Below, one piece after another: positions 1 to 51,875 of a stretch of DNA of 51,875 nt. A program made the position numbers and the translations under genes. The notes below the pieces were generated by a model, which saw nothing but the letters and a program-made list of their open reading frames with translations, was not told the DNA's origin and did not search any database. How positions within the stretch are numbered: position 1 is the first letter of the stretch; the number at the start of each line of letters is the position of its first letter. Origin of the DNA: a virus; the IMG/VR virus record IMGVR_UViG_3300045996_000640, positions 1 to 51,875 of that record. One strand, written 5' to 3'.

Positions 1-127
1 GTGCGGGAAGTGCGGGGCGGTGCGGCAGGATCGGCAAATCGGGCTCGAGGCGACGCTGGCCGAGTACGTGCAAACGCTGGTCGCGGTGTTTCGGGATGTG
101 CGGCGCGTGCTACGGGATGACGGCGTG
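1..127. repeat. 127-bp terminal direct repeat, left copy
   Basis: Bases 1-127 are identical to 51749-51875. An exact terminal overlap of 127 bases equals a common largest assembler k-mer, so this is best read as a circular or circularly permuted genome written once plus one overlap. It is probably not a biological terminal repeat. The reading frame of the methyltransferase continues correctly across the join. Confidence 0.93.
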
Positions 128-895
128 CTCTGGTTGAACTTGGGCGATAGCTACGCCAACGATACGAAATGGGGCGGTTCGAGCGGCGGCAAGCACGTTT
201 CGGCGCTGCACGGCGAATCGGGCATCGGCCGCGGCAAGAAAGATACGGGGCTAAAGGGTAAAGACCTCATGATGGTTCCGGCGCGGGTGGCGCTGGCGCT
301 GCAGGATGACGGCTGGTATCTGCGCTCGGACGTGATCTGGCACAAGCCGAATCCGATGCCGGAGAGCGTGACCGATCGGCCGACCTCGGCGCATGAGCAT
401 ATCTACCTGCTCACGAAGCGCAGCCGGTACTACTACGACGCCGACGCGATCCGGGAACCGCATACCAGCAAGGAACAATTCGAGAAGTCATGGGGCGGCG
501 CAGTTCCCCATTGGACCGAGCGACCGAACAACGGGGAAACAGGTCGGCCCGGTGGCGGCATCTACGCGATGGGCTTTGCCGAAGGCGGGCGGAATTGCCG
601 GAACGTGTGGACGATGGCGACCGCGCCGTACAAGGAAGCGCATTTTGCGACGTTTCCGCCTGAGCTACCGAGGCGCTGCATCCTGGCGGGATCGAAACCG
701 GGCGATACCGTGCTCGATCCGTTTGCGGGCGCGGGTACTGCGCTATTGGTCGCAGATCAATTGGGCCGGGATGCGATCGGCGTCGAGCTCAACCCGGAAT
801 ACGCGGCGCTGATCGAGCGGCGGGTAAAAGACAACGCGCCGATGTTCGTTGAAATCGAAACGGTACCGATGCCGGTACAAGCGGGGCTGCTATGA
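2..895 (+). CDS. DNA methyltransferase 1, C-terminal part (continues from 51483 across the circular junction)
   Basis: This is the C-terminal ~297 residues of a site-specific DNA methyltransferase whose start lies at 51483. Joined, the protein is about 386 residues. The S-adenosylmethionine-binding motif DPFAGAGT lies near residue 328 of the joined protein, followed by GVELNPEY. The catalytic SPPY motif is in the N-terminal part at the other end of the window. The order (catalytic motif first, SAM motif last) is that of beta-class amino-methyltransferases, and SPPY is commonest in N4-cytosine enzymes. The C-x2-C pair at the very start (CGKC) is part of a cysteine-rich insert. The gene overlaps the next methyltransferase by 4 bases (ATGA). 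It probably modifies phage DNA against host restriction; the target site is unknown. Confidence 0.9.
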   Translation, partial: CGKCGAVRQDRQIGLEATLAEYVQTLVAVFRDVRRVLRDDGVLWLNLGDSYANDTKWGGSSGGKHVSALHGESGIGRGKKDTGLKGKDLMMVPARVALALQDDGWYLRSDVIWHKPNPMPESVTDRPTSAHEHIYLLTKRSRYYYDADAIREPHTSKEQFEKSWGGAVPHWTERPNNGETGRPGGGIYAMGFAEGGRNCRNVWTMATAPYKEAHFATFPPELPRRCILAGSKPGDTVLDPFAGAGTALLVADQLGRDAIGVELNPEYAALIERRVKDNAPMFVEIETVPMPVQAGLL

Positions 896-2520
896 GCGCA
901 CATGTGATACAGGGCGATTGCGTGCGCCTCATGGGCGTATGGATGCCGCCGAACAGCGTTGACGCGATCGTGACCGATCCGCCGTACGGGATCGAATTCA
1001 TGGGCCGCGAATGGGATCGAGCCGGAACCGGCATCGCTATGCAGCGATGGCATGAGCGTTGGGCGATCGAAGCGTATCGCGTATTGAAACCGGGCGGGCA
1101 TTTGCTCGCGTTCGGCGGTACCCGTACCTATCATCGGCTGGCGTGCGCGCTCGAGGATGCCGGATTCGAGATACGCGATTGCCTTTCATGGTTGTACGGT
1201 TCCGGGTTTCCGAAATCGCACGATATCAGTAAGGCGATCGACAAGGCGAACGGGCGATGTTTCGAAGATCGCTACGCGCTCGGGCGGCATATACGCGAAC
1301 GCCGCGAGGCGTTGGGGTTGACGTGCGCGGATGTGAATTCCTGGTTTGGGTATCGTGACGGTTGCCAGCATTGGGAGCGGCAAGACGCGAGCGGCGCGCG
1401 CGTGCCGACGCTTGCCGATTGGAACATACTCGCGGATCGTTTGGCGCTGTCTGACGAATGGGCCGAACTGGTCGAACGGGTAGAAGCGGAACGCGAGGTC
1501 ATTGGAGAAACAAGACGAGGCGCGCAAGTGGAATCAACTGGACGATATGGCGCGTGGGGTGACGGCATCACGCCGACCGCGCCCGCAACCGCCGAGGCCG
1601 CCGAGTGGGCCGGTTGGGGTACGGCGCTAAAGCCCGCATGGGAACCGATCATCCTTGCGCGCAAGCCGATCATGCGAAACACGGTCGCGCAGAACGTGCA
1701 GGCGTTCGGCACGGGCGCGCTCAACATCGACGGCTGCCGGATTGGGTTCGCATCCTCCAGCGATATCGCTCAATCTGAGGGCAAAAATCAGCATAGCGGG
1801 TACCGGAATCCGAACAGCAATCGGGATTCGTATTCGGGCGAATTCGGGCCGCGTGTGAATTACGACGGCGGCGCGGGCCGGTGGCCTGCAAACCTGGTGC
1901 TCGATACCGAGGCGGCGGCGATGCTGGACGCGCAAAGCGGCGACCGTCCGGTATCGGGATCGGCGCGCAACGGCCGCCCGGCAACCGGAAATGACTACGA
2001 CCAATCGAAAACGGTCTACGGCATCGGGTTCGGGTCGATTCAGGGCGCGCTATACGATGACGCGGGCGGCGCGTCGCGATTCTTTTACGTACCGAAGGCG
2101 AGCCGCGAGGAACGGAACGCCGGGCTCGCCGGTATGGCTGAGCGCAAACCGCACGCCGACGAACCGAACGGCCGCGCGTGGGATATACCCGGCAGCCATT
2201 CGACGCCGCGCGCAAATCATCATCCGACCGTAAAACCCGTCGAGCTCATGCGATGGCTCATACGCCTTATCACGCCGCCTGGCGGCATCGTGCTCGATCC
2301 GTTCAACGGTTCCGGCAGTACCGGATGCGCGGCGGCCGCTGAGGGCGTCGCGTATATTGGGCTCGAGCTCGACGCCGACTATTGCGAGATTTCCCGACGG
2401 CGTATCGCCTGGTGGATGCGCGAGGCCGAAATCGAGCGGCAGCAACTACGAATGTTTGCGGTCGAGGAAGTACCTACGATCGCGGCAGATACGAAAATGC
2501 AGGCGTTGAGCCTGTTTTAG
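892..2520 (+). CDS. DNA adenine-type methyltransferase with embedded helix-turn-helix-like insert
   Basis: A 542-residue beta-class DNA methyltransferase. The catalytic motif DPPY is at residues 29-32, LKPGGHLLAF near 65-74, and the SAM motif LDPFNGSGSTG near 468-478, followed by GLELDADY. DPPY usually marks N6-adenine methylation. Residues ~127-200 do not look like methyltransferase. They read as a compact helical XRE-like module (GRHIRERREALGLTCADVN, then WFGYRD, then an aromatic/charged helix), sitting between the catalytic motif and the rest of the target-recognition region. The start codon overlaps the previous methyltransferase stop (ATGA), so the two are translationally coupled. Likely role: anti-restriction modification of phage DNA, or methylation-linked regulation if the insert binds DNA. 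The methylase call is firm; the role of the insert is inference. Confidence 0.9.
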   Translation: MSAHVIQGDCVRLMGVWMPPNSVDAIVTDPPYGIEFMGREWDRAGTGIAMQRWHERWAIEAYRVLKPGGHLLAFGGTRTYHRLACALEDAGFEIRDCLSWLYGSGFPKSHDISKAIDKANGRCFEDRYALGRHIRERREALGLTCADVNSWFGYRDGCQHWERQDASGARVPTLADWNILADRLALSDEWAELVERVEAEREVIGETRRGAQVESTGRYGAWGDGITPTAPATAEAAEWAGWGTALKPAWEPIILARKPIMRNTVAQNVQAFGTGALNIDGCRIGFASSSDIAQSEGKNQHSGYRNPNSNRDSYSGEFGPRVNYDGGAGRWPANLVLDTEAAAMLDAQSGDRPVSGSARNGRPATGNDYDQSKTVYGIGFGSIQGALYDDAGGASRFFYVPKASREERNAGLAGMAERKPHADEPNGRAWDIPGSHSTPRANHHPTVKPVELMRWLIRLITPPGGIVLDPFNGSGSTGCAAAAEGVAYIGLELDADYCEISRRRIAWWMREAEIERQQLRMFAVEEVPTIAADTKMQALSLF

Positions 2521-2533
2521 AAAGGGTTCAGGA

Positions 2534-2851
2534 ATGGGATTCCAAACAAACCGGATGCTACTCACGTTCGCGGTTGCGTGTATCGCCGTGCTTGCGGCGA
2601 GTTACGCGATCGGCAATGCGAACGATTACAACCCGCCTGCCGCGCCTGGCGCTGAGGGCACGGTAACGCTGCCGACGCCATGCACCGAAGCTAACCCGTG
2701 CGAGCCAATCGAAACGCCGACGGCCGAGCCAACCGCGACGGTTGATCCGGTCGGATTTATCACGCCGGTTCCGGTGGGCGATACCCTGGTAATCGAAATG
2801 CCCAGCACGGGCACGGGATCGACCGCTCGCACGTTCGTACCCTGGCAATGA
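2534..2851 (+). CDS. Small membrane-anchored or secreted Pro/Thr-rich protein
   Basis: 105 residues. An N-terminal hydrophobic segment (about residues 8-27, LLTFAVACIAVLAASYAIG) follows a short basic stretch. The rest is rich in Pro, Thr and Glu with two cysteines (PTPCTEANPCEPIETPT). This suggests a signal-anchored or exported protein with an extended periplasmic or extracellular part. There is no lipobox that I trust. The start follows the extended ribosome-binding block AAAGGGTTCAGG at 2521-2532. It is the first gene after the methyltransferases. No family recognised. Confidence 0.75.
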   Translation: MGFQTNRMLLTFAVACIAVLAASYAIGNANDYNPPAAPGAEGTVTLPTPCTEANPCEPIETPTAEPTATVDPVGFITPVPVGDTLVIEMPSTGTGSTARTFVPWQ

Positions 2852-3057
2852 GCGCCGATTATTTCGCCGAGCGCATCGCCGATAGCCTGGTCGATCTGGT
2901 GCGCGAGGCAGGCGACGCAAACGAAATCGCCCGCGAGCAAAACGCGCTACTCAAACGAATTGCGCTCGCGGCTGAGGAATCCGCGCGCAATAATCCGTTG
3001 CGGCAGATCAACGACATTCTCGCGGCAACCGCGCCCGAGGAAACGATAGGCCGATAG
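2848..3057 (+). CDS. Small helical hypothetical protein
   Basis: 69 residues, acidic and predicted helical (IADSLVDLVREAGDANEIA..EQNALLKRI), of coiled-coil type. It starts on ATGA overlapping the upstream gene, so it is translationally coupled to the membrane protein. Function unknown. Confidence 0.7.
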   Translation: MSADYFAERIADSLVDLVREAGDANEIAREQNALLKRIALAAEESARNNPLRQINDILAATAPEETIGR

Positions 3058-3075
3058 GCCGAAAGGGTTCAGAGG

Positions 3076-3378
3076 ATGCGCGCAACCTGCACGATGTACG
3101 TAACAGCACGCGGCGGGATACGCTGCACGAAAACGCGCGGCAAGGTCAATCCTGGCGAGGTCGCATTCGATGTGGAAGTATTCATACCGCAATCGGTATT
3201 TATCGAGCCGCATCGAAAAATCACGGTGCAGGTTCCCGGATCGAACGCCGCGCCGGTCGAAATCGAGGCAACCGCGTTCGAAGTTTGGGCCGACGATGGC
3301 GGGCCGTGCGATCCCGAGCCCGAGGCGGAAACGTATGCCGATCGCTATATGCGAAATCAGATCGGCGCGGGTAATTAG
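3076..3378 (+). CDS. Hypothetical protein
   Basis: 100 residues with a beta-rich core (FDVEVFIPQSVFIEP, KITVQVPG, VEIEATAFEVWAD) and an acidic C-terminal tail. The start is set by GAAAGGGTTCAGAGG immediately upstream (3061-3075). It has three cysteines but no paired zinc motif. It sits in a run of small genes leading to the MuF fusion. No family recognised. Confidence 0.72.
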   Translation: MRATCTMYVTARGGIRCTKTRGKVNPGEVAFDVEVFIPQSVFIEPHRKITVQVPGSNAAPVEIEATAFEVWADDGGPCDPEPEAETYADRYMRNQIGAGN

Positions 3379-3381
3379 CGA

Positions 3382-3741
3382 ATGAGTGACGACGAAACGC
3401 GCGCCGGATTCTATCGCTCGATCTACGAAGGATCGAAGGCGGTCGACGCGCGTTTCGCGCCGCTATCCGAACGCATGGGCGCGATCATCGCCGAAATCGT
3501 CGGCAACCGCACGATAACCCAGGCGGATTACGGGCCGATCATGGCGCGCCTCGATCGCGAGCTCGGCAAGCTCTACCCGGAATCGCCGGGCGCGCCGTCC
3601 GTGCTCGAGGCTGACATTGTGACCATGAGCCGACGCGGCGGCGCGCGTGCCGTGAAATCCGCAATCGCGCCGATCATGCGCACGGTGAATCGCAAGGATC
3701 CCGAGCTCGGAGAGGAAATCCGAAATGCCGATTCCGGGTGA
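3382..3741 (+). CDS. Hypothetical helical protein
   Basis: 119 residues, largely helical and charged, ending in a basic-then-acidic stretch (RRGGARAVKSAIAPIMRTVNRKDPELG). It begins 3 bases after the preceding stop and overlaps the next gene by 17 bases, so it is part of the same transcript. No recognisable domain. Confidence 0.7.
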   Translation: MSDDETRAGFYRSIYEGSKAVDARFAPLSERMGAIIAEIVGNRTITQADYGPIMARLDRELGKLYPESPGAPSVLEADIVTMSRRGGARAVKSAIAPIMRTVNRKDPELGEEIRNADSG

Positions 3742-3949
3742 AAAGATTTGGGCGGTCGATACGTACGAGGTCACGATGCGCAGCTACGATGTGCGCGCCG
3801 CTACCCGCGATGAGGCCGAGGATATCGCCGATCGGTTAAGGAACGGCAAGCGCAGCCGCAAGGCCGTGTACCTGGGCAAGAATAGATTCGATATGGATCA
3901 AAGCTACAACGTGCGCGAGGTTGAGGAATCCGATGCCGATTCCCGCTGA
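3725..3949 (+). CDS. Small hypothetical protein
   Basis: 74 residues with an alpha/beta pattern (TYEVTMRSYDVRAATRDEAEDIADRL then RKAVYLGKN). The pattern resembles small phage proteins that carry one strand-helix-strand unit. Its end overlaps the MuF fusion gene, which suggests coupled translation. Function not recognised. Confidence 0.7.
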   Translation: MPIPGEKIWAVDTYEVTMRSYDVRAATRDEAEDIADRLRNGKRSRKAVYLGKNRFDMDQSYNVREVEESDADSR

Positions 3950-5426
3950 TCTGGACATTGCCGACATATTCAACATGCACCATAGCCCGATCGCCCAGGC
4001 GGCGCGACGCGAGCGCGCGACGTTTTTCGACGATACGCGCACATGGGTCGATCCGAACGGGTACAGGCTGAGCGATCGCCTATGGCGGCAGCGGGCCGAT
4101 CTGCGGCGCGAGCTCGACAACATGGTACGCGAGGCGATCGGGCGCGGCGACGATGGGCTAAAGGTCGCGAATGATATCGAGCGGTACCTCAATCCGCGCT
4201 ATGCGCCGACACGTAACGCAAAAGGCAAGATCATACGCGACGGCCGAAAAGGCGTGCTCACGGCGAAACCGCGCAGCGGTACGGGGTCATACCCGGCGCG
4301 TCGCCTCATGCGAACCGAGATTACGCGCGCGCATGGCGTCGCAACGCAAGCGGTAGCGCGCAAGCTCGGCACGGCGTTGCGCTGGCGGCTGAGCGGATCG
4401 CATCCGAAAACGGATCGATGCGACGCGAAAGCGAGCGGCGGATCGCGTGGGCTGCCGCCTGGCACGCCCGACGGTGTATACAAGCTCGCCGATTTCCCGG
4501 CATACCCGGATCATCCTCAATGCTTATGCCATATTCAGCACTACACGATACAGGGCGATAACGAGCTAGTCGCGCGGTTGCGGGTCGATTACGGGCTCGC
4601 CTCGGCTGAGGAAACGGCGAATTTCTCGCGGGTATTCAATCAGGCGAGCCGGATGCGATCGCGCGGGCAAGCCGTTCCCGATAGCATGTTCGCGCCCGAT
4701 ATCTTGCGTGCGCCCAGGATCGCCGAGGTTCCGCGCGCGCCCGCATGGAAACCGGCAATGTCACGCGCTGAGGCCGATCGATGGGCGGCCGGTTCGATCG
4801 ACGATCGGGTATTCGCCCACGCGACGCGCGCCGAGAATTACGAATCGCTCGCGGCTGAGGGCTGGAACCTCGAGCGGCAATCATTCGGCCGCCTGTTCGG
4901 CGACGGCGTGTATATGACCAATTCCGAAACCCTGGTCACGGGATACGCCGATATGATCGCCGGGGCGGGCAATCCCGCGCGAGTCTTGCGCACACGGGTA
5001 AACATTCGAACGAAATTGCAATTCGACGATGCCGAAACGATCAACGGCGCTCATATGTGGGGAACGTTTCAAATGCGCGAGCGCGCGATCGGCGCGGCCG
5101 ATTGGGAGGCATTCGACGCGATATCGCTCGAAATCCGTACGGCGCATGAGGCAGGCGAACAGGCATACGCCCAATTTTGGGAGGCGAGAAACGCGCGCCT
5201 GAAAGCCGAGAACTTCGGATTCGCGCCGAAAGGTCCGGTACCGCTTACCGAGGCCGAGCGCGCGACTATGGCGGAAATTCAAGCCGGGCGGATATCCGAT
5301 CCCGATGCGCAGATAATGACGCGCTGGGCAAACGAGCAAGGCATCGACGCATTCGAGCTAGTCGGCGGGCCGCAGCCGCAGATCGTGGTATTCGATCCGC
5401 AGCGTGTAACGATTTTGGAGGACTAA
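3933..5426 (+). CDS. MuF-like head protein fused to an ADP-ribosyltransferase-like domain
   Basis: About 497 residues. I take the ATG at 3933, preceded by GAGGA, over an in-frame TTG at 3921. Residues ~50-205 have the hallmarks of phage MuF/SPP1 gp7 head-morphogenesis proteins: RTEITRAH, then SHPKTDRCD, and later HPQCLCH. After a linker, residues ~285-497 resemble an ADP-ribosyltransferase fold: a histidine in VFAHATRAENYESLAAEG (about H296), a tyrosine in LFGDGVYMTNS (about Y327), and a closing strand IVVFDPQRV. MuF proteins sit inside the capsid in small numbers and may be ejected with DNA. MuF-toxin fusions are a known class in phages and prophages. Inference: an NAD-dependent effector delivered to, or acting in, the host. 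The transferase activity and its catalytic glutamate are unproven. Confidence 0.8.
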   Translation: MPIPADLDIADIFNMHHSPIAQAARRERATFFDDTRTWVDPNGYRLSDRLWRQRADLRRELDNMVREAIGRGDDGLKVANDIERYLNPRYAPTRNAKGKIIRDGRKGVLTAKPRSGTGSYPARRLMRTEITRAHGVATQAVARKLGTALRWRLSGSHPKTDRCDAKASGGSRGLPPGTPDGVYKLADFPAYPDHPQCLCHIQHYTIQGDNELVARLRVDYGLASAEETANFSRVFNQASRMRSRGQAVPDSMFAPDILRAPRIAEVPRAPAWKPAMSRAEADRWAAGSIDDRVFAHATRAENYESLAAEGWNLERQSFGRLFGDGVYMTNSETLVTGYADMIAGAGNPARVLRTRVNIRTKLQFDDAETINGAHMWGTFQMRERAIGAADWEAFDAISLEIRTAHEAGEQAYAQFWEARNARLKAENFGFAPKGPVPLTEAERATMAEIQAGRISDPDAQIMTRWANEQGIDAFELVGGPQPQIVVFDPQRVTILED

Positions 5427-5660
5427 ATGCCGCGCTCATTCATGCCGGGCATGATTCCCGGTTGCAACTACTGCCGCCATAGTAACGACGATGGCACATG
5501 CGCCGCATACCCGGCCGGAATCCCGTACGCGATCAACACGGGTGATGTTCCGCATACCGTGCCGTTGCCGGGCGATCATGGCATCCAATTCGAGCCGCAG
5601 CCGATACCGGGATTGACCGCCCAGGAATACGCGGCAACGCTCGCGACCGTTGACGAATAG
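5427..5660 (+). CDS. Small cysteine-rich protein downstream of the MuF fusion
   Basis: 77 residues. A CNYC...C motif near the N terminus is followed by a conserved-looking block AAYPAGIPYAI..GD..H and PGDHGIQFEPQP. I recognise this pattern as a small family often found beside phage head genes, but I have no functional name for it. It begins on the base after the MuF-fusion stop codon, so it is tightly coupled. Given the toxin-like upstream domain, an immunity or chaperone role is possible but is inference only. Confidence 0.7.
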   Translation: MPRSFMPGMIPGCNYCRHSNDDGTCAAYPAGIPYAINTGDVPHTVPLPGDHGIQFEPQPIPGLTAQEYAATLATVDE

Positions 5661-5726
5661 CGCATACGGGTTTACCATGCAATGAGCGCGCCGCCTGGCG
5701 CGTACGGGTTCAGATTGGAGCAAGCC

Positions 5727-6305
5727 ATGCGAACGGAAAACACGGTAACGATCGATTTCCTGGTACCGCCCGAGCGAGCGCGGGAATACGCCGAACGTCT
5801 TACCGCGCTGGTCGCCGAAATGCACGCCGAGGGCGGTTCGCACGAACGTATAAGCTCGATTGTTTGCGGGCTGCTCAGCGATGACGAATTGCGCGAGGTC
5901 GAATCGGCCGCAATCGAGGCCGCACATATCGCCGAGGCGATCGCGGATGCGGCAGCGCCGACGCCGCCAAATCTCGAGCTCATGGCGCGCATGGAATCGC
6001 TCGGCATCGCGATCGATACTGCCGCGTTGTCGGCGCACAAGCTCGCGAGCGCCGACGCCGACGCCGCCCGCAAGATCGCCGAGCATTTCCTCGCGTATCT
6101 CGCCGAAACCGATCAAATCATCGTATCGCGCTACGCGCTCGCGATCCTGGCGGCATGGGCCGAATTCGGCAAGGCGTGCGAACTGCGCGCGTATGGTCGC
6201 GGCAAGGTTTCCGGCAAATGGATCGAGGCGAACGCGCCCGATTGCTCATACCTGCAATCGTTCGACGGGCTGAGCCTGTACGATCATGCCAGCATCGAAC
6301 CCTAA
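5727..6305 (+). CDS. Hypothetical helical protein
   Basis: 192 residues from the ATG at 5727, chosen because GGAG lies 6 bases upstream and the start-associated block GGGTTCAG lies at 5706-5713. An upstream in-frame ATG at 5682 lacks both. The protein is Ala/Glu-rich and helical, with a slightly beta N terminus (NTVTIDFLVPPERAREY). It is the last gene before the terminator at 6344, closing the transcript that starts near 51.02 kb. No family recognised. Confidence 0.75.
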   Translation: MRTENTVTIDFLVPPERAREYAERLTALVAEMHAEGGSHERISSIVCGLLSDDELREVESAAIEAAHIAEAIADAAAPTPPNLELMARMESLGIAIDTAALSAHKLASADADAARKIAEHFLAYLAETDQIIVSRYALAILAAWAEFGKACELRAYGRGKVSGKWIEANAPDCSYLQSFDGLSLYDHASIEP

Positions 6306-6343
6306 TCCTCGCGCCCGGTAGGCTGGGCGCTGCTTACTCCCAA

Positions 6344-6379
6344 GAAACCCGGCCGTTTCCCAATTGGCGGCCGGGTTTC
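6344..6379 (+). terminator. Hairpin terminator with GAAACCCGGCCG arm
   Basis: Inverted repeat GAAACCCGGCCG (6344-6355) and CGGCCGGGTTTC (6368-6379) with a 12-base loop. The closing A/T pairs supply a short U-tract. It sits between the end of the MuF transcript and the promoter at 6401. Nearly the same arms recur at 7146 and 34639. Confidence 0.7.
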
Positions 6380-6400
6380 TCATTGCCGAAATATTCATGC

Positions 6401-6430
6401 TTGACACGCGGTACCGATCGGGTGTACAAT
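6401..6430 (+). promoter_or_regulatory. Sigma-70-like promoter P1
   Basis: TTGACA at 6401-6406, an 18-base spacer containing CGCGGTACCGATCGGGTG, and TACAAT at 6425-6430. The spacer is shared almost exactly with promoters at 7190, 28499 and 29656. It drives the genes at 6482 and 6831. Confidence 0.85.
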
Positions 6431-6481
6431 GCGTATACGCGGTTGAGCAATCGGGCTCGACCAAACGAAAGGGGTTCAGAA

Positions 6482-6766
6482 ATGGCAAGCGCGATCGTTT
6501 CCGTCGAGTACAAGGCCGAGCGCAAGATCGGATCGGGCTTGCCGGTCGGCGGCGCGTACGTCGAAACCTGGATTCGCGGCGAGCGCGAGGGCGTCGAGAA
6601 CCGCGATTCGCGGCAGGCGCGCGTTGAGGTCGAAGGCTACAAGGCGTCGGCCGCCCGCAACGGCGCTGCTCATTGCGTCGTGACCGAGGATTCGTACACG
6701 GGTCGGATCGTGGTCGATCTGCCGGGCGCGCTCGATCTGCGGTACGTCTACTTTCTGCCGGTATAA
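6482..6766 (+). CDS. Small hypothetical protein
   Basis: 94 residues, mainly beta (SAIVSVEYKAERKIGSG, GAYVETWIRGE, GRIVVDLPGALDLRYVYFLPV). The start is the ATG directly after GAAAGGGGTTCAGA, about 50 bases downstream of promoter P1's -10 box. The open frame extends upstream, but that part contains the promoter and terminator and is not coding. First gene of a two-gene cassette. Unknown function, possibly an early host-modifying protein. Confidence 0.75.
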   Translation: MASAIVSVEYKAERKIGSGLPVGGAYVETWIRGEREGVENRDSRQARVEVEGYKASAARNGAAHCVVTEDSYTGRIVVDLPGALDLRYVYFLPV

Positions 6767-6781
6767 CCGGCACAGGCACAG

Positions 6782-6805
6782 GCGGGCGGCGATCGTGCCG
6801 CCCGC
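6782..6805 (+). other. Intercistronic hairpin
   Basis: GCGGGCGGC (6782-6790), loop GATCGT, GCCGCCCGC (6797-6805): a perfect 9-bp stem between two cistrons, 14 bases before a GAAAGGGTTCAG block. A related but damaged copy with the same loop lies at 39634-39657. Confidence 0.75.
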
Positions 6806-6830
6806 ATCGATCAACGAAAGGGTTCAGGCA

Positions 6831-7082
6831 ATGGCATTCGGATATTTCCCAAACGACGAAGATATGCCGAGCAATTTCGAGGCCGACGAATGCGATGCCG
6901 AATGTATCGCTGAGGGTGAGGCGGAATACCGGGCGGTCAACGCTGAGGCGGCCGATCAGCGCGCGGCCGAAGCCGCCGAGGCATACGCCGATCGGGCGCT
7001 CGACTATCTGGCGAAAACATTTCCGAGCCTCGCCGCTGAGCCGTTCGGCGCGCTGGCGATCGGTGACGATTTCCCATACTAG
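6831..7082 (+). CDS. Small acidic hypothetical protein
   Basis: 83 residues, strongly acidic and Ala-rich (DEDMPSNFEADECDAECIAEGEAEY) with a helical middle. The start follows AAAGGGTTCAGGCA. Second gene of the P1 cassette, followed by a terminator. The acidity might mimic DNA, as in some phage anti-restriction proteins, but there is no recognisable family. Confidence 0.72.
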   Translation: MAFGYFPNDEDMPSNFEADECDAECIAEGEAEYRAVNAEAADQRAAEAAEAYADRALDYLAKTFPSLAAEPFGALAIGDDFPY

Positions 7083-7145
7083 GCTGCTCGATCCGCTAGA
7101 CTGATTCCGTACCCGTCTTTCGTCCAGCGGGTACCCCTCAACCCG

Positions 7146-7180
7146 AAACCCGGCCGCGCACACCGGCCGGGTTTCTCTTA
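7146..7180 (+). terminator. Hairpin terminator
   Basis: AAACCCGGCC (7146-7155) and GGCCGGGTTT (7165-7174), followed by CTCTTA. It lies immediately before the promoter at 7190, so it separates two cassettes. The arms match the terminators at 6344 and 34639. Confidence 0.7.
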
Positions 7181-7189
7181 TTCCCATAC

Positions 7190-7219
7190 TTGACACGCGG
7201 TACCGATCGGGTGTATGAT
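7190..7219 (+). promoter_or_regulatory. Sigma-70-like promoter P2
   Basis: TTGACA (7190-7195), an 18-base spacer identical to that of P1 (CGCGGTACCGATCGGGTG), and TATGAT (7214-7219). It drives the three genes 7272-8327. Confidence 0.85.
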
Positions 7220-7271
7220 CCTGTCAACGGGTTGGGCGATGGGCTCGACCGAAGCGAGAAGGGTTCAGACA

Positions 7272-7550
7272 ATGGCAATCTCGAACGGGCGCGTAGTGGT
7301 CAACCTCGATCGCAGCCGAACGGAAATCAAGGTCGGCGATCGTTTCATGCAGCGCGGCGTGTACGGATCGAACCTCAACGGTACCGAGGTCGAGGTTGTC
7401 TCGATCGAGAACAACGGCGGCGACGCCTGGAACGTTCCGGTTTCGTACCGCAGCAACGGCCGCGTATGGACTGAGCGGGCCGCCGATATCGCGGTATGGA
7501 TCAACCGCAAAACCGACACCTACGCCGGGCCCGCATGGGATCGGATCTAA
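7272..7550 (+). CDS. Small beta-rich hypothetical protein
   Basis: 92 residues. The pattern KVGDRFMQRGVYGSNLNGTEVEVVSI reads as a small beta-barrel (SH3-like) domain, a common shape for phage early proteins. Starts at the ATG after GAAGGGTTCAGACA and follows promoter P2. Compare the gene at 29142, whose LRVGDKFARQYEHMRTIEITRI has the same rhythm; the two may be distant relatives. Confidence 0.72.
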   Translation: MAISNGRVVVNLDRSRTEIKVGDRFMQRGVYGSNLNGTEVEVVSIENNGGDAWNVPVSYRSNGRVWTERAADIAVWINRKTDTYAGPAWDRI

Positions 7551-7558
7551 CAAGCTCA

Positions 7559-7584
7559 GCCGCCCGGCGCGTGTGCCGGGCGGC
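7559..7584 (+). other. Intercistronic hairpin, GCCGCCCGGC stem
   Basis: GCCGCCCGGC (7559-7568), loop GCGTGT, GCCGGGCGGC (7575-7584). The same 10-bp stem recurs at 29094, 29964 (one pair longer) and 33947 with unrelated loops. Each copy precedes a GAAAGG(G)GTTCAG block. Confidence 0.85.
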
Positions 7585-7608
7585 GTTCGAATTCGAAAGG
7601 GGTTCAGG

Positions 7609-8052
7609 ATGACAACCGAGAACAGAATCGCCGATACGATCAGCGATATTCGCAGGCTCGACGCGCGAAAGGAATCATGGGGCGCGGCCGAGCTCGAATT
7701 GCTGGCGATGCTCGCACAGCAATTGGTAAACCTGGCGGAACGGGCAACCGACGAATTGGCGGCCGTTCCCGTCGATCACGCCCAGGAAGCGCAGCGGTTG
7801 CGCTCATTCGATGCGCCGCTCGCCGATCATGTCGCATACGGCGGCGATGCGTGCCGCGTGACAATCGATCCGGCCGCAACCTACATCGAAACATTCGCGG
7901 CGATCGAGGCGATCGAGAATGAGATACGCGAGCTCGATCCCGCGCGCGGCGACGAACTAATCGCTCAGGCGCGCGATCTGGTACGCATGGGAATGCGCAC
8001 GACGATCGAGGCGCTCGAAATGGCACGCGAGCGCGCAAGGATGGGATACTGA
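7609..8052 (+). CDS. Hypothetical helical protein
   Basis: 147 residues, largely alpha-helical and acidic. An N-terminal half with Leu/Ala heptads (AAELELLAMLAQQLVNLAERATDEL) suggests a coiled coil. The ATG follows GAAAGGGGTTCAGG. Second gene of the P2 cassette. No family recognised. Confidence 0.72.
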   Translation: MTTENRIADTISDIRRLDARKESWGAAELELLAMLAQQLVNLAERATDELAAVPVDHAQEAQRLRSFDAPLADHVAYGGDACRVTIDPAATYIETFAAIEAIENEIRELDPARGDELIAQARDLVRMGMRTTIEALEMARERARMGY

Positions 8053-8096
8053 TAGGCGCGCAATCGTGCGCGATCGTTTACGGAAAGGCGAAACCG

Positions 8097-8327
8097 ATGC
8101 CGAAGAACGAAAAGGCCGAGGCCGCGAGCTCGAAACCGAATCGCGGGCAAGATGAAATCTTGCACACCGTCACTACGCCGACGGGCGAAACGATTCAGGT
8201 AACACAGCGGGATTGGAAGGAAAACTATCGAGGCGTCGAGGGGTATACCCGCAACGATGCCGAAAACGAGCCCGAGGCCGTGCCAGCGGTCGAGGATGAC
8301 GGCGAAGGATCCGCGCCGCCCGCGTAG
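8097..8327 (+). CDS. Small hypothetical protein
   Basis: 76 residues, with charged low-complexity ends and a short conserved-looking centre (VTTPTGETIQVTQRDWKEN, then YRGVEGYTRN). Ribosome site GGAAAGG about 8 bases upstream. It lies just before the main terminator and the virion operon. Function unknown. Confidence 0.7.
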   Translation: MPKNEKAEAASSKPNRGQDEILHTVTTPTGETIQVTQRDWKENYRGVEGYTRNDAENEPEAVPAVEDDGEGSAPPA

Positions 8328-8350
8328 GATCGCCCAGGACGAACGAAATA

Positions 8351-8382
8351 AACCGCGTAGGGGTAAAACCCTACGCGGTTTT
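8351..8382 (+). terminator. Strong rho-independent terminator before the virion operon
   Basis: A perfect 12-bp stem AACCGCGTAGGG (8351-8362) and CCCTACGCGGTT (8369-8380), 6-base loop, closed by A/T pairs and followed by TTGTTG. It ends the P2 cassette. Upstream A's could make it work on the other strand too. Confidence 0.88.
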
Positions 8383-8461
8383 GTTGTGCGCCGCTCGCGG
8401 CCAAACGGGCGGCGCACGGGTCGAGGCTGAGCGCCGCCGCAAGTGTAACCGGCCGGTTTTG

Positions 8462-8490
8462 TTGCGAGCGTACGGTTTTTCCGTTACATT
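8462..8490 (+). promoter_or_regulatory. Candidate virion-operon promoter
   Basis: TTGCGA (8462-8467), 17-base spacer, TACATT (8485-8490), located between the terminator and the scaffold gene. It does not share the conserved spacer of the early promoters. Call based on position and moderate consensus only. Confidence 0.4.
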
Positions 8491-8613
8491 GCAAGCAATG
8501 GGCCGCGTTCGCGTGCGCCTCATGCGGTACGGCGGCCGCTCAACGCCGGGCGAACGGGTCGCACATACCCGGCACGCGCCGCGCTCGCGGCGAGGATGAA
8601 TAGGGGTTCTCAC

Positions 8614-9297
8614 GTGTCAATTTTGTTTCCCGGTCGATTCGAAACGTTGTACGGCTCGCGGTTTCTCGAAACGGATCCCGCTAAGGCCGCAGCAAACCCG
8701 GCAGCCGATCCCGCTAAGACGGCTGATCCCGCGAAAACCGCCGATCCGCCCGCGTATAAGCCGCCTGCAACCCAGGATGAGCTCGACGCGCTAGTCGGCA
8801 AAGAAAAAGCCAAGGCCGAACGGGCGGCAAAAAAGGAAGTCGATGCAGCGGTCGCGGCTGCGAAAGCCGCAGCGATCGAGGAATACAAAACGGCACAGCA
8901 AAACGAACAGGCAGCCGCGCAAGGCGAATTCAAAACCTTGCACGAAAACGCGGTAAAGGAAATCGAAACGCTAAAGGGCAAGATCGCGACGCTGGAAAGC
9001 GAAAAAGAGTCGATCACGCTCGGCGCGCTGAAATCCTCGATCGCGGCAAAACACGGTCTACCGGCCGCGCTCGCCGATCGTTTGCAGGGGGATTCCGAGG
9101 CCGCGCTCGAGGAAGATGCGAAGGCGCTCGCCGCCGTAGCGAAAACCGAAAGCGCGCCAAACACTGAGGCGGGCAAGGGCAAGAGTACCGGCAACGGGCC
9201 GAGTTTCACGCCGCCCGTCAAATCGCCTACGCACAGGTTTGGAAACCGGGAAATTATCCCGTTCAACAAACCCGAGGCGCACGCAAAGGAGGCATAG
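8614..9297 (+). CDS. Capsid scaffolding protein
   Basis: 227 residues from a GTG at 8614, preceded by AGGGGTTCTCAC. An in-frame ATG at 8596 is possible but has no spaced ribosome site. Pro/Ala/Lys-rich N terminus with repeated DPAKTADPAK, then a long coiled coil (~50-150: EKAKAERAAKKEVDAAVAAAK, KEIETLKGKIATLESEKE), then a compact basic C-terminal tail. This layout, directly before decoration and major capsid genes, is that of phage scaffolding proteins (DUF4355-like). It should drive procapsid assembly and be lost on maturation. Confidence 0.8.
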   Translation: MSILFPGRFETLYGSRFLETDPAKAAANPAADPAKTADPAKTADPPAYKPPATQDELDALVGKEKAKAERAAKKEVDAAVAAAKAAAIEEYKTAQQNEQAAAQGEFKTLHENAVKEIETLKGKIATLESEKESITLGALKSSIAAKHGLPAALADRLQGDSEAALEEDAKALAAVAKTESAPNTEAGKGKSTGNGPSFTPPVKSPTHRFGNREIIPFNKPEAHAKEA

Positions 9298-9303
9298 CCT
9301 GCA

Positions 9304-9675
9304 ATGGCTGCCGTAACAAAAGGCACGCTCAATATCGAGCGGCGCAACATGGCTCGCAAGGGCAAGGCATCGGGCGCGTTACTGCGCGGCGATCCGGTTG
9401 TACTCGATAGCGGCGCGACGTTTGACAACCGCTTCGATTGCAATTTCAAAAAGGCCGTTTCCGAAACTACGATTCACGGGATCGTGCTCAAGGATGCGCC
9501 TGCCGGTGATCTGGTCGAGGTTCTTACCGAGGGCGAGATTGGCGGGTATTCCGGGCTCACCGTTGGCGCGCCGCTTAGCGTTGTTTCTGGCAACGTTGAC
9601 AATACCGCGCCCGCTGCCGGGATCTATATTCAACTGATCGCGCTCACGTCGACCAAAATTTGGGTCAAGGTCTAG
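9304..9675 (+). CDS. Capsid decoration (DUF2190-like) protein
   Basis: 123 residues, Gly-rich and all-beta (GALLRGDPVVLDSG, IHGIVLKDAPAGDLVEVLTEG, IYIQLIALTSTKIWVKV). Strong AAGGAGG upstream, 6 bases after the scaffold stop. Position between scaffold and major capsid protein, and the beta pattern, fit small head-decoration or cement proteins that bind the outer capsid. Confidence 0.68.
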   Translation: MAAVTKGTLNIERRNMARKGKASGALLRGDPVVLDSGATFDNRFDCNFKKAVSETTIHGIVLKDAPAGDLVEVLTEGEIGGYSGLTVGAPLSVVSGNVDNTAPAAGIYIQLIALTSTKIWVKV

Positions 9676-9688
9676 GAGGGACACTGAC

Positions 9689-10783
9689 ATGCCTTTTGGA
9701 CTGATTGACACGACGTACATTGACTTGCCCGCTGGTATCGACGAAGGATATTTGCGCGGATTGCAAACCCGTTCCGGGTTGAGCGTCGCGGAAATGATTC
9801 AGCGAACCGATGCCGCGATGACCGCCGTAAATGCCGGGGCCGATCCGTTGGTCGCCGCGCTGAGCTATCGAACCGCGAGCCCGACCGCTGCCGGGCGCGT
9901 GACCGCAACGAAGCGCGTGCAGCGTGCCGGTGAGTACGTGTATTCCAATCCGCAGTATGTCGCGCGCAAGGCGCACATGCTGCCGGTAGTCGATTGGGAT
10001 ATCACGCTCGGATTCACCGAGGATGGATTGCAGCGCATTTCCATGACCGCGTTCGACGACGAGCTACAGGCGATGGTTGACGCATTCGGCCGCCTGTATA
10101 TGGCCGAGGCGCTAAACCGCCTGTTCAGTACCGCCGAGGTCGCGGTCGATCAGAACACGACCGCCGTTTCGCCTGGTTTCGCCGGTTCCGGCACGGGTAC
10201 AAACGTGTTCGATGGCGTGTTCCCGAACGGCGAAACGATCGGCGGCGGGTACACGCATTACGCATTCGGCACAACCGACGCGAGTATCGTTACGTGGCTG
10301 AATACCGCGATCGCTCAAATGGAGCGATGGGTAGCGCCGCCGTACGATCTGGTCGCGAGCTCGACGTTTATTGCGGCGCTGCAAGCGGCCGCGATTACGG
10401 CCGGTACGCCTATTATCCTGAGCGGTTCCGCGCTTATTCGATTGCCTGATACGCAATCTGAGGCGTTGGTCGATCAGGGTCAATACATGGGCGTCTACGG
10501 CGGCAAGGTTCGCATACGGCACGGTGTAACCGGATTCGGGGATCTGCACGCCGCGCTATTCAAGACGTACGGCGCATACGACGAACGGAATCCGCTCGCC
10601 TGGCGCTACGATCCGTTGTACGGGCCTGATGCGTTCGTGCGCAGCAATAGCTATTTCCCGTTGGCCGAGGCCGTTGCTAAGCAATGGTTGGGGTTCGGCG
10701 TCGGAAACCGAACGGGCGCGAGTCTGTTCTATCGCAACGCTGGCGCGGTGGCCTACGTGAATCCGACGATCGCCATTATCTAG
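9689..10783 (+). CDS. Major capsid protein
   Basis: 364 residues, preceded by the strong ribosome site GGAGGG. Called from position (after scaffold and decoration protein, before neck genes) and from features usual in HK97-fold capsid proteins: a helical N-terminal arm, an Asp/Arg/Tyr-rich central part (VVDWDITLGFTEDGLQRISM), then YDLVASSTFIAALQAAA and a C-terminal beta segment (GASLFYRNAGAVAYVNPTIAII). Forms the icosahedral shell. I do not see a fused protease. Confidence 0.85.
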   Translation: MPFGLIDTTYIDLPAGIDEGYLRGLQTRSGLSVAEMIQRTDAAMTAVNAGADPLVAALSYRTASPTAAGRVTATKRVQRAGEYVYSNPQYVARKAHMLPVVDWDITLGFTEDGLQRISMTAFDDELQAMVDAFGRLYMAEALNRLFSTAEVAVDQNTTAVSPGFAGSGTGTNVFDGVFPNGETIGGGYTHYAFGTTDASIVTWLNTAIAQMERWVAPPYDLVASSTFIAALQAAAITAGTPIILSGSALIRLPDTQSEALVDQGQYMGVYGGKVRIRHGVTGFGDLHAALFKTYGAYDERNPLAWRYDPLYGPDAFVRSNSYFPLAEAVAKQWLGFGVGNRTGASLFYRNAGAVAYVNPTIAII

Positions 10784-10805
10784 CCGATGGCTCGAGGGGT
10801 GAGGA

Positions 10806-11210
10806 ATGACGGCAACGTATAGCGAACTACTGCCAACCGATAAGGATCGCCTACGCCTACTGCTGGGCGATACCGATATGGTCGCGCCGCTCTATTCCGA
10901 CGAAGCGTACGAGGCCGAGCTAGTCGCGGCCGGATCGCTCGAGGGTGCGGGGTGGACGCTTGCGCGCGGGCTTGTCTCGAAATTCGGGCTTATGCCGAAG
11001 TCGCTCAACGTACCCGGTGATATCTCGATTACCTGGGGCGATCGAGTGGCGATCTGGAATGAGCTTTTAGCGGGATGGGCTGGCGCGGCAAGCGGCGTCG
11101 GCGCTACTGGTGGATTCGCGAGCGTTGCCGCCTCACGCGAAAACGTTTACCGGCCTGAATACGTCGAGGAACCGCCTCGCGTGTACTGGTTTGACGATTT
11201 GGAGTATTGA
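10806..11210 (+). CDS. Head-tail connector (gp6-like adaptor)
   Basis: 134 residues. The N-terminal pattern DKDRLRLLLGDTDMVAPLYSDEAYEAEL is typical of gp6-like connector proteins that ring the portal exit. First gene after the major capsid protein, with GAGGGGTGAGG upstream. The C-terminal half is longer and Gly/Ala-rich. Confidence 0.72.
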   Translation: MTATYSELLPTDKDRLRLLLGDTDMVAPLYSDEAYEAELVAAGSLEGAGWTLARGLVSKFGLMPKSLNVPGDISITWGDRVAIWNELLAGWAGAASGVGATGGFASVAASRENVYRPEYVEEPPRVYWFDDLEY

Positions 11211-11212
11211 CA

Positions 11213-11488
11213 ATGGCACAGAACGAACAGGAAAAGGCCGCCCGCGATGCAGCCGCAAAGGCAAAGGCCGAGGCCGACGCCCAGGCGGCGGCGGCCGGGA
11301 ATGCCGACGCCGAAGTAACCGCCGCGCAGCATGAGGCGGCGCAACTGATCGCCGACGCGCGCGCCGAGGCCGAGCGGATCATCGCCGAGGCACAGGCAGC
11401 GGGCGCAAAGGGCGTTATCGCCGCCGTCGGGAATCAGGATTTGCACGTCGATCCTGATACCGGCGCGGTTTCGCAGCGGTTCGAATGA
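11213..11488 (+). CDS. Alanine-rich coiled-coil protein
   Basis: 91 residues from the ATG at 11213 (GGAG 8 bases upstream; the in-frame TTG at 11207 is less likely). Almost wholly one Ala/Glu/Lys helix (residues ~5-65) with a short C-terminal beta tail (NQDLHVDPDTGAVS). It lies among neck genes and may be a minor head-tail joining protein. No family recognised. Confidence 0.68.
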   Translation: MAQNEQEKAARDAAAKAKAEADAQAAAAGNADAEVTAAQHEAAQLIADARAEAERIIAEAQAAGAKGVIAAVGNQDLHVDPDTGAVSQRFE

Positions 11489-11910
11489 GCGAGCCGCGCC
11501 CGCTCATTGACGGCGCGACCGCTCGGCAGATTAAGGAGCTCGCGCGGCAGGGTTTCGCAACCGCAATGACGGTTTCGGATCCGATGCGCGAGCTTTCGAT
11601 TTTCCGCCTGGATCAATCGAGCGGCCGCAGCGTGGTCGTGATCGTCGATGAATTCGCCGTACGTGCGAGCAACGTACAGGCGCAAGGCGGCGGCGACGAA
11701 GGCGCGCAACGCACGGCGATCGCCGGAACGATTCGCCGGTTTATCCCGACGCTCGAGGATGGCCGCACGATCGACGTGAACGCAACGCGCCTGAAACCGC
11801 AAGATCGTTTCGTGTTGCCGGAATCCGGGCCGTGTATCGTGCAATCGGTGCGGCCGGATAAATTCGGCGTCGAATCGGCCGAGTACCTACTCGAAACGGG
11901 GTCGGCATGA
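11485..11910 (+). CDS. Neck/head-closure protein candidate
   Basis: 141 residues. Central beta-rich part (SVVVIVDEFAVRAS, RFIPTLEDGRTIDVN, CIVQSVRPDKFGVESAEYLLE). Start overlaps the previous stop (ATGA), and its own end overlaps the next start. In siphophages this slot usually holds a head-closure or stopper protein, so that is the likely role. Sequence alone is not decisive. Confidence 0.65.
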   Translation: MSEPRPLIDGATARQIKELARQGFATAMTVSDPMRELSIFRLDQSSGRSVVVIVDEFAVRASNVQAQGGGDEGAQRTAIAGTIRRFIPTLEDGRTIDVNATRLKPQDRFVLPESGPCIVQSVRPDKFGVESAEYLLETGSA

Positions 11911-12266
11911 GTTTTACCGCGCGCCTGGAATGGAATGGCGAGCTCGACGATATGGCCGATCGAATCGCCCGTATGCGGCGGCAACTGATCGACGCCATTC
12001 GCGAGCTATCCGAGGTCTACGGCGCGCGCATCCAATCGGCCGCGATGGAAGGCGCGCCCTGGACAGATCGAACCTCGCAAGCGCGGCAAGGACTGACAAC
12101 AAAGGTTGAATCGTCGGATGCGTTCGTAAAGATCATCCTGTTTCATACGGCGACGTACGGTATTTGGCTCGAGGTCAAATGGGGCGGACGGTACGCAACG
12201 ATCGAGCCGACGCTCACGGCACAATTCCCGGCGCTCATGGCGGCGCTGCAATCGTTGATCGGGTAA
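11907..12266 (+). CDS. HK97 gp10-like neck/tail-completion protein
   Basis: 119 residues. The pattern of an N-terminal helix (LDDMADRIARMRRQLIDAIRELSEVYGARIQSAAMEGAPW) followed by short strands and a G-x-WLE motif (TYGIWLEVKWGGRYATIEPT) is typical of HK97 gp10-like proteins. Coupled to the previous gene by ATGA. Acts at the head-tail joint. Confidence 0.75.
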   Translation: MSFTARLEWNGELDDMADRIARMRRQLIDAIRELSEVYGARIQSAAMEGAPWTDRTSQARQGLTTKVESSDAFVKIILFHTATYGIWLEVKWGGRYATIEPTLTAQFPALMAALQSLIG

Positions 12267-12269
12267 GCA

Positions 12270-12740
12270 ATGGCACGGATCGAGCACTATATCGCAACCG
12301 CGATCGCCGCGATACCTGAATGGGTGGAATACGACGTGCCGAGCATGCTCGATCTTGCCGACGGCGGCGTATACACGCAACGGATCGACCGCGAGAAAAC
12401 GCCGGGCGCATTCCATGAGCAACCGCCGAACCTGCCCAGGCGATCGGTAGCGGTCGTGGGCGGAACTGAGCAAGGCGATAAGGTCAAGGGGCTCAGCCTG
12501 GCGAACCTCACCGTATGGGTTCGTTGGGCCGATAACGTCGAGGATGGGCTCGCGGCCGCGCAGATCATGGCGCAAATTCTGCGCACGTTGCCCAACAACG
12601 TATATGGTGAGGTCGGTAACTGCGGCATGGTCGAATTCGTCGACCGATTCGAGCAACCCGATCCGGTAATATCTGGCGGGCGCATGTGTTATTTGCGGTT
12701 CCGGGTGGCGGGACTGCTAACAGGTTCAGGAGGAATCTAA
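12270..12740 (+). CDS. Tail terminator protein candidate
   Basis: 156 residues, alpha/beta (IEHYIATAIAAIPEWVEY, LSLANLTVWVRWADNVEDGLAAAQIMAQIL, MCYLRFRVAGLL). Begins 3 bases after the gp10-like gene. Its place between the gp10-like and tail-tube genes is the usual place for the protein that caps the tail tube. Called mainly from synteny. Confidence 0.62.
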   Translation: MARIEHYIATAIAAIPEWVEYDVPSMLDLADGGVYTQRIDREKTPGAFHEQPPNLPRRSVAVVGGTEQGDKVKGLSLANLTVWVRWADNVEDGLAAAQIMAQILRTLPNNVYGEVGNCGMVEFVDRFEQPDPVISGGRMCYLRFRVAGLLTGSGGI

Positions 12741-12741
12741 A

Positions 12742-13017
12742 ATGGCAAGTTCGAAGGCAACCGACAAGGAAGTACAAACCGTGCTCGACGCGGTAGCGGC
12801 CGGGCAACCGATCCCAGGCGGGTTTTGTTTCAACCCGCAGTATGAGGAATCGGTTTGGCGCTGCACAGGCACGACAAGCACCGAGGATCTAGTACCGCCG
12901 TCGGCACGCAAGGCGGGCGCGGCGATCACTGGCGACGGCGCGCCGGGCGGAAATCAAGTCGGCGAGGAAACGCTCGAGGCCGCGCCTGGTAGCGCGCCGC
13001 GATCATCCAATCCGTAA
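12742..13017 (+). CDS. Small hypothetical virion-operon protein
   Basis: 91 residues with a Gly/Pro-rich, low-complexity C-terminal half. Two cysteines (GGFCFNPQ, VWRCTG). Excellent ribosome site AGGAGGA. Function unknown; it is inside the head-tail cluster. Confidence 0.65.
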   Translation: MASSKATDKEVQTVLDAVAAGQPIPGGFCFNPQYEESVWRCTGTTSTEDLVPPSARKAGAAITGDGAPGGNQVGEETLEAAPGSAPRSSNP

Positions 13018-13047
13018 ACAGCAAGCGCGGAACGCGCGGGGTTGACC

Positions 13048-13500
13048 ATGAGCGGGTACCGTCAAATCGAATGGATCGGCGCAAAGTCAATTTTCGCCGA
13101 TCCTGTTTTTATGTTTCGAAAGGCGCAAGGCAGTATCAGCGACGAAGAAATGCAGATATTGCGCAACACGGCGACGAAACAAATCTACCGGGTCGATGGG
13201 AAAACCTCGCGCGTGCTCGGCGAATTCAATAGCAAGCTCGGCGTACGCGATCCCGATCTAAGCAAGGTCTACAAATGGGGCCCGCATATCGGCGATTACG
13301 TGCAGCGGGTAAGTGCTGAGGATTGGGACATTATTCGCGTTTGCCGATCCTGGCGGGAATTTCGCGACGTAACCGACGGCGTGCCGGATGAGCCGCCGAT
13401 CCTCATACCGGGCGAACTGGTCACGGTGAAAGAAGAAGAATTCCATTCGGCGCGCGACTACCTGGCGGCCGCGCGGCGCGATGCGATGGCGCGGCGATGA
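13048..13500 (+). CDS. Hypothetical virion-operon protein
   Basis: 150 residues from the ATG at 13048 (GGGG upstream; the in-frame TTG at 13042 is less likely). Mixed alpha/beta, Trp/Tyr-rich (WIGAKSIFADPVFMFRKAQG, VYKWGPHIGDYVQRVSAEDWDIIRVCRSW). Lies before the tail-tube gene and may be a minor tail or neck protein. No family recognised. Confidence 0.65.
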   Translation: MSGYRQIEWIGAKSIFADPVFMFRKAQGSISDEEMQILRNTATKQIYRVDGKTSRVLGEFNSKLGVRDPDLSKVYKWGPHIGDYVQRVSAEDWDIIRVCRSWREFRDVTDGVPDEPPILIPGELVTVKEEEFHSARDYLAAARRDAMARR

Positions 13501-13715
13501 ACGGGCATCCGGTCGAAATTGGCGACGATCCCGAGCGGGTAGCGTTACAATGCGAGGGAGAAGTTCACGGGTACTTGCTGCGGCGGCGGTTTCTACGGAT
13601 ACGTTGCCGAGCGCGGCGTTGTGGTGGCCGTGGCGGATCGCCGGTTTATCACGATTTCGATCTGTTCGAACTCTTGCGTAGGCTCGGGTATCGGATCGAA
13701 AAAGACGAAAGGTAA
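13497..13715 (+). CDS. Small protein of doubtful frame (possible frameshift)
   Basis: 72 residues, ATGA-coupled to the gene before. The N terminus (MNGHPVEIGDDPERVALQCEGEV) and C terminus (YHDFDLFELLRRLGYRIEKDER) look coding. The middle (about residues 29-47) is an Arg run that looks like a wrong frame, while another frame there reads GGGFYGYVAERGVVVAVADRR. Two compensating indels, a programmed shift or chance could explain this. Real gene likely; exact product uncertain. Confidence 0.5.
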   Translation: MNGHPVEIGDDPERVALQCEGEVHGYLLRRRFLRIRCRARRCGGRGGSPVYHDFDLFELLRRLGYRIEKDER

Positions 13716-13720
13716 CGAAA

Positions 13721-14251
13721 ATGGCATACGGCGAAACCGGGCGCGGGCTAAACGATGTGGCGATCTATCCGCTAATCGCCGCTGATGCGCTCGGCACGAA
13801 GGTCGATTTTCCGGGCGCGCAAACGCTCGAATTCAGCACCGAAGCCGATAGCGACACGATCGGCGGCGATGACGCGATCATTGCGGTTGCGTACGGCGCT
13901 AAGACGGGGTCGGGATCGCTCACGACCGCGAAGGCAAACCTGACGGCGCTTGCTGCCATGCTGGGCGGAACCGTCGCGAGCGTGGGCACGACACCGAACA
14001 TCGTGCAAACCCTCGACGAAACGAGCTCGCCGACGCAAGGCTATTTCGCGATCAAAGGTCAAACCCTCGGCGCGGATACGCCGGGCTCAGCCTACGAGGT
14101 CACGATCTGGAAAGCGAAGGCAGGCGGCGTTTCGGAAACGATGGAGTACGAAGCGTGGCACACGCCCCAGATCAATTTCGAATTCATTGACAATTCGACG
14201 CCGAAGATGATTTCCCGCAAGTTGCAGGAAACACGGGTCGCGTTGGCATAA
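13721..14251 (+). CDS. Major tail (tube) protein
   Basis: 176 residues, Thr/Gly/Ala-rich and mostly beta (DFPGAQTLEFSTEADSDTIGGDDAIIAVAYGAKTGSGSLTT), with YEVTIWKAKAGGVSETMEYEAW and a C-terminal INFEFIDN strand. Size, composition and position just before the tail-assembly chaperones and tape measure identify the tail-tube subunit, which polymerises around the tape measure. Confidence 0.82.
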   Translation: MAYGETGRGLNDVAIYPLIAADALGTKVDFPGAQTLEFSTEADSDTIGGDDAIIAVAYGAKTGSGSLTTAKANLTALAAMLGGTVASVGTTPNIVQTLDETSSPTQGYFAIKGQTLGADTPGSAYEVTIWKAKAGGVSETMEYEAWHTPQINFEFIDNSTPKMISRKLQETRVALA

Positions 14252-14301
14252 TCCGGGCCGTTTGGCAGCGGATCGAATCACGAATAGGAGTAGCGCGGGA
14301 A

Positions 14302-14850
14302 ATGTCCGATATCGTTTTTCTGAATCGAGAAACGGCACGGAAAGCGCGGCAGGCACGCAACGCGGGTCGCGTCTTTACCCTCACCGTAACGGGCGGCAAC
14401 GCCCGCGTTCGCGTGCCGAATATCAACGATCGCGTTTTCACCGATAGCCTGCCGGATAACGCGCAAAAAATCCTGGCAAGCATCCTGCTCGACGAATCCG
14501 AGCGGGAGGCGGCGAAACGCGGCGAGGTCGCCGGGATGGGCCCGCGCTCGATCAATGAGGCATGGCGCAAGCTAATCGACACGATCGCCGATCAAGAGAA
14601 ATTGGCGAATGCGTTCGTAGTCGAGTGTTTCATGGAACCGCGCGTAGTCTATACCGAGGCTGAGCTCGATCCGTCGGATCCGAACGTCATAACGGTTGAC
14701 GATATCGTGCTCGCCGATCGGCTCGAATTCCTGGCGTTGAGCCTGGAAGGCGAGGCAGCCGCAATGCGGCGCATGCGCCCGTTTCTTGCAAGACAGGATG
14801 AAACTGTTTCTGCTCAACCGGGCAAGCAAAAGACCGCAGCGGCCGTGTGA
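14302..14850 (+). CDS. Tail assembly chaperone (G-like)
   Basis: 182 residues. It lies directly before the tape measure and after the tail tube, where siphophages encode chaperones analogous to lambda gpG and gpGT. It is mostly helical. Strong ribosome site AGGAG about 12 bases upstream. Its 3' end overlaps another open frame (to 15196) with no usable ribosome site, so a frameshift should make a longer G-T protein. Binds the tape measure during tail assembly. Confidence 0.75.
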   Translation: MSDIVFLNRETARKARQARNAGRVFTLTVTGGNARVRVPNINDRVFTDSLPDNAQKILASILLDESEREAAKRGEVAGMGPRSINEAWRKLIDTIADQEKLANAFVVECFMEPRVVYTEAELDPSDPNVITVDDIVLADRLEFLALSLEGEAAAMRRMRPFLARQDETVSAQPGKQKTAAAV

Positions 14851-15196
14851 TCTGATCGGGCTCGGCGCGCCGCACTATACCGAGGCCGAACGGCTCGATT
14901 TCGATTTTAGTATCGAGCTATTCGATATCTGGTTCGAAGCGCGGCAAGCCGAAACCGTCGAGGTTCCCGCGAAAAAGGCTCGCAAGGGCATGACGCAAGA
15001 ACCGAAATACAAAACGCTCAACGCGCAGTTAGGTATCGACGATCGCGAAAAAGAATCCGGGTTCGCCGAAGTGGGATCGCATGCCGATCAGATTTCCGAT
15101 CTGATCGCCTCGGGCGATTTGTCGGTCGAGGATTTGCCGGGCCTATTGGCCGAACATGGATCGGCTGAGGCCGTTCTGAGGGCAATCCGGGAATGA
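14786..15196 (+). CDS. Tail assembly chaperone frameshift extension (T-like)
   Basis: An open frame overlapping the end of the chaperone gene, in the +1 (equivalent to -2) frame. It has only a TTG or an unspaced ATG as possible starts. Its convincing part begins near 14834 (CDLIGLGAPHYTEAERLDFDFSIELFDIWFEARQ). It is therefore best read as the C-terminal half of a G-T fusion made by frameshifting. It ends in an acidic helical domain (ISDLIASGDLSVEDLPGLLAEHG) and overlaps the tape measure start by 4 bases. Start coordinate given is the limit of the open frame. Confidence 0.7.
   Translation: MQDRMKLFLLNRASKRPQRPCDLIGLGAPHYTEAERLDFDFSIELFDIWFEARQAETVEVPAKKARKGMTQEPKYKTLNAQLGIDDREKESGFAEVGSHADQISDLIASGDLSVEDLPGLLAEHGSAEAVLRAIRE
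14827..14833 (+). other. Candidate -2 slippery site for G-T frameshift
   Basis: CAAAAGA lies where both frames are open. A lysine tRNA on AAG (14830-14832) could slip back two bases to AAA (14828-14830), placing AGA (14831-14833) next in the T frame, giving Gln-Lys then Arg-Pro-Gln-Arg. The frame difference is certain; the exact slip site is inference. Confidence 0.4.
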
Positions 15197-18100
15197 GCGT
15201 ATCGGGCCTCGGCAGCGCATCGGGCGAACTGTTAATCGACATTGCGCAAGCGATGGCGAATCTAACGACGCTCGAGAACCGCGTTAAGGGGCTCGCGGGC
15301 ACGGGTGGCGATACGTTCAAAGGCGCTGAGGCGGGCGGTACCCGCCTCGACGCGCTCGGGACGAAGCTCGACGGGGTAAACCGCAAGTATGGCGAGCTCG
15401 GCAAGGCTGGGCTAGGGGTTGGCGTCGCGACGGCCGCCGCGTTTGGGTTGGCGATCAATTCCGCTGCGAATTTCGAGCAAAGTATGAGCAACGTCGGCGC
15501 GGCGCTGGGCGGCGTGGGCGGCGATGCCGGGCTTACCCAGGAACAATTCAAGGCGCTAAATGATGAGGCGTTGCTCATTGGTGCAACGACGAGCGTTTCG
15601 GCGGGCGAGGCGACGCAAGCAATGGAATTGCTCGCGAAATCCGGGCTCGACGCAACGCAAATCCTCGAGGGCGGCGCGGCTGCCGTTGTCTCGATCAGCG
15701 AGGCGACGGGCGAAAGTATTCAGCAAAGTTCGGAATCGTTCGGCGCGCTAACCAACCTGTTTGCCGATACGGGTATCTCGGCGTCGCAAATGGCCGATGC
15801 GATCGTAGTCGGCATGAACAATTCGAATTCAACGCTGAGCGAATTCCAGACGGGTATAGCGCGCCTTGCGCCCGTGATCGCGCAAACGGGCATGTCGTTC
15901 TATGACAGCGCCGCCTCGATCGCGTATTTCAATTCGCGGGGTTTTAGTGCTGCCGAGGTCGGAACGTCGCTTACGCGGGCATTCACCGATCTTGCCGATC
16001 CGATCGACGGCACAGGCGACGCCATGCGGGCGATGGGCATTGACGCATTCGACGCGCAAGGTAATTTCGTCGGGTTCCCGGCAATCATGGATCAAGTAGC
16101 GGCCGCGACGGCAGGCATGAGCGACGAACAGCGCACGGCCGCGCTGAGCACGATCTTTAGCGCCGACGCGATCGATCTTATGGCCGATGCCAGCAAAACG
16201 GGCGGCGATGATCTGGTCGAGCTTACCGAGAAAACGAAGGAAGAAGGCGTAGCGGCCGAACAGGCAGCCGCGCGCATGGACAATTTCAAAGGGTCGATCG
16301 AGAAATTCAAAGGCGCAATAGCATCGCTCGCAATCGTGATCGGCACGCCATTGCTCGGGCCGCTGCGCGCCGTAACCGATTTCCTGGCGAAACTGGTCGA
16401 GGGGTTTCTCACGCTGCCGAAGCCGATACAAACCGCTATCGCGGCGCTGATCGGGATTACGGGCGCGCTCGCGGGCGTTGCGGGCGCTATCGTGGTATTC
16501 GGGCCGCAAGTGGTCAAGATCGCCGCGCAAATGCAGAAGATGGTTGGCGCGATTACCCGCATCATACCCGCGCTGCTCGGGTTGAGCCTGCCGATCCTGC
16601 TCATTATTGCCGCCCTGGCGCTGCTGGCGATCGCCTACAAAACTAATTTCCTGGGGTTCGCTGACGCGGTGAATTCGGTTGCGTCATCGGTGAAATCGGG
16701 ATTCGAGGGGATCATTGCATTTCTTGGCAAGGTTAAAGCCGCGTTCGATGCGTTTAGTTCGGTCGGGCAAAACCCGGTTGCGGCACTACTGAATGCGATC
16801 GGGCTCGAGCTCGAGGCGATCGCCGGGAAGTTTGGGCCGTTCGAAGGCGCGGTACGAGCGGTGGCCGAGGCGTTGCGCCTGTTCGGCACGATGGCGCAAG
16901 ACGTTGGGCTACGGTTCGCGCAACTGAGCGGCAGCATGAATCCGGTTGCGGCGGCGCTGCAAGCGATCGGCGACGTGCTCAGCAAATACGCCGCGTCGTT
17001 TGGGCCGCTTGCGGGCGTCGTTGGCTTTATCGGCGAGGCATTCCAACTAGCCGGGATCATGGTCAATGATTTCGTGCTGCGGTTCCGGCAACTGAGCGGC
17101 AACCTGAATCCGGTTGCGGCGGCGCTGCAGGCGCTCGGCGACGTGTTGAAAAAGTATTCGAAATCGTTTGGGCCGCTCGCGCGGGTTGTCGGTTCGCTCG
17201 GCAAGGCATTCAAGCTACTGGGGCAAGCGGCGGGCGACGTTGGCGACATTCTACAGGCAGCATTCAAGGGCGATTGGAACGAAGTATTAGAGGAAACCGA
17301 ATCACTTTTACGCCGCCTTACGGGCGGATACCTCGCGCTCATTGCCGCGTTCCTTTCATTTCCGCTGAGCCTGCTTAGCGGCGCGTTCGGGCTGCTATCC
17401 GATGCGTTCGCAAGCCTGGCCGATCGGATTAGCGGGCCGTTTAGCGACGCATTGCAAGGTATTTCGGATGCGTTCGGGAACCTGGGCGAAGCGGCCGGGA
17501 ATTTCGGCGACGCGATTATCGATATATTCAGCGGCGATTTCGGCGACGCGCTCGATAACATTCAGGAAGGTCTAACGAACGTCGGCGAGGCGTTTCTCGA
17601 CCTGGGCGGCGCGGCCGTCAACGCGCTACAGGGCGCATGGGAGGCGCTAAGCGGCGTCGATTGGGGCGGCGCGCTCGACACGATCGGCACGGCGCTATCT
17701 GGCATTGGGTCAACGATTGCCGATGCCGTCGGGAATGCCGCCGAATGGCTCGCGCCGAAAGCGGTCGATGCCGTTACCGGCCTGGTCGATGCGCTGGTCG
17801 AGAATTTCCCGCGCGTGTTGTCATGGGTTGGATCGATCGGGCAATTCATAGGGGTTGCGGTCGCCAATGCCGCCGAATGGCTTGCACCGCGCGCCGTGGA
17901 GGCGATTACGGGGCTTGTCGATGCGTTCGTCGAGAATTTCCCGCGCGTTTTGTCGTGGGTTAGTTCTATCGGTCAATTCATTGGAACGGCGGTTGCGAAT
18001 GCCGCCGAATGGCTCGCGCCGCGAGCGGTCGAGGCCGTTACCGGATTTCTCGACGCCCTGGTAGAGAATTTCCCGCGCGTGCTCGCGTGGATTGGCAGCA

Positions 18101-19671
18101 TAGGGCAATTCATCGGCGCGGCAATCGTCGACGCCGCGCAATGGCTCGCGCCGAAGGCGATCGAAATGGTAACGGGATTCCTCGATGCCCTGGTCGAAAA
18201 TTTCCCGACGGTGCTTGCCTGGATTGGCTCGATTGATCAATTCGTTTCGACGGCGGCCGGGAACCTGATCGACGCGCTGAAACCCAAGGGCGTAGAACTG
18301 ATTCAGGGGATTTTGGACGGGATCAATGAGAAATGGAAAGCGGTTCAGGCATGGCTCGGGTTGATCGGGACTACTGCCGGAAACGCGGTCGGCGAGCTCG
18401 GCGAAACGCTGAAAGCGAAGGGGTTGCAACTACTCGCCGGGTTGTGGGCCGGGGCGATCGAAAAGCTCGATCAAATCCTCGCATGGGCGGCAACGATCCC
18501 GGATAGCATCGCGGCCGCGATTGCGAATATAGGGCAGGCGCTCTACGATGCTGGGCTCGCGGCATTCGAGAATCTATGGGAAGGCTTGAAATCGAAATGG
18601 GAGGAAATCAAGTCATGGGCGAGCGGCCTATCGATCCCGTGGCCTGACATCGATCCAAGATCAAGTGAGGCAAATCCGCGCGGCGGCGATCCCGCTGCTA
18701 CTGAGCGCAATACCCGCGCGACGGTTGTGCCCGCGCTCGATCTAAGTCTCTACCTGGCGTCGCTTTCGGCAATGGAAATAGCGACAACGACGGCGTTTAC
18801 GAATGCCGGTATCGCGGTTGGCGTCGCGGTTTCGTCGATCGTTGCGAACCTCGGGTTAATCGCCGCGCCTGCCGCTGCGGTTGGCGTCGCGCTAAGCACG
18901 CTTGCAACCTCGGCGAATACGTCAATGGTGAACATCGGGATTGCGGTCGGAACGGCGGTTTCTTCCGTTACCGGCAACCTATCCCGCCTGGGCACAGCAT
19001 TCAACACGGCGCAAACGACAATCACGACCGCAATAAATACGGCGCGTAGCAACGTTACGAGCGCCGCTAATACGATGACGCAAACGCTAAATTCATTCGC
19101 GACGGCGGCCGGGCGAGCCGGAACGAACGCCGGAAACGATTTCGAGCGCGGGCTCACGTCGGGCGTACGCGGTGCGGTGCGCGAGGCGCAAACCGGTCGA
19201 GGCCAAATGATCGCCGCGCTCACATTGCCGAGCATGTATGCGAGCGGCGCGAGCGTCGGCAATAGCCTGGGCGAAGGATTGGCGGCCGGTATTCGAAATC
19301 AAATCGACGCCGTTGCGGCTGAGGCGGCGAACCTGGTAACGGCGGCGCTCAATGCGGCACGCAATGCGGCGGCGAGTAATTCACCGTCGCGTAAAACGAT
19401 GGCGCAAGGCCGGGACCTGGCGCGCGGCATGGAAATCGGAATCGAGCGCGGCACGCCTGCCGTTGTACAGGCGTTCGGACAAATTATCCCGTTCGCCGAT
19501 TCCGGGGCGGCGCGGCAATTCGGCAACATGCCGAGCTCAGGATCCGCGCCGGTATCACATGTTACGGTGATCGCGTTGAAATCCGAGGAATGGCTCGAAA
19601 TGGTCAAGGCCGCCGAAACCGGCCGCGATTTCGCGAATGAATTTCCGTACACGTTGGGAGGTCGCCGTTAA
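15193..19671 (+). CDS. Tape measure protein
   Basis: 1,492 residues, the longest gene, directly after the chaperones (ATGA overlap). The N-terminal part (~90-330) matches phage tape-measure TP901-type regions (FEQSMSNVGAALGG, STSVSAGEATQAMELLAKSG, SFGALTNLFADTG). Hydrophobic segments at ~410-490 could insert in the host membrane. There are then two internal repeat arrays. The C-terminal SPSRKTMAQGRDLARGMEIGI is a usual tape-measure tail motif. By the common rule of about 0.15 nm per residue, the tail would be near 220 nm. Sets tail length and takes part in DNA entry. I see no clear peptidase or lysozyme insert. Confidence 0.93.
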   Translation: MSVSGLGSASGELLIDIAQAMANLTTLENRVKGLAGTGGDTFKGAEAGGTRLDALGTKLDGVNRKYGELGKAGLGVGVATAAAFGLAINSAANFEQSMSNVGAALGGVGGDAGLTQEQFKALNDEALLIGATTSVSAGEATQAMELLAKSGLDATQILEGGAAAVVSISEATGESIQQSSESFGALTNLFADTGISASQMADAIVVGMNNSNSTLSEFQTGIARLAPVIAQTGMSFYDSAASIAYFNSRGFSAAEVGTSLTRAFTDLADPIDGTGDAMRAMGIDAFDAQGNFVGFPAIMDQVAAATAGMSDEQRTAALSTIFSADAIDLMADASKTGGDDLVELTEKTKEEGVAAEQAAARMDNFKGSIEKFKGAIASLAIVIGTPLLGPLRAVTDFLAKLVEGFLTLPKPIQTAIAALIGITGALAGVAGAIVVFGPQVVKIAAQMQKMVGAITRIIPALLGLSLPILLIIAALALLAIAYKTNFLGFADAVNSVASSVKSGFEGIIAFLGKVKAAFDAFSSVGQNPVAALLNAIGLELEAIAGKFGPFEGAVRAVAEALRLFGTMAQDVGLRFAQLSGSMNPVAAALQAIGDVLSKYAASFGPLAGVVGFIGEAFQLAGIMVNDFVLRFRQLSGNLNPVAAALQALGDVLKKYSKSFGPLARVVGSLGKAFKLLGQAAGDVGDILQAAFKGDWNEVLEETESLLRRLTGGYLALIAAFLSFPLSLLSGAFGLLSDAFASLADRISGPFSDALQGISDAFGNLGEAAGNFGDAIIDIFSGDFGDALDNIQEGLTNVGEAFLDLGGAAVNALQGAWEALSGVDWGGALDTIGTALSGIGSTIADAVGNAAEWLAPKAVDAVTGLVDALVENFPRVLSWVGSIGQFIGVAVANAAEWLAPRAVEAITGLVDAFVENFPRVLSWVSSIGQFIGTAVANAAEWLAPRAVEAVTGFLDALVENFPRVLAWIGSIGQFIGAAIVDAAQWLAPKAIEMVTGFLDALVENFPTVLAWIGSIDQFVSTAAGNLIDALKPKGVELIQGILDGINEKWKAVQAWLGLIGTTAGNAVGELGETLKAKGLQLLAGLWAGAIEKLDQILAWAATIPDSIAAAIANIGQALYDAGLAAFENLWEGLKSKWEEIKSWASGLSIPWPDIDPRSSEANPRGGDPAATERNTRATVVPALDLSLYLASLSAMEIATTTAFTNAGIAVGVAVSSIVANLGLIAAPAAAVGVALSTLATSANTSMVNIGIAVGTAVSSVTGNLSRLGTAFNTAQTTITTAINTARSNVTSAANTMTQTLNSFATAAGRAGTNAGNDFERGLTSGVRGAVREAQTGRGQMIAALTLPSMYASGASVGNSLGEGLAAGIRNQIDAVAAEAANLVTAALNAARNAAASNSPSRKTMAQGRDLARGMEIGIERGTPAVVQAFGQIIPFADSGAARQFGNMPSSGSAPVSHVTVIALKSEEWLEMVKAAETGRDFANEFPYTLGGRR
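17734..18261 (+). repeat. 132-bp tandem repeats in the tape measure gene
   Basis: AATGCCGCCGAATGG recurs at 17734, 17866 and 17998, exactly 132 bases apart, with a diverged fourth unit near 18130. Each unit codes 44 residues of the form NAAEWLAPxAVxAVTGxxDA followed by LVENFPRVLSWxGSIGQFIG. An earlier, looser repeat (NPVAAALQA..GDVL..Y..SFGPLA) lies near 16770-17220. Confidence 0.88.
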
Positions 19672-22235
19672 TGGCTGCGCCGACAACCGTTATCGTAGGC
19701 CGTCGATCGACAACGCCCGACGATCATTTCGGGGATATGAGCGCGAGCGAGATTCGCGCCTATGTTGCCAACAACGCGCCCGCAGACGCCTGGATCCGAC
19801 GCGCCCGCTATCGCGGCGGCCGCACAGGATCGGGAACGCCGCGCGTGCGGGTGGCGGTGTATGACACAACGGGCGTCGGGCCCGCGCCCGACGATCTGAT
19901 GTACACGTTTCCGAGTACGTACCCGTCGGATCGCATGGATGACGCGAACGGCGGCGAACTGGTAACGGTTAACGTCGATTCCGCAACGAAAGCGTTCCTG
20001 GTGGCGGCGGGCGCAAACTACGCGCTCGCGCTGCAAGTCAACGACGCGGCATTCCGGCATAACATGATCGAGGCCGCCGATATCGGCGGTGAGAACGAAC
20101 AGTTTTACTACAAGTCGGCGAGCAATCCGCCGAACCCGTACGGATCGAGCACGGTTAGCACCGAGGGGTGGATAACCCTGTGGTTAGAGGGCGATCAAAA
20201 CCTCGCGCCGCTTACGCCGATCAACATTAGCCCGAGCGGGCAAACGCTCAGCACAACGCCGACGATCGAGGCGGATTTCCGGGATCCGAACGGAACCTAC
20301 GGCGCAACCGCGTACGGCACGGCCGGGAATTTCGACGCGGGCGATTACGTCGCGAGCGCGCGGATCAAGGTTCGGCGCAAATCCGATGCCGTTTCATTTT
20401 GGGATCACACATACACGACGACGACGGGCGAGCGCACGGCGAACCGTACGAGCAAGGTATACGCGGGCACAACGTTAGTGCGCGGCACGGTCTATCAAGT
20501 GCAAGTGCAGCATTTCGACCGTAACGGCGATTCCTCGCCGTTTAGCGCATGGGTCGATTTCACGCCGGGATCGTTGGGCGTGGTCACGACGACTGGAATC
20601 CCAACCGGCAAGGTCGACGATCTAACGCCCGATGTAGCCTGGTCGTGGTTTCACGGTACCGGGCTGAATGCCGATCGGGTGCGAGTGAAATTCTACCGAG
20701 GCAACGTATCGACGCCGATCGCGACAAGTTCGGATATGACGGTATCGGTTGCCAGCGGCGCGGGCGCTACGGCGCTGTGGTCGAGCATGGGCATTGCGAC
20801 GGCGCTGCAACCTGGCGTATTGCATTACTACACGGTCGAGGCACGGGCTACCGATCTTGTTTGGTCGCAGCCGTCGGCGAAACGATCGTTCACGCCCGAC
20901 GCCGCGCCGGGCGTGCCGACGAATCTCAACCCGGCAACGGGTGACATTCGCAGCACGTCGACCTATCCGGTGCTCAGCGCGAAAGTAACCGACGATGACG
21001 ATACCGATGCAACCGGGCTTACGGCAACGGTCGAAATCCTCAACAGCGGCGGCACGCTCATTCAGACGCGCACGGCGACGCTGCGCGCGGGCACGACCGA
21101 TATCTACGACTATCAGACGGTCGCGGCCGATCTTGCCTCGGCAGGAACCTACCGGCATCGGTGGTACTCATTCGATGGGTTCCTGTATTCGGGCGGCGTA
21201 ACGAGCTCGGCGAGCGCAACCCGATCGGCTGAGGCGGTGTTTTCCTGGGCGGCGGTTCCGTCGCCGGTCATAACCGCGCCGCTCACGGGCGCGACGCTCA
21301 CGACGGTTCAGCCGGTGATGACGTGGACGGTTACGAATCAAGACAAATTCCGGGCGCGCATCCTCGAGGATGGCGTAGAAGTTTTCAGTAGCGGCGAGAT
21401 TGCCAACACGACCGTTCGTGAATACACGTTCCCGGTCGGGTACACGAAAAACGAACATACCTATTCGTTCGAAATCGGCGTGCAATTCTCTACGTTGTGG
21501 GGCTATGACACCGAGACAAGCATACTGGTTTCGTACGTGCCGCCCGCGAGCGCCGGGAATCTGCAAGTGCTGCCGAGCGTGGTCAACCTCGAGCCGATCG
21601 CAACGGCGGCCGTTGGAACATGGGATGCGTATATCGGCGATTACTTCGATTCGTACACGGTCTATCGCGACGACCTGGGCGATCGGCCGTTCCTGGAAAT
21701 CCGCAACCCGGCAACAACGACATTCACCGATTATCACGGGCCGAACAACGCGGTTTATACCGTCGTGGTAAACGAATTGCGCGGGCTCGACGAATTGGTA
21801 GCGAGCGAGCCCGTCGCGGTAAATGTCACGCTCGGCATACGCGGCGTCGTTTTGGTAAGCCTGGATAACCCGCAAGTCGATCGGTACGTAAATCCGGCAT
21901 GGGAATCGATCGATTGGATCGCCCAGGGCGACGAATCAACCTATTTCACATGGGGCGCGGAAAAACCGATCAGCAAACGCGGCATTGCGGATTGGATGGA
22001 AGGGTCGCAAGAATTCAAGCTCAATAGCGAGATTGTCGATCCGCAAGTAGCGCGCGCCGCATTGCAAGCGTTGGCGCGTTCGAACGGGTTTAGTTACCGC
22101 GATAAATACGATCGGCGGTTCGCGCAGATCCCGGCCGGATCGCTGCAATTCGCGCGCGTGCGCGGGCCTGCCGGTGATTGGACGGGCGCATTCAATTTGC
22201 GCGAGGTCGCGGTTACTGAGGGCGTGATCGAGTGA
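19671..22235 (+). CDS. Large minor tail protein with fibronectin-like domains (tail tip)
   Basis: 854 residues. After an N-terminal beta domain (~1-170), residues ~180-640 contain several immunoglobulin/fibronectin-III-like units, each with P-x-I-x-x-x and Y-x-W/Y motifs (NISPSGQTLSTTPTIEADF, TPDVAWSWFHGTG, YTVEARATD). The C-terminal part (LGIRGVVLVSLDNP, ESIDWIAQGDESTYF, SQEFKLNSEIVD) looks like a distal-tail anchoring region. ATG overlaps the tape measure stop by one base. Likely part of the tail tip that faces the host surface. Confidence 0.75.
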   Translation: MAAPTTVIVGRRSTTPDDHFGDMSASEIRAYVANNAPADAWIRRARYRGGRTGSGTPRVRVAVYDTTGVGPAPDDLMYTFPSTYPSDRMDDANGGELVTVNVDSATKAFLVAAGANYALALQVNDAAFRHNMIEAADIGGENEQFYYKSASNPPNPYGSSTVSTEGWITLWLEGDQNLAPLTPINISPSGQTLSTTPTIEADFRDPNGTYGATAYGTAGNFDAGDYVASARIKVRRKSDAVSFWDHTYTTTTGERTANRTSKVYAGTTLVRGTVYQVQVQHFDRNGDSSPFSAWVDFTPGSLGVVTTTGIPTGKVDDLTPDVAWSWFHGTGLNADRVRVKFYRGNVSTPIATSSDMTVSVASGAGATALWSSMGIATALQPGVLHYYTVEARATDLVWSQPSAKRSFTPDAAPGVPTNLNPATGDIRSTSTYPVLSAKVTDDDDTDATGLTATVEILNSGGTLIQTRTATLRAGTTDIYDYQTVAADLASAGTYRHRWYSFDGFLYSGGVTSSASATRSAEAVFSWAAVPSPVITAPLTGATLTTVQPVMTWTVTNQDKFRARILEDGVEVFSSGEIANTTVREYTFPVGYTKNEHTYSFEIGVQFSTLWGYDTETSILVSYVPPASAGNLQVLPSVVNLEPIATAAVGTWDAYIGDYFDSYTVYRDDLGDRPFLEIRNPATTTFTDYHGPNNAVYTVVVNELRGLDELVASEPVAVNVTLGIRGVVLVSLDNPQVDRYVNPAWESIDWIAQGDESTYFTWGAEKPISKRGIADWMEGSQEFKLNSEIVDPQVARAALQALARSNGFSYRDKYDRRFAQIPAGSLQFARVRGPAGDWTGAFNLREVAVTEGVIE

Positions 22236-23920
22236 GTCAGATCAACCGCGCATGGAACCCGAGTTTCGGAACGAATACGAACGGCTGGACGGTCACATTC
22301 GGCACGGGCCCGACGCGCACGGCGGGTACCTGGGGGTCGGGCGGATTTTACGGCCGCGTTCAGGTATCGACGGGCGGTACCGCGCCGATTACGACATTTG
22401 GCGCGCCGCCTGCCGCGCCGGTCGAGGCAGCGCCGGGCGATCGCGCGTTCGTATCCTGCAAGGTTCGCGCCGATAACGTCGGCGCTGAGGGCAATCGCGT
22501 TTGGTTGCGCCTGGAATGGTACGACGCGAGCGACGTATCGCTCGGATTCGAAACCTCGCCGATCGCGTTCCTGGGCGCAAACGCGCAAACCCTGTATCTA
22601 CTGCTTAGCGGCCTTGCGCCCGCGAATACGGTTCGGCTCGAGGTTTCGGTGCGGATGACGCCGACCGAGCAAGTGATCGGCGATCAGATCGGAATCGACG
22701 CGCTCGATATCCGATTGAATGAGCAACCCGACGCCTATTTCGACGGGGATAGCATTAATGCCGGTTGGCTCGGCGTGCCGTACGCCTCGGCGAGCGCGCG
22801 CTATCAACCGGCCGTTTTCAGCAATCCGAAGAATTGGAAATCTGGCGCGGTTCGCGTCCAAGGCAAGATGTACCGATGCGACGAAAACGGCGTGCGGCAA
22901 GACGATCTGAGCGCGTATATCAAATCCGGCCGCGTGCAATGGAATGAGGATAAGGGCGCGGGGCAAAAGCTCGCGGGTGATTTCCGATTCAATCGGCGCG
23001 GGCTATTGCGTACCTACGTCGATTTCCTTGCGCCCGTGCTACGCCTGGAATGGCGCGACGGCACGATCGAGGAAAAGCAATTCGGATTACACCTATGCGA
23101 TTTCCCCGACGACAACGTTTATCAGCGGCACGCCGAGCAAGGCGTTAAGGGGCTCGATCCGACGTGGTTTCCGTGGAATTCAGCGGTACGGGATACGATC
23201 AATTACCTATCGTCGGCGAACGTAGCGACCAATATGGAAACGTTGCTCGAGGAAGCATGGCCGCGCGTGATCGTGCCGGTTAGCTCGCGCACGTTCGGCG
23301 CAGCGAAATCGGTCTATCCCGGCCGCCGCCGCTATACCGAGGCGGCCGAACAATTCGAGGCGATGGGTTGGTACCATCCGTTTCCCGATCTGGCAGGCAA
23401 TATCCGCACGATGCCATATGTCGATATGTCGAAAGTAACGCCCGCCATTCAGATAGATTACGAAGATTTCGTAGGAGAATGGCAAGTGCGCGCGACGACA
23501 ACGACGCTCGCGAATGTGGTATCGGTCTATCGTGAGAACACGGCAGGCGCGGGTGTTCCGATCGGATCGGTTGCCGTGAATTCCGATCCCGCCTCGCGAA
23601 TCTCGACGGTGTACCGGCCGGAAATCCTACGCGAGCTCACGAACAGTAGTATTCAGACGCAAGCCGACGCCGACGCGCTGACATTGCAAATGCTGCAAGA
23701 ATCGGCGAGCTACTACCGGGTCATTTCCGGCAAGCTATCGCCGGGCGTATGGATGGAACCGTACGCGGCCGCCGATGCGTACCTCGAACATGCGGATTGG
23801 GGCAACCTGAGCGGGCGCTATAGCGTTCGCGTTTGGGAAGTGAATTTCACACAATCCGACGCCGAGGTACACGTCGAAATGAATCGCCGGGTCGAATTCG
23901 GATCGAGTGAGGATGTATGA
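22232..23920 (+). CDS. Minor tail protein with carbohydrate-binding-like N terminus
   Basis: 562 residues, starting at a GTG inside the previous stop region. The N-terminal ~165 residues (RAWNPSFGTNTNGWTVTFGTGPTRT... RAFVSCKVRADNVG... VWLRLEWYDAS) resemble a jelly-roll carbohydrate-binding module, as often found in phage tails. The remainder (GRVQWNEDKGAGQKLAGDF, DYVDMSKVTP-like strands, then YSVRVWEVNFTQSDAEV) resembles a tail-hub or baseplate protein. Probable receptor contact or hub component. Confidence 0.7.
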   Translation: MSQINRAWNPSFGTNTNGWTVTFGTGPTRTAGTWGSGGFYGRVQVSTGGTAPITTFGAPPAAPVEAAPGDRAFVSCKVRADNVGAEGNRVWLRLEWYDASDVSLGFETSPIAFLGANAQTLYLLLSGLAPANTVRLEVSVRMTPTEQVIGDQIGIDALDIRLNEQPDAYFDGDSINAGWLGVPYASASARYQPAVFSNPKNWKSGAVRVQGKMYRCDENGVRQDDLSAYIKSGRVQWNEDKGAGQKLAGDFRFNRRGLLRTYVDFLAPVLRLEWRDGTIEEKQFGLHLCDFPDDNVYQRHAEQGVKGLDPTWFPWNSAVRDTINYLSSANVATNMETLLEEAWPRVIVPVSSRTFGAAKSVYPGRRRYTEAAEQFEAMGWYHPFPDLAGNIRTMPYVDMSKVTPAIQIDYEDFVGEWQVRATTTTLANVVSVYRENTAGAGVPIGSVAVNSDPASRISTVYRPEILRELTNSSIQTQADADALTLQMLQESASYYRVISGKLSPGVWMEPYAAADAYLEHADWGNLSGRYSVRVWEVNFTQSDAEVHVEMNRRVEFGSSEDV

Positions 23921-24618
23921 GCGACGGGTACAGGCTCGCAAACGAGGCGGCGCTCGCGTTATTCGATGATCCGTTGCCGGAATCGAGCGCGCAGCTATTT
24001 ACGGCCGTCGTTACGGCGGTATCGTGGCCTACGGTCAAGATCCGCCCGACACGCGCGAGCACGGCGGGCGATCAACTGGTCGGTATTTGTCTCGGCGTGT
24101 TCCCGGTTGTAAATGCGCGCGTCGTGTGCGCCTGGATCGGCGGCGAACCCGTCGTGCTCGGCACGATCGCGCCCGTTGTCGCTGGCATGGAAACGCGCGA
24201 ATTCGATTTTCCGATCCAGCTATTCCCGGATCATTTCTTTGTCGAGGGGTTCGGCGCGAATACTGCCGATACGTCGAGCACAACGGATACCCTCAACTAC
24301 GTTACGAATTTCGATGACGGAACGACGCTGCCGGATAATGGAACCTGGCGCGTTTGGGTGTTCACATGGCAATTGCTAAGCCATAGCGCCGAGGCGGGCA
24401 ACGTTCGGTGGTCGACGAAAATTAATGCGAGCTCAGGCGGCGCGCGCAATGGGCCGCTAAACATTACGACAACGCGAACGGATGTAATGTCATGGCACAC
24501 GCTCGGCGGCCTGGCGGGCGGCGCGGCCGTTACGTATGAGGCGCAGTACCGGCCGAACACAACCGGGACGGCGACAGCGGGCGGCGGCGACGGCATCGCA
24601 ATCGCAATGAGGGAATAG
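23917..24618 (+). CDS. Minor tail / tail-tip protein
   Basis: 233 residues, ATGA-coupled to the hub protein. N-terminal half is beta-rich (VVTAVSWPTVKIRPTRASTAG, LVGICLGVFPVVNARVVCAWIGGEPVVLGTIAP), like a small OB-type domain. The C-terminal half is Thr/Asn/Gly-rich with WRVWVFTWQLLSHS. Likely a tail-tip adaptor or short fibre. Family not recognised. Confidence 0.65.
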   Translation: MSDGYRLANEAALALFDDPLPESSAQLFTAVVTAVSWPTVKIRPTRASTAGDQLVGICLGVFPVVNARVVCAWIGGEPVVLGTIAPVVAGMETREFDFPIQLFPDHFFVEGFGANTADTSSTTDTLNYVTNFDDGTTLPDNGTWRVWVFTWQLLSHSAEAGNVRWSTKINASSGGARNGPLNITTTRTDVMSWHTLGGLAGGAAVTYEAQYRPNTTGTATAGGGDGIAIAMRE

Positions 24619-24619
24619 C

Positions 24620-25006
24620 ATGGCCGAATACACATTCAACCGCCCGGCATCGGTCGAGGATGAGGACGCCGGGCGCGTGCATGATTGGCTCGCGGCGCAA
24701 GGCATCGACGTGCAAGGCGTGCAGGTTCGCAGCAATGGCGAGGTTATCGTACGGGCTGAGGGCACGACGCGCGACGCGCTCGCCGGGATGATGGCGGGAT
24801 ACGTGCGCACGGAAACCGACGCCGAACGCGATCGGCGCGAGGCGATCGACGATGCGGTCGCGGAAATCGAGGCGATCGCGAGAAAACCCAGGGCGGCACG
24901 AACGGCCGCCGAAAAAATCATGCTCGGCACGGCGCTCGCGTCGACCGAGCTCAGAAAGGCGGCGGGAAATGCCGGTTCTTTTATCCGACCGAATAGCGGG
25001 CGTTAA
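24620..25006 (+). CDS. Hypothetical protein between tail and lysis genes
   Basis: 128 residues. N-terminal alpha/beta domain (VHDWLAAQGIDVQGVQVRSNGEVIVRAEG) and a helical, charged C terminus (TETDAERDRREAIDDAVAEIEAIARK). It overlaps the endolysin start by 38 bases. Possibly a fibre-associated accessory protein; function unknown. Confidence 0.65.
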   Translation: MAEYTFNRPASVEDEDAGRVHDWLAAQGIDVQGVQVRSNGEVIVRAEGTTRDALAGMMAGYVRTETDAERDRREAIDDAVAEIEAIARKPRAARTAAEKIMLGTALASTELRKAAGNAGSFIRPNSGR

Positions 25007-26657
25007 GCCGCGCGGGTCGATCGCGGCCGCGATCGCGTACGCTCGCCGGATGGGCGCGGCGTTCGCGGCAGGCACGATGCCGGGCGGCGGCCGAAACCCT
25101 ACGTTCCTGGTGGATTACTTTACCGAGCTCTATCGCCTATGCGATCTGCTCGGGTTCGATTTCGCGATCCTCACCGGCCAATGGAAAAACGAAACGGCGG
25201 CCGGTGCTCCCTGGAATGACAATTGGGAAATACTCGGCAACCCGGCCGGGCTCGCGATCACGAACAGCGAAAACAAATCCCAGGTTTACGCAAACGGAAC
25301 CGACGCGGCGCGGGCGCATATGGTGCATATGTGGTTGTATACAAAAGGCGTGCTCAAACCGGGCGATTACCTGTACCAATACCGTCATTTGGACGGGCAC
25401 TATACCGAGGCGGCAACCGGCAGAAACCCGTACAGCGGGCAGAATGAGCCGTACGCCGGATCGGTCGAAACCCTCGGGGATCTGAATGCGCCCGGCCGAT
25501 GGGCGTTGCTATTCGATGACAACGGCAACAAACTGCCGATCTATGGCAACCGGGTTCGAAACGACGCAAATTCGATGTGGCCTAACTTACCCGATCAGGG
25601 CGCGGTAACAGTACCGCCGAAACCGGAGGAACCTATGCCAGAAACGCCGGTCGATACGAGCAAACTTATTACCGGGCGCGTTCCAATGCCGCCCGTGATC
25701 GATCGAATCGTAAGCAAGCCCGTTGTACGCAGCGGGTACGGATACGACGCGGTTTCGCCGCGCGATATCATCGCAACCTGTACGCACGAATGGCAGGGCT
25801 CAGGGCGCGAAACAATCGAATTCGTCGCAACGTTTTTCGGGCCGCGCGGCGAACGCTATTCGAATGCGCTGGTCGACCTTGCAACGATGCCTGATGGAAC
25901 GCTGGTATTGCTCAATGATCCGTTCGGAACGCGCGCGCCCTGGGCAAACGGCGGCGGCGTCGAGTCGGGCGGCCTCGAGGGCGACGGCGTCTTTTTCTAT
26001 AACAAATTCGGGCTCGGCGCGATCAATTCGCGCATTGCCAGCAATGAGATTGTGAAAAGCGATTCCGCGCAGTACACGGCCGAACAGATCCAATCTTGCG
26101 GCGCGTGGAATGCGTGGCTGCACGACCGCGACGGACATTTCTATACGGAATTCCCGTATGTCACGAAGTACGGCGGCGTCATGGATTACCTGCATTTCGA
26201 ATTCGGCACGACCAATTGCGGCGTTGGCGAGCAGGACGATATAACCAAAGTGCAAGCGGTCGCAAAGGGCATCATGCAGAAATACCAGACGGCCGCCGAT
26301 GGGCCGCCGAAGCCGGTACCGCCCGACGTGCCGCCGCTGCCTGAGCCTGAGCTCCCAGGAGGGATACCTCTCGCGGTCGCGAAATCCCGGTTCGGTGAGG
26401 TTCGCAAGATCGACGCGAAAACCGGAAAGGTTCTCAGCGTTGGCGGGTTCGATCCGCGCGGCGTTATCAGCCTCGGATGGGCGCGCCGGGCGGCCGATGT
26501 GTTCGGGCAGGACTACGATAAATGGCCTGCCGCTGGCGATTGGATCACGGCAACCGAAGCGGTCGACCGCGATCGCATCGACCTGATAACGTTCGATCGT
26601 AGCCCGTGGACCATGTTTCGCGCGAATGAGCGCGCCGGGTTCGATTGGGTCAAGTAG
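24969..26657 (+). CDS. Modular endolysin (glucosaminidase-like plus amidase-like domains)
   Basis: 562 residues from the ATG at 24969, chosen because GAAAGG lies upstream and the extra N-terminal sequence from further upstream is only Arg-rich shadow. Residues ~40-135 resemble a glucosaminidase-type muralytic domain (FAILTGQWKNETAAG with candidate Glu75, then NPAGLAITN). A Pro-rich linker (~215-228) leads to residues ~255-440, which resemble amidase-2: TCTHEWQGSG (His273), TMPDGTLVLLNDPFGTRAPW, and LHFEFGTTNCG (His409) as candidate zinc ligands. A second Pro-rich linker precedes a C-terminal domain (~466-562), perhaps wall-binding. It cuts peptidoglycan at the end of infection. It lies at the end of the virion operon, before small membrane proteins. 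Confidence 0.8.
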   Translation: MPVLLSDRIAGVKPRGSIAAAIAYARRMGAAFAAGTMPGGGRNPTFLVDYFTELYRLCDLLGFDFAILTGQWKNETAAGAPWNDNWEILGNPAGLAITNSENKSQVYANGTDAARAHMVHMWLYTKGVLKPGDYLYQYRHLDGHYTEAATGRNPYSGQNEPYAGSVETLGDLNAPGRWALLFDDNGNKLPIYGNRVRNDANSMWPNLPDQGAVTVPPKPEEPMPETPVDTSKLITGRVPMPPVIDRIVSKPVVRSGYGYDAVSPRDIIATCTHEWQGSGRETIEFVATFFGPRGERYSNALVDLATMPDGTLVLLNDPFGTRAPWANGGGVESGGLEGDGVFFYNKFGLGAINSRIASNEIVKSDSAQYTAEQIQSCGAWNAWLHDRDGHFYTEFPYVTKYGGVMDYLHFEFGTTNCGVGEQDDITKVQAVAKGIMQKYQTAADGPPKPVPPDVPPLPEPELPGGIPLAVAKSRFGEVRKIDAKTGKVLSVGGFDPRGVISLGWARRAADVFGQDYDKWPAAGDWITATEAVDRDRIDLITFDRSPWTMFRANERAGFDWVK

Positions 26658-26669
26658 AAAGGGGCGAGC

Positions 26670-26756
26670 GTGGTCGTTTCCACAAATGGAATCCTCGGGA
26701 TCCTGATTATCGTTTTGGTGATCCTGGCGATTGTTTATTTCGCGCGTCGCGTTTGA
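26670..26756 (+). CDS. 28-residue single-span membrane microprotein
   Basis: GTG start with an excellent site AGAAAGGGG upstream, 12 bases after the endolysin stop. The product is MVVSTNGILGILII followed by VLVILAIVYFARRV: one transmembrane helix with a basic end. Its position between endolysin and a holin-like gene suggests a lysis or holin-modulating peptide. Small size makes homology searching difficult. Confidence 0.68.
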   Translation: MVVSTNGILGILIIVLVILAIVYFARRV

Positions 26757-26806
26757 CGCGCTAGAATCGCGCGTACGGGCCGGAAGGCAAGGAAAGGCAT
26801 AGAACA

Positions 26807-27061
26807 GTGAATACGAGCTCAACATTCACAACCGCGATCATACGCGGGCTCTACGTGGCGATCGTTACCGGGCTCATTGCCGGGTTGACGGTCTATCAGC
26901 AAACCGACGACGAAAAAGAGGCCGCGATCGTTGGCATCCTGGCGGCGCTCGGCGCGCTCGGCGTGCGCGGCGGCATCGAGGGGTTTTACGATGCCTCGCG
27001 GCAGGCGGCAGGCGACGTGAAATCTTCCGACGTGCAGCCGGTCGACGCGGGCGGCGTCTGA
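26807..27061 (+). CDS. Holin-like small membrane protein
   Basis: 84 residues from a GTG, with AAGGAAAGG upstream. Two likely transmembrane helices (about residues 9-30 IIRGLYVAIVTGLIAGLTVY and 38-60 AAIVGILAALGALGVRGGI) and a charged C terminus. Size, topology and place after the endolysin fit a holin that times lysis by permeabilising the inner membrane. Confidence 0.68.
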   Translation: MNTSSTFTTAIIRGLYVAIVTGLIAGLTVYQQTDDEKEAAIVGILAALGALGVRGGIEGFYDASRQAAGDVKSSDVQPVDAGGV

Positions 27062-27073
27062 AATACTAGGCGA

Positions 27074-27098
27074 AACCGTACGATCACCGCGTACGGTT
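27074..27098 (+). other. Hairpin between lysis genes
   Basis: AACCGTACG (27074-27082), 7-base loop, CGTACGGTT (27090-27098): a perfect 9-bp stem in the gap after the holin-like gene. No U-run follows, so it may be a weak or rho-assisted terminator or an RNA-stability element. Confidence 0.5.
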
Positions 27099-27145
27099 GA
27101 GCGAATAGCACAACGTCGCGGCATCATTCCGGGTATTCTGCTGGA

Positions 27146-27457
27146 ATGGAGGCCGCGACGTTTTTATCGATCCTGGTGCTAGTGGCGGGCGGTTTCGGAA
27201 CCGCCCTGAAAATGATGCACAGTGATATGACGAAACGGGCCGAACGTGCCGAGGCCGGTTGGGAAAAAGAACGGGCCGAGCGCAATGCTGAGCGCGCGGC
27301 GATGCAGGCGGCGCTCGACGGGTACCGCGATCGAACGCCCGAAATGTTTGCATTGATTCAGGATTTCATAGCGCATACTGAATCGCAGCGCGCCGATCTA
27401 CTACCGCAACGCAAACCTACGGCGCGCATTCGCCCGAGGAATGAGGTTCGCGCATGA
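27146..27457 (+). CDS. Membrane-anchored coiled-coil protein (spanin candidate)
   Basis: 103 residues. N-terminal transmembrane helix (~5-24, FLSILVLVAGGFGTALKMM) followed by a long charged helix (TKRAERAEAGWEKERAERNAE). This is the layout of an inner-membrane i-spanin (Rz-like) or of phage membrane proteins with cytoplasmic coils. No lipoprotein partner is evident, so the spanin role is only a possibility. Confidence 0.6.
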   Translation: MEAATFLSILVLVAGGFGTALKMMHSDMTKRAERAEAGWEKERAERNAERAAMQAALDGYRDRTPEMFALIQDFIAHTESQRADLLPQRKPTARIRPRNEVRA

Positions 27458-27696
27458 TCGATGCTATACGGCGGCGATTATCAGGAACGGAACCCGCGCC
27501 CGTGGCGGTTGAATCGGCCGAGCCGATTATCGTCGAGCTCGAACAGGATACCGACATTCAAGCGCAAATGGATCGCGCTATGATCGAATTGCAGCGACGC
27601 ATTACAAGCGATCCTGTAACCGGGTTAGTCCGGGGAACGAATAAGCACGTTCGCCGGGGTGCTGCTCGGCGGAGGGAGGCGAATTTATCGTTATGA
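27454..27696 (+). CDS. Small hypothetical protein
   Basis: 80 residues, ATGA-coupled on both sides. Acidic centre (AEPIIVELEQDTDIQAQMD) and Arg-rich end. No family recognised; translated with its membrane-protein neighbours. Confidence 0.6.
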   Translation: MIDAIRRRLSGTEPAPVAVESAEPIIVELEQDTDIQAQMDRAMIELQRRITSDPVTGLVRGTNKHVRRGAARRREANLSL

Positions 27697-28358
27697 AACG
27701 CCGCGCTATTCTGGCGTGGGGATCGTTTTGGCCGACGCTCATTGTATGGCTGCCGCTGCTATCGATCCTTGTCATTACCGAGGCGACGCTACCGAAACCG
27801 GCACAGGTTTCCGAAGGAACGCCGAACCTGGGCATATTGGAATTCCTCGATCGCCCGGCCGTTACGCTAACAATTTTGGTTGTCGTTGCGGAATTCCTGA
27901 TGATTAAGGCGCTGCTCATGGCGCGCAATTATGAGCGATTACCGAGCCGCGCCGACGTGATAACGCGCAATGAACACGGGCATTTGATCGCGGTCTATAC
28001 GAAGCGACTTGACGGGCCGCGCGATTACCTGGCGCTTAGCCTCATTGCCGCGAACGTTGCGTTCGCGTGTTTGTATATCCTGAGCATCGTTTTGTTTCTG
28101 AATCAAGATTGGGTGCTGAGCTACCCGCGCGAGATTCAGACGATACAAAACGCGGCGCGCATCGGTTTGGTGGTCGTGCTGGTATGGGGCGGATACCAAT
28201 TGCTGAGCGTGCCGGACGCCGAGGGCGAGCCCGAAGTATCCCGCGTCGGCGTTGTCGTGACGATCGCGCTTGCCGCCCAGGCGATCGCGGTCTACGTGGT
28301 CACGCACGACGACGGCCGCGCCGAATCGGCCGCGCGGAAATGGCTCGGCATAAACTAA
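27693..28358 (+). CDS. Multi-span membrane protein
   Basis: 221 residues with about five hydrophobic segments: ~12-30 (FWPTLIVWLPLLSILVI), ~57-77 (LTILVVVAEFLMIKALLM), ~113-135 (LALSLIAANVAFACLYILSIVLF), ~155-172 (IGLVVVLVWGGYQLLSV) and ~185-203 (VGVVVTIALAAQAIAVYVV). Last gene before the early promoter at 28499. It may be a lysis or superinfection-exclusion protein; no family recognised. Confidence 0.7.
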   Translation: MKRRAILAWGSFWPTLIVWLPLLSILVITEATLPKPAQVSEGTPNLGILEFLDRPAVTLTILVVVAEFLMIKALLMARNYERLPSRADVITRNEHGHLIAVYTKRLDGPRDYLALSLIAANVAFACLYILSIVLFLNQDWVLSYPREIQTIQNAARIGLVVVLVWGGYQLLSVPDAEGEPEVSRVGVVVTIALAAQAIAVYVVTHDDGRAESAARKWLGIN

Positions 28359-28498
28359 AGGCGGCGGCGGATTTGCCGCCCGCTGCCGAGCGGATCACGG
28401 CGCAGCCTCGCCGCCGCTCAGGGCGCGCCCGGTCGAGGAATGTCTAACCCGGCCGGGCGCTGCCAATGTTTCCCGTGAAACCAATTCAATACCAATGC

Positions 28499-28528
28499 TT
28501 GACACGCGGTACCGATCGGGTGTACTAT
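28499..28528 (+). promoter_or_regulatory. Sigma-70-like promoter P3
   Basis: TTGACA (28499-28504), an 18-base spacer identical to P1, TACTAT (28523-28528). It opens the early region. Upstream bases 28359-28498 contain GC-rich inverted repeats (for example GCGCCCGG and CCGGGCGC around 28424-28460) but no gene that I can support. Confidence 0.85.
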
Positions 28529-28580
28529 GCGTACATGAGGTCGGGCGATGGGCTCGGCGGTAGTGAAAAGGGTTCAGGCA

Positions 28581-29084
28581 ATGGCACGGCAAAAGTATTA
28601 CGGCGTTACCCTCGAACTGGCAAAGGAATCCGCAGCGAAACGGGCCGCGCGTGAACTGGCGCAAGGCGAATTCGATGCCGAAATGGAAGCGATCGTCGCC
28701 GAGGCGCACGCGGAAAACCTGATCGAATGCCTCGAGGAATTGGAGGCCGACGATACCTTTTGCGAAATCTGCGGCAAACGTAATGTTGCGGTCGAGGCCG
28801 GTTCGATCGGAACCGATTCCGAGCACGATTTCGAAAGCGTGTGCGCCGATTGCTCGGCATCGTGGGATGACTACTGCGCGACGGAATACGCAATAGCGGC
28901 CGCAAAAGATGGCAGGTTTGCCGATTTCATGCGCGACGACCGAGCGTTCGAAGTCGCGAAGTTGATCTACGCAAGCGATTGGAACGTTCCGGTTCCGGGC
29001 GATAGCGCCGAAGGCAAGGCACGCGAGGCCGCATGGTTTGCCGCCTGCAATATCGTTGACGCCATAGATAGCGGTCGAATCTAA
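28581..29084 (+). CDS. Zinc-ribbon-containing hypothetical early protein
   Basis: 167 residues from the ATG following AAAAGGGTTCAGGCA. Central C-x2-C pairs FCEICGK and VCADCSAS (about residues 54-92) look like a zinc ribbon. Flanks are helical and acidic. First gene after promoter P3. Possibly binds nucleic acid or a host protein. No family recognised. Confidence 0.75.
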   Translation: MARQKYYGVTLELAKESAAKRAARELAQGEFDAEMEAIVAEAHAENLIECLEELEADDTFCEICGKRNVAVEAGSIGTDSEHDFESVCADCSASWDDYCATEYAIAAAKDGRFADFMRDDRAFEVAKLIYASDWNVPVPGDSAEGKAREAAWFAACNIVDAIDSGRI

Positions 29085-29093
29085 CAACCGCAA

Positions 29094-29119
29094 GCCGCCC
29101 GGCACACGCGCCGGGCGGC
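29094..29119 (+). other. Intercistronic hairpin, GCCGCCCGGC stem
   Basis: GCCGCCCGGC (29094-29103), loop ACACGC, GCCGGGCGGC (29110-29119). The stem is identical to those at 7559 and 33947; the loop differs. GAAAGGGGTTCAG follows at 29128-29140. Confidence 0.85.
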
Positions 29120-29141
29120 ATCGTTACGAAAGGGGTTCAGT

Positions 29142-29417
29142 ATGGATATTCTCGGCATTCCGCTAACGGCGGTCGATCAGATCACGGTAAGCCTCGGCGG
29201 CGAAACCCGTCATACCTTGCGGGTCGGCGATAAGTTCGCCCGGCAGTATGAGCACATGCGAACGATCGAAATAACCCGGATAGGTAAGATGGGCGTAACG
29301 ACGTTCGTTTCGTACGTTACGTATGGTCCGAAAGGGCATGAGGCGGCAGGCGGAACGGTTGGCGTGCATGAGGCAGCCGAGCGGATCGAGCGCGGCGAAT
29401 GGGTGCGGGTCGCATGA
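29142..29417 (+). CDS. Small beta-rich hypothetical protein
   Basis: 91 residues with an SH3-like strand rhythm (DQITVSLGG, HTLRVGDKFARQYEHMRTIEITRIGKMGVTTFVSYVTYG). ATG follows GAAAGGGGTTCAGT. Possible distant relative of the protein at 7272. Function unknown. Confidence 0.72.
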   Translation: MDILGIPLTAVDQITVSLGGETRHTLRVGDKFARQYEHMRTIEITRIGKMGVTTFVSYVTYGPKGHEAAGGTVGVHEAAERIERGEWVRVA

Positions 29418-29659
29418 GCATCGAATATCAAATCGAATGGCTCGACGAAAACGGCGACGCGATCGCCATGCAGACGATTTGGGGCGACGATCCGGCCGCC
29501 GCCGAATCGCGGGCGCGACGCGAGGCGAGCGCGGCACGAAGCAAGCTAGAAAGCAACTGCTACGCAACCGAGGTCAAACGGGTTCGCCTGGTCGATCCCG
29601 ACGGGCGCGAGCTCGATCTACGGCAGCGCAAGCGGCGACGCCGAAATACTCATGCTTGA
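29414..29659 (+). CDS. Small hypothetical protein
   Basis: 81 residues from the ATG overlapping the previous stop. A strand-helix-strand pattern (IEYQIEWLDENGDAIAMQTIW, then ESRARREASAAR, then EVKRVRLVDPDG) and a very basic tail (RQRKRRRRN). Its TGA stop is also part of the -35 box of promoter P4. Confidence 0.7.
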   Translation: MSIEYQIEWLDENGDAIAMQTIWGDDPAAAESRARREASAARSKLESNCYATEVKRVRLVDPDGRELDLRQRKRRRRNTHA

Positions 29660-29685
29660 CAGGCGGTACCGATCGGGTGTATGAT
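29656..29685 (+). promoter_or_regulatory. Sigma-70-like promoter P4
   Basis: TTGACA (29656-29661), an 18-base spacer GGCGGTACCGATCGGGTG (one base from P1), TATGAT (29680-29685). The stop codon of the upstream gene (29657-29659) lies inside the -35 box. Confidence 0.85.
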
Positions 29686-29732
29686 CCTATCAACGGATCG
29701 GGCTACCGATCGAAGCACGAAGGGTTCAGGAA

Positions 29733-29954
29733 ATGCGCGACTACATCATTCGATCGAACGACACCAAGCAATACATTTTTCGATCACACGATATGCGCAT
29801 CGCGGCCGCCGAATTGGTTCGGCTGCAATCGAACGGGATTGCTTGCACAGCGGTCGCCAAAACAAAGGGCGTACGATCAAATCAACTGCAAGGGTGCGGC
29901 GCTGAATTCCACGAAATCGTCAACGAAATCCGGGCCGCGCAAGCGGCCCGATAA
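29733..29954 (+). CDS. Small hypothetical early protein
   Basis: 73 residues, alpha/beta (DYIIRSNDTKQYIFRSHDMRIAAAELVRL...). ATG follows GAAGGGTTCAGGAA and promoter P4. No family recognised. Confidence 0.7.
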   Translation: MRDYIIRSNDTKQYIFRSHDMRIAAAELVRLQSNGIACTAVAKTKGVRSNQLQGCGAEFHEIVNEIRAAQAAR

Positions 29955-29963
29955 CAACCGCAC

Positions 29964-29990
29964 GGCCGCCCGGCAGATCGCCGGGCGGCC
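29964..29990 (+). other. Intercistronic hairpin, GGCCGCCCGGC stem
   Basis: GGCCGCCCGGC (29964-29974), loop AGATC, GCCGGGCGGCC (29980-29990). It is an 11-bp version of the conserved stem, followed by GAAAGGGGTTCAG. Confidence 0.85.
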
Positions 29991-30010
29991 GCTTTCGAAA
30001 GGGGTTCAGT

Positions 30011-30466
30011 ATGGCAACGCAAACATTCGTCGGCGTCTTGCGCGAGGCAAGCGCCGCCGCGTTTCCCAGGATCTATAGCCGCGCCGCGACGCCGATCCGC
30101 CTGCCGATGGGTTCGGTGGTCGCGGTTGAGGTCGGGCGGCTGCAACGGTATCCCGCCAATCTGCGGCAGGCAGTCGGCATCGGGTATTTCGAATTGGCGG
30201 TCGACGGCGACATGGGCGGCCGGATCGAGCTATCGGCGCGCGTCGTGCGCGGCGCTGAGCTCGCGGGCGTTCGCGCGTACGAGCCCGCGAAATGGCTCGA
30301 CGATTCGCTCGCGGAATTCGACACGGCGGCCGGGCAGCGGTTCTACCTGGCGCTGCATCGGCAGATCGAGCAAATGGAAACGCCGATGCACATGCGCGAC
30401 GCATGGCTCACAACGGCCGATCACGATGCAACGCATCGACTAATGGACGTGCTCAATGGCAAGTAA
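30011..30466 (+). CDS. Hypothetical protein
   Basis: 151 residues. Beta-rich first half (MGSVVAVEVGRLQ, GYFELAVDGDMGGRIELSARVV) and helical second half (FDTAAGQRFYLALHRQIEQME). ATG follows GAAAGGGGTTCAGT. Overlaps the next gene by 11 bases. No family recognised. Confidence 0.7.
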   Translation: MATQTFVGVLREASAAAFPRIYSRAATPIRLPMGSVVAVEVGRLQRYPANLRQAVGIGYFELAVDGDMGGRIELSARVVRGAELAGVRAYEPAKWLDDSLAEFDTAAGQRFYLALHRQIEQMETPMHMRDAWLTTADHDATHRLMDVLNGK

Positions 30467-31184
30467 AGCAACGGCAACCGCTCGCGGCTGCGGGCATCGT
30501 GTGCGCGGCGGGTTGTATCTGGAAATCGGCATCGGGCCGAACGGTACGCCGATCGAGCAATTGCTGGTGGATCATCCGGTACCGATCGACGTAAAACGCC
30601 TCGGCATTACGCCGCGCGGCGTGCGCCTGGTGGAATGGCTCACCGGGCCGCTACTGGTCGATTGGATCGGCAGCGAGCATTATCCGAACGTGCTCGATTT
30701 CGTCGAGGAAGCGCGCCGGTTCGGTATCAGCCGACGCCTGCCGCGCCGGTTCGATTGGGCGGCGCTCAAGGGTGCGCAATTGGCGTTTCTGCACGCGCGG
30801 GCGGCGGTCGAGAATCCCGATACGTATTGGGCGCATATTCGCAAAACGTATTGCCCAACCGATAACGCGGTACACGTCGGCGAGGGGTACCGCAAGGCAG
30901 GCGGGCCGTGCGCCGGTTTCTGGTGGGATGACGTGACGGGCGGCGAGCGGGTCGAGCCCGAGAACGGGCAGCGGATCGTGCGGCGCACAATGCCGTCATT
31001 CGCCTATCTGGCGCGCTCGCGCCCGGCCGACGCGGATCCGATCTATCAACCCGCGATATTCATGCTTGCGCCGGGCGTGCCGCGCATCGTTTACGTACGG
31101 GAATATCCGGGCGAGGGTATCCCGTCCGAGCTTGCCCGCGACATTGCGGCGAGCGGCCTAACCGTCGAGGCGGTGGACGAATGA
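30456..31184 (+). CDS. Conserved hypothetical protein (GGLYLEIGIG family)
   Basis: 242 residues. I recognise the pattern CGHRVRGGLYLEIGIGPNG, LGITPRGVRLVE, DWIGSEHYPNVLDFVEEAR and RRFGISRRLPRRFDW as a conserved but unnamed family, which I associate (weakly, from memory) with Chloroflexota genomes and their mobile elements. Conserved Cys, His and Trp residues (YCPTDNAVH, GPCAGFWWDDV) suggest an enzyme or metal-binding protein. Overlaps its neighbours at both ends (11 and 4 bases). Confidence 0.75.
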   Translation: MASKATATARGCGHRVRGGLYLEIGIGPNGTPIEQLLVDHPVPIDVKRLGITPRGVRLVEWLTGPLLVDWIGSEHYPNVLDFVEEARRFGISRRLPRRFDWAALKGAQLAFLHARAAVENPDTYWAHIRKTYCPTDNAVHVGEGYRKAGGPCAGFWWDDVTGGERVEPENGQRIVRRTMPSFAYLARSRPADADPIYQPAIFMLAPGVPRIVYVREYPGEGIPSELARDIAASGLTVEAVDE

Positions 31185-31321
31185 GCGATCACACGATCGA
31201 GCTTGTCGCCTCGGCGCTACTGATCGGTACGGCGGCAAATGCGATCGGATACGGCGTCGCGCTGGCGCATGGCATAGCAACCGATATCCTTGCCTGGTGG
31301 AAACGAAAGGGTTCAGAATGA
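31181..31321 (+). CDS. 46-residue membrane microprotein
   Basis: Begins on ATGA overlapping the previous stop and ends on TGA overlapping the next start (ATGA). Product MSDHTIELVASALLIGTAAN continuing with one hydrophobic helix and ending AWWKRKGSE. The last codons also encode the ribosome-binding block GAAAGGGTTCAG of the ParB-like gene, so coding sequence and translation signal are superimposed. Confidence 0.72.
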   Translation: MSDHTIELVASALLIGTAANAIGYGVALAHGIATDILAWWKRKGSE

Positions 31322-32151
31322 GCGAAACCGTAGTGCAACAAAAGACGTTCGCCGATCTGATCGGCAAGCTCGATCTAATCGACGCCGAGATACGGATAGA
31401 TGAAATCCGCACGCCGCCGCTCGGGCCGGAACCGGATAAAACATTCGTACAGGGCGTTTGCGAAATCGGGATTCTTTCGCCGATTCTGGTCGAGGCCGTG
31501 CCGACGAAACAGGGCGGCGGGTATACGATGATCGACGGGTACCGCCGCTTGCGCGCCGCCCAGGAATGCGAGCTAACGACGATCCCGGCACGGATCGCGC
31601 AGCCGGGCGCGTACACGGTATCGCTGCTCACGCTGATTGCGAATGAGCAACGATCGGCGAATCCGGTTGTCGAGTATTACGCGCTGCTCGGGCTCATGGA
31701 AAACAAAGGGCTCAGCGAAACCGATATCGCGCGCCTATCGGGCATGAGCGTGCCGACGATCCGCAAGCGGTTACGCCTGGGCGATCTAATCCCGGAATTT
31801 ATGGCGGTATTCGAGCTCGGCGAGATTGGCGCGCCGATGGCTGAGCGGTTGGCGAAACTCGACGCCGACGATCAGCGGAAATGCCTGGCGATCTGGAATG
31901 AGCATGCCGGGCGATTGACGGGCGAGGATATCCGCCGCGTACGTGAGGCCGATCGCCGCGAGGCTACGCCTGAGCTCCCAGGCATGCCGGAACCCGAAGC
32001 GAGCACGTACGAATGTTCCGCCGACAACCTGATACGGGCGGTGCAATTGCTGCGGGCGAACCTGGCAACGGGCGAGCTCGATATGGTCGAGGTCGATCAA
32101 CGGCTCGAGAAAATCGAAGCGTTGGCGTTCGCGCTGGCAGGCGGTGAGTAA
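31318..32151 (+). CDS. ParB-like nuclease-domain protein
   Basis: 277 residues from the ATG at 31318 after GAAAGGGTTCAGA. The N-terminal ParB/Srx-type domain has a GILSPILVEAVP strand-turn and DGYRRLRAAQE (box with GxRR-like residues). It is followed by a helix-turn-helix (LSETDIARLSGMSVPTIRKRL, about 130-150) and a helical C terminus. Phage ParB-like proteins are thought to act in DNA binding, replication or transcription of the genome. No ParA is present here, so a partition role is unlikely. Confidence 0.82.
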   Translation: MSETVVQQKTFADLIGKLDLIDAEIRIDEIRTPPLGPEPDKTFVQGVCEIGILSPILVEAVPTKQGGGYTMIDGYRRLRAAQECELTTIPARIAQPGAYTVSLLTLIANEQRSANPVVEYYALLGLMENKGLSETDIARLSGMSVPTIRKRLRLGDLIPEFMAVFELGEIGAPMAERLAKLDADDQRKCLAIWNEHAGRLTGEDIRRVREADRREATPELPGMPEPEASTYECSADNLIRAVQLLRANLATGELDMVEVDQRLEKIEALAFALAGGE

Positions 32152-32378
32152 TGAGCATTCACATTCAATACGCATCGCCGTCCTATGAGATTTCACGGGA
32201 AATAATCGGCGAGCGGTGGTGTTTTCGATGCCGCAAGCGTTGTGATTTCGCGCATATCGTACGTGCGCAGCGCAACGGGGCCGACTACTACGGGCCGTCG
32301 CATACGATCCGCTGCGCGAACTGCACGGCGATCGACGGCGATCTATTTCCTGGGCGTGAACGGATTTGGAATGACTGA
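32151..32378 (+). CDS. Small zinc-ribbon protein
   Basis: 75 residues with WCFRCRKRCDF and IRCANCTAID: two C-x2-C knuckles about 30 residues apart. ATG shares one base with the previous stop (TAATG). Starts a run of cysteine-rich small proteins. Probably a nucleic-acid or protein-binding accessory; function unknown. Confidence 0.72.
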   Translation: MSIHIQYASPSYEISREIIGERWCFRCRKRCDFAHIVRAQRNGADYYGPSHTIRCANCTAIDGDLFPGRERIWND

Positions 32379-32658
32379 GCGCAACGCGATCATTTTCCGG
32401 GCGCACAGCGGCCGGGTCTATCACCAAGCCGCATCGATCGATCTCCGGTTCGGTTCGTATGCGTTCCCGGCCGTATCGATTTGCGGCAAGTCATTCGAGA
32501 AGGCGTACCGATGGGGCGGCCGTGGGAATCCAACATGCACGCGCTGCCGAAAAATCCTCGCCGAACGTGCCGCCGTTGCGCGACGCGATGAATCGGCGGG
32601 CGTCGATATGCGCCTCGATTGGAAAGAAGATCGCGCAGCACGCGAGCAACACGAATGA
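32371..32658 (+). CDS. Small cysteine-containing protein
   Basis: 95 residues beginning MTERNAI. Zinc-type residues SICGKSF and CTRCRKI near the middle. Overlaps the upstream gene by 8 bases. The first 22 bases around its start codon are repeated at the next gene (32654-32675). Confidence 0.7.
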   Translation: MTERNAIIFRAHSGRVYHQAASIDLRFGSYAFPAVSICGKSFEKAYRWGGRGNPTCTRCRKILAERAAVARRDESAGVDMRLDWKEDRAAREQHE

Positions 32659-32846
32659 CTGAGCGCAACGCGATCGGTATGCGCGACAGGTTCGGCCGCT
32701 GGCACGCCTGGCGGGATATCCGCGCAATGTCGCGATCCGAACAGATCCGCTTATTCCGCATGATTCCGCCCGCGCCCTACCGGGAAACGCGCTCAGATCG
32801 CCCAGGACGCGGCGAACGGCGCAATGGGGGTGATGCCATGCCGTAG
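32655..32846 (+). CDS. Small hypothetical protein, MTERNAI start duplicate
   Basis: 63 residues, Arg-rich, beginning MTERNAIGMRD. ATGA overlap with the gene before. The start region duplicates that of the preceding gene. The C-terminal third is low-complexity Arg/Gly and less convincing. Function unknown. Confidence 0.6.
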   Translation: MTERNAIGMRDRFGRWHAWRDIRAMSRSEQIRLFRMIPPAPYRETRSDRPGRGERRNGGDAMP

Positions 32847-32927
32847 ACTCGCCGCGCCGCACAGGCGCACGCACACGGCGCGGATACCCGCATATCCGCA
32901 TTCGAACCTATCCCGAAAGGGTTTCCC

Positions 32928-33269
32928 GTGATCGTTGGTACCAGAAACACGAAACGAAACCGCGAGGGTTTCGATACCTTCCTCACCGTCAAATGCAATT
33001 ATTGCGGCGACGAATTCGAAGTCGCCGACGGCCGAGGGCTGAGGGGCGCAACGCAAGGATTCGAAACGATGGGGCGCGCGGCAATGTGCCGGGATTGCCG
33101 AAATGATGAGGGGCGACGTGAACGATTCCGAACGAACCGCTACGCCGGGCCGAGCCCGTTTAGTGGGGCATGTCGCCGAGAATCGAGCGGGCGCGCTCTA
33201 TGTCGGCAGATCGAACACGCGCGAGGGCCGAGTCGGTTCGATTTTCGCGAACCCCTTTACGCTGATTGA
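32928..33269 (+). CDS. Zinc-ribbon protein with doubtful C-terminal extension
   Basis: 113 residues from a GTG after GAAAGGGTTTCCC, a variant of the usual block. Residues ~20-60 form a zinc ribbon (KCNYCGDEFEVADGR, then MCRDCRND). The last ~55 residues overlap the DUF4326 gene in another frame and look like its shadow, so either the stop has been lost or a frameshift joins the two. The N-terminal part is likely real. Confidence 0.6.
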   Translation: MIVGTRNTKRNREGFDTFLTVKCNYCGDEFEVADGRGLRGATQGFETMGRAAMCRDCRNDEGRRERFRTNRYAGPSPFSGACRRESSGRALCRQIEHARGPSRFDFREPLYAD

Positions 33270-33585
33270 ATACGGCCGGGCGCAAGCGTTGCGCCTGTAC
33301 CTCGAGCATGCGCTCGGATCGGGCGCGATTCTGCACGGGCTGCCGGATCTGCGCGGTAAGATGCTCGATTGCTGGTGCAGGCGATCGGATGCCGTTCGCA
33401 CGCCGGGCAATATGTGCCATGCCGATGTATTGGTCGCGATCCTGGATCGGCTGAGCGATACCGAAATCGCGAGCTTGCGGCACGAAACGGCAATGGGTAT
33501 TTACGCATCGGTTGGCGGGTCGAGCCTTTCGATCACATTCGCGCCCGAGCTCGCCGCCGACATTCGGCGCGACCTGGGCATATGA
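33103..33585 (+). CDS. DUF4326-family protein
   Basis: 160 residues from the first ATG; a GTG at 33118 with GAGGGG just upstream is an alternative start. The signature YVGRSNTREGRVGSIFANPF, then LDCWCRRS and MCHADVLVAIL matches DUF4326, a small phage and plasmid family with conserved Cys and His and no settled function. ATGA-coupled to the microprotein that follows. Confidence 0.78.
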   Translation: MMRGDVNDSERTATPGRARLVGHVAENRAGALYVGRSNTREGRVGSIFANPFTLIEYGRAQALRLYLEHALGSGAILHGLPDLRGKMLDCWCRRSDAVRTPGNMCHADVLVAILDRLSDTEIASLRHETAMGIYASVGGSSLSITFAPELAADIRRDLGI

Positions 33586-33671
33586 ACGCAAATCAGATCG
33601 CGGCGGCAATCGTCGCCGCGATCTTTCTCATTTGGGAAATGATCGACATTTGGCGCAATCGCAAGGGTTGA
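33582..33671 (+). CDS. 29-residue membrane microprotein
   Basis: ATGA overlap with DUF4326. Product MNANQIAAAIVAAIFLIWEM followed by IDIWRNRKG: one transmembrane helix with a basic C terminus. Its TGA stop (33669-33671) lies inside the TTGACA of promoter P5. Confidence 0.68.
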   Translation: MNANQIAAAIVAAIFLIWEMIDIWRNRKG

Positions 33672-33697
33672 CAGGGTGTACCGGCCGGGTGTACTAT
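33668..33697 (+). promoter_or_regulatory. Sigma-70-like promoter P5
   Basis: TTGACA (33668-33673), 18-base spacer, TACTAT (33692-33697). The spacer and boxes contain the direct repeat GGGTGTA twice (33674-33680 and 33688-33694), which suggests an operator. Nested with the stop codon of the upstream microprotein. It drives 33737 and the annealing protein. Confidence 0.82.
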
Positions 33698-33736
33698 TGA
33701 CGCAACGTCAAACGATCTAACGAAAGGGTTCAGGAA

Positions 33737-33937
33737 ATGCACACGGTCAAGATTATTGAAACCGACGGCCGCGCGGTAACAGTGGTCGATAAGGTTTCCG
33801 AGGCGGTCGCCGCCGATGTGTTCCAAGCACTCGCAACCTGGGGCAATCCCGCTGCATTCATTTCGGTTGTGCAGTACGAATCCGATATGATTCGGTATTC
33901 CGCTCGACCTGGCGTTCCGGGCGTCGATATCTGGTAG
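33737..33937 (+). CDS. Small hypothetical protein
   Basis: 66 residues, alpha/beta (HTVKIIETDGRAVTVVDKVSEAVAADVFQAL). ATG follows GAAAGGGTTCAGGAA. First gene from promoter P5, upstream of the recombination protein. Function unknown. Confidence 0.7.
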   Translation: MHTVKIIETDGRAVTVVDKVSEAVAADVFQALATWGNPAAFISVVQYESDMIRYSARPGVPGVDIW

Positions 33938-33946
33938 TCAACCGCA

Positions 33947-33972
33947 GCCGCCCGGCAACCTCGCCGGGCGGC
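33947..33972 (+). other. Intercistronic hairpin, GCCGCCCGGC stem
   Basis: GCCGCCCGGC (33947-33956), loop AACCTC, GCCGGGCGGC (33963-33972), followed by CGAAAGGGTTCAGC and the ATG of the annealing-protein gene. Confidence 0.85.
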
Positions 33973-33997
33973 CGTTCGTATCTCGAAAGGGTTCAGC

Positions 33998-34633
33998 ATG
34001 GAAAGCGAAACGGCGTTCGATCCTCGGCGGCACCTAATCAAGCTCAGCGGCAAGGATTACTTAGAAGTCAAATGGCGCGTGTACTGGTTGCGTACGGCGC
34101 ATCCTGGCGCGATTATTTCGACCGAGCTACACAAACACGTATTCGCCTCGCCGGATGGCACGATACCCGCTGAGGCGATATTCCGGGCGCACGTCATCAT
34201 TCCCGACGGCGGCGAGGCGACGGGTTGGGGTTCGGAATCCGAGGCCGATTTTCACGACTACATTGAAAAGGCCGAAACGAAGGCGTTAGGTCGCGCGCTT
34301 GCCGCGCTTGGGTTCGGCGTGCAATTCGCGGGCGATGATTTCGAAGGCGTCGAGCGATACAACGATGCGCCGGTACAGGCGGCGCGCGCCCGGCAGATCA
34401 AAGAACTGGACGGCGGAAAGAAATCAGGCGGCAAGGCAACCGCAAAACAATTCGCCGATATGAAAGCCTGGCGCGAGGCGCAAAACCTCACGCCCGAGCA
34501 AATGGCAACGATCGTGCTCAATATCACGGGCAAGCATGAGCATTCGGAAATGACCGAGCAAGACGCCGGGCGCGTGTTGTACAAGCTCAACCGGGTAAAC
34601 CTGGACGATCTGCTCGCCGGGAACATCGACTAA
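33998..34633 (+). CDS. Rad52/ERF-like single-strand annealing protein
   Basis: 211 residues. The core HLIKLSGKDYLEVKWRVYWL, STELHKHVF, AIFRAHVIIPDGG and FHDYIEKAETKALGRALAAL followed by GFGVQFA is the pattern of phage ERF/Rad52-like annealing proteins. A flexible Gly/Lys linker (~135-150) leads to a small helical C-terminal domain (FADMKAWREAQNLTPEQMATI). It should anneal complementary single strands during phage recombination and replication. Coupled to the replication gene that follows a terminator. Confidence 0.75.
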   Translation: MESETAFDPRRHLIKLSGKDYLEVKWRVYWLRTAHPGAIISTELHKHVFASPDGTIPAEAIFRAHVIIPDGGEATGWGSESEADFHDYIEKAETKALGRALAALGFGVQFAGDDFEGVERYNDAPVQAARARQIKELDGGKKSGGKATAKQFADMKAWREAQNLTPEQMATIVLNITGKHEHSEMTEQDAGRVLYKLNRVNLDDLLAGNID

Positions 34634-34638
34634 CAACA

Positions 34639-34672
34639 CGAAACCCGGCCGATTTGGTTCGGCCGGGTTTCG
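34639..34672 (+). terminator. Hairpin terminator
   Basis: CGAAACCCGGCCG (34639-34651) and CGGCCGGGTTTCG (34660-34672) with an 8-base loop. Same arms as at 6344 and 7146. Ends the P5 transcript. A GGGTTCAG block follows at 34682 but is 35 bases from the next start, so it may be a relic. Confidence 0.72.
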
Positions 34673-34723
34673 CTACGATCCGGGTTCAGTGGACGCGATA
34701 CGATCATACCATAGGGACAACGA

Positions 34724-35611
34724 ATGAGCCTGCATTTGTTTTCGCGGATCTATCGCGAAACGAGCTACACGGGCGCAACGCAAACCGTGCTCGCGATCCT
34801 CGGCGGGTATGCCGACGAATACAACTACTGCTCAATGAGCGAGGCGCGGGTTATGTGGGAATCCGGGCTATCTGAGCGCAGCGTACGCAACGCGATACGC
34901 GAGCTCGAGCGCGACGGCGTGATCGAAACGACGCGGAATTACGGGCGCGGCCGGTCGAGCGTTTACCGGGTTCGCATCGAAAACGCGCCGCCTAAAGAGG
35001 ATTGGAAATCATTCCTCACTCGGCAAATTGGCGAGGATGGCGCGGCTCGATATTTCGCCGCCGTCGATCGGAATAAGGCCGGGAAATACCGGCAGAATTT
35101 GCCGGTCGAGGAAGAAGAAATACCGGCAGATTTTTCCGAATACCGGCAATCTACGACAAAAAATACCGGCAAAATTCGACCGGAAACAGAAAGGACACCT
35201 ATTAAAGAGATTAAGAAAGTAGATCAATCTATTGCGGCTGACGCCGCGAAAAAGAAAGGTTCGAAAGCTCATGCGAAAACGGTCGAGGAATTGCCACAAA
35301 ACGGCGCGGCGCAAACGCTGGTATATACCTGGTGCCAGCGAACGGGAACGGTGCCGGTTTCGTACCCGGTCGCGGTTGGACATGCAAAGAACCTCGCGGC
35401 GGCGGGCGTGAATCCGGGCGAGCTCGGCGAGCTTTACGACTACCTGGCGGCCGATCCGTTTTGGACGGGAAAGGGTTTCGACCTCGGCACGGCGGTTTCG
35501 CAGTTAGAAAAATTCCGGCAGACAAAACGAAAGGCGGCGCGATCGAGCACGAACAGGGTTGAATCGGCGCATGAATTTTTCGCCCGAAAAGAATCAGGCG
35601 GGCTACGTTAG
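34724..35611 (+). CDS. Winged-helix replication initiator-like protein
   Basis: 295 residues. N-terminal winged helix (about 40-85: MSEARVMWESGLSERSVRNA, then IRELERDGVIETTRNYGRGRSSVYRV) as in phage replication proteins of the lambda O/DnaD-adjacent type. A low-complexity acidic then basic linker (~110-185) is encoded by DNA carrying four ATACCGGCA iterons and an AT-rich stretch. The C-terminal helical domain (~190-285, AAQTLVYTWCQRTG... LGTAVSQLEKFRQTKRK) may recruit a helicase loader. The lambda O gene has the same layout of origin inside the initiator gene. Function inferred from domain and origin structure. Confidence 0.75.
   Translation: MSLHLFSRIYRETSYTGATQTVLAILGGYADEYNYCSMSEARVMWESGLSERSVRNAIRELERDGVIETTRNYGRGRSSVYRVRIENAPPKEDWKSFLTRQIGEDGAARYFAAVDRNKAGKYRQNLPVEEEEIPADFSEYRQSTTKNTGKIRPETERTPIKEIKKVDQSIAADAAKKKGSKAHAKTVEELPQNGAAQTLVYTWCQRTGTVPVSYPVAVGHAKNLAAAGVNPGELGELYDYLAADPFWTGKGFDLGTAVSQLEKFRQTKRKAARSSTNRVESAHEFFARKESGGLR
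35084..35225. other. Candidate replication origin: four iterons plus AT-rich region
   Basis: ATACCGGCA occurs at 35086, 35120, 35140 and 35163, each preceded by A-rich bases and followed by G/A then AT. The first copy pairs with an inverted half-site (ACCGGCA at 35088-35094, TGCCGGT at 35100-35106). The four copies are read in all three codon phases (Tyr-Arg-Gln, Ile-Pro-Ala, Tyr-Arg-Gln, Asn-Thr-Gly-Lys), so the DNA, not the protein, is conserved. An unusually AT-rich stretch (35185-35235) follows. Layout mirrors lambda ori. Confidence 0.72.
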
Positions 35612-35620
35612 GGGTTCAGG

Positions 35621-36340
35621 ATGGCAAGGCAACCAAAGGCAAAAAAGCAAACCTACGGAATCGACGCGGCCGCGATCGGCATTGCGAAATTCGCGCGCGA
35701 TCCTGGACTCAGCCTCACGGGCGAGCTCGAGCGGGTACATATCAGCGGCGGCCGGGCGTACGCGGCTGATGGGTTTCGGATCGTATCGGCGGAATTGCCC
35801 GCGACCGATCCGAGCGACTTAACCGAGGATTCAGCGGTGAGTTATCCGGCCGCCGATATCGCCGCGCTCGATTGGGAGGATTTCACGCAACGGCCGTATT
35901 CACTGGTGAATACGAAAGACGTTCGGCTCGGCGATGTCTTTCGATCGGGCGATCTGGTGCGCCTGGCGCATGGCAAGCCGCCCGATTCCAAAAAACCCGC
36001 GCCGTGTACTGAGGCGGGTATGCGGGCGGTTGCCGAGTCGCAAGGTATCGCCGGGATCGAACCCGCAACGACCGTGCTTAGCATCGAACTGCTCGGCGGC
36101 ATCCTCGACGCCTTGCGCGAGGTTGGCAATAGGTTGGGCGGTGCGAGTATCGACGGCGGGATCGTGCTGCGGATCTACCCGGATCGCGAAACCGTCGATC
36201 CGTACGCCGCGCCGCGCGTGGTCGAATGGCTGCACAAACTACCCGACGGCCGCACGATCGAGGGCATGCTGATGCCGATGGTATTGCCGTTTGATCGGGC
36301 AATCGTGCCGCATTGGCGCAAGGATTCCGAGAATGAGTAA
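35621..36340 (+). CDS. Possible sliding-clamp-like protein
   Basis: 239 residues, start after GGGGTTCAGG. The pattern LERVHISGGRAYAADGFRIVSAEL, then YPAADIAALDW, resembles phage proteins with a DNA-clamp fold (a conserved ADG-F/H-R strand turn). Remaining segments alternate strands and helices (TVLSIELLGGILDALREVGN, IVLRIYPDRE). If right, it would hold a polymerase or nuclease on DNA. It is next to the replication initiator. Evidence is pattern-level only. Confidence 0.5.
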   Translation: MARQPKAKKQTYGIDAAAIGIAKFARDPGLSLTGELERVHISGGRAYAADGFRIVSAELPATDPSDLTEDSAVSYPAADIAALDWEDFTQRPYSLVNTKDVRLGDVFRSGDLVRLAHGKPPDSKKPAPCTEAGMRAVAESQGIAGIEPATTVLSIELLGGILDALREVGNRLGGASIDGGIVLRIYPDRETVDPYAAPRVVEWLHKLPDGRTIEGMLMPMVLPFDRAIVPHWRKDSENE

Positions 36341-36743
36341 TTCGCGCGACAACATCGGCGGCGCGTTCGGCGTGCTGCTCGCGCGGCGGTTGCGCGCGGC
36401 CGGAATGAGCCAACAAAAGGCGAGCACACGCGCCGGGTTCGACCATAGTTATTTCAGCCGCCTTATCAGCGGGTCGAGGATGCCAACCGCAAAATCGGTG
36501 AATCAAATCGCCGACGCGCTCAACTGGACAGTGAATCAGCGGCGTACGGCAATGATGGCGGCGGGATTCCTGCCGGATGACGCGCTACGGGCGGTCGACG
36601 CCGATCTTATCGAGCTTGTCGATGCGCTGGCGCGCGTCGAGGCGCACGATCCGGTATGGGCCGAATCGGTACGGGACAACACGCGGGCGCTTACTAACAC
36701 GGCGAACAGGCTTGCCGATATGTACGAAAGGGTTCAGCAATGA
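36333..36743 (+). CDS. XRE-family helix-turn-helix regulator
   Basis: 136 residues from the ATG at 36333 (8-base overlap with the gene before). Residues ~12-70 form a classic XRE domain: VLLARRLRAAGMSQQKASTR, AGFDHSYFSRLISGSRMPTA, KSVNQIADAL. The C-terminal helical part likely dimerises. A candidate regulator of the early promoters with the common spacer. There is no integrase nearby to suggest lysogeny. Confidence 0.82.
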   Translation: MSNSRDNIGGAFGVLLARRLRAAGMSQQKASTRAGFDHSYFSRLISGSRMPTAKSVNQIADALNWTVNQRRTAMMAAGFLPDDALRAVDADLIELVDALARVEAHDPVWAESVRDNTRALTNTANRLADMYERVQQ

Positions 36744-37162
36744 ACGGGAAACGATTGTTCACGCCCGCAGATCGGGCGCTATGGATGGCCGAGGTCGAGC
36801 GCAATATCGACAAATTCGAGGCGGCGGTCGCGCGCGAGATACCCGAATTCGATCGCGCGGAATTCGAGGATTCCCAGGATATCGGCGAGCTCGACGCATT
36901 CGACCTCGACGCCATGCTAACGGCGGGCGGCATCCTAAAGGCGCAACTACGCCGGTATGCGTTGACCATTATCCCGTCGAATATGTGCGGGTGCAATACC
37001 TGCATTCAGCGCCGAAATATCCTGATGCGCGAGTACAACGAAACCGCCCAGGCGCTACGGGCGATCCAATTGGTGATCAGCAATAACGGGATCGTCGGCA
37101 TGGCTGCCGATCGGGATAAGCATTTCGAAGCCGAGCCGCCGCCGATCTGGGCGCTCAACTGA
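36740..37162 (+). CDS. Hypothetical helical protein with cysteine cluster
   Basis: 140 residues. Helical N-terminal half; a cysteine cluster MCGCNTC (about residues 82-88) followed by a helix (NILMREYNETAQALRAI). ATG after AAAGGGTTCAGCA, overlapping the regulator's stop. Function unknown; perhaps metal-binding. Confidence 0.72.
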   Translation: MNGKRLFTPADRALWMAEVERNIDKFEAAVAREIPEFDRAEFEDSQDIGELDAFDLDAMLTAGGILKAQLRRYALTIIPSNMCGCNTCIQRRNILMREYNETAQALRAIQLVISNNGIVGMAADRDKHFEAEPPPIWALN

Positions 37163-37668
37163 TGGGCGCGCCCAGGCTAAGCCCGATGGTACGCGAGGCG
37201 TTGCGCGAGCTCGCCGACGAATTGACGCCGCAGCACACGGCAACCGACGGCACGATCGACCGCAAACGCCTGGCGGTCGACGTGCTGCGGGCCGCGCGCT
37301 CGAATGTCGCGGTCTATAGCATGCTCACGGCCGAGGGCCGCGCGATCGCGGTTGACTCATTCATTGCGGATCTGTACCGGGATCGGCGGCAGAAAGTGAC
37401 GATCGCCGGGCGCGAAACGTCGGTACGCGAAACCTATGCCGTGCCGCATCCTGGCGGCAAGTGGGTAACGAAATCGATCGACGCGCTTACGGCCGATGAT
37501 ATGGTGCTAATCGAGCGGCACATACACGCCGAGGCGATGACGCGCCTACGGGCGGCGAAAGATATCCGCACGCTGCGCGGGTTCGAAACGAGCGACGCGG
37601 CGCAAATGCAATTGGACGACGGGCCGGTATCGGCCGAGGAAGGGGTTCAGGATGACGAAACCGGATGA
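37162..37668 (+). CDS. Hypothetical protein
   Basis: 168 residues, helical and charged, with a short beta segment near the centre (QKVTIAGRETSVRETYAVPHPGG) and a helical region IDALTADDMVLIERHIHAEAMTRLRAA. The 3' end encodes GAAGGGGTTCAG for the next gene, which begins inside it. Unknown; possibly replication-associated by context. Confidence 0.7.
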   Translation: MGAPRLSPMVREALRELADELTPQHTATDGTIDRKRLAVDVLRAARSNVAVYSMLTAEGRAIAVDSFIADLYRDRRQKVTIAGRETSVRETYAVPHPGGKWVTKSIDALTADDMVLIERHIHAEAMTRLRAAKDIRTLRGFETSDAAQMQLDDGPVSAEEGVQDDETG

Positions 37669-37915
37669 CACGATTTTTGCCCGTACGCATTGGCAGCACG
37701 TGCAGCTATGGGAATCGCTCGGCGGCGCATGGAACGCATCGGCCGTAAAGAAAAGCCAATACGGCGACGTTGACGCGCTGCGGGTCAAGCGCAAGACGAA
37801 AGACGATGCCCAGGCGGCGCTACTGGTGCTCATGAAACACGTTGATGCCGAGGCGCGGCTCGCCGGTAAGATCGCGGCGGCACGGGCGGCAATCCACGCC
37901 GACGATGCGAAATGA
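37652..37915 (+). CDS. Small hypothetical protein
   Basis: 87 residues; an aromatic N-terminal part (ARTHWQHVQLWESLGGAWN) and a C-terminal helix (AARLAGKIAAARAAI-like). Starts after the block GGGGTTCAGG embedded in the previous gene, and overlaps the nuclease gene by 4 bases. Function unknown. Confidence 0.7.
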   Translation: MTKPDDTIFARTHWQHVQLWESLGGAWNASAVKKSQYGDVDALRVKRKTKDDAQAALLVLMKHVDAEARLAGKIAAARAAIHADDAK

Positions 37916-38259
37916 GGGGCGATCCCAGGAACCCGAGTGAAACCGCGTTTCGCGGCACGGTGATCGAGGCCGCCGAACGCCTAGGCTGGAAAGTGTGGTC
38001 GATCAACGATTCGGTATACCGGGCGCTGATCGTCGCGGCGCGCGAGCTCGGAATTCATTTCATGCCGCCGAAAGCCGGGCTGCCTGATCTGCTCATGGTG
38101 CGCGGCGATCGGCTGCTATTCGCCGAGCTCAAAAGCAACACGGGCACGGTTCGGCCGGATCAGTCGGATTGGCTCGACGCGCTCGACGGCGTGCCATGCG
38201 TGGAAGTGTTCACGGTTCGGCCGCGCGATTGGGATTGGTTCGCGCCCGTGCTGCAATGA
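37912..38259 (+). CDS. VRR-NUC domain nuclease
   Basis: 115 residues, a single VRR-NUC (PD-(D/E)xK) domain: TAFRGTVIEAAERLGWKVW with a conserved Glu, then MPPKAGLPDLLMVRGDRLLFAELKS, giving the catalytic D and ExK, and a late helix VRPDQSDWLDAL. Such stand-alone phage enzymes cut branched or flapped DNA and can act as Holliday-junction resolvases. Context with the annealing protein and initiator supports a recombination or replication role. Its TGA is directly followed by promoter P6. Confidence 0.87.
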   Translation: MRGDPRNPSETAFRGTVIEAAERLGWKVWSINDSVYRALIVAARELGIHFMPPKAGLPDLLMVRGDRLLFAELKSNTGTVRPDQSDWLDALDGVPCVEVFTVRPRDWDWFAPVLQ

Positions 38260-38288
38260 TTGACGCGGCGTGCCGCGCGGTGTAACAT
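38260..38288 (+). promoter_or_regulatory. Sigma-70-like promoter P6
   Basis: TTGACG (38260-38265), 17-base spacer, TAACAT (38283-38288), starting on the base after the nuclease stop codon. The spacer keeps only GCGGTG of the common pattern before the -10 box. Drives 38325 and 38663. Confidence 0.7.
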
Positions 38289-38310
38289 GTACGAAACGGT
38301 ACTACTGAGC

Positions 38311-38324
38311 GAAAGGGGTTCAAA
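38311..38324 (+). promoter_or_regulatory. Ribosome-binding block that decides a TTG start
   Basis: GAAAGGGGTTCAAA sits immediately before TTG at 38325. Since the same block precedes ATG in more than 20 other genes at a spacing of 0-5 bases, it identifies this TTG as the real start. Confidence 0.8.
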
Positions 38325-38663
38325 TTGGCTGCACCGTCGAAACTAACCGATGCGCAATGGGCGCAAGTACGCGCGTGGGAGAACGAAGGGCGGCCGCGCC
38401 CGGAAACCGCGCGGTTGATCCTCGATCACTACGGCGTGTCGATCACGCGCGAGGCATTATCGAATCGGCTCGGGCCGCGCAAACCCGCATTCGGCCGGGC
38501 CGAGGGCACGCGCATTTTCAAAACGTACCTCACCGACGAACAGATCGAGGAATTGCGCAGCCTGGCGCGCGGGTTCGGATTGCGCGACGGATCGCCCGAC
38601 GGCAACATATCGAGCCTGCTACGCGGGATCGCCGACGGCAAGTACGCCGTGAGTGTTGCGTAA
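38325..38663 (+). CDS. Small DNA-binding-type protein
   Basis: 112 residues from TTG. N-terminal helix-turn-helix-like part (DAQWAQVRAWENEGRPRPET, ARLILDHYGVSITREALSNRL) and a C-terminal ribbon-helix-helix-like end (LTDEQIEELRSLARGFG, NISSLLRGIADGKY). Likely a small regulator. First gene from promoter P6; its stop shares a base region with the next start. Confidence 0.72.
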   Translation: MAAPSKLTDAQWAQVRAWENEGRPRPETARLILDHYGVSITREALSNRLGPRKPAFGRAEGTRIFKTYLTDEQIEELRSLARGFGLRDGSPDGNISSLLRGIADGKYAVSVA

Positions 38664-38956
38664 TGGCTGCCGTCGATCAGGAACACGCCGACGATTGGAA
38701 AGATCCCGTACCGCGCAAGCCGCGCGGCGTAGAAGGCGGAACGCGGCGAGATTTGCGAATGCGCCGGGCGTACCTAATTTCCCGGCTCGCCGATATCGAT
38801 CGCGAGCTCGCCAAACCGGAACGCGACCGCGACGCGATCGCCTCGAGCGATCCCGCGAGATTTTGCCTGGCGAGCACGGTATCGCCGCCCGATGTGTACG
38901 CCTCGGCGTATTGCAACGGATATCGGCGCTGCATGTCGGATATACTTGACAGGTAG
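38663..38956 (+). CDS. Hypothetical protein
   Basis: 97 residues from the ATG at 38663, which overlaps the upstream stop. Basic N terminus (PVPRKPRGVEGGTRRDLRMRRAYL), helical core, three cysteines (ARFCLAS, AYCNGYRRC). Its last codons contain the -35 box of promoter P7. Function unknown. Confidence 0.68.
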   Translation: MAAVDQEHADDWKDPVPRKPRGVEGGTRRDLRMRRAYLISRLADIDRELAKPERDRDAIASSDPARFCLASTVSPPDVYASAYCNGYRRCMSDILDR

Positions 38957-38975
38957 TGACTACAGGGTGTAAACT
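38946..38975 (+). promoter_or_regulatory. Sigma-70-like promoter P7
   Basis: TTGACA (38946-38951), 18-base spacer ending CAGGGTG, TAAACT (38970-38975). The -35 box is within the end of the upstream coding sequence. The downstream leader 38981-39007 is identical to that of promoter P8. Confidence 0.78.
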
Positions 38976-38980
38976 ACACG

Positions 38981-39007
38981 TATGAGGTTGATCGATCGGC
39001 GATCACC
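38981..39007 (+). repeat. 27-base leader repeat, copy 1
   Basis: Bases 38981-39007 (starting TATGAGGTTGATCGATCGGC, ending GATCACC) are identical to 51054-51080. Both follow a -10 box by 5 bases. An internal ATG opens no meaningful gene. Likely a duplicated promoter-leader unit. Confidence 0.9.
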
Positions 39008-39028
39008 TAAAGCGAAACGGGTTCAGAC

Positions 39029-39325
39029 ATGAGCGCACAGGAATCGCGGATTTTCTCCCAGGTCGAGGCGATCGGCCGCAAGATCGGCGAGGCTGAGGTT
39101 TACGGCGACGCAACCGCAATCAAGCGCGAGCGCGCCGCCGCCAAAATGGCCGTTTCCGACTACGCGAAAAACGAAGCGTTCCTCGATCGGGCGCGCTGGT
39201 TTTATGCCGAGGGCGTGCGAACCGGCCGGGTCGAGGCTCAGCGGCAGCGCGAGGAACGCCGCCGCGAGCTCAGCGAGTCGCTCATGTCGGGCTACGGGCT
39301 CGCGGGCGGCGGGCGCAACTGGTAA
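39029..39325 (+). CDS. Small helical protein
   Basis: 98 residues, highly helical and charged (SRIFSQVEAIGRKIGEAEVYGDATAIKRERAAAKM, then VEAQRQREERRRELSESLM). ATG after GAAACGGGTTCAGAC. First gene from promoter P7. No family recognised. Confidence 0.7.
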   Translation: MSAQESRIFSQVEAIGRKIGEAEVYGDATAIKRERAAAKMAVSDYAKNEAFLDRARWFYAEGVRTGRVEAQRQREERRRELSESLMSGYGLAGGGRNW

Positions 39326-39334
39326 GGATTCAAC

Positions 39335-39360
39335 GGGCGGCCGCGATCGGGCGGCCGCCC
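39335..39360 (+). other. Intercistronic hairpin
   Basis: GGGCGGCCGC (39335-39344), loop GATCGG, GCGGCCGCCC (39351-39360): a 10-bp stem, followed by GGAAGGGTTCAC and a start codon. The stem sequence differs from the GCCGCCCGGC family, but the arrangement is the same. Confidence 0.8.
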
Positions 39361-39385
39361 AGGATCGCAAGCGGAAGGGTTCACG

Positions 39386-39622
39386 ATGGCAGCAATTGCG
39401 GATTTGACAACTGAGGAAGTACAGGCGCTAAAGCAATCATGGGATACCGCGACGGCGGCGCATCGCGCGTACGTCGAGGCGCGGCCGCGTACCGGCAAGA
39501 TTTGCCCAACATGCGGCGGCGCGGGCGAGATACCGCCGCCGAGGGGTGCAAAGGTTGGGCCCGATTACGTCGGGCCGGTATGCGTTCGATGCGATGGGAT
39601 CGGCAAGGATCCGCGCTGGTAA
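39386..39622 (+). CDS. Small DnaJ-type zinc-finger protein
   Basis: 78 residues. Two C-x2-C-x-G-x-G-like knuckles (ICPTCGGAGEIP and CVRCDGIGKDP) as in the DnaJ cysteine-rich region. An N-terminal helix (TTEEVQALKQSWDTATAAHRAYVEA). ATG after GGAAGGGTTCACG. Probably a zinc-binding accessory protein; no J-domain. Confidence 0.75.
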   Translation: MAAIADLTTEEVQALKQSWDTATAAHRAYVEARPRTGKICPTCGGAGEIPPPRGAKVGPDYVGPVCVRCDGIGKDPRW

Positions 39623-39633
39623 ACATTCGAACA

Positions 39634-39657
39634 GCGGGCGGCGATCGTGCCGACTGC
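39634..39657 (+). other. Degenerate intercistronic hairpin
   Basis: GCGGGCGGC, loop GATCGT, GCCGACTGC. The left arm and loop are identical to the hairpin at 6782-6805, but the right arm has three changed bases that break the stem. The bases after it (TCGATCAACGAAAGGGTTCAG) also match that site, so the two are copies of one module. Confidence 0.7.
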
Positions 39658-39681
39658 CTCGATCAACGAAAGGGTTCAGCA

Positions 39682-40149
39682 ATGCCGAGTCAAGTAAACC
39701 GCGAGCTCGATTGTCCGATGTGCGGCGCGATCGTTTCACAAAAGCAATTCAAGGCAATCAAGCCGTACGATTGCTGGATTTGTCAGGATTGCCGCGATGT
39801 AAACATATTCCGGGCGCGGCACGGGCGGCCGCCGCTCGAAATGGGCGCGCGCAAGCCGAAACCGGCCGAGGCCGATCCGCAGCAAGTACCGCTGCACGAA
39901 CTGCCGGGCATGGGCCCGAAACTGTATGTGGACATGATCGCGGCCGCTGAGGTATTGGGCGATGCGCGCGACGATTACGCTAACGCTGAGCTTACCGTTG
40001 ATGCGTACCGCGATGCGCTCGCGGCTGTGGTCGATCTGCGCGATCAGGCGGCGCACGATTGGCGGGCAGCCCGCGAACGATACGAGGCCGCCGAGGCGGC
40101 ATATAAGTCGGCGGCGGCGGCGGCAGGAAATGAGGCGCAGCATGAATAA
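39682..40149 (+). CDS. Zinc-ribbon protein with coiled-coil tail
   Basis: 155 residues from the ATG after AAAGGGTTCAGCA. N-terminal zinc ribbon (LDCPMCGAIVS, CWICQDCRDVN, about 9-45), Pro-rich linker, then a helical coiled coil (AELTVDAYRDALAAVVDLRDQAAHDW). Overlaps the next gene by 8 bases. Unknown function; nucleic-acid or protein binding likely. Confidence 0.72.
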   Translation: MPSQVNRELDCPMCGAIVSQKQFKAIKPYDCWICQDCRDVNIFRARHGRPPLEMGARKPKPAEADPQQVPLHELPGMGPKLYVDMIAAAEVLGDARDDYANAELTVDAYRDALAAVVDLRDQAAHDWRAARERYEAAEAAYKSAAAAAGNEAQHE

Positions 40150-40363
40150 CGATTGGGGCGCGGGATCGAACGGGTTACGCATCGCGTGCAAGCCCAGGCG
40201 CGCCGAAATCGGCGACAACGGCCGCACGGTCTACCGCAAGAATCCCGCGCCCTACTCGATCACGGTCAACGATGAAACGATCGAACTTACGGCAGCCGAG
40301 GCGCGCGATCTGGCGATATGGCTGCAAGCGTTCCTGATTCGAACAGGGCCGCAGATTCAGTAG
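40142..40363 (+). CDS. Small hypothetical protein
   Basis: 73 residues; beta-rich start (NGLRIACKPRRAEIGDNGRTVYRK), then YSITVNDETIELTAAEARDL and a C-terminal helix. ATG overlaps the upstream gene. No family recognised. Confidence 0.68.
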   Translation: MNNDWGAGSNGLRIACKPRRAEIGDNGRTVYRKNPAPYSITVNDETIELTAAEARDLAIWLQAFLIRTGPQIQ

Positions 40364-40375
40364 AAAGGGTTCAGG

Positions 40376-40924
40376 ATGGCGATTAAGTATCACGATATCA
40401 GCGCGAGCCGATCCGAGAACGGCGAGGTTGTCGAGCGGGTCGAATTCATCGATGGAGATTCCGCCTGGTGGTATGGAACCTATCAGGGCGGCCGGATCAA
40501 AACGACCGCGCAAGTCCGCGTACGCCTGGGCGTGACCGAGGATGAGGGCGTGTTTTTCTCGCATCCAAAAAGTCAATGGGCGAGCGTGCCGCTATCGGCG
40601 GTCGAATTCAAGCACGGCGATCGCTGGATCGATCGGCACGCATTGCGAAATTCGCTGTACCGCAAGGGCAAGCAAGCCGAGGGCGGCGCTGAGCATCGCG
40701 CGATCATCGATCTGGCAACCGCGTTTACCGATGCCGTGCTGGAGGCCGATCCCCATATCTTGCACCGGGCGCAAATTTCCTGGCATCGCGAGCGGAAAGC
40801 CGATTACGACCGCAAGGCCGAATCGGCCGATGGGGCGATGCGCGCCGCAATCGAAAGTAGCGAAAAACATGCCGCTGCGATCGCCGAGCTCGAGGCCGGA
40901 TACACGAAAGGAACGATCGAATGA
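40376..40924 (+). CDS. Hypothetical protein
   Basis: 182 residues. N-terminal beta half (IKYHDISASRSENGEVVERVEFIDGDSAWWYG) and helical C-terminal half ending in a coiled coil (GAMRAAIESSEKHAAAIAELEAGY). ATG after GAAAGGGTTCAGG; ends in ATGA overlap with the nucleotide-metabolism-like gene. Function unknown. Confidence 0.7.
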   Translation: MAIKYHDISASRSENGEVVERVEFIDGDSAWWYGTYQGGRIKTTAQVRVRLGVTEDEGVFFSHPKSQWASVPLSAVEFKHGDRWIDRHALRNSLYRKGKQAEGGAEHRAIIDLATAFTDAVLEADPHILHRAQISWHRERKADYDRKAESADGAMRAAIESSEKHAAAIAELEAGYTKGTIE

Positions 40925-41376
40925 GGGTCTATCTTGCGGCGCGCTATTCGAGGCGCGAGGAATTGGCGGGCTACCGCGAGCGACTACAGGCGGCCGGGCA
41001 TGAGGTCACGTCGCGATGGCTCAACGGCGATCACCAAGTATCCGACGCCGGGCTCAACCTCGGCGACGATCCCGAAGCCGATCAATTCACGAAAGCCGAA
41101 CGCGAGCGGTTCGCGCTCGAGGATATGGCCGATGTGATTGCGGCCGATATGTTGATCGCGTTCACGGAACCGCCGCGCAGCACGGCGAGCCGAGGCGGGC
41201 GGCATGTCGAATTCGGGTTCGCGCTCGCGCAAGGAATGCTGATAGCCGTAGTCGGGCCGCGCGAAAACGTGTTCCATTGTTTGCCGGGCGTGATGCAATT
41301 CGATACGTTCGATGCGTTCCTGCAATTCGGAACGCGGCCGTTGCCAATCGTTGACACGGCCGCCGAGCCGGGCTAA
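40921..41376 (+). CDS. Nucleoside 2-deoxyribosyltransferase-like protein
   Basis: 151 residues. N-terminal YLAARYSRREELAGYRERLQ, followed by AAGHEVTSRWLNG, an acidic segment ending DMADVIAADMLIAFTE, then SRGGRHVEFGFALAQGMLIA and VVGPRENVFHCLPGV. This is the pattern of the DUF4406/nucleoside 2-deoxyribosyltransferase (RCL-like) superfamily, with Glu in RHVEFG as the probable nucleophile. In phages these may hydrolyse nucleotides or alter the nucleotide pool. Ends the early region before a terminator. Confidence 0.8.
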   Translation: MRVYLAARYSRREELAGYRERLQAAGHEVTSRWLNGDHQVSDAGLNLGDDPEADQFTKAERERFALEDMADVIAADMLIAFTEPPRSTASRGGRHVEFGFALAQGMLIAVVGPRENVFHCLPGVMQFDTFDAFLQFGTRPLPIVDTAAEPG

Positions 41377-41415
41377 TCTAACCGAGCACCTATTCCCCAA
41401 AATTGGCGCAACATG

Positions 41416-41443
41416 AAACCGGCAGGCCGATCCTGCCGGTTTT
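41416..41443 (+). terminator. Rho-independent terminator
   Basis: AAACCGGCAGG (41416-41426), 5-base loop CCGAT, CCTGCCGGTTT (41432-41442), then T and GTG. Ends the early region. From 41444 to 41548 I see only the leader of the next gene and no clear promoter. Confidence 0.82.
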
Positions 41444-41548
41444 GTGTGCGCGCCGATCGCATTTGCGCTACGCTACGGAGAATGGCGGCGGGCGTGTGCT
41501 TTTTTGAGTCGGGAGGATACGCCCGTTGCCTTTACCAAAGGGGTTCGC

Positions 41549-41749
41549 ATGGACATGGACACATTCGGGCGGCCGTATCGTATCGCTGGATTCGTCGAGA
41601 AACGCGACGCCGCAACGGGCGAGCTAATCGCGGTCGATCACGACGAATCAACCTGGTATGAGGCAGACGGCACGCCCGTTACCGATTCCGCCCGAATCGC
41701 TGAGCTCGAAGCCGGAACGGCCGGGCGTGAAAGGAAGCAAACCGAATGA
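41549..41749 (+). CDS. Small hypothetical protein
   Basis: 66 residues from the ATG after AAAGGGGTTCGC, a variant of the start-associated block. Beta-hairpin-like N terminus (FGRPYRIAGFVEKRDAATGE) and acidic C terminus. ATGA-coupled to the fibre gene next. Function unknown. Confidence 0.65.
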   Translation: MDMDTFGRPYRIAGFVEKRDAATGELIAVDHDESTWYEADGTPVTDSARIAELEAGTAGRERKQTE

Positions 41750-42162
41750 ATCTCATGTTTGCGCTTGCGCTCGCGCTGGCGACGATGCGCTATGCGCTCA
41801 CGACGGCCGGTAAATCGCTGATCGCCGCCCGCCTGGTGGGCACATCACTTGCGGCCGTCGACGCGGCAAACGGGCATATCGGCGTCGGCGATAGCTCAAC
41901 CGCGTTCGCCGTCGGGCAAACCGATCTGGTCGCCGCAACGAATAAGTTTCGAAAGATCCTCAACGCCGCGCCGGGATTGTCGGGCGCAGATATGACATTT
42001 GTTGCCGTGTTCGCATCGGGCGAGGCGAATTACGCATGGAATGAAATGGGCATTTTCAATCATGCGAGCGCCGGTACCATGCTCAGCCGCAAGGTTATTT
42101 CCCAGGGCACGAAGGCAAGCGGGCAGGTTTGGACGTATACGGTAGTGGTCACGGTCGGGTAA
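41746..42162 (+). CDS. Tail-fibre-associated protein
   Basis: 138 residues. Starts with a hydrophobic stretch (MNLMFALALALATMRYALTT), then a phage-fibre-like region (HIGVGDSSTAFAVGQTDLVAAT, MTFVAVFASGEANYAWNEMGIFNHASAGTMLSRK, KASGQVWTYTVVVTV) resembling tail-fibre assembly or base proteins. First of the fibre genes. Confidence 0.65.
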   Translation: MNLMFALALALATMRYALTTAGKSLIAARLVGTSLAAVDAANGHIGVGDSSTAFAVGQTDLVAATNKFRKILNAAPGLSGADMTFVAVFASGEANYAWNEMGIFNHASAGTMLSRKVISQGTKASGQVWTYTVVVTVG

Positions 42163-42189
42163 ACCGAACCGAGATTCGATACTGATGCA

Positions 42190-42219
42190 GGGCGGCGGGG
42201 GATTCCCTGCCGCCCGTTT
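42190..42219 (+). other. Hairpin before fibre gene
   Basis: GGGCGGC (42190-42196) and GCCGCCC (42209-42215), followed by GTTTC. A short stem between fibre genes; may act as a weak terminator or RNA-processing element. Confidence 0.5.
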
Positions 42220-42233
42220 CGTTGAGGTGAGGT

Positions 42234-43055
42234 ATGCCGCAGTACGCACGCCCGAGCGCCGATATCACGTTAGGCGGCTGGTCGAATCAGGCGGGCGCAA
42301 CCGCGAGCCTGTTCGCCTCGATCGACGAAGTTACCGCCGACGATGCCGATTTCGTGCAATCGAGCCTAACCGCAAACGACGCCTATGAATGCCGGTTGTC
42401 GACCGTTGCGGCGGCGCTCATTCGGCGCGGGCATATCGTGCGCTATCGCGGTCGGAAAAACGCGGCAGCGGGCAACACGCGCGGCGTAACGGTCGAGCTC
42501 AGGCAGGGCGCGACGGTGATCGCGAGCAACACGCATGCCGATCTAACCGCGCTCATGCTCGACGGCGCGATTGTGCTCACGCCGGGACAAGCGGCGGCGA
42601 TCACCGATTACACGAACCTACGCATTCGATTCGCGGCAACCGGCACGGTATCGGGCTCGGGATCGGTTCGCCGCCGCGTGGTCATTACCTGGGCGCAAGT
42701 GCGGGTACCCGATGCGACGTTCGGCGCGATCGAGGATACGAGCACGCCGGGCGTTTGGCGCTACACGCTCAACGGGTTTACCGGCACGGGCGCAACCCGC
42801 GAGGATGCACTAGTCGATCTGTTCACACAGATACGCGACTCGAATCCGGCCGATCCGGTCAACGATCGCCGCTGGACATACGTGTACTACGCGCGCAAGA
42901 TCCGCGACTATACGGCGATTCGCGCGGCGATCGTCGCCGGAACCTACACGGATTCGCAGCACCTAACGCAAGCCGAAAAGCTCGCGATCGTCGACGCAAA
43001 GCTCGCCGGATTCGATTCGATCACGGCGGCGGCGGATAGTGAGGATGGCGGGTAA
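42234..43055 (+). CDS. Tail-fibre / virion-associated protein
   Basis: 273 residues. Beta-rich: ITLGGWSNQAGATASLFASI, DADFVQSS, GVTVELRQGATVIASN, RRRVVITWAQVRVP. The C-terminal half is helical (REDALVDLFTQIRDSNPADPVN). The first half has the pattern of receptor-region proteins found beside phage fibres. Ribosome site GAGGTGAGG. Ends one base inside the big fibre gene. Confidence 0.65.
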   Translation: MPQYARPSADITLGGWSNQAGATASLFASIDEVTADDADFVQSSLTANDAYECRLSTVAAALIRRGHIVRYRGRKNAAAGNTRGVTVELRQGATVIASNTHADLTALMLDGAIVLTPGQAAAITDYTNLRIRFAATGTVSGSGSVRRRVVITWAQVRVPDATFGAIEDTSTPGVWRYTLNGFTGTGATREDALVDLFTQIRDSNPADPVNDRRWTYVYYARKIRDYTAIRAAIVAGTYTDSQHLTQAEKLAIVDAKLAGFDSITAAADSEDGG

Positions 43056-46000
43056 TGGCACCTGTAACGGTTCTTGCCAATTCCCGAAATAGCTACTACT
43101 CAGCCGGGAATATCGGCTGGTCGGCTACCTCGGCGTTCGCCTATCGGACGCATCTACAGCAATTGATCGGAACGGCGGCAACGTCTTTCGGGAACACCGT
43201 CGCTACCGAACGGTTCGCGCAGTCATTTACACCAACAGCGAATGTTTCCCTTACCGAATTTATGGTCGCGATCTTCAAAGCAGGAACGCCGACCGACAAC
43301 CTATCACTCGCCGTTTACGCAGAGACAACGGATGCGCCCGGCACATTGATCGCAACGGCGGCCAATGTGTATACCGGGGCGAATATCTCTACGTCTGCAT
43401 CATGGTTAGAGTTTGGATTCTCAACTCCCGTCGCGCTTACCTCCGGCACAAAATATTGGTTTGCGCTCTACCGAAGCGGCGCGGTTGACGGCACGAATTA
43501 CTACCGAATAATGCGCACGACGACTAGCGCGTATGCCGGTCATGGGTCGACGTATTACGACACCGGGGCATGGTCGGGGTTCGTCGATCCCGACGTAGAC
43601 GTTGCTTTTCAGCTCAAGGTCGTTACCCCTTCCGCGCTCTATCAGCTTGCGCAGGATACCGGGGTATCACCGAAGCTGCGCATGTTCAAGTCAACAAACG
43701 ATGGGGTTAGCTGGTCGGAAGTCGATAGCGCAAATGCGCCGAGCGTCAACGCCGGAACTGCGCCGTTCGATGGATGCGATACCCGTTCTGGTCCGTATAT
43801 CGGGGCCGCCTATTTCATCGACGCCGACTCTATTCGCATGCGCGCATTCAACATGTCATCCGACACATGGGGCGGCGATCTACAGTCGGCAGACGCTACA
43901 GGCGCGGTAACGGCAAGTCAAGAACGGTCGATTCGGGTTGCGATTGACAATAGATTTGTAACCGCCTCGCACGGATCGCAGTACATCCAATTTACGAGCC
44001 TTGCCGACGACGCGGACCTCGGATTCACAACGCGGTCGACTATAGCCTGGACCGCAAACGCAACAGCGGTATTCTCCGGGAACACGACTGAGGCATCGCT
44101 AAACTCAGCGGTTGTCGTTGACAAAGCACCGCACGGGTATGTGCATCGCTTCTACTACGATCCCGTGGGCGACGACTACACGATGATTTCGGTTAATTTC
44201 GGCACGACCGGAATAGCCACTGACATAGAGGCAGCCGCAACCTCGACCGAAACAGGTCACATTTCCGCTTGCTATCAGATTTACCAAAACGGCTCCGGGG
44301 TCGATACCATCGTCGCCGCGTACATGGATAACCTTTCGGTAAAGGAGCGCATCCTCACGCTCGAAGCGACGAGCGCAAGCGTGGCGATGGCGGCGGAGGC
44401 GGAAACAAATATCAATACTGGCGCGGCTGGAAGGCAGGTATCGACTTGCTCCTTCAACGGGACGCGCTACGTCGCCGCGAATGTCTCCGGCGCGGTTTTC
44501 CAGTATTCCACAAGCACCGTCGCCGGGACATGGAGTAGCGCGAGTAACTTCAAAACCGGACTTACGAGCGCAACGCTAAGCAATGTCCTGAGCATCGAAG
44601 GCTACGGGCTGCTTGTTTCCTATACCGACAACGGCGATACAAAAGTCGATTGGATCGTCGCGCCGAGCGGCGGATCGACGCCGGTAAACGATACCGACAC
44701 GATCGCGCCCACGCTCAGCGAGGCCGATACCCTTGCCGCCGCGATCCCGGATACCGAAACAATCGCGCCGACGCTTACCGAGGTCGAGGCGGTTTCGAAG
44801 GTCACGAGCGATACGGAAACGATCGCGCCGACACTGAGCGAGGCCGATACCGTCGCGGTCGCGCTCAGCGACACGGATACGATCGCGCCCACGCTTACCG
44901 AAGCCGAAGCAATCTCGATCACAAAAGACGATACCGACACAATCGCGCCCACGTTGAGCGAGGCGGAAACCCTCACGGCCGCGATCCCGGAAACGGAAAC
45001 AATCGCGCCGACGCTCAGCGAGGTCGAGGCGGTTTCGAAGCTCACGAACGATGCCGACACGATCGCGCCAACAATCGCCGAGGCCGAAAGCCTGGCGGCA
45101 ACCGCGAGCGATGCCGAGTCGATCACGCCGACGCTGAGCGAGGCCGATACCGTCGCGCGAACCGGCAGCGATACCGATACCCTTGCGCCGACGCTTACCG
45201 AAGTCGATACGGTCGCAATAACGGCCGTAGACGTTGACACGATCGCGCCCACGCTCGCCGAGGTCGATAGCGCGACTATTACCCTATCGGATACCGAAAC
45301 CGTCGCGCCTGGGCTATCTGAGGCCGATAGCGTCGCCGCCGTGCTCAGCGATACGGAAACGATCGCGCCCACGCTGAGCGAATCGGAATCCTATTCCGAG
45401 GGCGTAACGCCGAAAGACGACACGGAAACAATCTCGCCCACGCTCGCCGAGGTCGATACCGTAACGGTTGCCGTAACGGATAGCGACACAATTTCGCCGA
45501 CGCTAACCGAAGTCGAGAACACCGCCCAGGCGCACAACGACGCCGATACGATCAGCCCGACGCTCACCGAGGCCGAAACCCTAACCGCTGCAATCAGTGA
45601 GGCGGAAACGATCGCGCCGATCCTGGGCGAAGGCGACGCGCTCACGGCGGCGCTCAGCGAAACCGACACGATCGCGCCGGTTCTATCCGAGCTCGAAATC
45701 GTCGGGCAATCGAAATCCGATACCGACACGATCGCGCCGACGCTGAGCGAGGTCGAATCGTACGACGATGGCGTAACGCTGGTAAACGATTCCGACACGA
45801 TCGCGCCGACACTGAGCGAGGCGGAAACCCTCACGGCAACGGCGGCCGAAACGGAAACGATCGCGCCGACGCTCACCGAATCAGAATCGGTACTGAAAGA
45901 AATCCCGAAAAACGATACCGACACGATCGCGCCGACACTGAGCGAAACCGAATTGCTCGCCGCCGCGATTGCCGATGCCGACACAATCGCCGCGATCATT

Positions 46001-46348
46001 ACTGAGCTCGAGGCGGCGGCTGCCATACTGAGCGATGGCGACGCGCTCTTAGTCGTGCTCAGCGAAACCGATAGCGCGGCCGTATTCCTTTCGGATATCG
46101 AAACGCTAACCGCGATCCTGGCGATCGACGAAAGCAAAACGAGCTATACGTATGGATTCGATCCGGCGCGCGTCATTCGCGCCGGGCGCGGGTATGCGAT
46201 CGTATACGCGGGCCGCCCAGGAACGCCGCGACTTGCAGGCGGGCCGGATTCGATCCTGGCAATCGAGGCGGGCCGCGAGCTCGACAATATCGACGGCGGC
46301 CGATCAGGCGGGCCGCAAACAGCCGAAGGGGGCCGCAATGTCTTTTAG
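43055..46348 (+). CDS. Long tail fibre with 24-unit acidic repeat
   Basis: 1,097 residues. Residues ~45-190 resemble a jelly-roll surface domain (FAQSFTPTANVSLTEFMVAI, LIATAANVYTGANI, LTSGTKYWFALYRSG). Residues ~200-530 look like a beta-propeller with at least one Asp-box (KSTNDGVSWSEV, about 212-222). Residues 546-1030 are 24 units of about 20 residues, consensus DTDTIAPTLSEAETLTAAIS, very acidic and Thr-rich, likely an extended stalk. The last ~65 residues (GFDPARVIRAGRGYAIVYAGRPGTP) form a compact end. Base usage differs: 43081-44640 has few GATC sites and different codons, while the repeat has the phage's own. Probable host-binding fibre. Which end binds the virion is unknown. Confidence 0.8.
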   Translation: MAPVTVLANSRNSYYSAGNIGWSATSAFAYRTHLQQLIGTAATSFGNTVATERFAQSFTPTANVSLTEFMVAIFKAGTPTDNLSLAVYAETTDAPGTLIATAANVYTGANISTSASWLEFGFSTPVALTSGTKYWFALYRSGAVDGTNYYRIMRTTTSAYAGHGSTYYDTGAWSGFVDPDVDVAFQLKVVTPSALYQLAQDTGVSPKLRMFKSTNDGVSWSEVDSANAPSVNAGTAPFDGCDTRSGPYIGAAYFIDADSIRMRAFNMSSDTWGGDLQSADATGAVTASQERSIRVAIDNRFVTASHGSQYIQFTSLADDADLGFTTRSTIAWTANATAVFSGNTTEASLNSAVVVDKAPHGYVHRFYYDPVGDDYTMISVNFGTTGIATDIEAAATSTETGHISACYQIYQNGSGVDTIVAAYMDNLSVKERILTLEATSASVAMAAEAETNINTGAAGRQVSTCSFNGTRYVAANVSGAVFQYSTSTVAGTWSSASNFKTGLTSATLSNVLSIEGYGLLVSYTDNGDTKVDWIVAPSGGSTPVNDTDTIAPTLSEADTLAAAIPDTETIAPTLTEVEAVSKVTSDTETIAPTLSEADTVAVALSDTDTIAPTLTEAEAISITKDDTDTIAPTLSEAETLTAAIPETETIAPTLSEVEAVSKLTNDADTIAPTIAEAESLAATASDAESITPTLSEADTVARTGSDTDTLAPTLTEVDTVAITAVDVDTIAPTLAEVDSATITLSDTETVAPGLSEADSVAAVLSDTETIAPTLSESESYSEGVTPKDDTETISPTLAEVDTVTVAVTDSDTISPTLTEVENTAQAHNDADTISPTLTEAETLTAAISEAETIAPILGEGDALTAALSETDTIAPVLSELEIVGQSKSDTDTIAPTLSEVESYDDGVTLVNDSDTIAPTLSEAETLTATAAETETIAPTLTESESVLKEIPKNDTDTIAPTLSETELLAAAIADADTIAAIITELEAAAAILSDGDALLVVLSETDSAAVFLSDIETLTAILAIDESKTSYTYGFDPARVIRAGRGYAIVYAGRPGTPRLAGGPDSILAIEAGRELDNIDGGRSGGPQTAEGGRNVF
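44690..46140 (+). repeat. 60-base degenerate tandem repeat in the fibre gene
   Basis: About 24 units coding [DE]-x-[DE]-T-I-A-P-T-L-[ST]-E-x-[ED] plus 6-9 variable residues. Most are 20 residues; units 12, 18 and 20 are 22-23. DNA identity is limited mainly to GATACCGACACGATCGCGCC-like blocks, so the array is old or under protein-level selection. Confidence 0.92.
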
Positions 46349-46676
46349 TAAAACGCCGCTACACGTTTTCCCGTATTCCGTGCCGCTCGCGCCGGGCGAT
46401 ATCGAGCCGATCCCGATCGATCCGCAATTCCCGATTACCGGCACGCCAACCGCAACGTTGATCGACAGCGGAACCGGCATTGCCGTTACGCCCGCGCCTG
46501 CCGTTTCGCTCGGCGATACCATTACCGGCAGCGGCGCGTATCCCGAAGATCGCCCGGAGGTTATCTGCACCGTAACCGGGCCGCCCGTGGGGCTCTACGC
46601 GCTGCGGGTAACGTTCGTCGGGCAAACAGGGCGAATCTGGTCGATCCTGCTCGCGATCCCGTCGAGCGATCGCTGA
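46338..46676 (+). CDS. Small beta-rich protein after the fibre
   Basis: 112 residues from the ATG at 46338 (GAAGGGGGCC upstream), overlapping the fibre end by 11 bases. All-beta and Pro/Gly/Thr-rich (VFPYSVPLAPGDIEPIPIDP, ATLIDSGTGIAVTPAPAVSLG, GLYALRVTFVGQTGRIWSI). Likely a fibre-associated or virion protein with an immunoglobulin-like shape. No family recognised. Confidence 0.65.
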   Translation: MSFSKTPLHVFPYSVPLAPGDIEPIPIDPQFPITGTPTATLIDSGTGIAVTPAPAVSLGDTITGSGAYPEDRPEVICTVTGPPVGLYALRVTFVGQTGRIWSILLAIPSSDR

Positions 46677-46721
46677 TCGAAGTAAATACGGGAATTCCTT
46701 TATGCGCGGAGGGCGCGGGTT

Positions 46722-47204
46722 ATGACAGCACGAAAGCCGGGCCGTAAATCGGCGCTCGACACGCACGCCGAGCAAATCGCCGAAGTGATCCGGCACATAC
46801 GCAACGGGCACAAGCACAAACGCGCATGCGCCGCCGCTGGTATGAACTTTCAGACATTCGAGAACCTATGCAGCAAAGGCCGGAAACCCGACGCCGACGA
46901 TCGGCATAGGGCGCTCGCCGAGGCAGCCGATACCGCCGCCGAGGCCGGGCTAGTGAACCGGGTTGCAATGATCGAAATGCACGGGTTCGACGATTGGCGC
47001 GCGCTCGCCTGGTTGGTCGCGCGGCAGGATCCCGAGCGGTACGGCGCGGTTCGCACGGTTCGCCTCGGCGGCGATCCCGACGGCGTGCCGGTCAAGACGG
47101 AAACGGCGAGCTCGATCGATTTCACCGGATGGGAACCGTCGCGCATCGCCGCCTATATCGAACTGGTCGAGGGTAGCGGCGAGGTCGAGCTCGAGGACGA
47201 ATGA
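46722..47204 (+). CDS. Terminase small subunit
   Basis: 160 residues. N-terminal helix-turn-helix (AEQIAEVIRHIRNGHKHKRA, CAAAGMNFQTFENLCSKG), central oligomerisation helices (RHRALAEAADTAAEAGLVNR), and the usual WRALAWLVARQDPERYG segment. Directly upstream of the large subunit. Recognises the packaging site and regulates the large subunit. Confidence 0.82.
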   Translation: MTARKPGRKSALDTHAEQIAEVIRHIRNGHKHKRACAAAGMNFQTFENLCSKGRKPDADDRHRALAEAADTAAEAGLVNRVAMIEMHGFDDWRALAWLVARQDPERYGAVRTVRLGGDPDGVPVKTETASSIDFTGWEPSRIAAYIELVEGSGEVELEDE

Positions 47205-47275
47205 ACGTTTGCGATCACTGTATCGACGAAACGCTATTTTGCCCAATCTGCACGTCTGATTATGACGAGGATTAG
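47201..47275 (+). CDS. 24-residue zinc-knuckle microprotein
   Basis: ATGA overlap with the terminase small subunit, 3 bases before the large-subunit start. Product MNVCDHCIDETLFCPICTSD then YDED: two C-x2-C pairs nine residues apart, ideal for one zinc ion. Coupled position suggests a packaging cofactor, or just a leader peptide that couples translation. Short length limits certainty. Confidence 0.65.
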   Translation: MNVCDHCIDETLFCPICTSDYDED

Positions 47276-47278
47276 GGC

Positions 47279-48703
47279 ATGAACGCGCAGCTAAACGCGA
47301 ACGTTCGCGCCGCCCGGCAAGCGTTGCGGCGTACCGATCTGATCGCCTTTACCAAGCGCATGTATCCGGGCTATCAGGCGGGCAAGATTCACCGCGACAT
47401 TGCCGATTTCCTGCACCGTGCCGAAACCGTGCCGAACTTTCGCGGCGTGTTGGTCGTGCCGCCCAGGTTCGGCAAATCCGAGCTCGCATCGGTGCAATTT
47501 CCGAGCTACTACCTGGGGCGGCATCCTGATCGGGAAATCATCGCCGCGAGCCATACACAGGATCTAACGAATCATTTCAGCCGCCGCGCCCGGCGCAACG
47601 TGCAATCGCGCGCGTATTACCCGTTTCCCGAGGTCGCGATCGCTGGCGACGCAAGCGCGGTCGAGCAATGGGAAGTAGAAGCCGACGGGTACCGGCGGCG
47701 CGGCCGGTATCAGGGCGTCGGCGTCGGCGGATCACCGGCCGGGCGCGGCGCGAATGTGCTGCTGGTCGATGATCCGGTAAAAAATGCGAAATCGGCGGAA
47801 AGCCTGGTCGACCGCGAAACCGCGTGGGAATGGTTTCGGCGCGACATGCTTACCCGCCTGCAACCCGAGGCGAGCGCGGTCGTGATCGGTACCCGCTGGC
47901 ATTGGGATGATCTGATCGGCCGCATTATCAAATCCAATCAGGAGGAAGATCGTTGGGAAATCCTGCATTTCCCGGCATTGCTCGCCGACGGAACCTCACT
48001 CGATCCCGAGCGATGGCCGATCGGCGATCTGATGGAACGGCGGAAAGACGTGGGCGAACGGGTTTGGGACGCGCTCTATCAGGGCGTACCAACCGCCGAC
48101 GAAGGCGCGATCCTCAAACGGGCATGGTTTCCGCTTTACACGGAATTACCCGAAGGCATCCTCTATACGATCCAATCATGGGATACGGCATTCAAGGGCG
48201 GCGAGCTCAACGATTACAGCGTGTGCCATACCTACGCGGTCACGGTGTACGGGCTATTCCTGGTAAGCCGCTTCAAAGGGCAGCCGGATTACCCCGACCT
48301 CGAGCGGCAAGCCGAAAGCCTGTACGCGCAATTCAAGCCGTCGAAGGTCTATATCGAGGATAAGGGTAGCGGGCAATCGCTCATACAATCGCTGCGGAAA
48401 AACCCGCGCCATAAAATCCCGGTGATCCCGGTTCCGGTTCCGCCTGGCGAGGGAAAAATCAAACGAGCGCACGACGCAACGCCTATCCTCGAGGGGCAAC
48501 GGGTGTACCTGCCAGCATGGGCACCGTGGACGGATGACACGCTCGCCGAGTTTACGGCGTTCCCGCTGGGCGTTCACGATGACGAAGTAGACGCTATGAT
48601 ACAGGCAGTATTGCGGGAATTCGGCGATCCGGCCGTACCGCGATTGGTTTCCTCGACGTACACGCAAACCGACGATCCAAACGCATACCCGGTGAGGGAA
48701 TGA
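47279..48703 (+). CDS. terL: Terminase large subunit
   Basis: 474 residues. N-terminal ATPase: Walker A-like PPRFGKSE (61-68), Walker B LLVDDP (161-166), coupling-region GTRWHWDD near 204. C-terminal RNase H-like nuclease: SWDTAFKGG (Asp302), VYIEDKGSG (Asp361) and HDDEVDAM (433-440). Cuts concatemers and pumps DNA into the procapsid through the portal. Upstream AGG within GAGGATTAGGGC sets the start. Confidence 0.93.
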   Translation: MNAQLNANVRAARQALRRTDLIAFTKRMYPGYQAGKIHRDIADFLHRAETVPNFRGVLVVPPRFGKSELASVQFPSYYLGRHPDREIIAASHTQDLTNHFSRRARRNVQSRAYYPFPEVAIAGDASAVEQWEVEADGYRRRGRYQGVGVGGSPAGRGANVLLVDDPVKNAKSAESLVDRETAWEWFRRDMLTRLQPEASAVVIGTRWHWDDLIGRIIKSNQEEDRWEILHFPALLADGTSLDPERWPIGDLMERRKDVGERVWDALYQGVPTADEGAILKRAWFPLYTELPEGILYTIQSWDTAFKGGELNDYSVCHTYAVTVYGLFLVSRFKGQPDYPDLERQAESLYAQFKPSKVYIEDKGSGQSLIQSLRKNPRHKIPVIPVPVPPGEGKIKRAHDATPILEGQRVYLPAWAPWTDDTLAEFTAFPLGVHDDEVDAMIQAVLREFGDPAVPRLVSSTYTQTDDPNAYPVRE

Positions 48704-48704
48704 C

Positions 48705-50132
48705 ATGCCGCAACCGCTACGATTAACGCATGAGGCGATCGACGCCGAGCGCAAGGCGTATTTCCCGTCGGGTACTGACATTCGGAAATTCCGGCAGTAT
48801 GCGGCAGGCGATCAGGTTAAAAACCTCAACGCCGATATGCGCGCTATTCTCGGCAGTCAACGCAATAACAACACGGCCGATAACGTGCTCGATCTTGTCT
48901 TGCGCACGACGGCGGGCCGCCTGAATTTCGAAGGGTGGACAGTTACCGATCCTCGGGTACTCGCCCAGGGCGAGCCGCAGCCGGAAAACCGATCGGCCGA
49001 GGCCGATGCCGTTCAGCAATTCCTCGAAACGTTCTATCTGAAATCGCGCATATCCGGGCTGCAATTCGATACGCATTACGCGACGCTGCGCGACGGCGTT
49101 ACCGCGCTTTCGCTGCGATGGAAACCGGGCGCGACGGCAACCGATCCCGGCCGCCCGACCGCGCACCGCGAAAACTGGTGGGATGGGCGCACGGGCGTAT
49201 TCGTCGGGTTCGATGAATTCGACGAGCCCGCCTATGCGGTCAAGGATTGGCGCGAAACGATCGACGGCCGCGAGCGCGATCGCCGCACGGTCTACTATCC
49301 CGATGCGATCTATCGATTTATCAAGGACGGCGGTTGGCAGCCGTACCGCTTGCCTGGCGATCCCGAAGGGCCGTTTATTCCGTGGGTTCGTGCCGACGGT
49401 ACGCCGCTCGGGTTGCCGATCATTCCGTTTGCGAACGCGGTTGCCGATTCCGGTATGTACGGCCGATCGGATATCAAAGGGTTGCTTGGCATTCAGGACG
49501 ATATCAATCAGATCGGCGTCGATATCACGGCGGCCGCTATGTTCGCCGGGTTCCAAATGTATTTCGCGTCGGGGCTCGAGATTCCCGAAGGTTCCGGGCA
49601 AGTCGGGCCGGGCCGTATCCTGAGCTCGCCCGATCCCGCCTCACGTATGACGGCGATCCCGCCTGGGCCTATGGATTCGCTGATCGAATCCTACGAAAGC
49701 AAGCGGCAAACGATCGCGATCGACACGGCGACGCCGATGCACATTATCGGCGGCGATTGGCCGAGCGGCGAGGCGTTGCTACGTTCGGAAATGCCGCTGG
49801 TCGATAAGGTAACGCGCCTCGGCGCGGTGCTCGCGCCGTCGTGGACATTGCTCGCGCATCGGGCAACCGAGCTCGCAAACCGATTCGGCGGGCTGAGCCT
49901 CAACGAAAACGCGCCGATCACGGTCAATTACGCCGCGCCTGAGCATTTGGATGAGCTCACCGAAATTCAGGTTAAGTCGGCAACGGTCGATCTGTACGCG
50001 AAACTCGCAAATATCAGCGATCCCGAATTGCTGGTCAAAACCGGGCTAGTGACGCAAGCCGAGGCCGCCGCGATGATCGCGGCGCGAGCCCAGCGCGCCC
50101 AGGCGTTTATGACTGAGGAGGCCGCATTCTAA
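48705..50132 (+). CDS. Portal protein
   Basis: 475 residues, right after the large terminase (start one base after its stop). SPP1/HK97-type portal features: N-terminal helical region, ADNVLDLVLRTTAGRLNFEGW, a central PFANAVADSGMYGRSDIKGL with IQDDINQIGVDITAAAMFAGF, and the long-helix region ending AQAEAAAMIAARAQRAQAFM-like. Forms the dodecameric DNA gate at one capsid vertex. Unlike in most phages, the MuF and capsid genes do not follow directly. Confidence 0.9.
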   Translation: MPQPLRLTHEAIDAERKAYFPSGTDIRKFRQYAAGDQVKNLNADMRAILGSQRNNNTADNVLDLVLRTTAGRLNFEGWTVTDPRVLAQGEPQPENRSAEADAVQQFLETFYLKSRISGLQFDTHYATLRDGVTALSLRWKPGATATDPGRPTAHRENWWDGRTGVFVGFDEFDEPAYAVKDWRETIDGRERDRRTVYYPDAIYRFIKDGGWQPYRLPGDPEGPFIPWVRADGTPLGLPIIPFANAVADSGMYGRSDIKGLLGIQDDINQIGVDITAAAMFAGFQMYFASGLEIPEGSGQVGPGRILSSPDPASRMTAIPPGPMDSLIESYESKRQTIAIDTATPMHIIGGDWPSGEALLRSEMPLVDKVTRLGAVLAPSWTLLAHRATELANRFGGLSLNENAPITVNYAAPEHLDELTEIQVKSATVDLYAKLANISDPELLVKTGLVTQAEAAAMIAARAQRAQAFMTEEAAF

Positions 50133-50839
50133 TGCGTGGATTAGGGCGATTAGCACCGAGCGATTACGAACACGTCGAGAAATACCCGCTGCGCGCGATC
50201 ATGCCGCGCACGGTCGATACCGTCGAGCGGGTGCTATCGCTGCCGAGCCCGCAACGCTATCGGATCCTGCACGATCAACCCGACGGTTCTTGCGTCGGGT
50301 ATTCGCTTTCGTGGTGTATGTCGATCCTTAACCGCCGACTGTATGCGGCGCATTGGTTGTATGAGGAAGCGCAGCGCCGCGACGAATGGCCTGGCGAATA
50401 TCCGGCATACGAAGGTACGAGCGTTCGCGCCGGGCTCGACGTGCTACGCGAAACCGGGCACAGGCGGATCTATCGCGGGCAAACGCGGGATTCCAATTAC
50501 GCCGACGGGATCGAGGCGTTTCGCTGGGCGCAATCGGTCGACGAAATACGAACCTCGATCGCCGAGGGCGTGCCGGTCGATTTGGGCATCGATTGGTTTG
50601 ATTCGTTCGATCGCCCGGAACGGCGCGGCCGGGAATGGTGGATGCCCGCGCCGTCGGGCCGGATCATCGGCGGGCATGCCATTTGCTGCTACGGCGCATC
50701 CGATCGGCGGCAAGCGGTTCGCCTGGTGAATACCTGGGGGCTCGAATACCCGCTGGTATGGGTTCCGTACAATCTGATCGAGCGATTGCTCGCCGGGTTC
50801 GATTTCCCAGGCGAGGCCGCCGTTATCACCGATCGCTGA
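50132..50839 (+). CDS. Papain-like (C1) cysteine peptidase
   Basis: 235 residues. The catalytic pattern of papain-family enzymes is visible: DQPDGSCVGYSLSW with Cys54 and an upstream Gln, GRIIGGHAICCYG with His182, and VRLVNTWG with Asn200 (the N-x-W-G of papains). A pro-region is short or missing. It starts one base inside the portal stop. It could be a procapsid maturation protease in an unusual fold for that task, or a virion-borne or host-directed enzyme. Family call good; role inferred. Confidence 0.8.
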   Translation: MRGLGRLAPSDYEHVEKYPLRAIMPRTVDTVERVLSLPSPQRYRILHDQPDGSCVGYSLSWCMSILNRRLYAAHWLYEEAQRRDEWPGEYPAYEGTSVRAGLDVLRETGHRRIYRGQTRDSNYADGIEAFRWAQSVDEIRTSIAEGVPVDLGIDWFDSFDRPERRGREWWMPAPSGRIIGGHAICCYGASDRRQAVRLVNTWGLEYPLVWVPYNLIERLLAGFDFPGEAAVITDR

Positions 50840-50851
50840 AAGGATCGACCA

Positions 50852-50926
50852 ATGTTTCGTGCAATCGGAATCGCCGCCGTTGTCGGGTTCCTGCTATTCG
50901 TCGCGTTCCTTTTCTGGATTTTCTAA
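50852..50926 (+). CDS. 24-residue membrane microprotein
   Basis: ATG with GAAAGGA 9 bases upstream. Product MFRAIGIAAVVGFLLFVAFL then FWIF: a single hydrophobic helix with one Arg at the start. Located just after the peptidase. Possibly membrane-active; too short for homology. Confidence 0.62.
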   Translation: MFRAIGIAAVVGFLLFVAFLFWIF

Positions 50927-50932
50927 GCCGCG

Positions 50933-51022
50933 ATGATCTATTGCGCCTGGGCGATCATGGCGGCGCTGCCGTGCGCGCTCGCGATCCTGGGCGCGTACGC
51001 CGCGTTTCGTTACGGCACTTGA
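50933..51022 (+). CDS. 29-residue membrane microprotein
   Basis: Product MIYCAWAIMAALPCALAILG then AYAAFRYGT: a hydrophobic helix with two cysteines. No strong ribosome site, so translation may depend on coupling with the microprotein 6 bases upstream. Its TGA stop (51020-51022) lies inside the TTGACA of promoter P8. Confidence 0.5.
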   Translation: MIYCAWAIMAALPCALAILGAYAAFRYGT

Positions 51023-51048
51023 CAGATAGTACCGGCAGGGCATACTAT
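51019..51048 (+). promoter_or_regulatory. Sigma-70-like promoter P8
   Basis: TTGACA (51019-51024), 18-base spacer with GTACCGGCAGGGCA, TACTAT (51043-51048). Drives the two small cysteine-rich genes, both methyltransferases and probably genes through 6305. Shares its leader with P7. Confidence 0.82.
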
Positions 51049-51053
51049 CCGTG

Positions 51054-51080
51054 TATGAGGTTGATCGATCGGCGATCACC
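51054..51080 (+). repeat. 27-base leader repeat, copy 2
   Basis: Identical to 38981-39007; begins 6 bases after the -10 box of P8 and is followed by a GAAGGGTTCAG block. Confidence 0.9.
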
Positions 51081-51100
51081 AAACGCACGAAGGGTTCAGC

Positions 51101-51301
51101 ATGGAGCGAATGACACGCGAGCGCATACGCCGGTTGTATGGGCTAAAGCCGCTCGGCAACTGCGCCGCCGAGGTTAAATCGTTTGAGGATTGGTCGACGC
51201 CGCGCACATGCTGGCGTCGCGCAACGACGATCGTTGACGGGCGCGAGCTCTGCACGCAACACGCCGACATAGCGCGGCGCGAACAGGCGGCGAGCAAATG
51301 A
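51101..51301 (+). CDS. Small cysteine-containing protein
   Basis: 66 residues from the ATG after GAAGGGTTCAGC. Basic N terminus (RMTRERIRRLYGLKPLGN), then Cys and His spaced as a possible zinc site (NCAAEV, RTCWRRATTI, ELCTQHAD). First gene from P8; ATGA overlap with the next gene. Function unknown. Confidence 0.68.
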   Translation: MERMTRERIRRLYGLKPLGNCAAEVKSFEDWSTPRTCWRRATTIVDGRELCTQHADIARREQAASK

Positions 51302-51486
51302 CACGGGCGAAATCCAATCATGTGCAATGCGTCGAGGCGTGCGGCGATCGATACCCGGATCAAGCCGATTCGCTCGGGTTCGATAAGTGTTGCGATACGT
51401 GCGACGAAAAATACGCGGCGGGCAAGGAACCGGGCGGCGACCTGCTCGCCGATCTTGCGGCCGAACGATCCGAGGCGGGCGAATGA
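51298..51486 (+). CDS. Small cysteine-rich protein
   Basis: 62 residues with five cysteines (VQCVEACGDRY and FDKCCDTCDEKY) in a pattern that suits a small metal-binding fold. ATGA overlap with genes on both sides, so translated with methyltransferase 1. Function unknown. Confidence 0.68.
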   Translation: MTRAKSNHVQCVEACGDRYPDQADSLGFDKCCDTCDEKYAAGKEPGGDLLADLAAERSEAGE

Positions 51487-51875
51487 GCGTACGTGTATTG
51501 GTTGGCGACGTGCGCGAACGCCTCGCCGAGATTCCCGACGCCTCGATTCAGTGTTGCGTGACCTCGCCGCCGTACTTCGGGCTGCGCGACTACGGCACGG
51601 CGGCATGGGCTGGCGGCGATCCCGATTGCGACCACAAGCCGACATTTACGCCGCGATCCGAACGACCAAACCCGACAGGATCGAGGGTCGGCGCAGGCGG
51701 AACGTACAACGACAAGCAAGACGAAGGCGCGAAAGCCTACCGGGACGTGTGCGGGAAGTGCGGGGCGGTGCGGCAGGATCGGCAAATCGGGCTCGAGGCG
51801 ACGCTGGCCGAGTACGTGCAAACGCTGGTCGCGGTGTTTCGGGATGTGCGGCGCGTGCTACGGGATGACGGCGTG
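51483..51875 (+). CDS. DNA methyltransferase 1, N-terminal part (continues at position 2)
   Basis: ATG at 51483 overlapping the previous stop (ATGA). The first 131 residues, running to the window edge, carry VGDVRERLAEIP and the catalytic TSPPYFGLRDYG (SPPY at 28-31). A cysteine-bearing insert follows (CDHKP around residue 50, CGKCG around 90), then LEATLAEYVQTLVAVFRDVRR. The gene is interrupted only by the linear representation: base 51749 onward repeats base 1 onward in the same frame. Joined length about 386 residues. Confidence 0.9.
   Translation, partial: MSVRVLVGDVRERLAEIPDASIQCCVTSPPYFGLRDYGTAAWAGGDPDCDHKPTFTPRSERPNPTGSRVGAGGTYNDKQDEGAKAYRDVCGKCGAVRQDRQIGLEATLAEYVQTLVAVFRDVRRVLRDDGV
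51749..51875. repeat. 127-bp terminal direct repeat, right copy
   Basis: Identical to 1-127. Remove one copy to get the circular unit of about 51,748 bp. Confidence 0.93.

Follow-up and report, generated by a model that had tools for sequence, protein, structure and literature searches.

A probable lambda-like replication origin inside the initiator gene of a phage without close relatives

An iteron cluster inside the initiator gene

The virus record IMGVR_UViG_3300045996_000640, which was analysed over its whole length of 51,875 bp and is called the window in the following, very probably carries a replication origin of the oriλ type inside the gene of its own replication initiator, as judged from the sequence. 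The first-pass annotation had proposed a lambda-style origin at this place, and this reading is supported by the family of the initiator, by a winged-helix domain followed by a linker, by a repeat cluster unique in the record, by an adjoining AT maximum, and by the layout of lambda O. Origins of this kind are already known from lambda and from SPP1 oriL. The present analysis adds the orphan member itself, a class of TACCGGCA iterons that recurs in two or more phyla, and a measure of the generality of the arrangement. A likely replication origin is thereby placed in a phage without close relatives or a known host.

The 10-mer AATACCGGCA is present in exactly four copies in the whole 51,875-bp record, all of them inside 87 bp (35085-35171) and in three codon phases of the gene at 34724-35611, and is the sole 10-mer of the record with at least four copies inside 120 bp. 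The four exact copies of the 9-mer ATACCGGCA described in the first-pass annotation are all present (iterons 1 to 4 in Table 1). The genome-wide repeat search proposed there as a check confines the 10-mer to the cluster and finds two further copies of the 9-mer, both isolated and on the minus strand (6756 and 18804). The inverted partner attributed to the first copy is also found, at a distance of 5 nt, and together they read TACCGGCA-GAATT-TGCCGGT (35087-35106). The iterons start 34, 20, and 23 bp apart, about 360 bp into the gene, and span residues 121-150, which is the beginning of the predicted disordered linker. They are read in the codon phases 0, 1, 0, and 2 (YRQ, IPA, YRQ, and NTG), so that the translation in three phases noted earlier is correct, with two copies sharing one phase. 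When the codons of the initiator gene were shuffled synonymously 2,000 times, no 8-, 9-, or 10-mer ever reached four copies inside 120 bp.

The AT-rich stretch that had been pointed out beside the repeats turned out to be the AT and duplex-instability maximum of the entire record. For segments of 50, 100, 150, and 200 bp the record-wide AT maxima start at 35184, 35130, 35084, and 35093, respectively, and the melting profile places the least stable duplex in the 50 bp from 35183 (-1.146 vs a mean of -1.567, sd 0.091). The 70 bp after the last iteron are 63% AT. The cumulative GC skew of the record, another proposed check, has no inflection at 35 kb and gives no origin signal; it is uninformative and neither supports nor weakens the origin.

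Table 1. Coordinates of the initiator gene, its predicted domains, and the elements of the putative origin in the window.
Feature	Position	Strand	Remarks
Initiator gene, O-like, 295 aa	34724..35611	+	phrog_391 (E 2.6e-11); several further initiator PHROGs
Winged-helix DNA-binding domain, residues 1-85	34724..34978	+	AlphaFold2, mostly pLDDT 80-95 in residues 11-70
Linker, predicted disordered, residues 121-185, encodes the iterons	35084..35278	+	pLDDT about 33-44, without secondary structure
Iteron 1, ATACCGGCA	35086..35094	+	read as YRQ
Inverted half-site, TTGCCGGT	35099..35106	-	5 nt from iteron 1; same pair in relatives
Iteron 2, ATACCGGCA	35120..35128	+	read as IPA
Iteron 3, ATACCGGCA	35140..35148	+	read as YRQ
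Iteron 4, ATACCGGCA	35163..35171	+	read as NTGK
A-rich tract of high AT content, presumed DNA unwinding element	35172..35235	+	29 A and 13 T of 64; AT/instability maximum
C-terminal helical region, residues 194-295	35303..35608	+	helices in low-confidence model

The initiator protein and its neighbourhood

The match of the initiator to phrog_391 ('replication initiation O-like') extends over residues 1-187 and profile positions 1-200 of 298, and thus comprises the N-terminal domain and the linker; the alignment stops at profile position 200, and the C-terminal part of the profile is unmatched. Pfam HTH_36 (PF13730) scores 22 bits, which is suggestive and below the gathering cut-off of 25, and is found in relatives with scores up to E 1.2e-12. 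The Rep_3 family of the iteron-plasmid RepA/Rep_3 initiators is absent among the Pfam matches up to E 1. The AlphaFold2 model agrees with the earlier description of a winged-helix protein with repeats in its linker: it contains a winged helix, a further helix at residues 91-118, and a disordered linker that holds the iterons. Residues 50-63 (SERSVRNAIRELER) are the predicted recognition helix, and R52 and R55 are invariant in an alignment of 17 initiators. A Foldseek search with the model matches winged helices of the MarR type. The C-terminal region is presumed to recruit a helicase or a helicase loader.

Close relatives of the initiator were found neither in IMG/VR nor among the GenBank phages, where no match up to E 10 covers more than 34% of the protein, and the relatives of the terminase of the record (46 loci) are distant. 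The downstream gene (35621-36340) has no Pfam, PHROG, or NCBIfam match, and a helicase loader was not recognised there. Between the gene at 33998-34633 and the initiator gene there is a perfect, terminator-like hairpin with 14-bp arms (34638-34673). A ParB-like gene at 31297-32151 (ParB_N above the Pfam cut-off, PHROG partition protein with E 9e-19) hints at plasmid-like maintenance or at a ParB-type nuclease. Elsewhere in the window there are two DNA methyltransferase genes side by side that each match phrog_67 (20-2520), 132-nt tandem repeats in the tape-measure gene (17733-18243), and an ORF of 1,097 aa without PHROG or Pfam match (43055-46348) that contains repeats of 60/120/240 nt at 44687-45216.

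The same iteron in other phages

The first-pass annotation had taken the repeat to be new, which does not hold, as TACCGGCA iterons are present in the linkers of divergent initiators from Actinobacteria, Alphaproteobacteria, and unassigned phages. Searching IMG/VR for ATACCGGCA in three copies gave 13 matches, none of them an initiator; the relatives sharing the iteron were found by relaxing ATACCGGCA to TACCGGCA and considering the codon phase. Three copies of TACCGGCA are present in 90 stretches of IMG/VR. Of 83 clusters, 64 are single-phase, in-frame protein repeats and 19 are multi-phase; genes that encode an initiator winged helix, as recognised by a profile built without any TACCGGCA member, hold none of the former and six of the latter. 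Multi-phase TACCGGCA ORFs lacking the winged helix (L007, L008, L103, L121, and L128 among others) were regarded as repeats of another kind and left out. A pattern that asked for the inverted pair and one further copy retrieved 12 viral and 10 genome stretches, and many of these, including ones from Nitratireductor, Pseudaminobacter, Rothia, and Kocuria, are located in linkers of winged-helix initiators. The initial collection of ORFs with multi-phase or paired TACCGGCA comprised 28, and 16 of these match phrog_391.

As in the window, the TACCGGCA iteron is present in the initiator linkers of prophages of Nitratireductor, Pseudaminobacter, Kocuria, and Rothia (L151, L153, L157, L152, and L154-L156) and in those of winged-helix initiators on viral contigs (L072, L102, L130/L158, and L141-L145); in most cases the inverted partner lies 5 nt away. 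The winged helices of these initiators are 19-33% identical to that of the window, while their C-termini, copy numbers, and hosts differ. In some relatives of the class the AT-rich tract is modest. In the literature that is open without subscription we found no paper that ties TACCGGCA to iterons, and the class may already be described elsewhere.

Several further arrangements were observed in the course of the scans. A Micrococcaceae contig encodes a stand-alone winged-helix gene of 95 aa with TACCGGCA iterons just past the stop codon (L149:6190-6543), and gene 90 of Microbacterium phage ValentiniPuff (L239) stands alone, too, with one TACCGGCA beyond the gene. One initiator linker (L143:2222-3598) contains three near-perfect palindromic iterons (ACCGGCANNACGTGCCGGT) that are about 31 bp apart. 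L103, L113, L131, and L133 contain arrays in which TACCGGCANNAGATGCCG(G) recurs every 22 bp, outside any recognised initiator; the contigs of two of these arrays are about 120 kb long.

Because the phage of the window has no close relatives, the comparison of DNA and protein conservation was made across the TACCGGCA class. A set of 14 divergent initiators contains 49 forward iterons, of which 12, 20, and 17 fall in the three codon phases, respectively. The inverted pair is read in two phases, as YRQNLPV or LPAESAG. The pair is present at 5 nt in 13 of the 14 initiators, in one of these with a base change, but eight of the 13 initiators other than the window were found only by the pattern that demanded the pair; in the five found without this demand it is present in three, has a base change in one, and is absent in one (L066). 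The class therefore supports the earlier claim that selection acts on the DNA of the repeats. For the alignment of homologues proposed as a check, no close homologues were found. The three-phase reading does not set the window apart, since it is shared by lambda and by most of the relatives.

Generality of the layout

A protein-first search with a winged-helix alignment yielded 222 relatives, of which 80 were kept; after removal of duplicates and of genes shorter than 200 aa, the sample consisted of 51 genes, the window included. An 8-mer that is present at least three times and read in two or more phases is found in 43 of the 51 linkers and in none of the 51 C-terminal controls, a contrast that is slightly flattered because the controls are shorter (270 vs up to 360 nt). 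The codon shuffles are unaffected by this difference, and 37 of the 51 linkers beat them at p < 0.01. By this comparison (43/51 linkers vs 0/51 controls), most winged-helix initiators of a broad sample follow the arrangement of lambda, as far as it can be recognised in sequences, so that it is the rule among them.

The iteron types in the sample vary by clade (TACCGGCA, CCAACCGG, TCACCGGA, ACGGGGTGC, and others). They cluster on the winged-helix tree, needing 16 changes compared to a shuffled mean of 41.4, although near-copies add to this clustering and the placements are unsure owing to a short alignment with several long branches. On this tree TACCGGCA needs eight changes, three of which are forced by well-supported branches, and is therefore either old or has repeatedly been re-invented. 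The frequency of the TACCGGCA class is not given by this sample, because it was drawn with an alignment of the class and its five TACCGGCA genes were motif-known (L158, L173, L185, L210, and L226 correspond to the records L130, L102, L144, L141, and L142, respectively). It added no TACCGGCA initiator beyond the motif scans and thus does not independently confirm the class.

Two control 8-mers were scanned. The reversed 8-mer ACGGCCAT gave four multi-phase clusters, none in initiators, and the shuffled 8-mer TAGCCGCA gave seven, six of which are in a different set of winged-helix initiators. In the initiators matched by TAGCCGCA the repeats are GTAGCCGCA or CTAGCCGCA, and their spacing is mostly 22-24 bp. 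In L270, L274, L281, L290, L307, L321, and L322 the TAGCCGCA type was seen as a second iteron type in winged-helix initiator linkers, with TGCGGC partners that are partly inverted. Since the shuffled motif also found initiators, TACCGGCA is one of many iteron types, and the idea of a privileged TACCGGCA iteron was dropped. The control adds weight to the rule that phage genes in which a repeat occurs three times, scrambled over the codon phases, often encode an initiator with the repeat in its linker.

Interpretation of the cluster

The winged-helix protein could instead be a regulator that represses its own transcription or that of its neighbours, with the repeats as operators and the origin located elsewhere. 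Winged-helix folds are commonest in repressors, the best PDB matches of the model are MarR regulators, and iteron initiators often autoregulate, too. However, the sites are far inside the gene and not at a promoter, the matched families are initiators, the AT maximum of the record adjoins the repeats, and in lambda, which shares the layout, the origin is proven (PMC7466680). We therefore regard operators as unlikely. Even less probable is that the repeats are incompatibility or partition (parS-like) sites: a ParB-like protein is encoded in the record, but its gene is 3 kb away from the repeats, and the iterons of the relatives change with the clade of the initiator and not with a ParB. That the DNA repeat is due to chance or to a repeated linker peptide is hardly credible, because, although low-complexity linkers can repeat and most TACCGGCA clusters in IMG/VR are single-phase (64/83), the copies in the window encode three different peptides in three phases, and four copies never arise in codon shuffles.

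For the intragenic origin, we infer the following sequence of events. The N-terminal winged-helix domain of the initiator would bind the TACCGGCA half-sites, probably as dimers, with the full inverted pair being occupied at iteron 1 and one strong half-site each at iterons 2-4. The bound units would wrap or bend the DNA and may melt the adjacent AT-rich tract (35172-35235), after which the C-terminal part could recruit the host replicative helicase, either directly or through a loader. Points that weigh against this reading are that no close homologue of the gene was found, that a helicase loader was not recognised beside it, and that some relatives with TACCGGCA iterons have a modest AT-rich tract.

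We further propose, tentatively and with less than even confidence, that TACCGGCA-N5-TGCCGGTA is a shared or repeatedly re-invented iteron of initiators that are only 19-33% identical to that of the window and occur in phages of at least two bacterial phyla, and that phase-scrambled linker repeats are a general signature that reveals, for many uncultured phages, where the origin lies and which DNA the initiator recognises. If this is true, unrelated phages with one iteron type could disturb each other's replication. Phase-scrambled linker repeats offer a simple route from sequence to phage origins and to the DNA specificity of their initiators.

Comparison with lambda O and other known systems

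The annotated lambda O gene with oriλ (NC_001416) served as positive control, and the claim of a lambda O layout agrees with its anatomy in residues, phases, spacing, and the AT-rich tract. The four annotated iterons of lambda are encoded by residues 117-145 of O (121-150 in the window), start 20, 24, and 23 bp apart (34, 20, and 23 bp), and are read in the phases 0, 2, 2, and 1, which are three phases as in the window. The 70 bp after the lambda iterons are 67% AT and A-rich on the coding strand, compared to 63% AT and an A-rich tract in the window, and in both cases the iterons are in mid-gene, between the DNA-binding and the C-terminal parts of the initiator. However, the lambda iteron ATCCCTCAAAACGAGGGA is unrelated to that of the window, and lambda has the neighbouring loader gene P, whereas a P-like neighbour was not recognised in the window. 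Both initiators match phrog_391, but by largely different parts of the profile (133-288 for lambda O). Comparing the two proteins directly, BLASTP gives E 0.18 in the C-terminus, which is not significant, and a profile comparison finds nothing. Direct homology to lambda O was thus not found, and therefore the window initiator is described as probably working like lambda O and is not filed as its orthologue. As a working analogy, the correspondence to lambda is strong.

The location of the lambda origin inside the initiator gene is proven, with the same layout (PMC7466680). Bacillus phage SPP1 has its oriL in gene 38 (PMC6316719); it also has a second origin (oriR) and its own loader and helicase, and its likeness to the window is one of description. 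In mycobacteriophages an origin inside the initiator gene has been suspected (PMC7157519). The winged-helix initiator gp40 of Arthrobacter phage KellEzio has three multi-phase linker repeats of CCCCGTCA, a different iteron, and its winged helix is 28% identical to that of the window. The winged-helix initiators of Stenotrophomonas phage CUB19 and Pseudomonas phage Itty13 also have multi-phase linker repeats, six copies of CCCCGCA and three copies of CCCCGCAG, respectively, and in both the iteron differs from that of the window.
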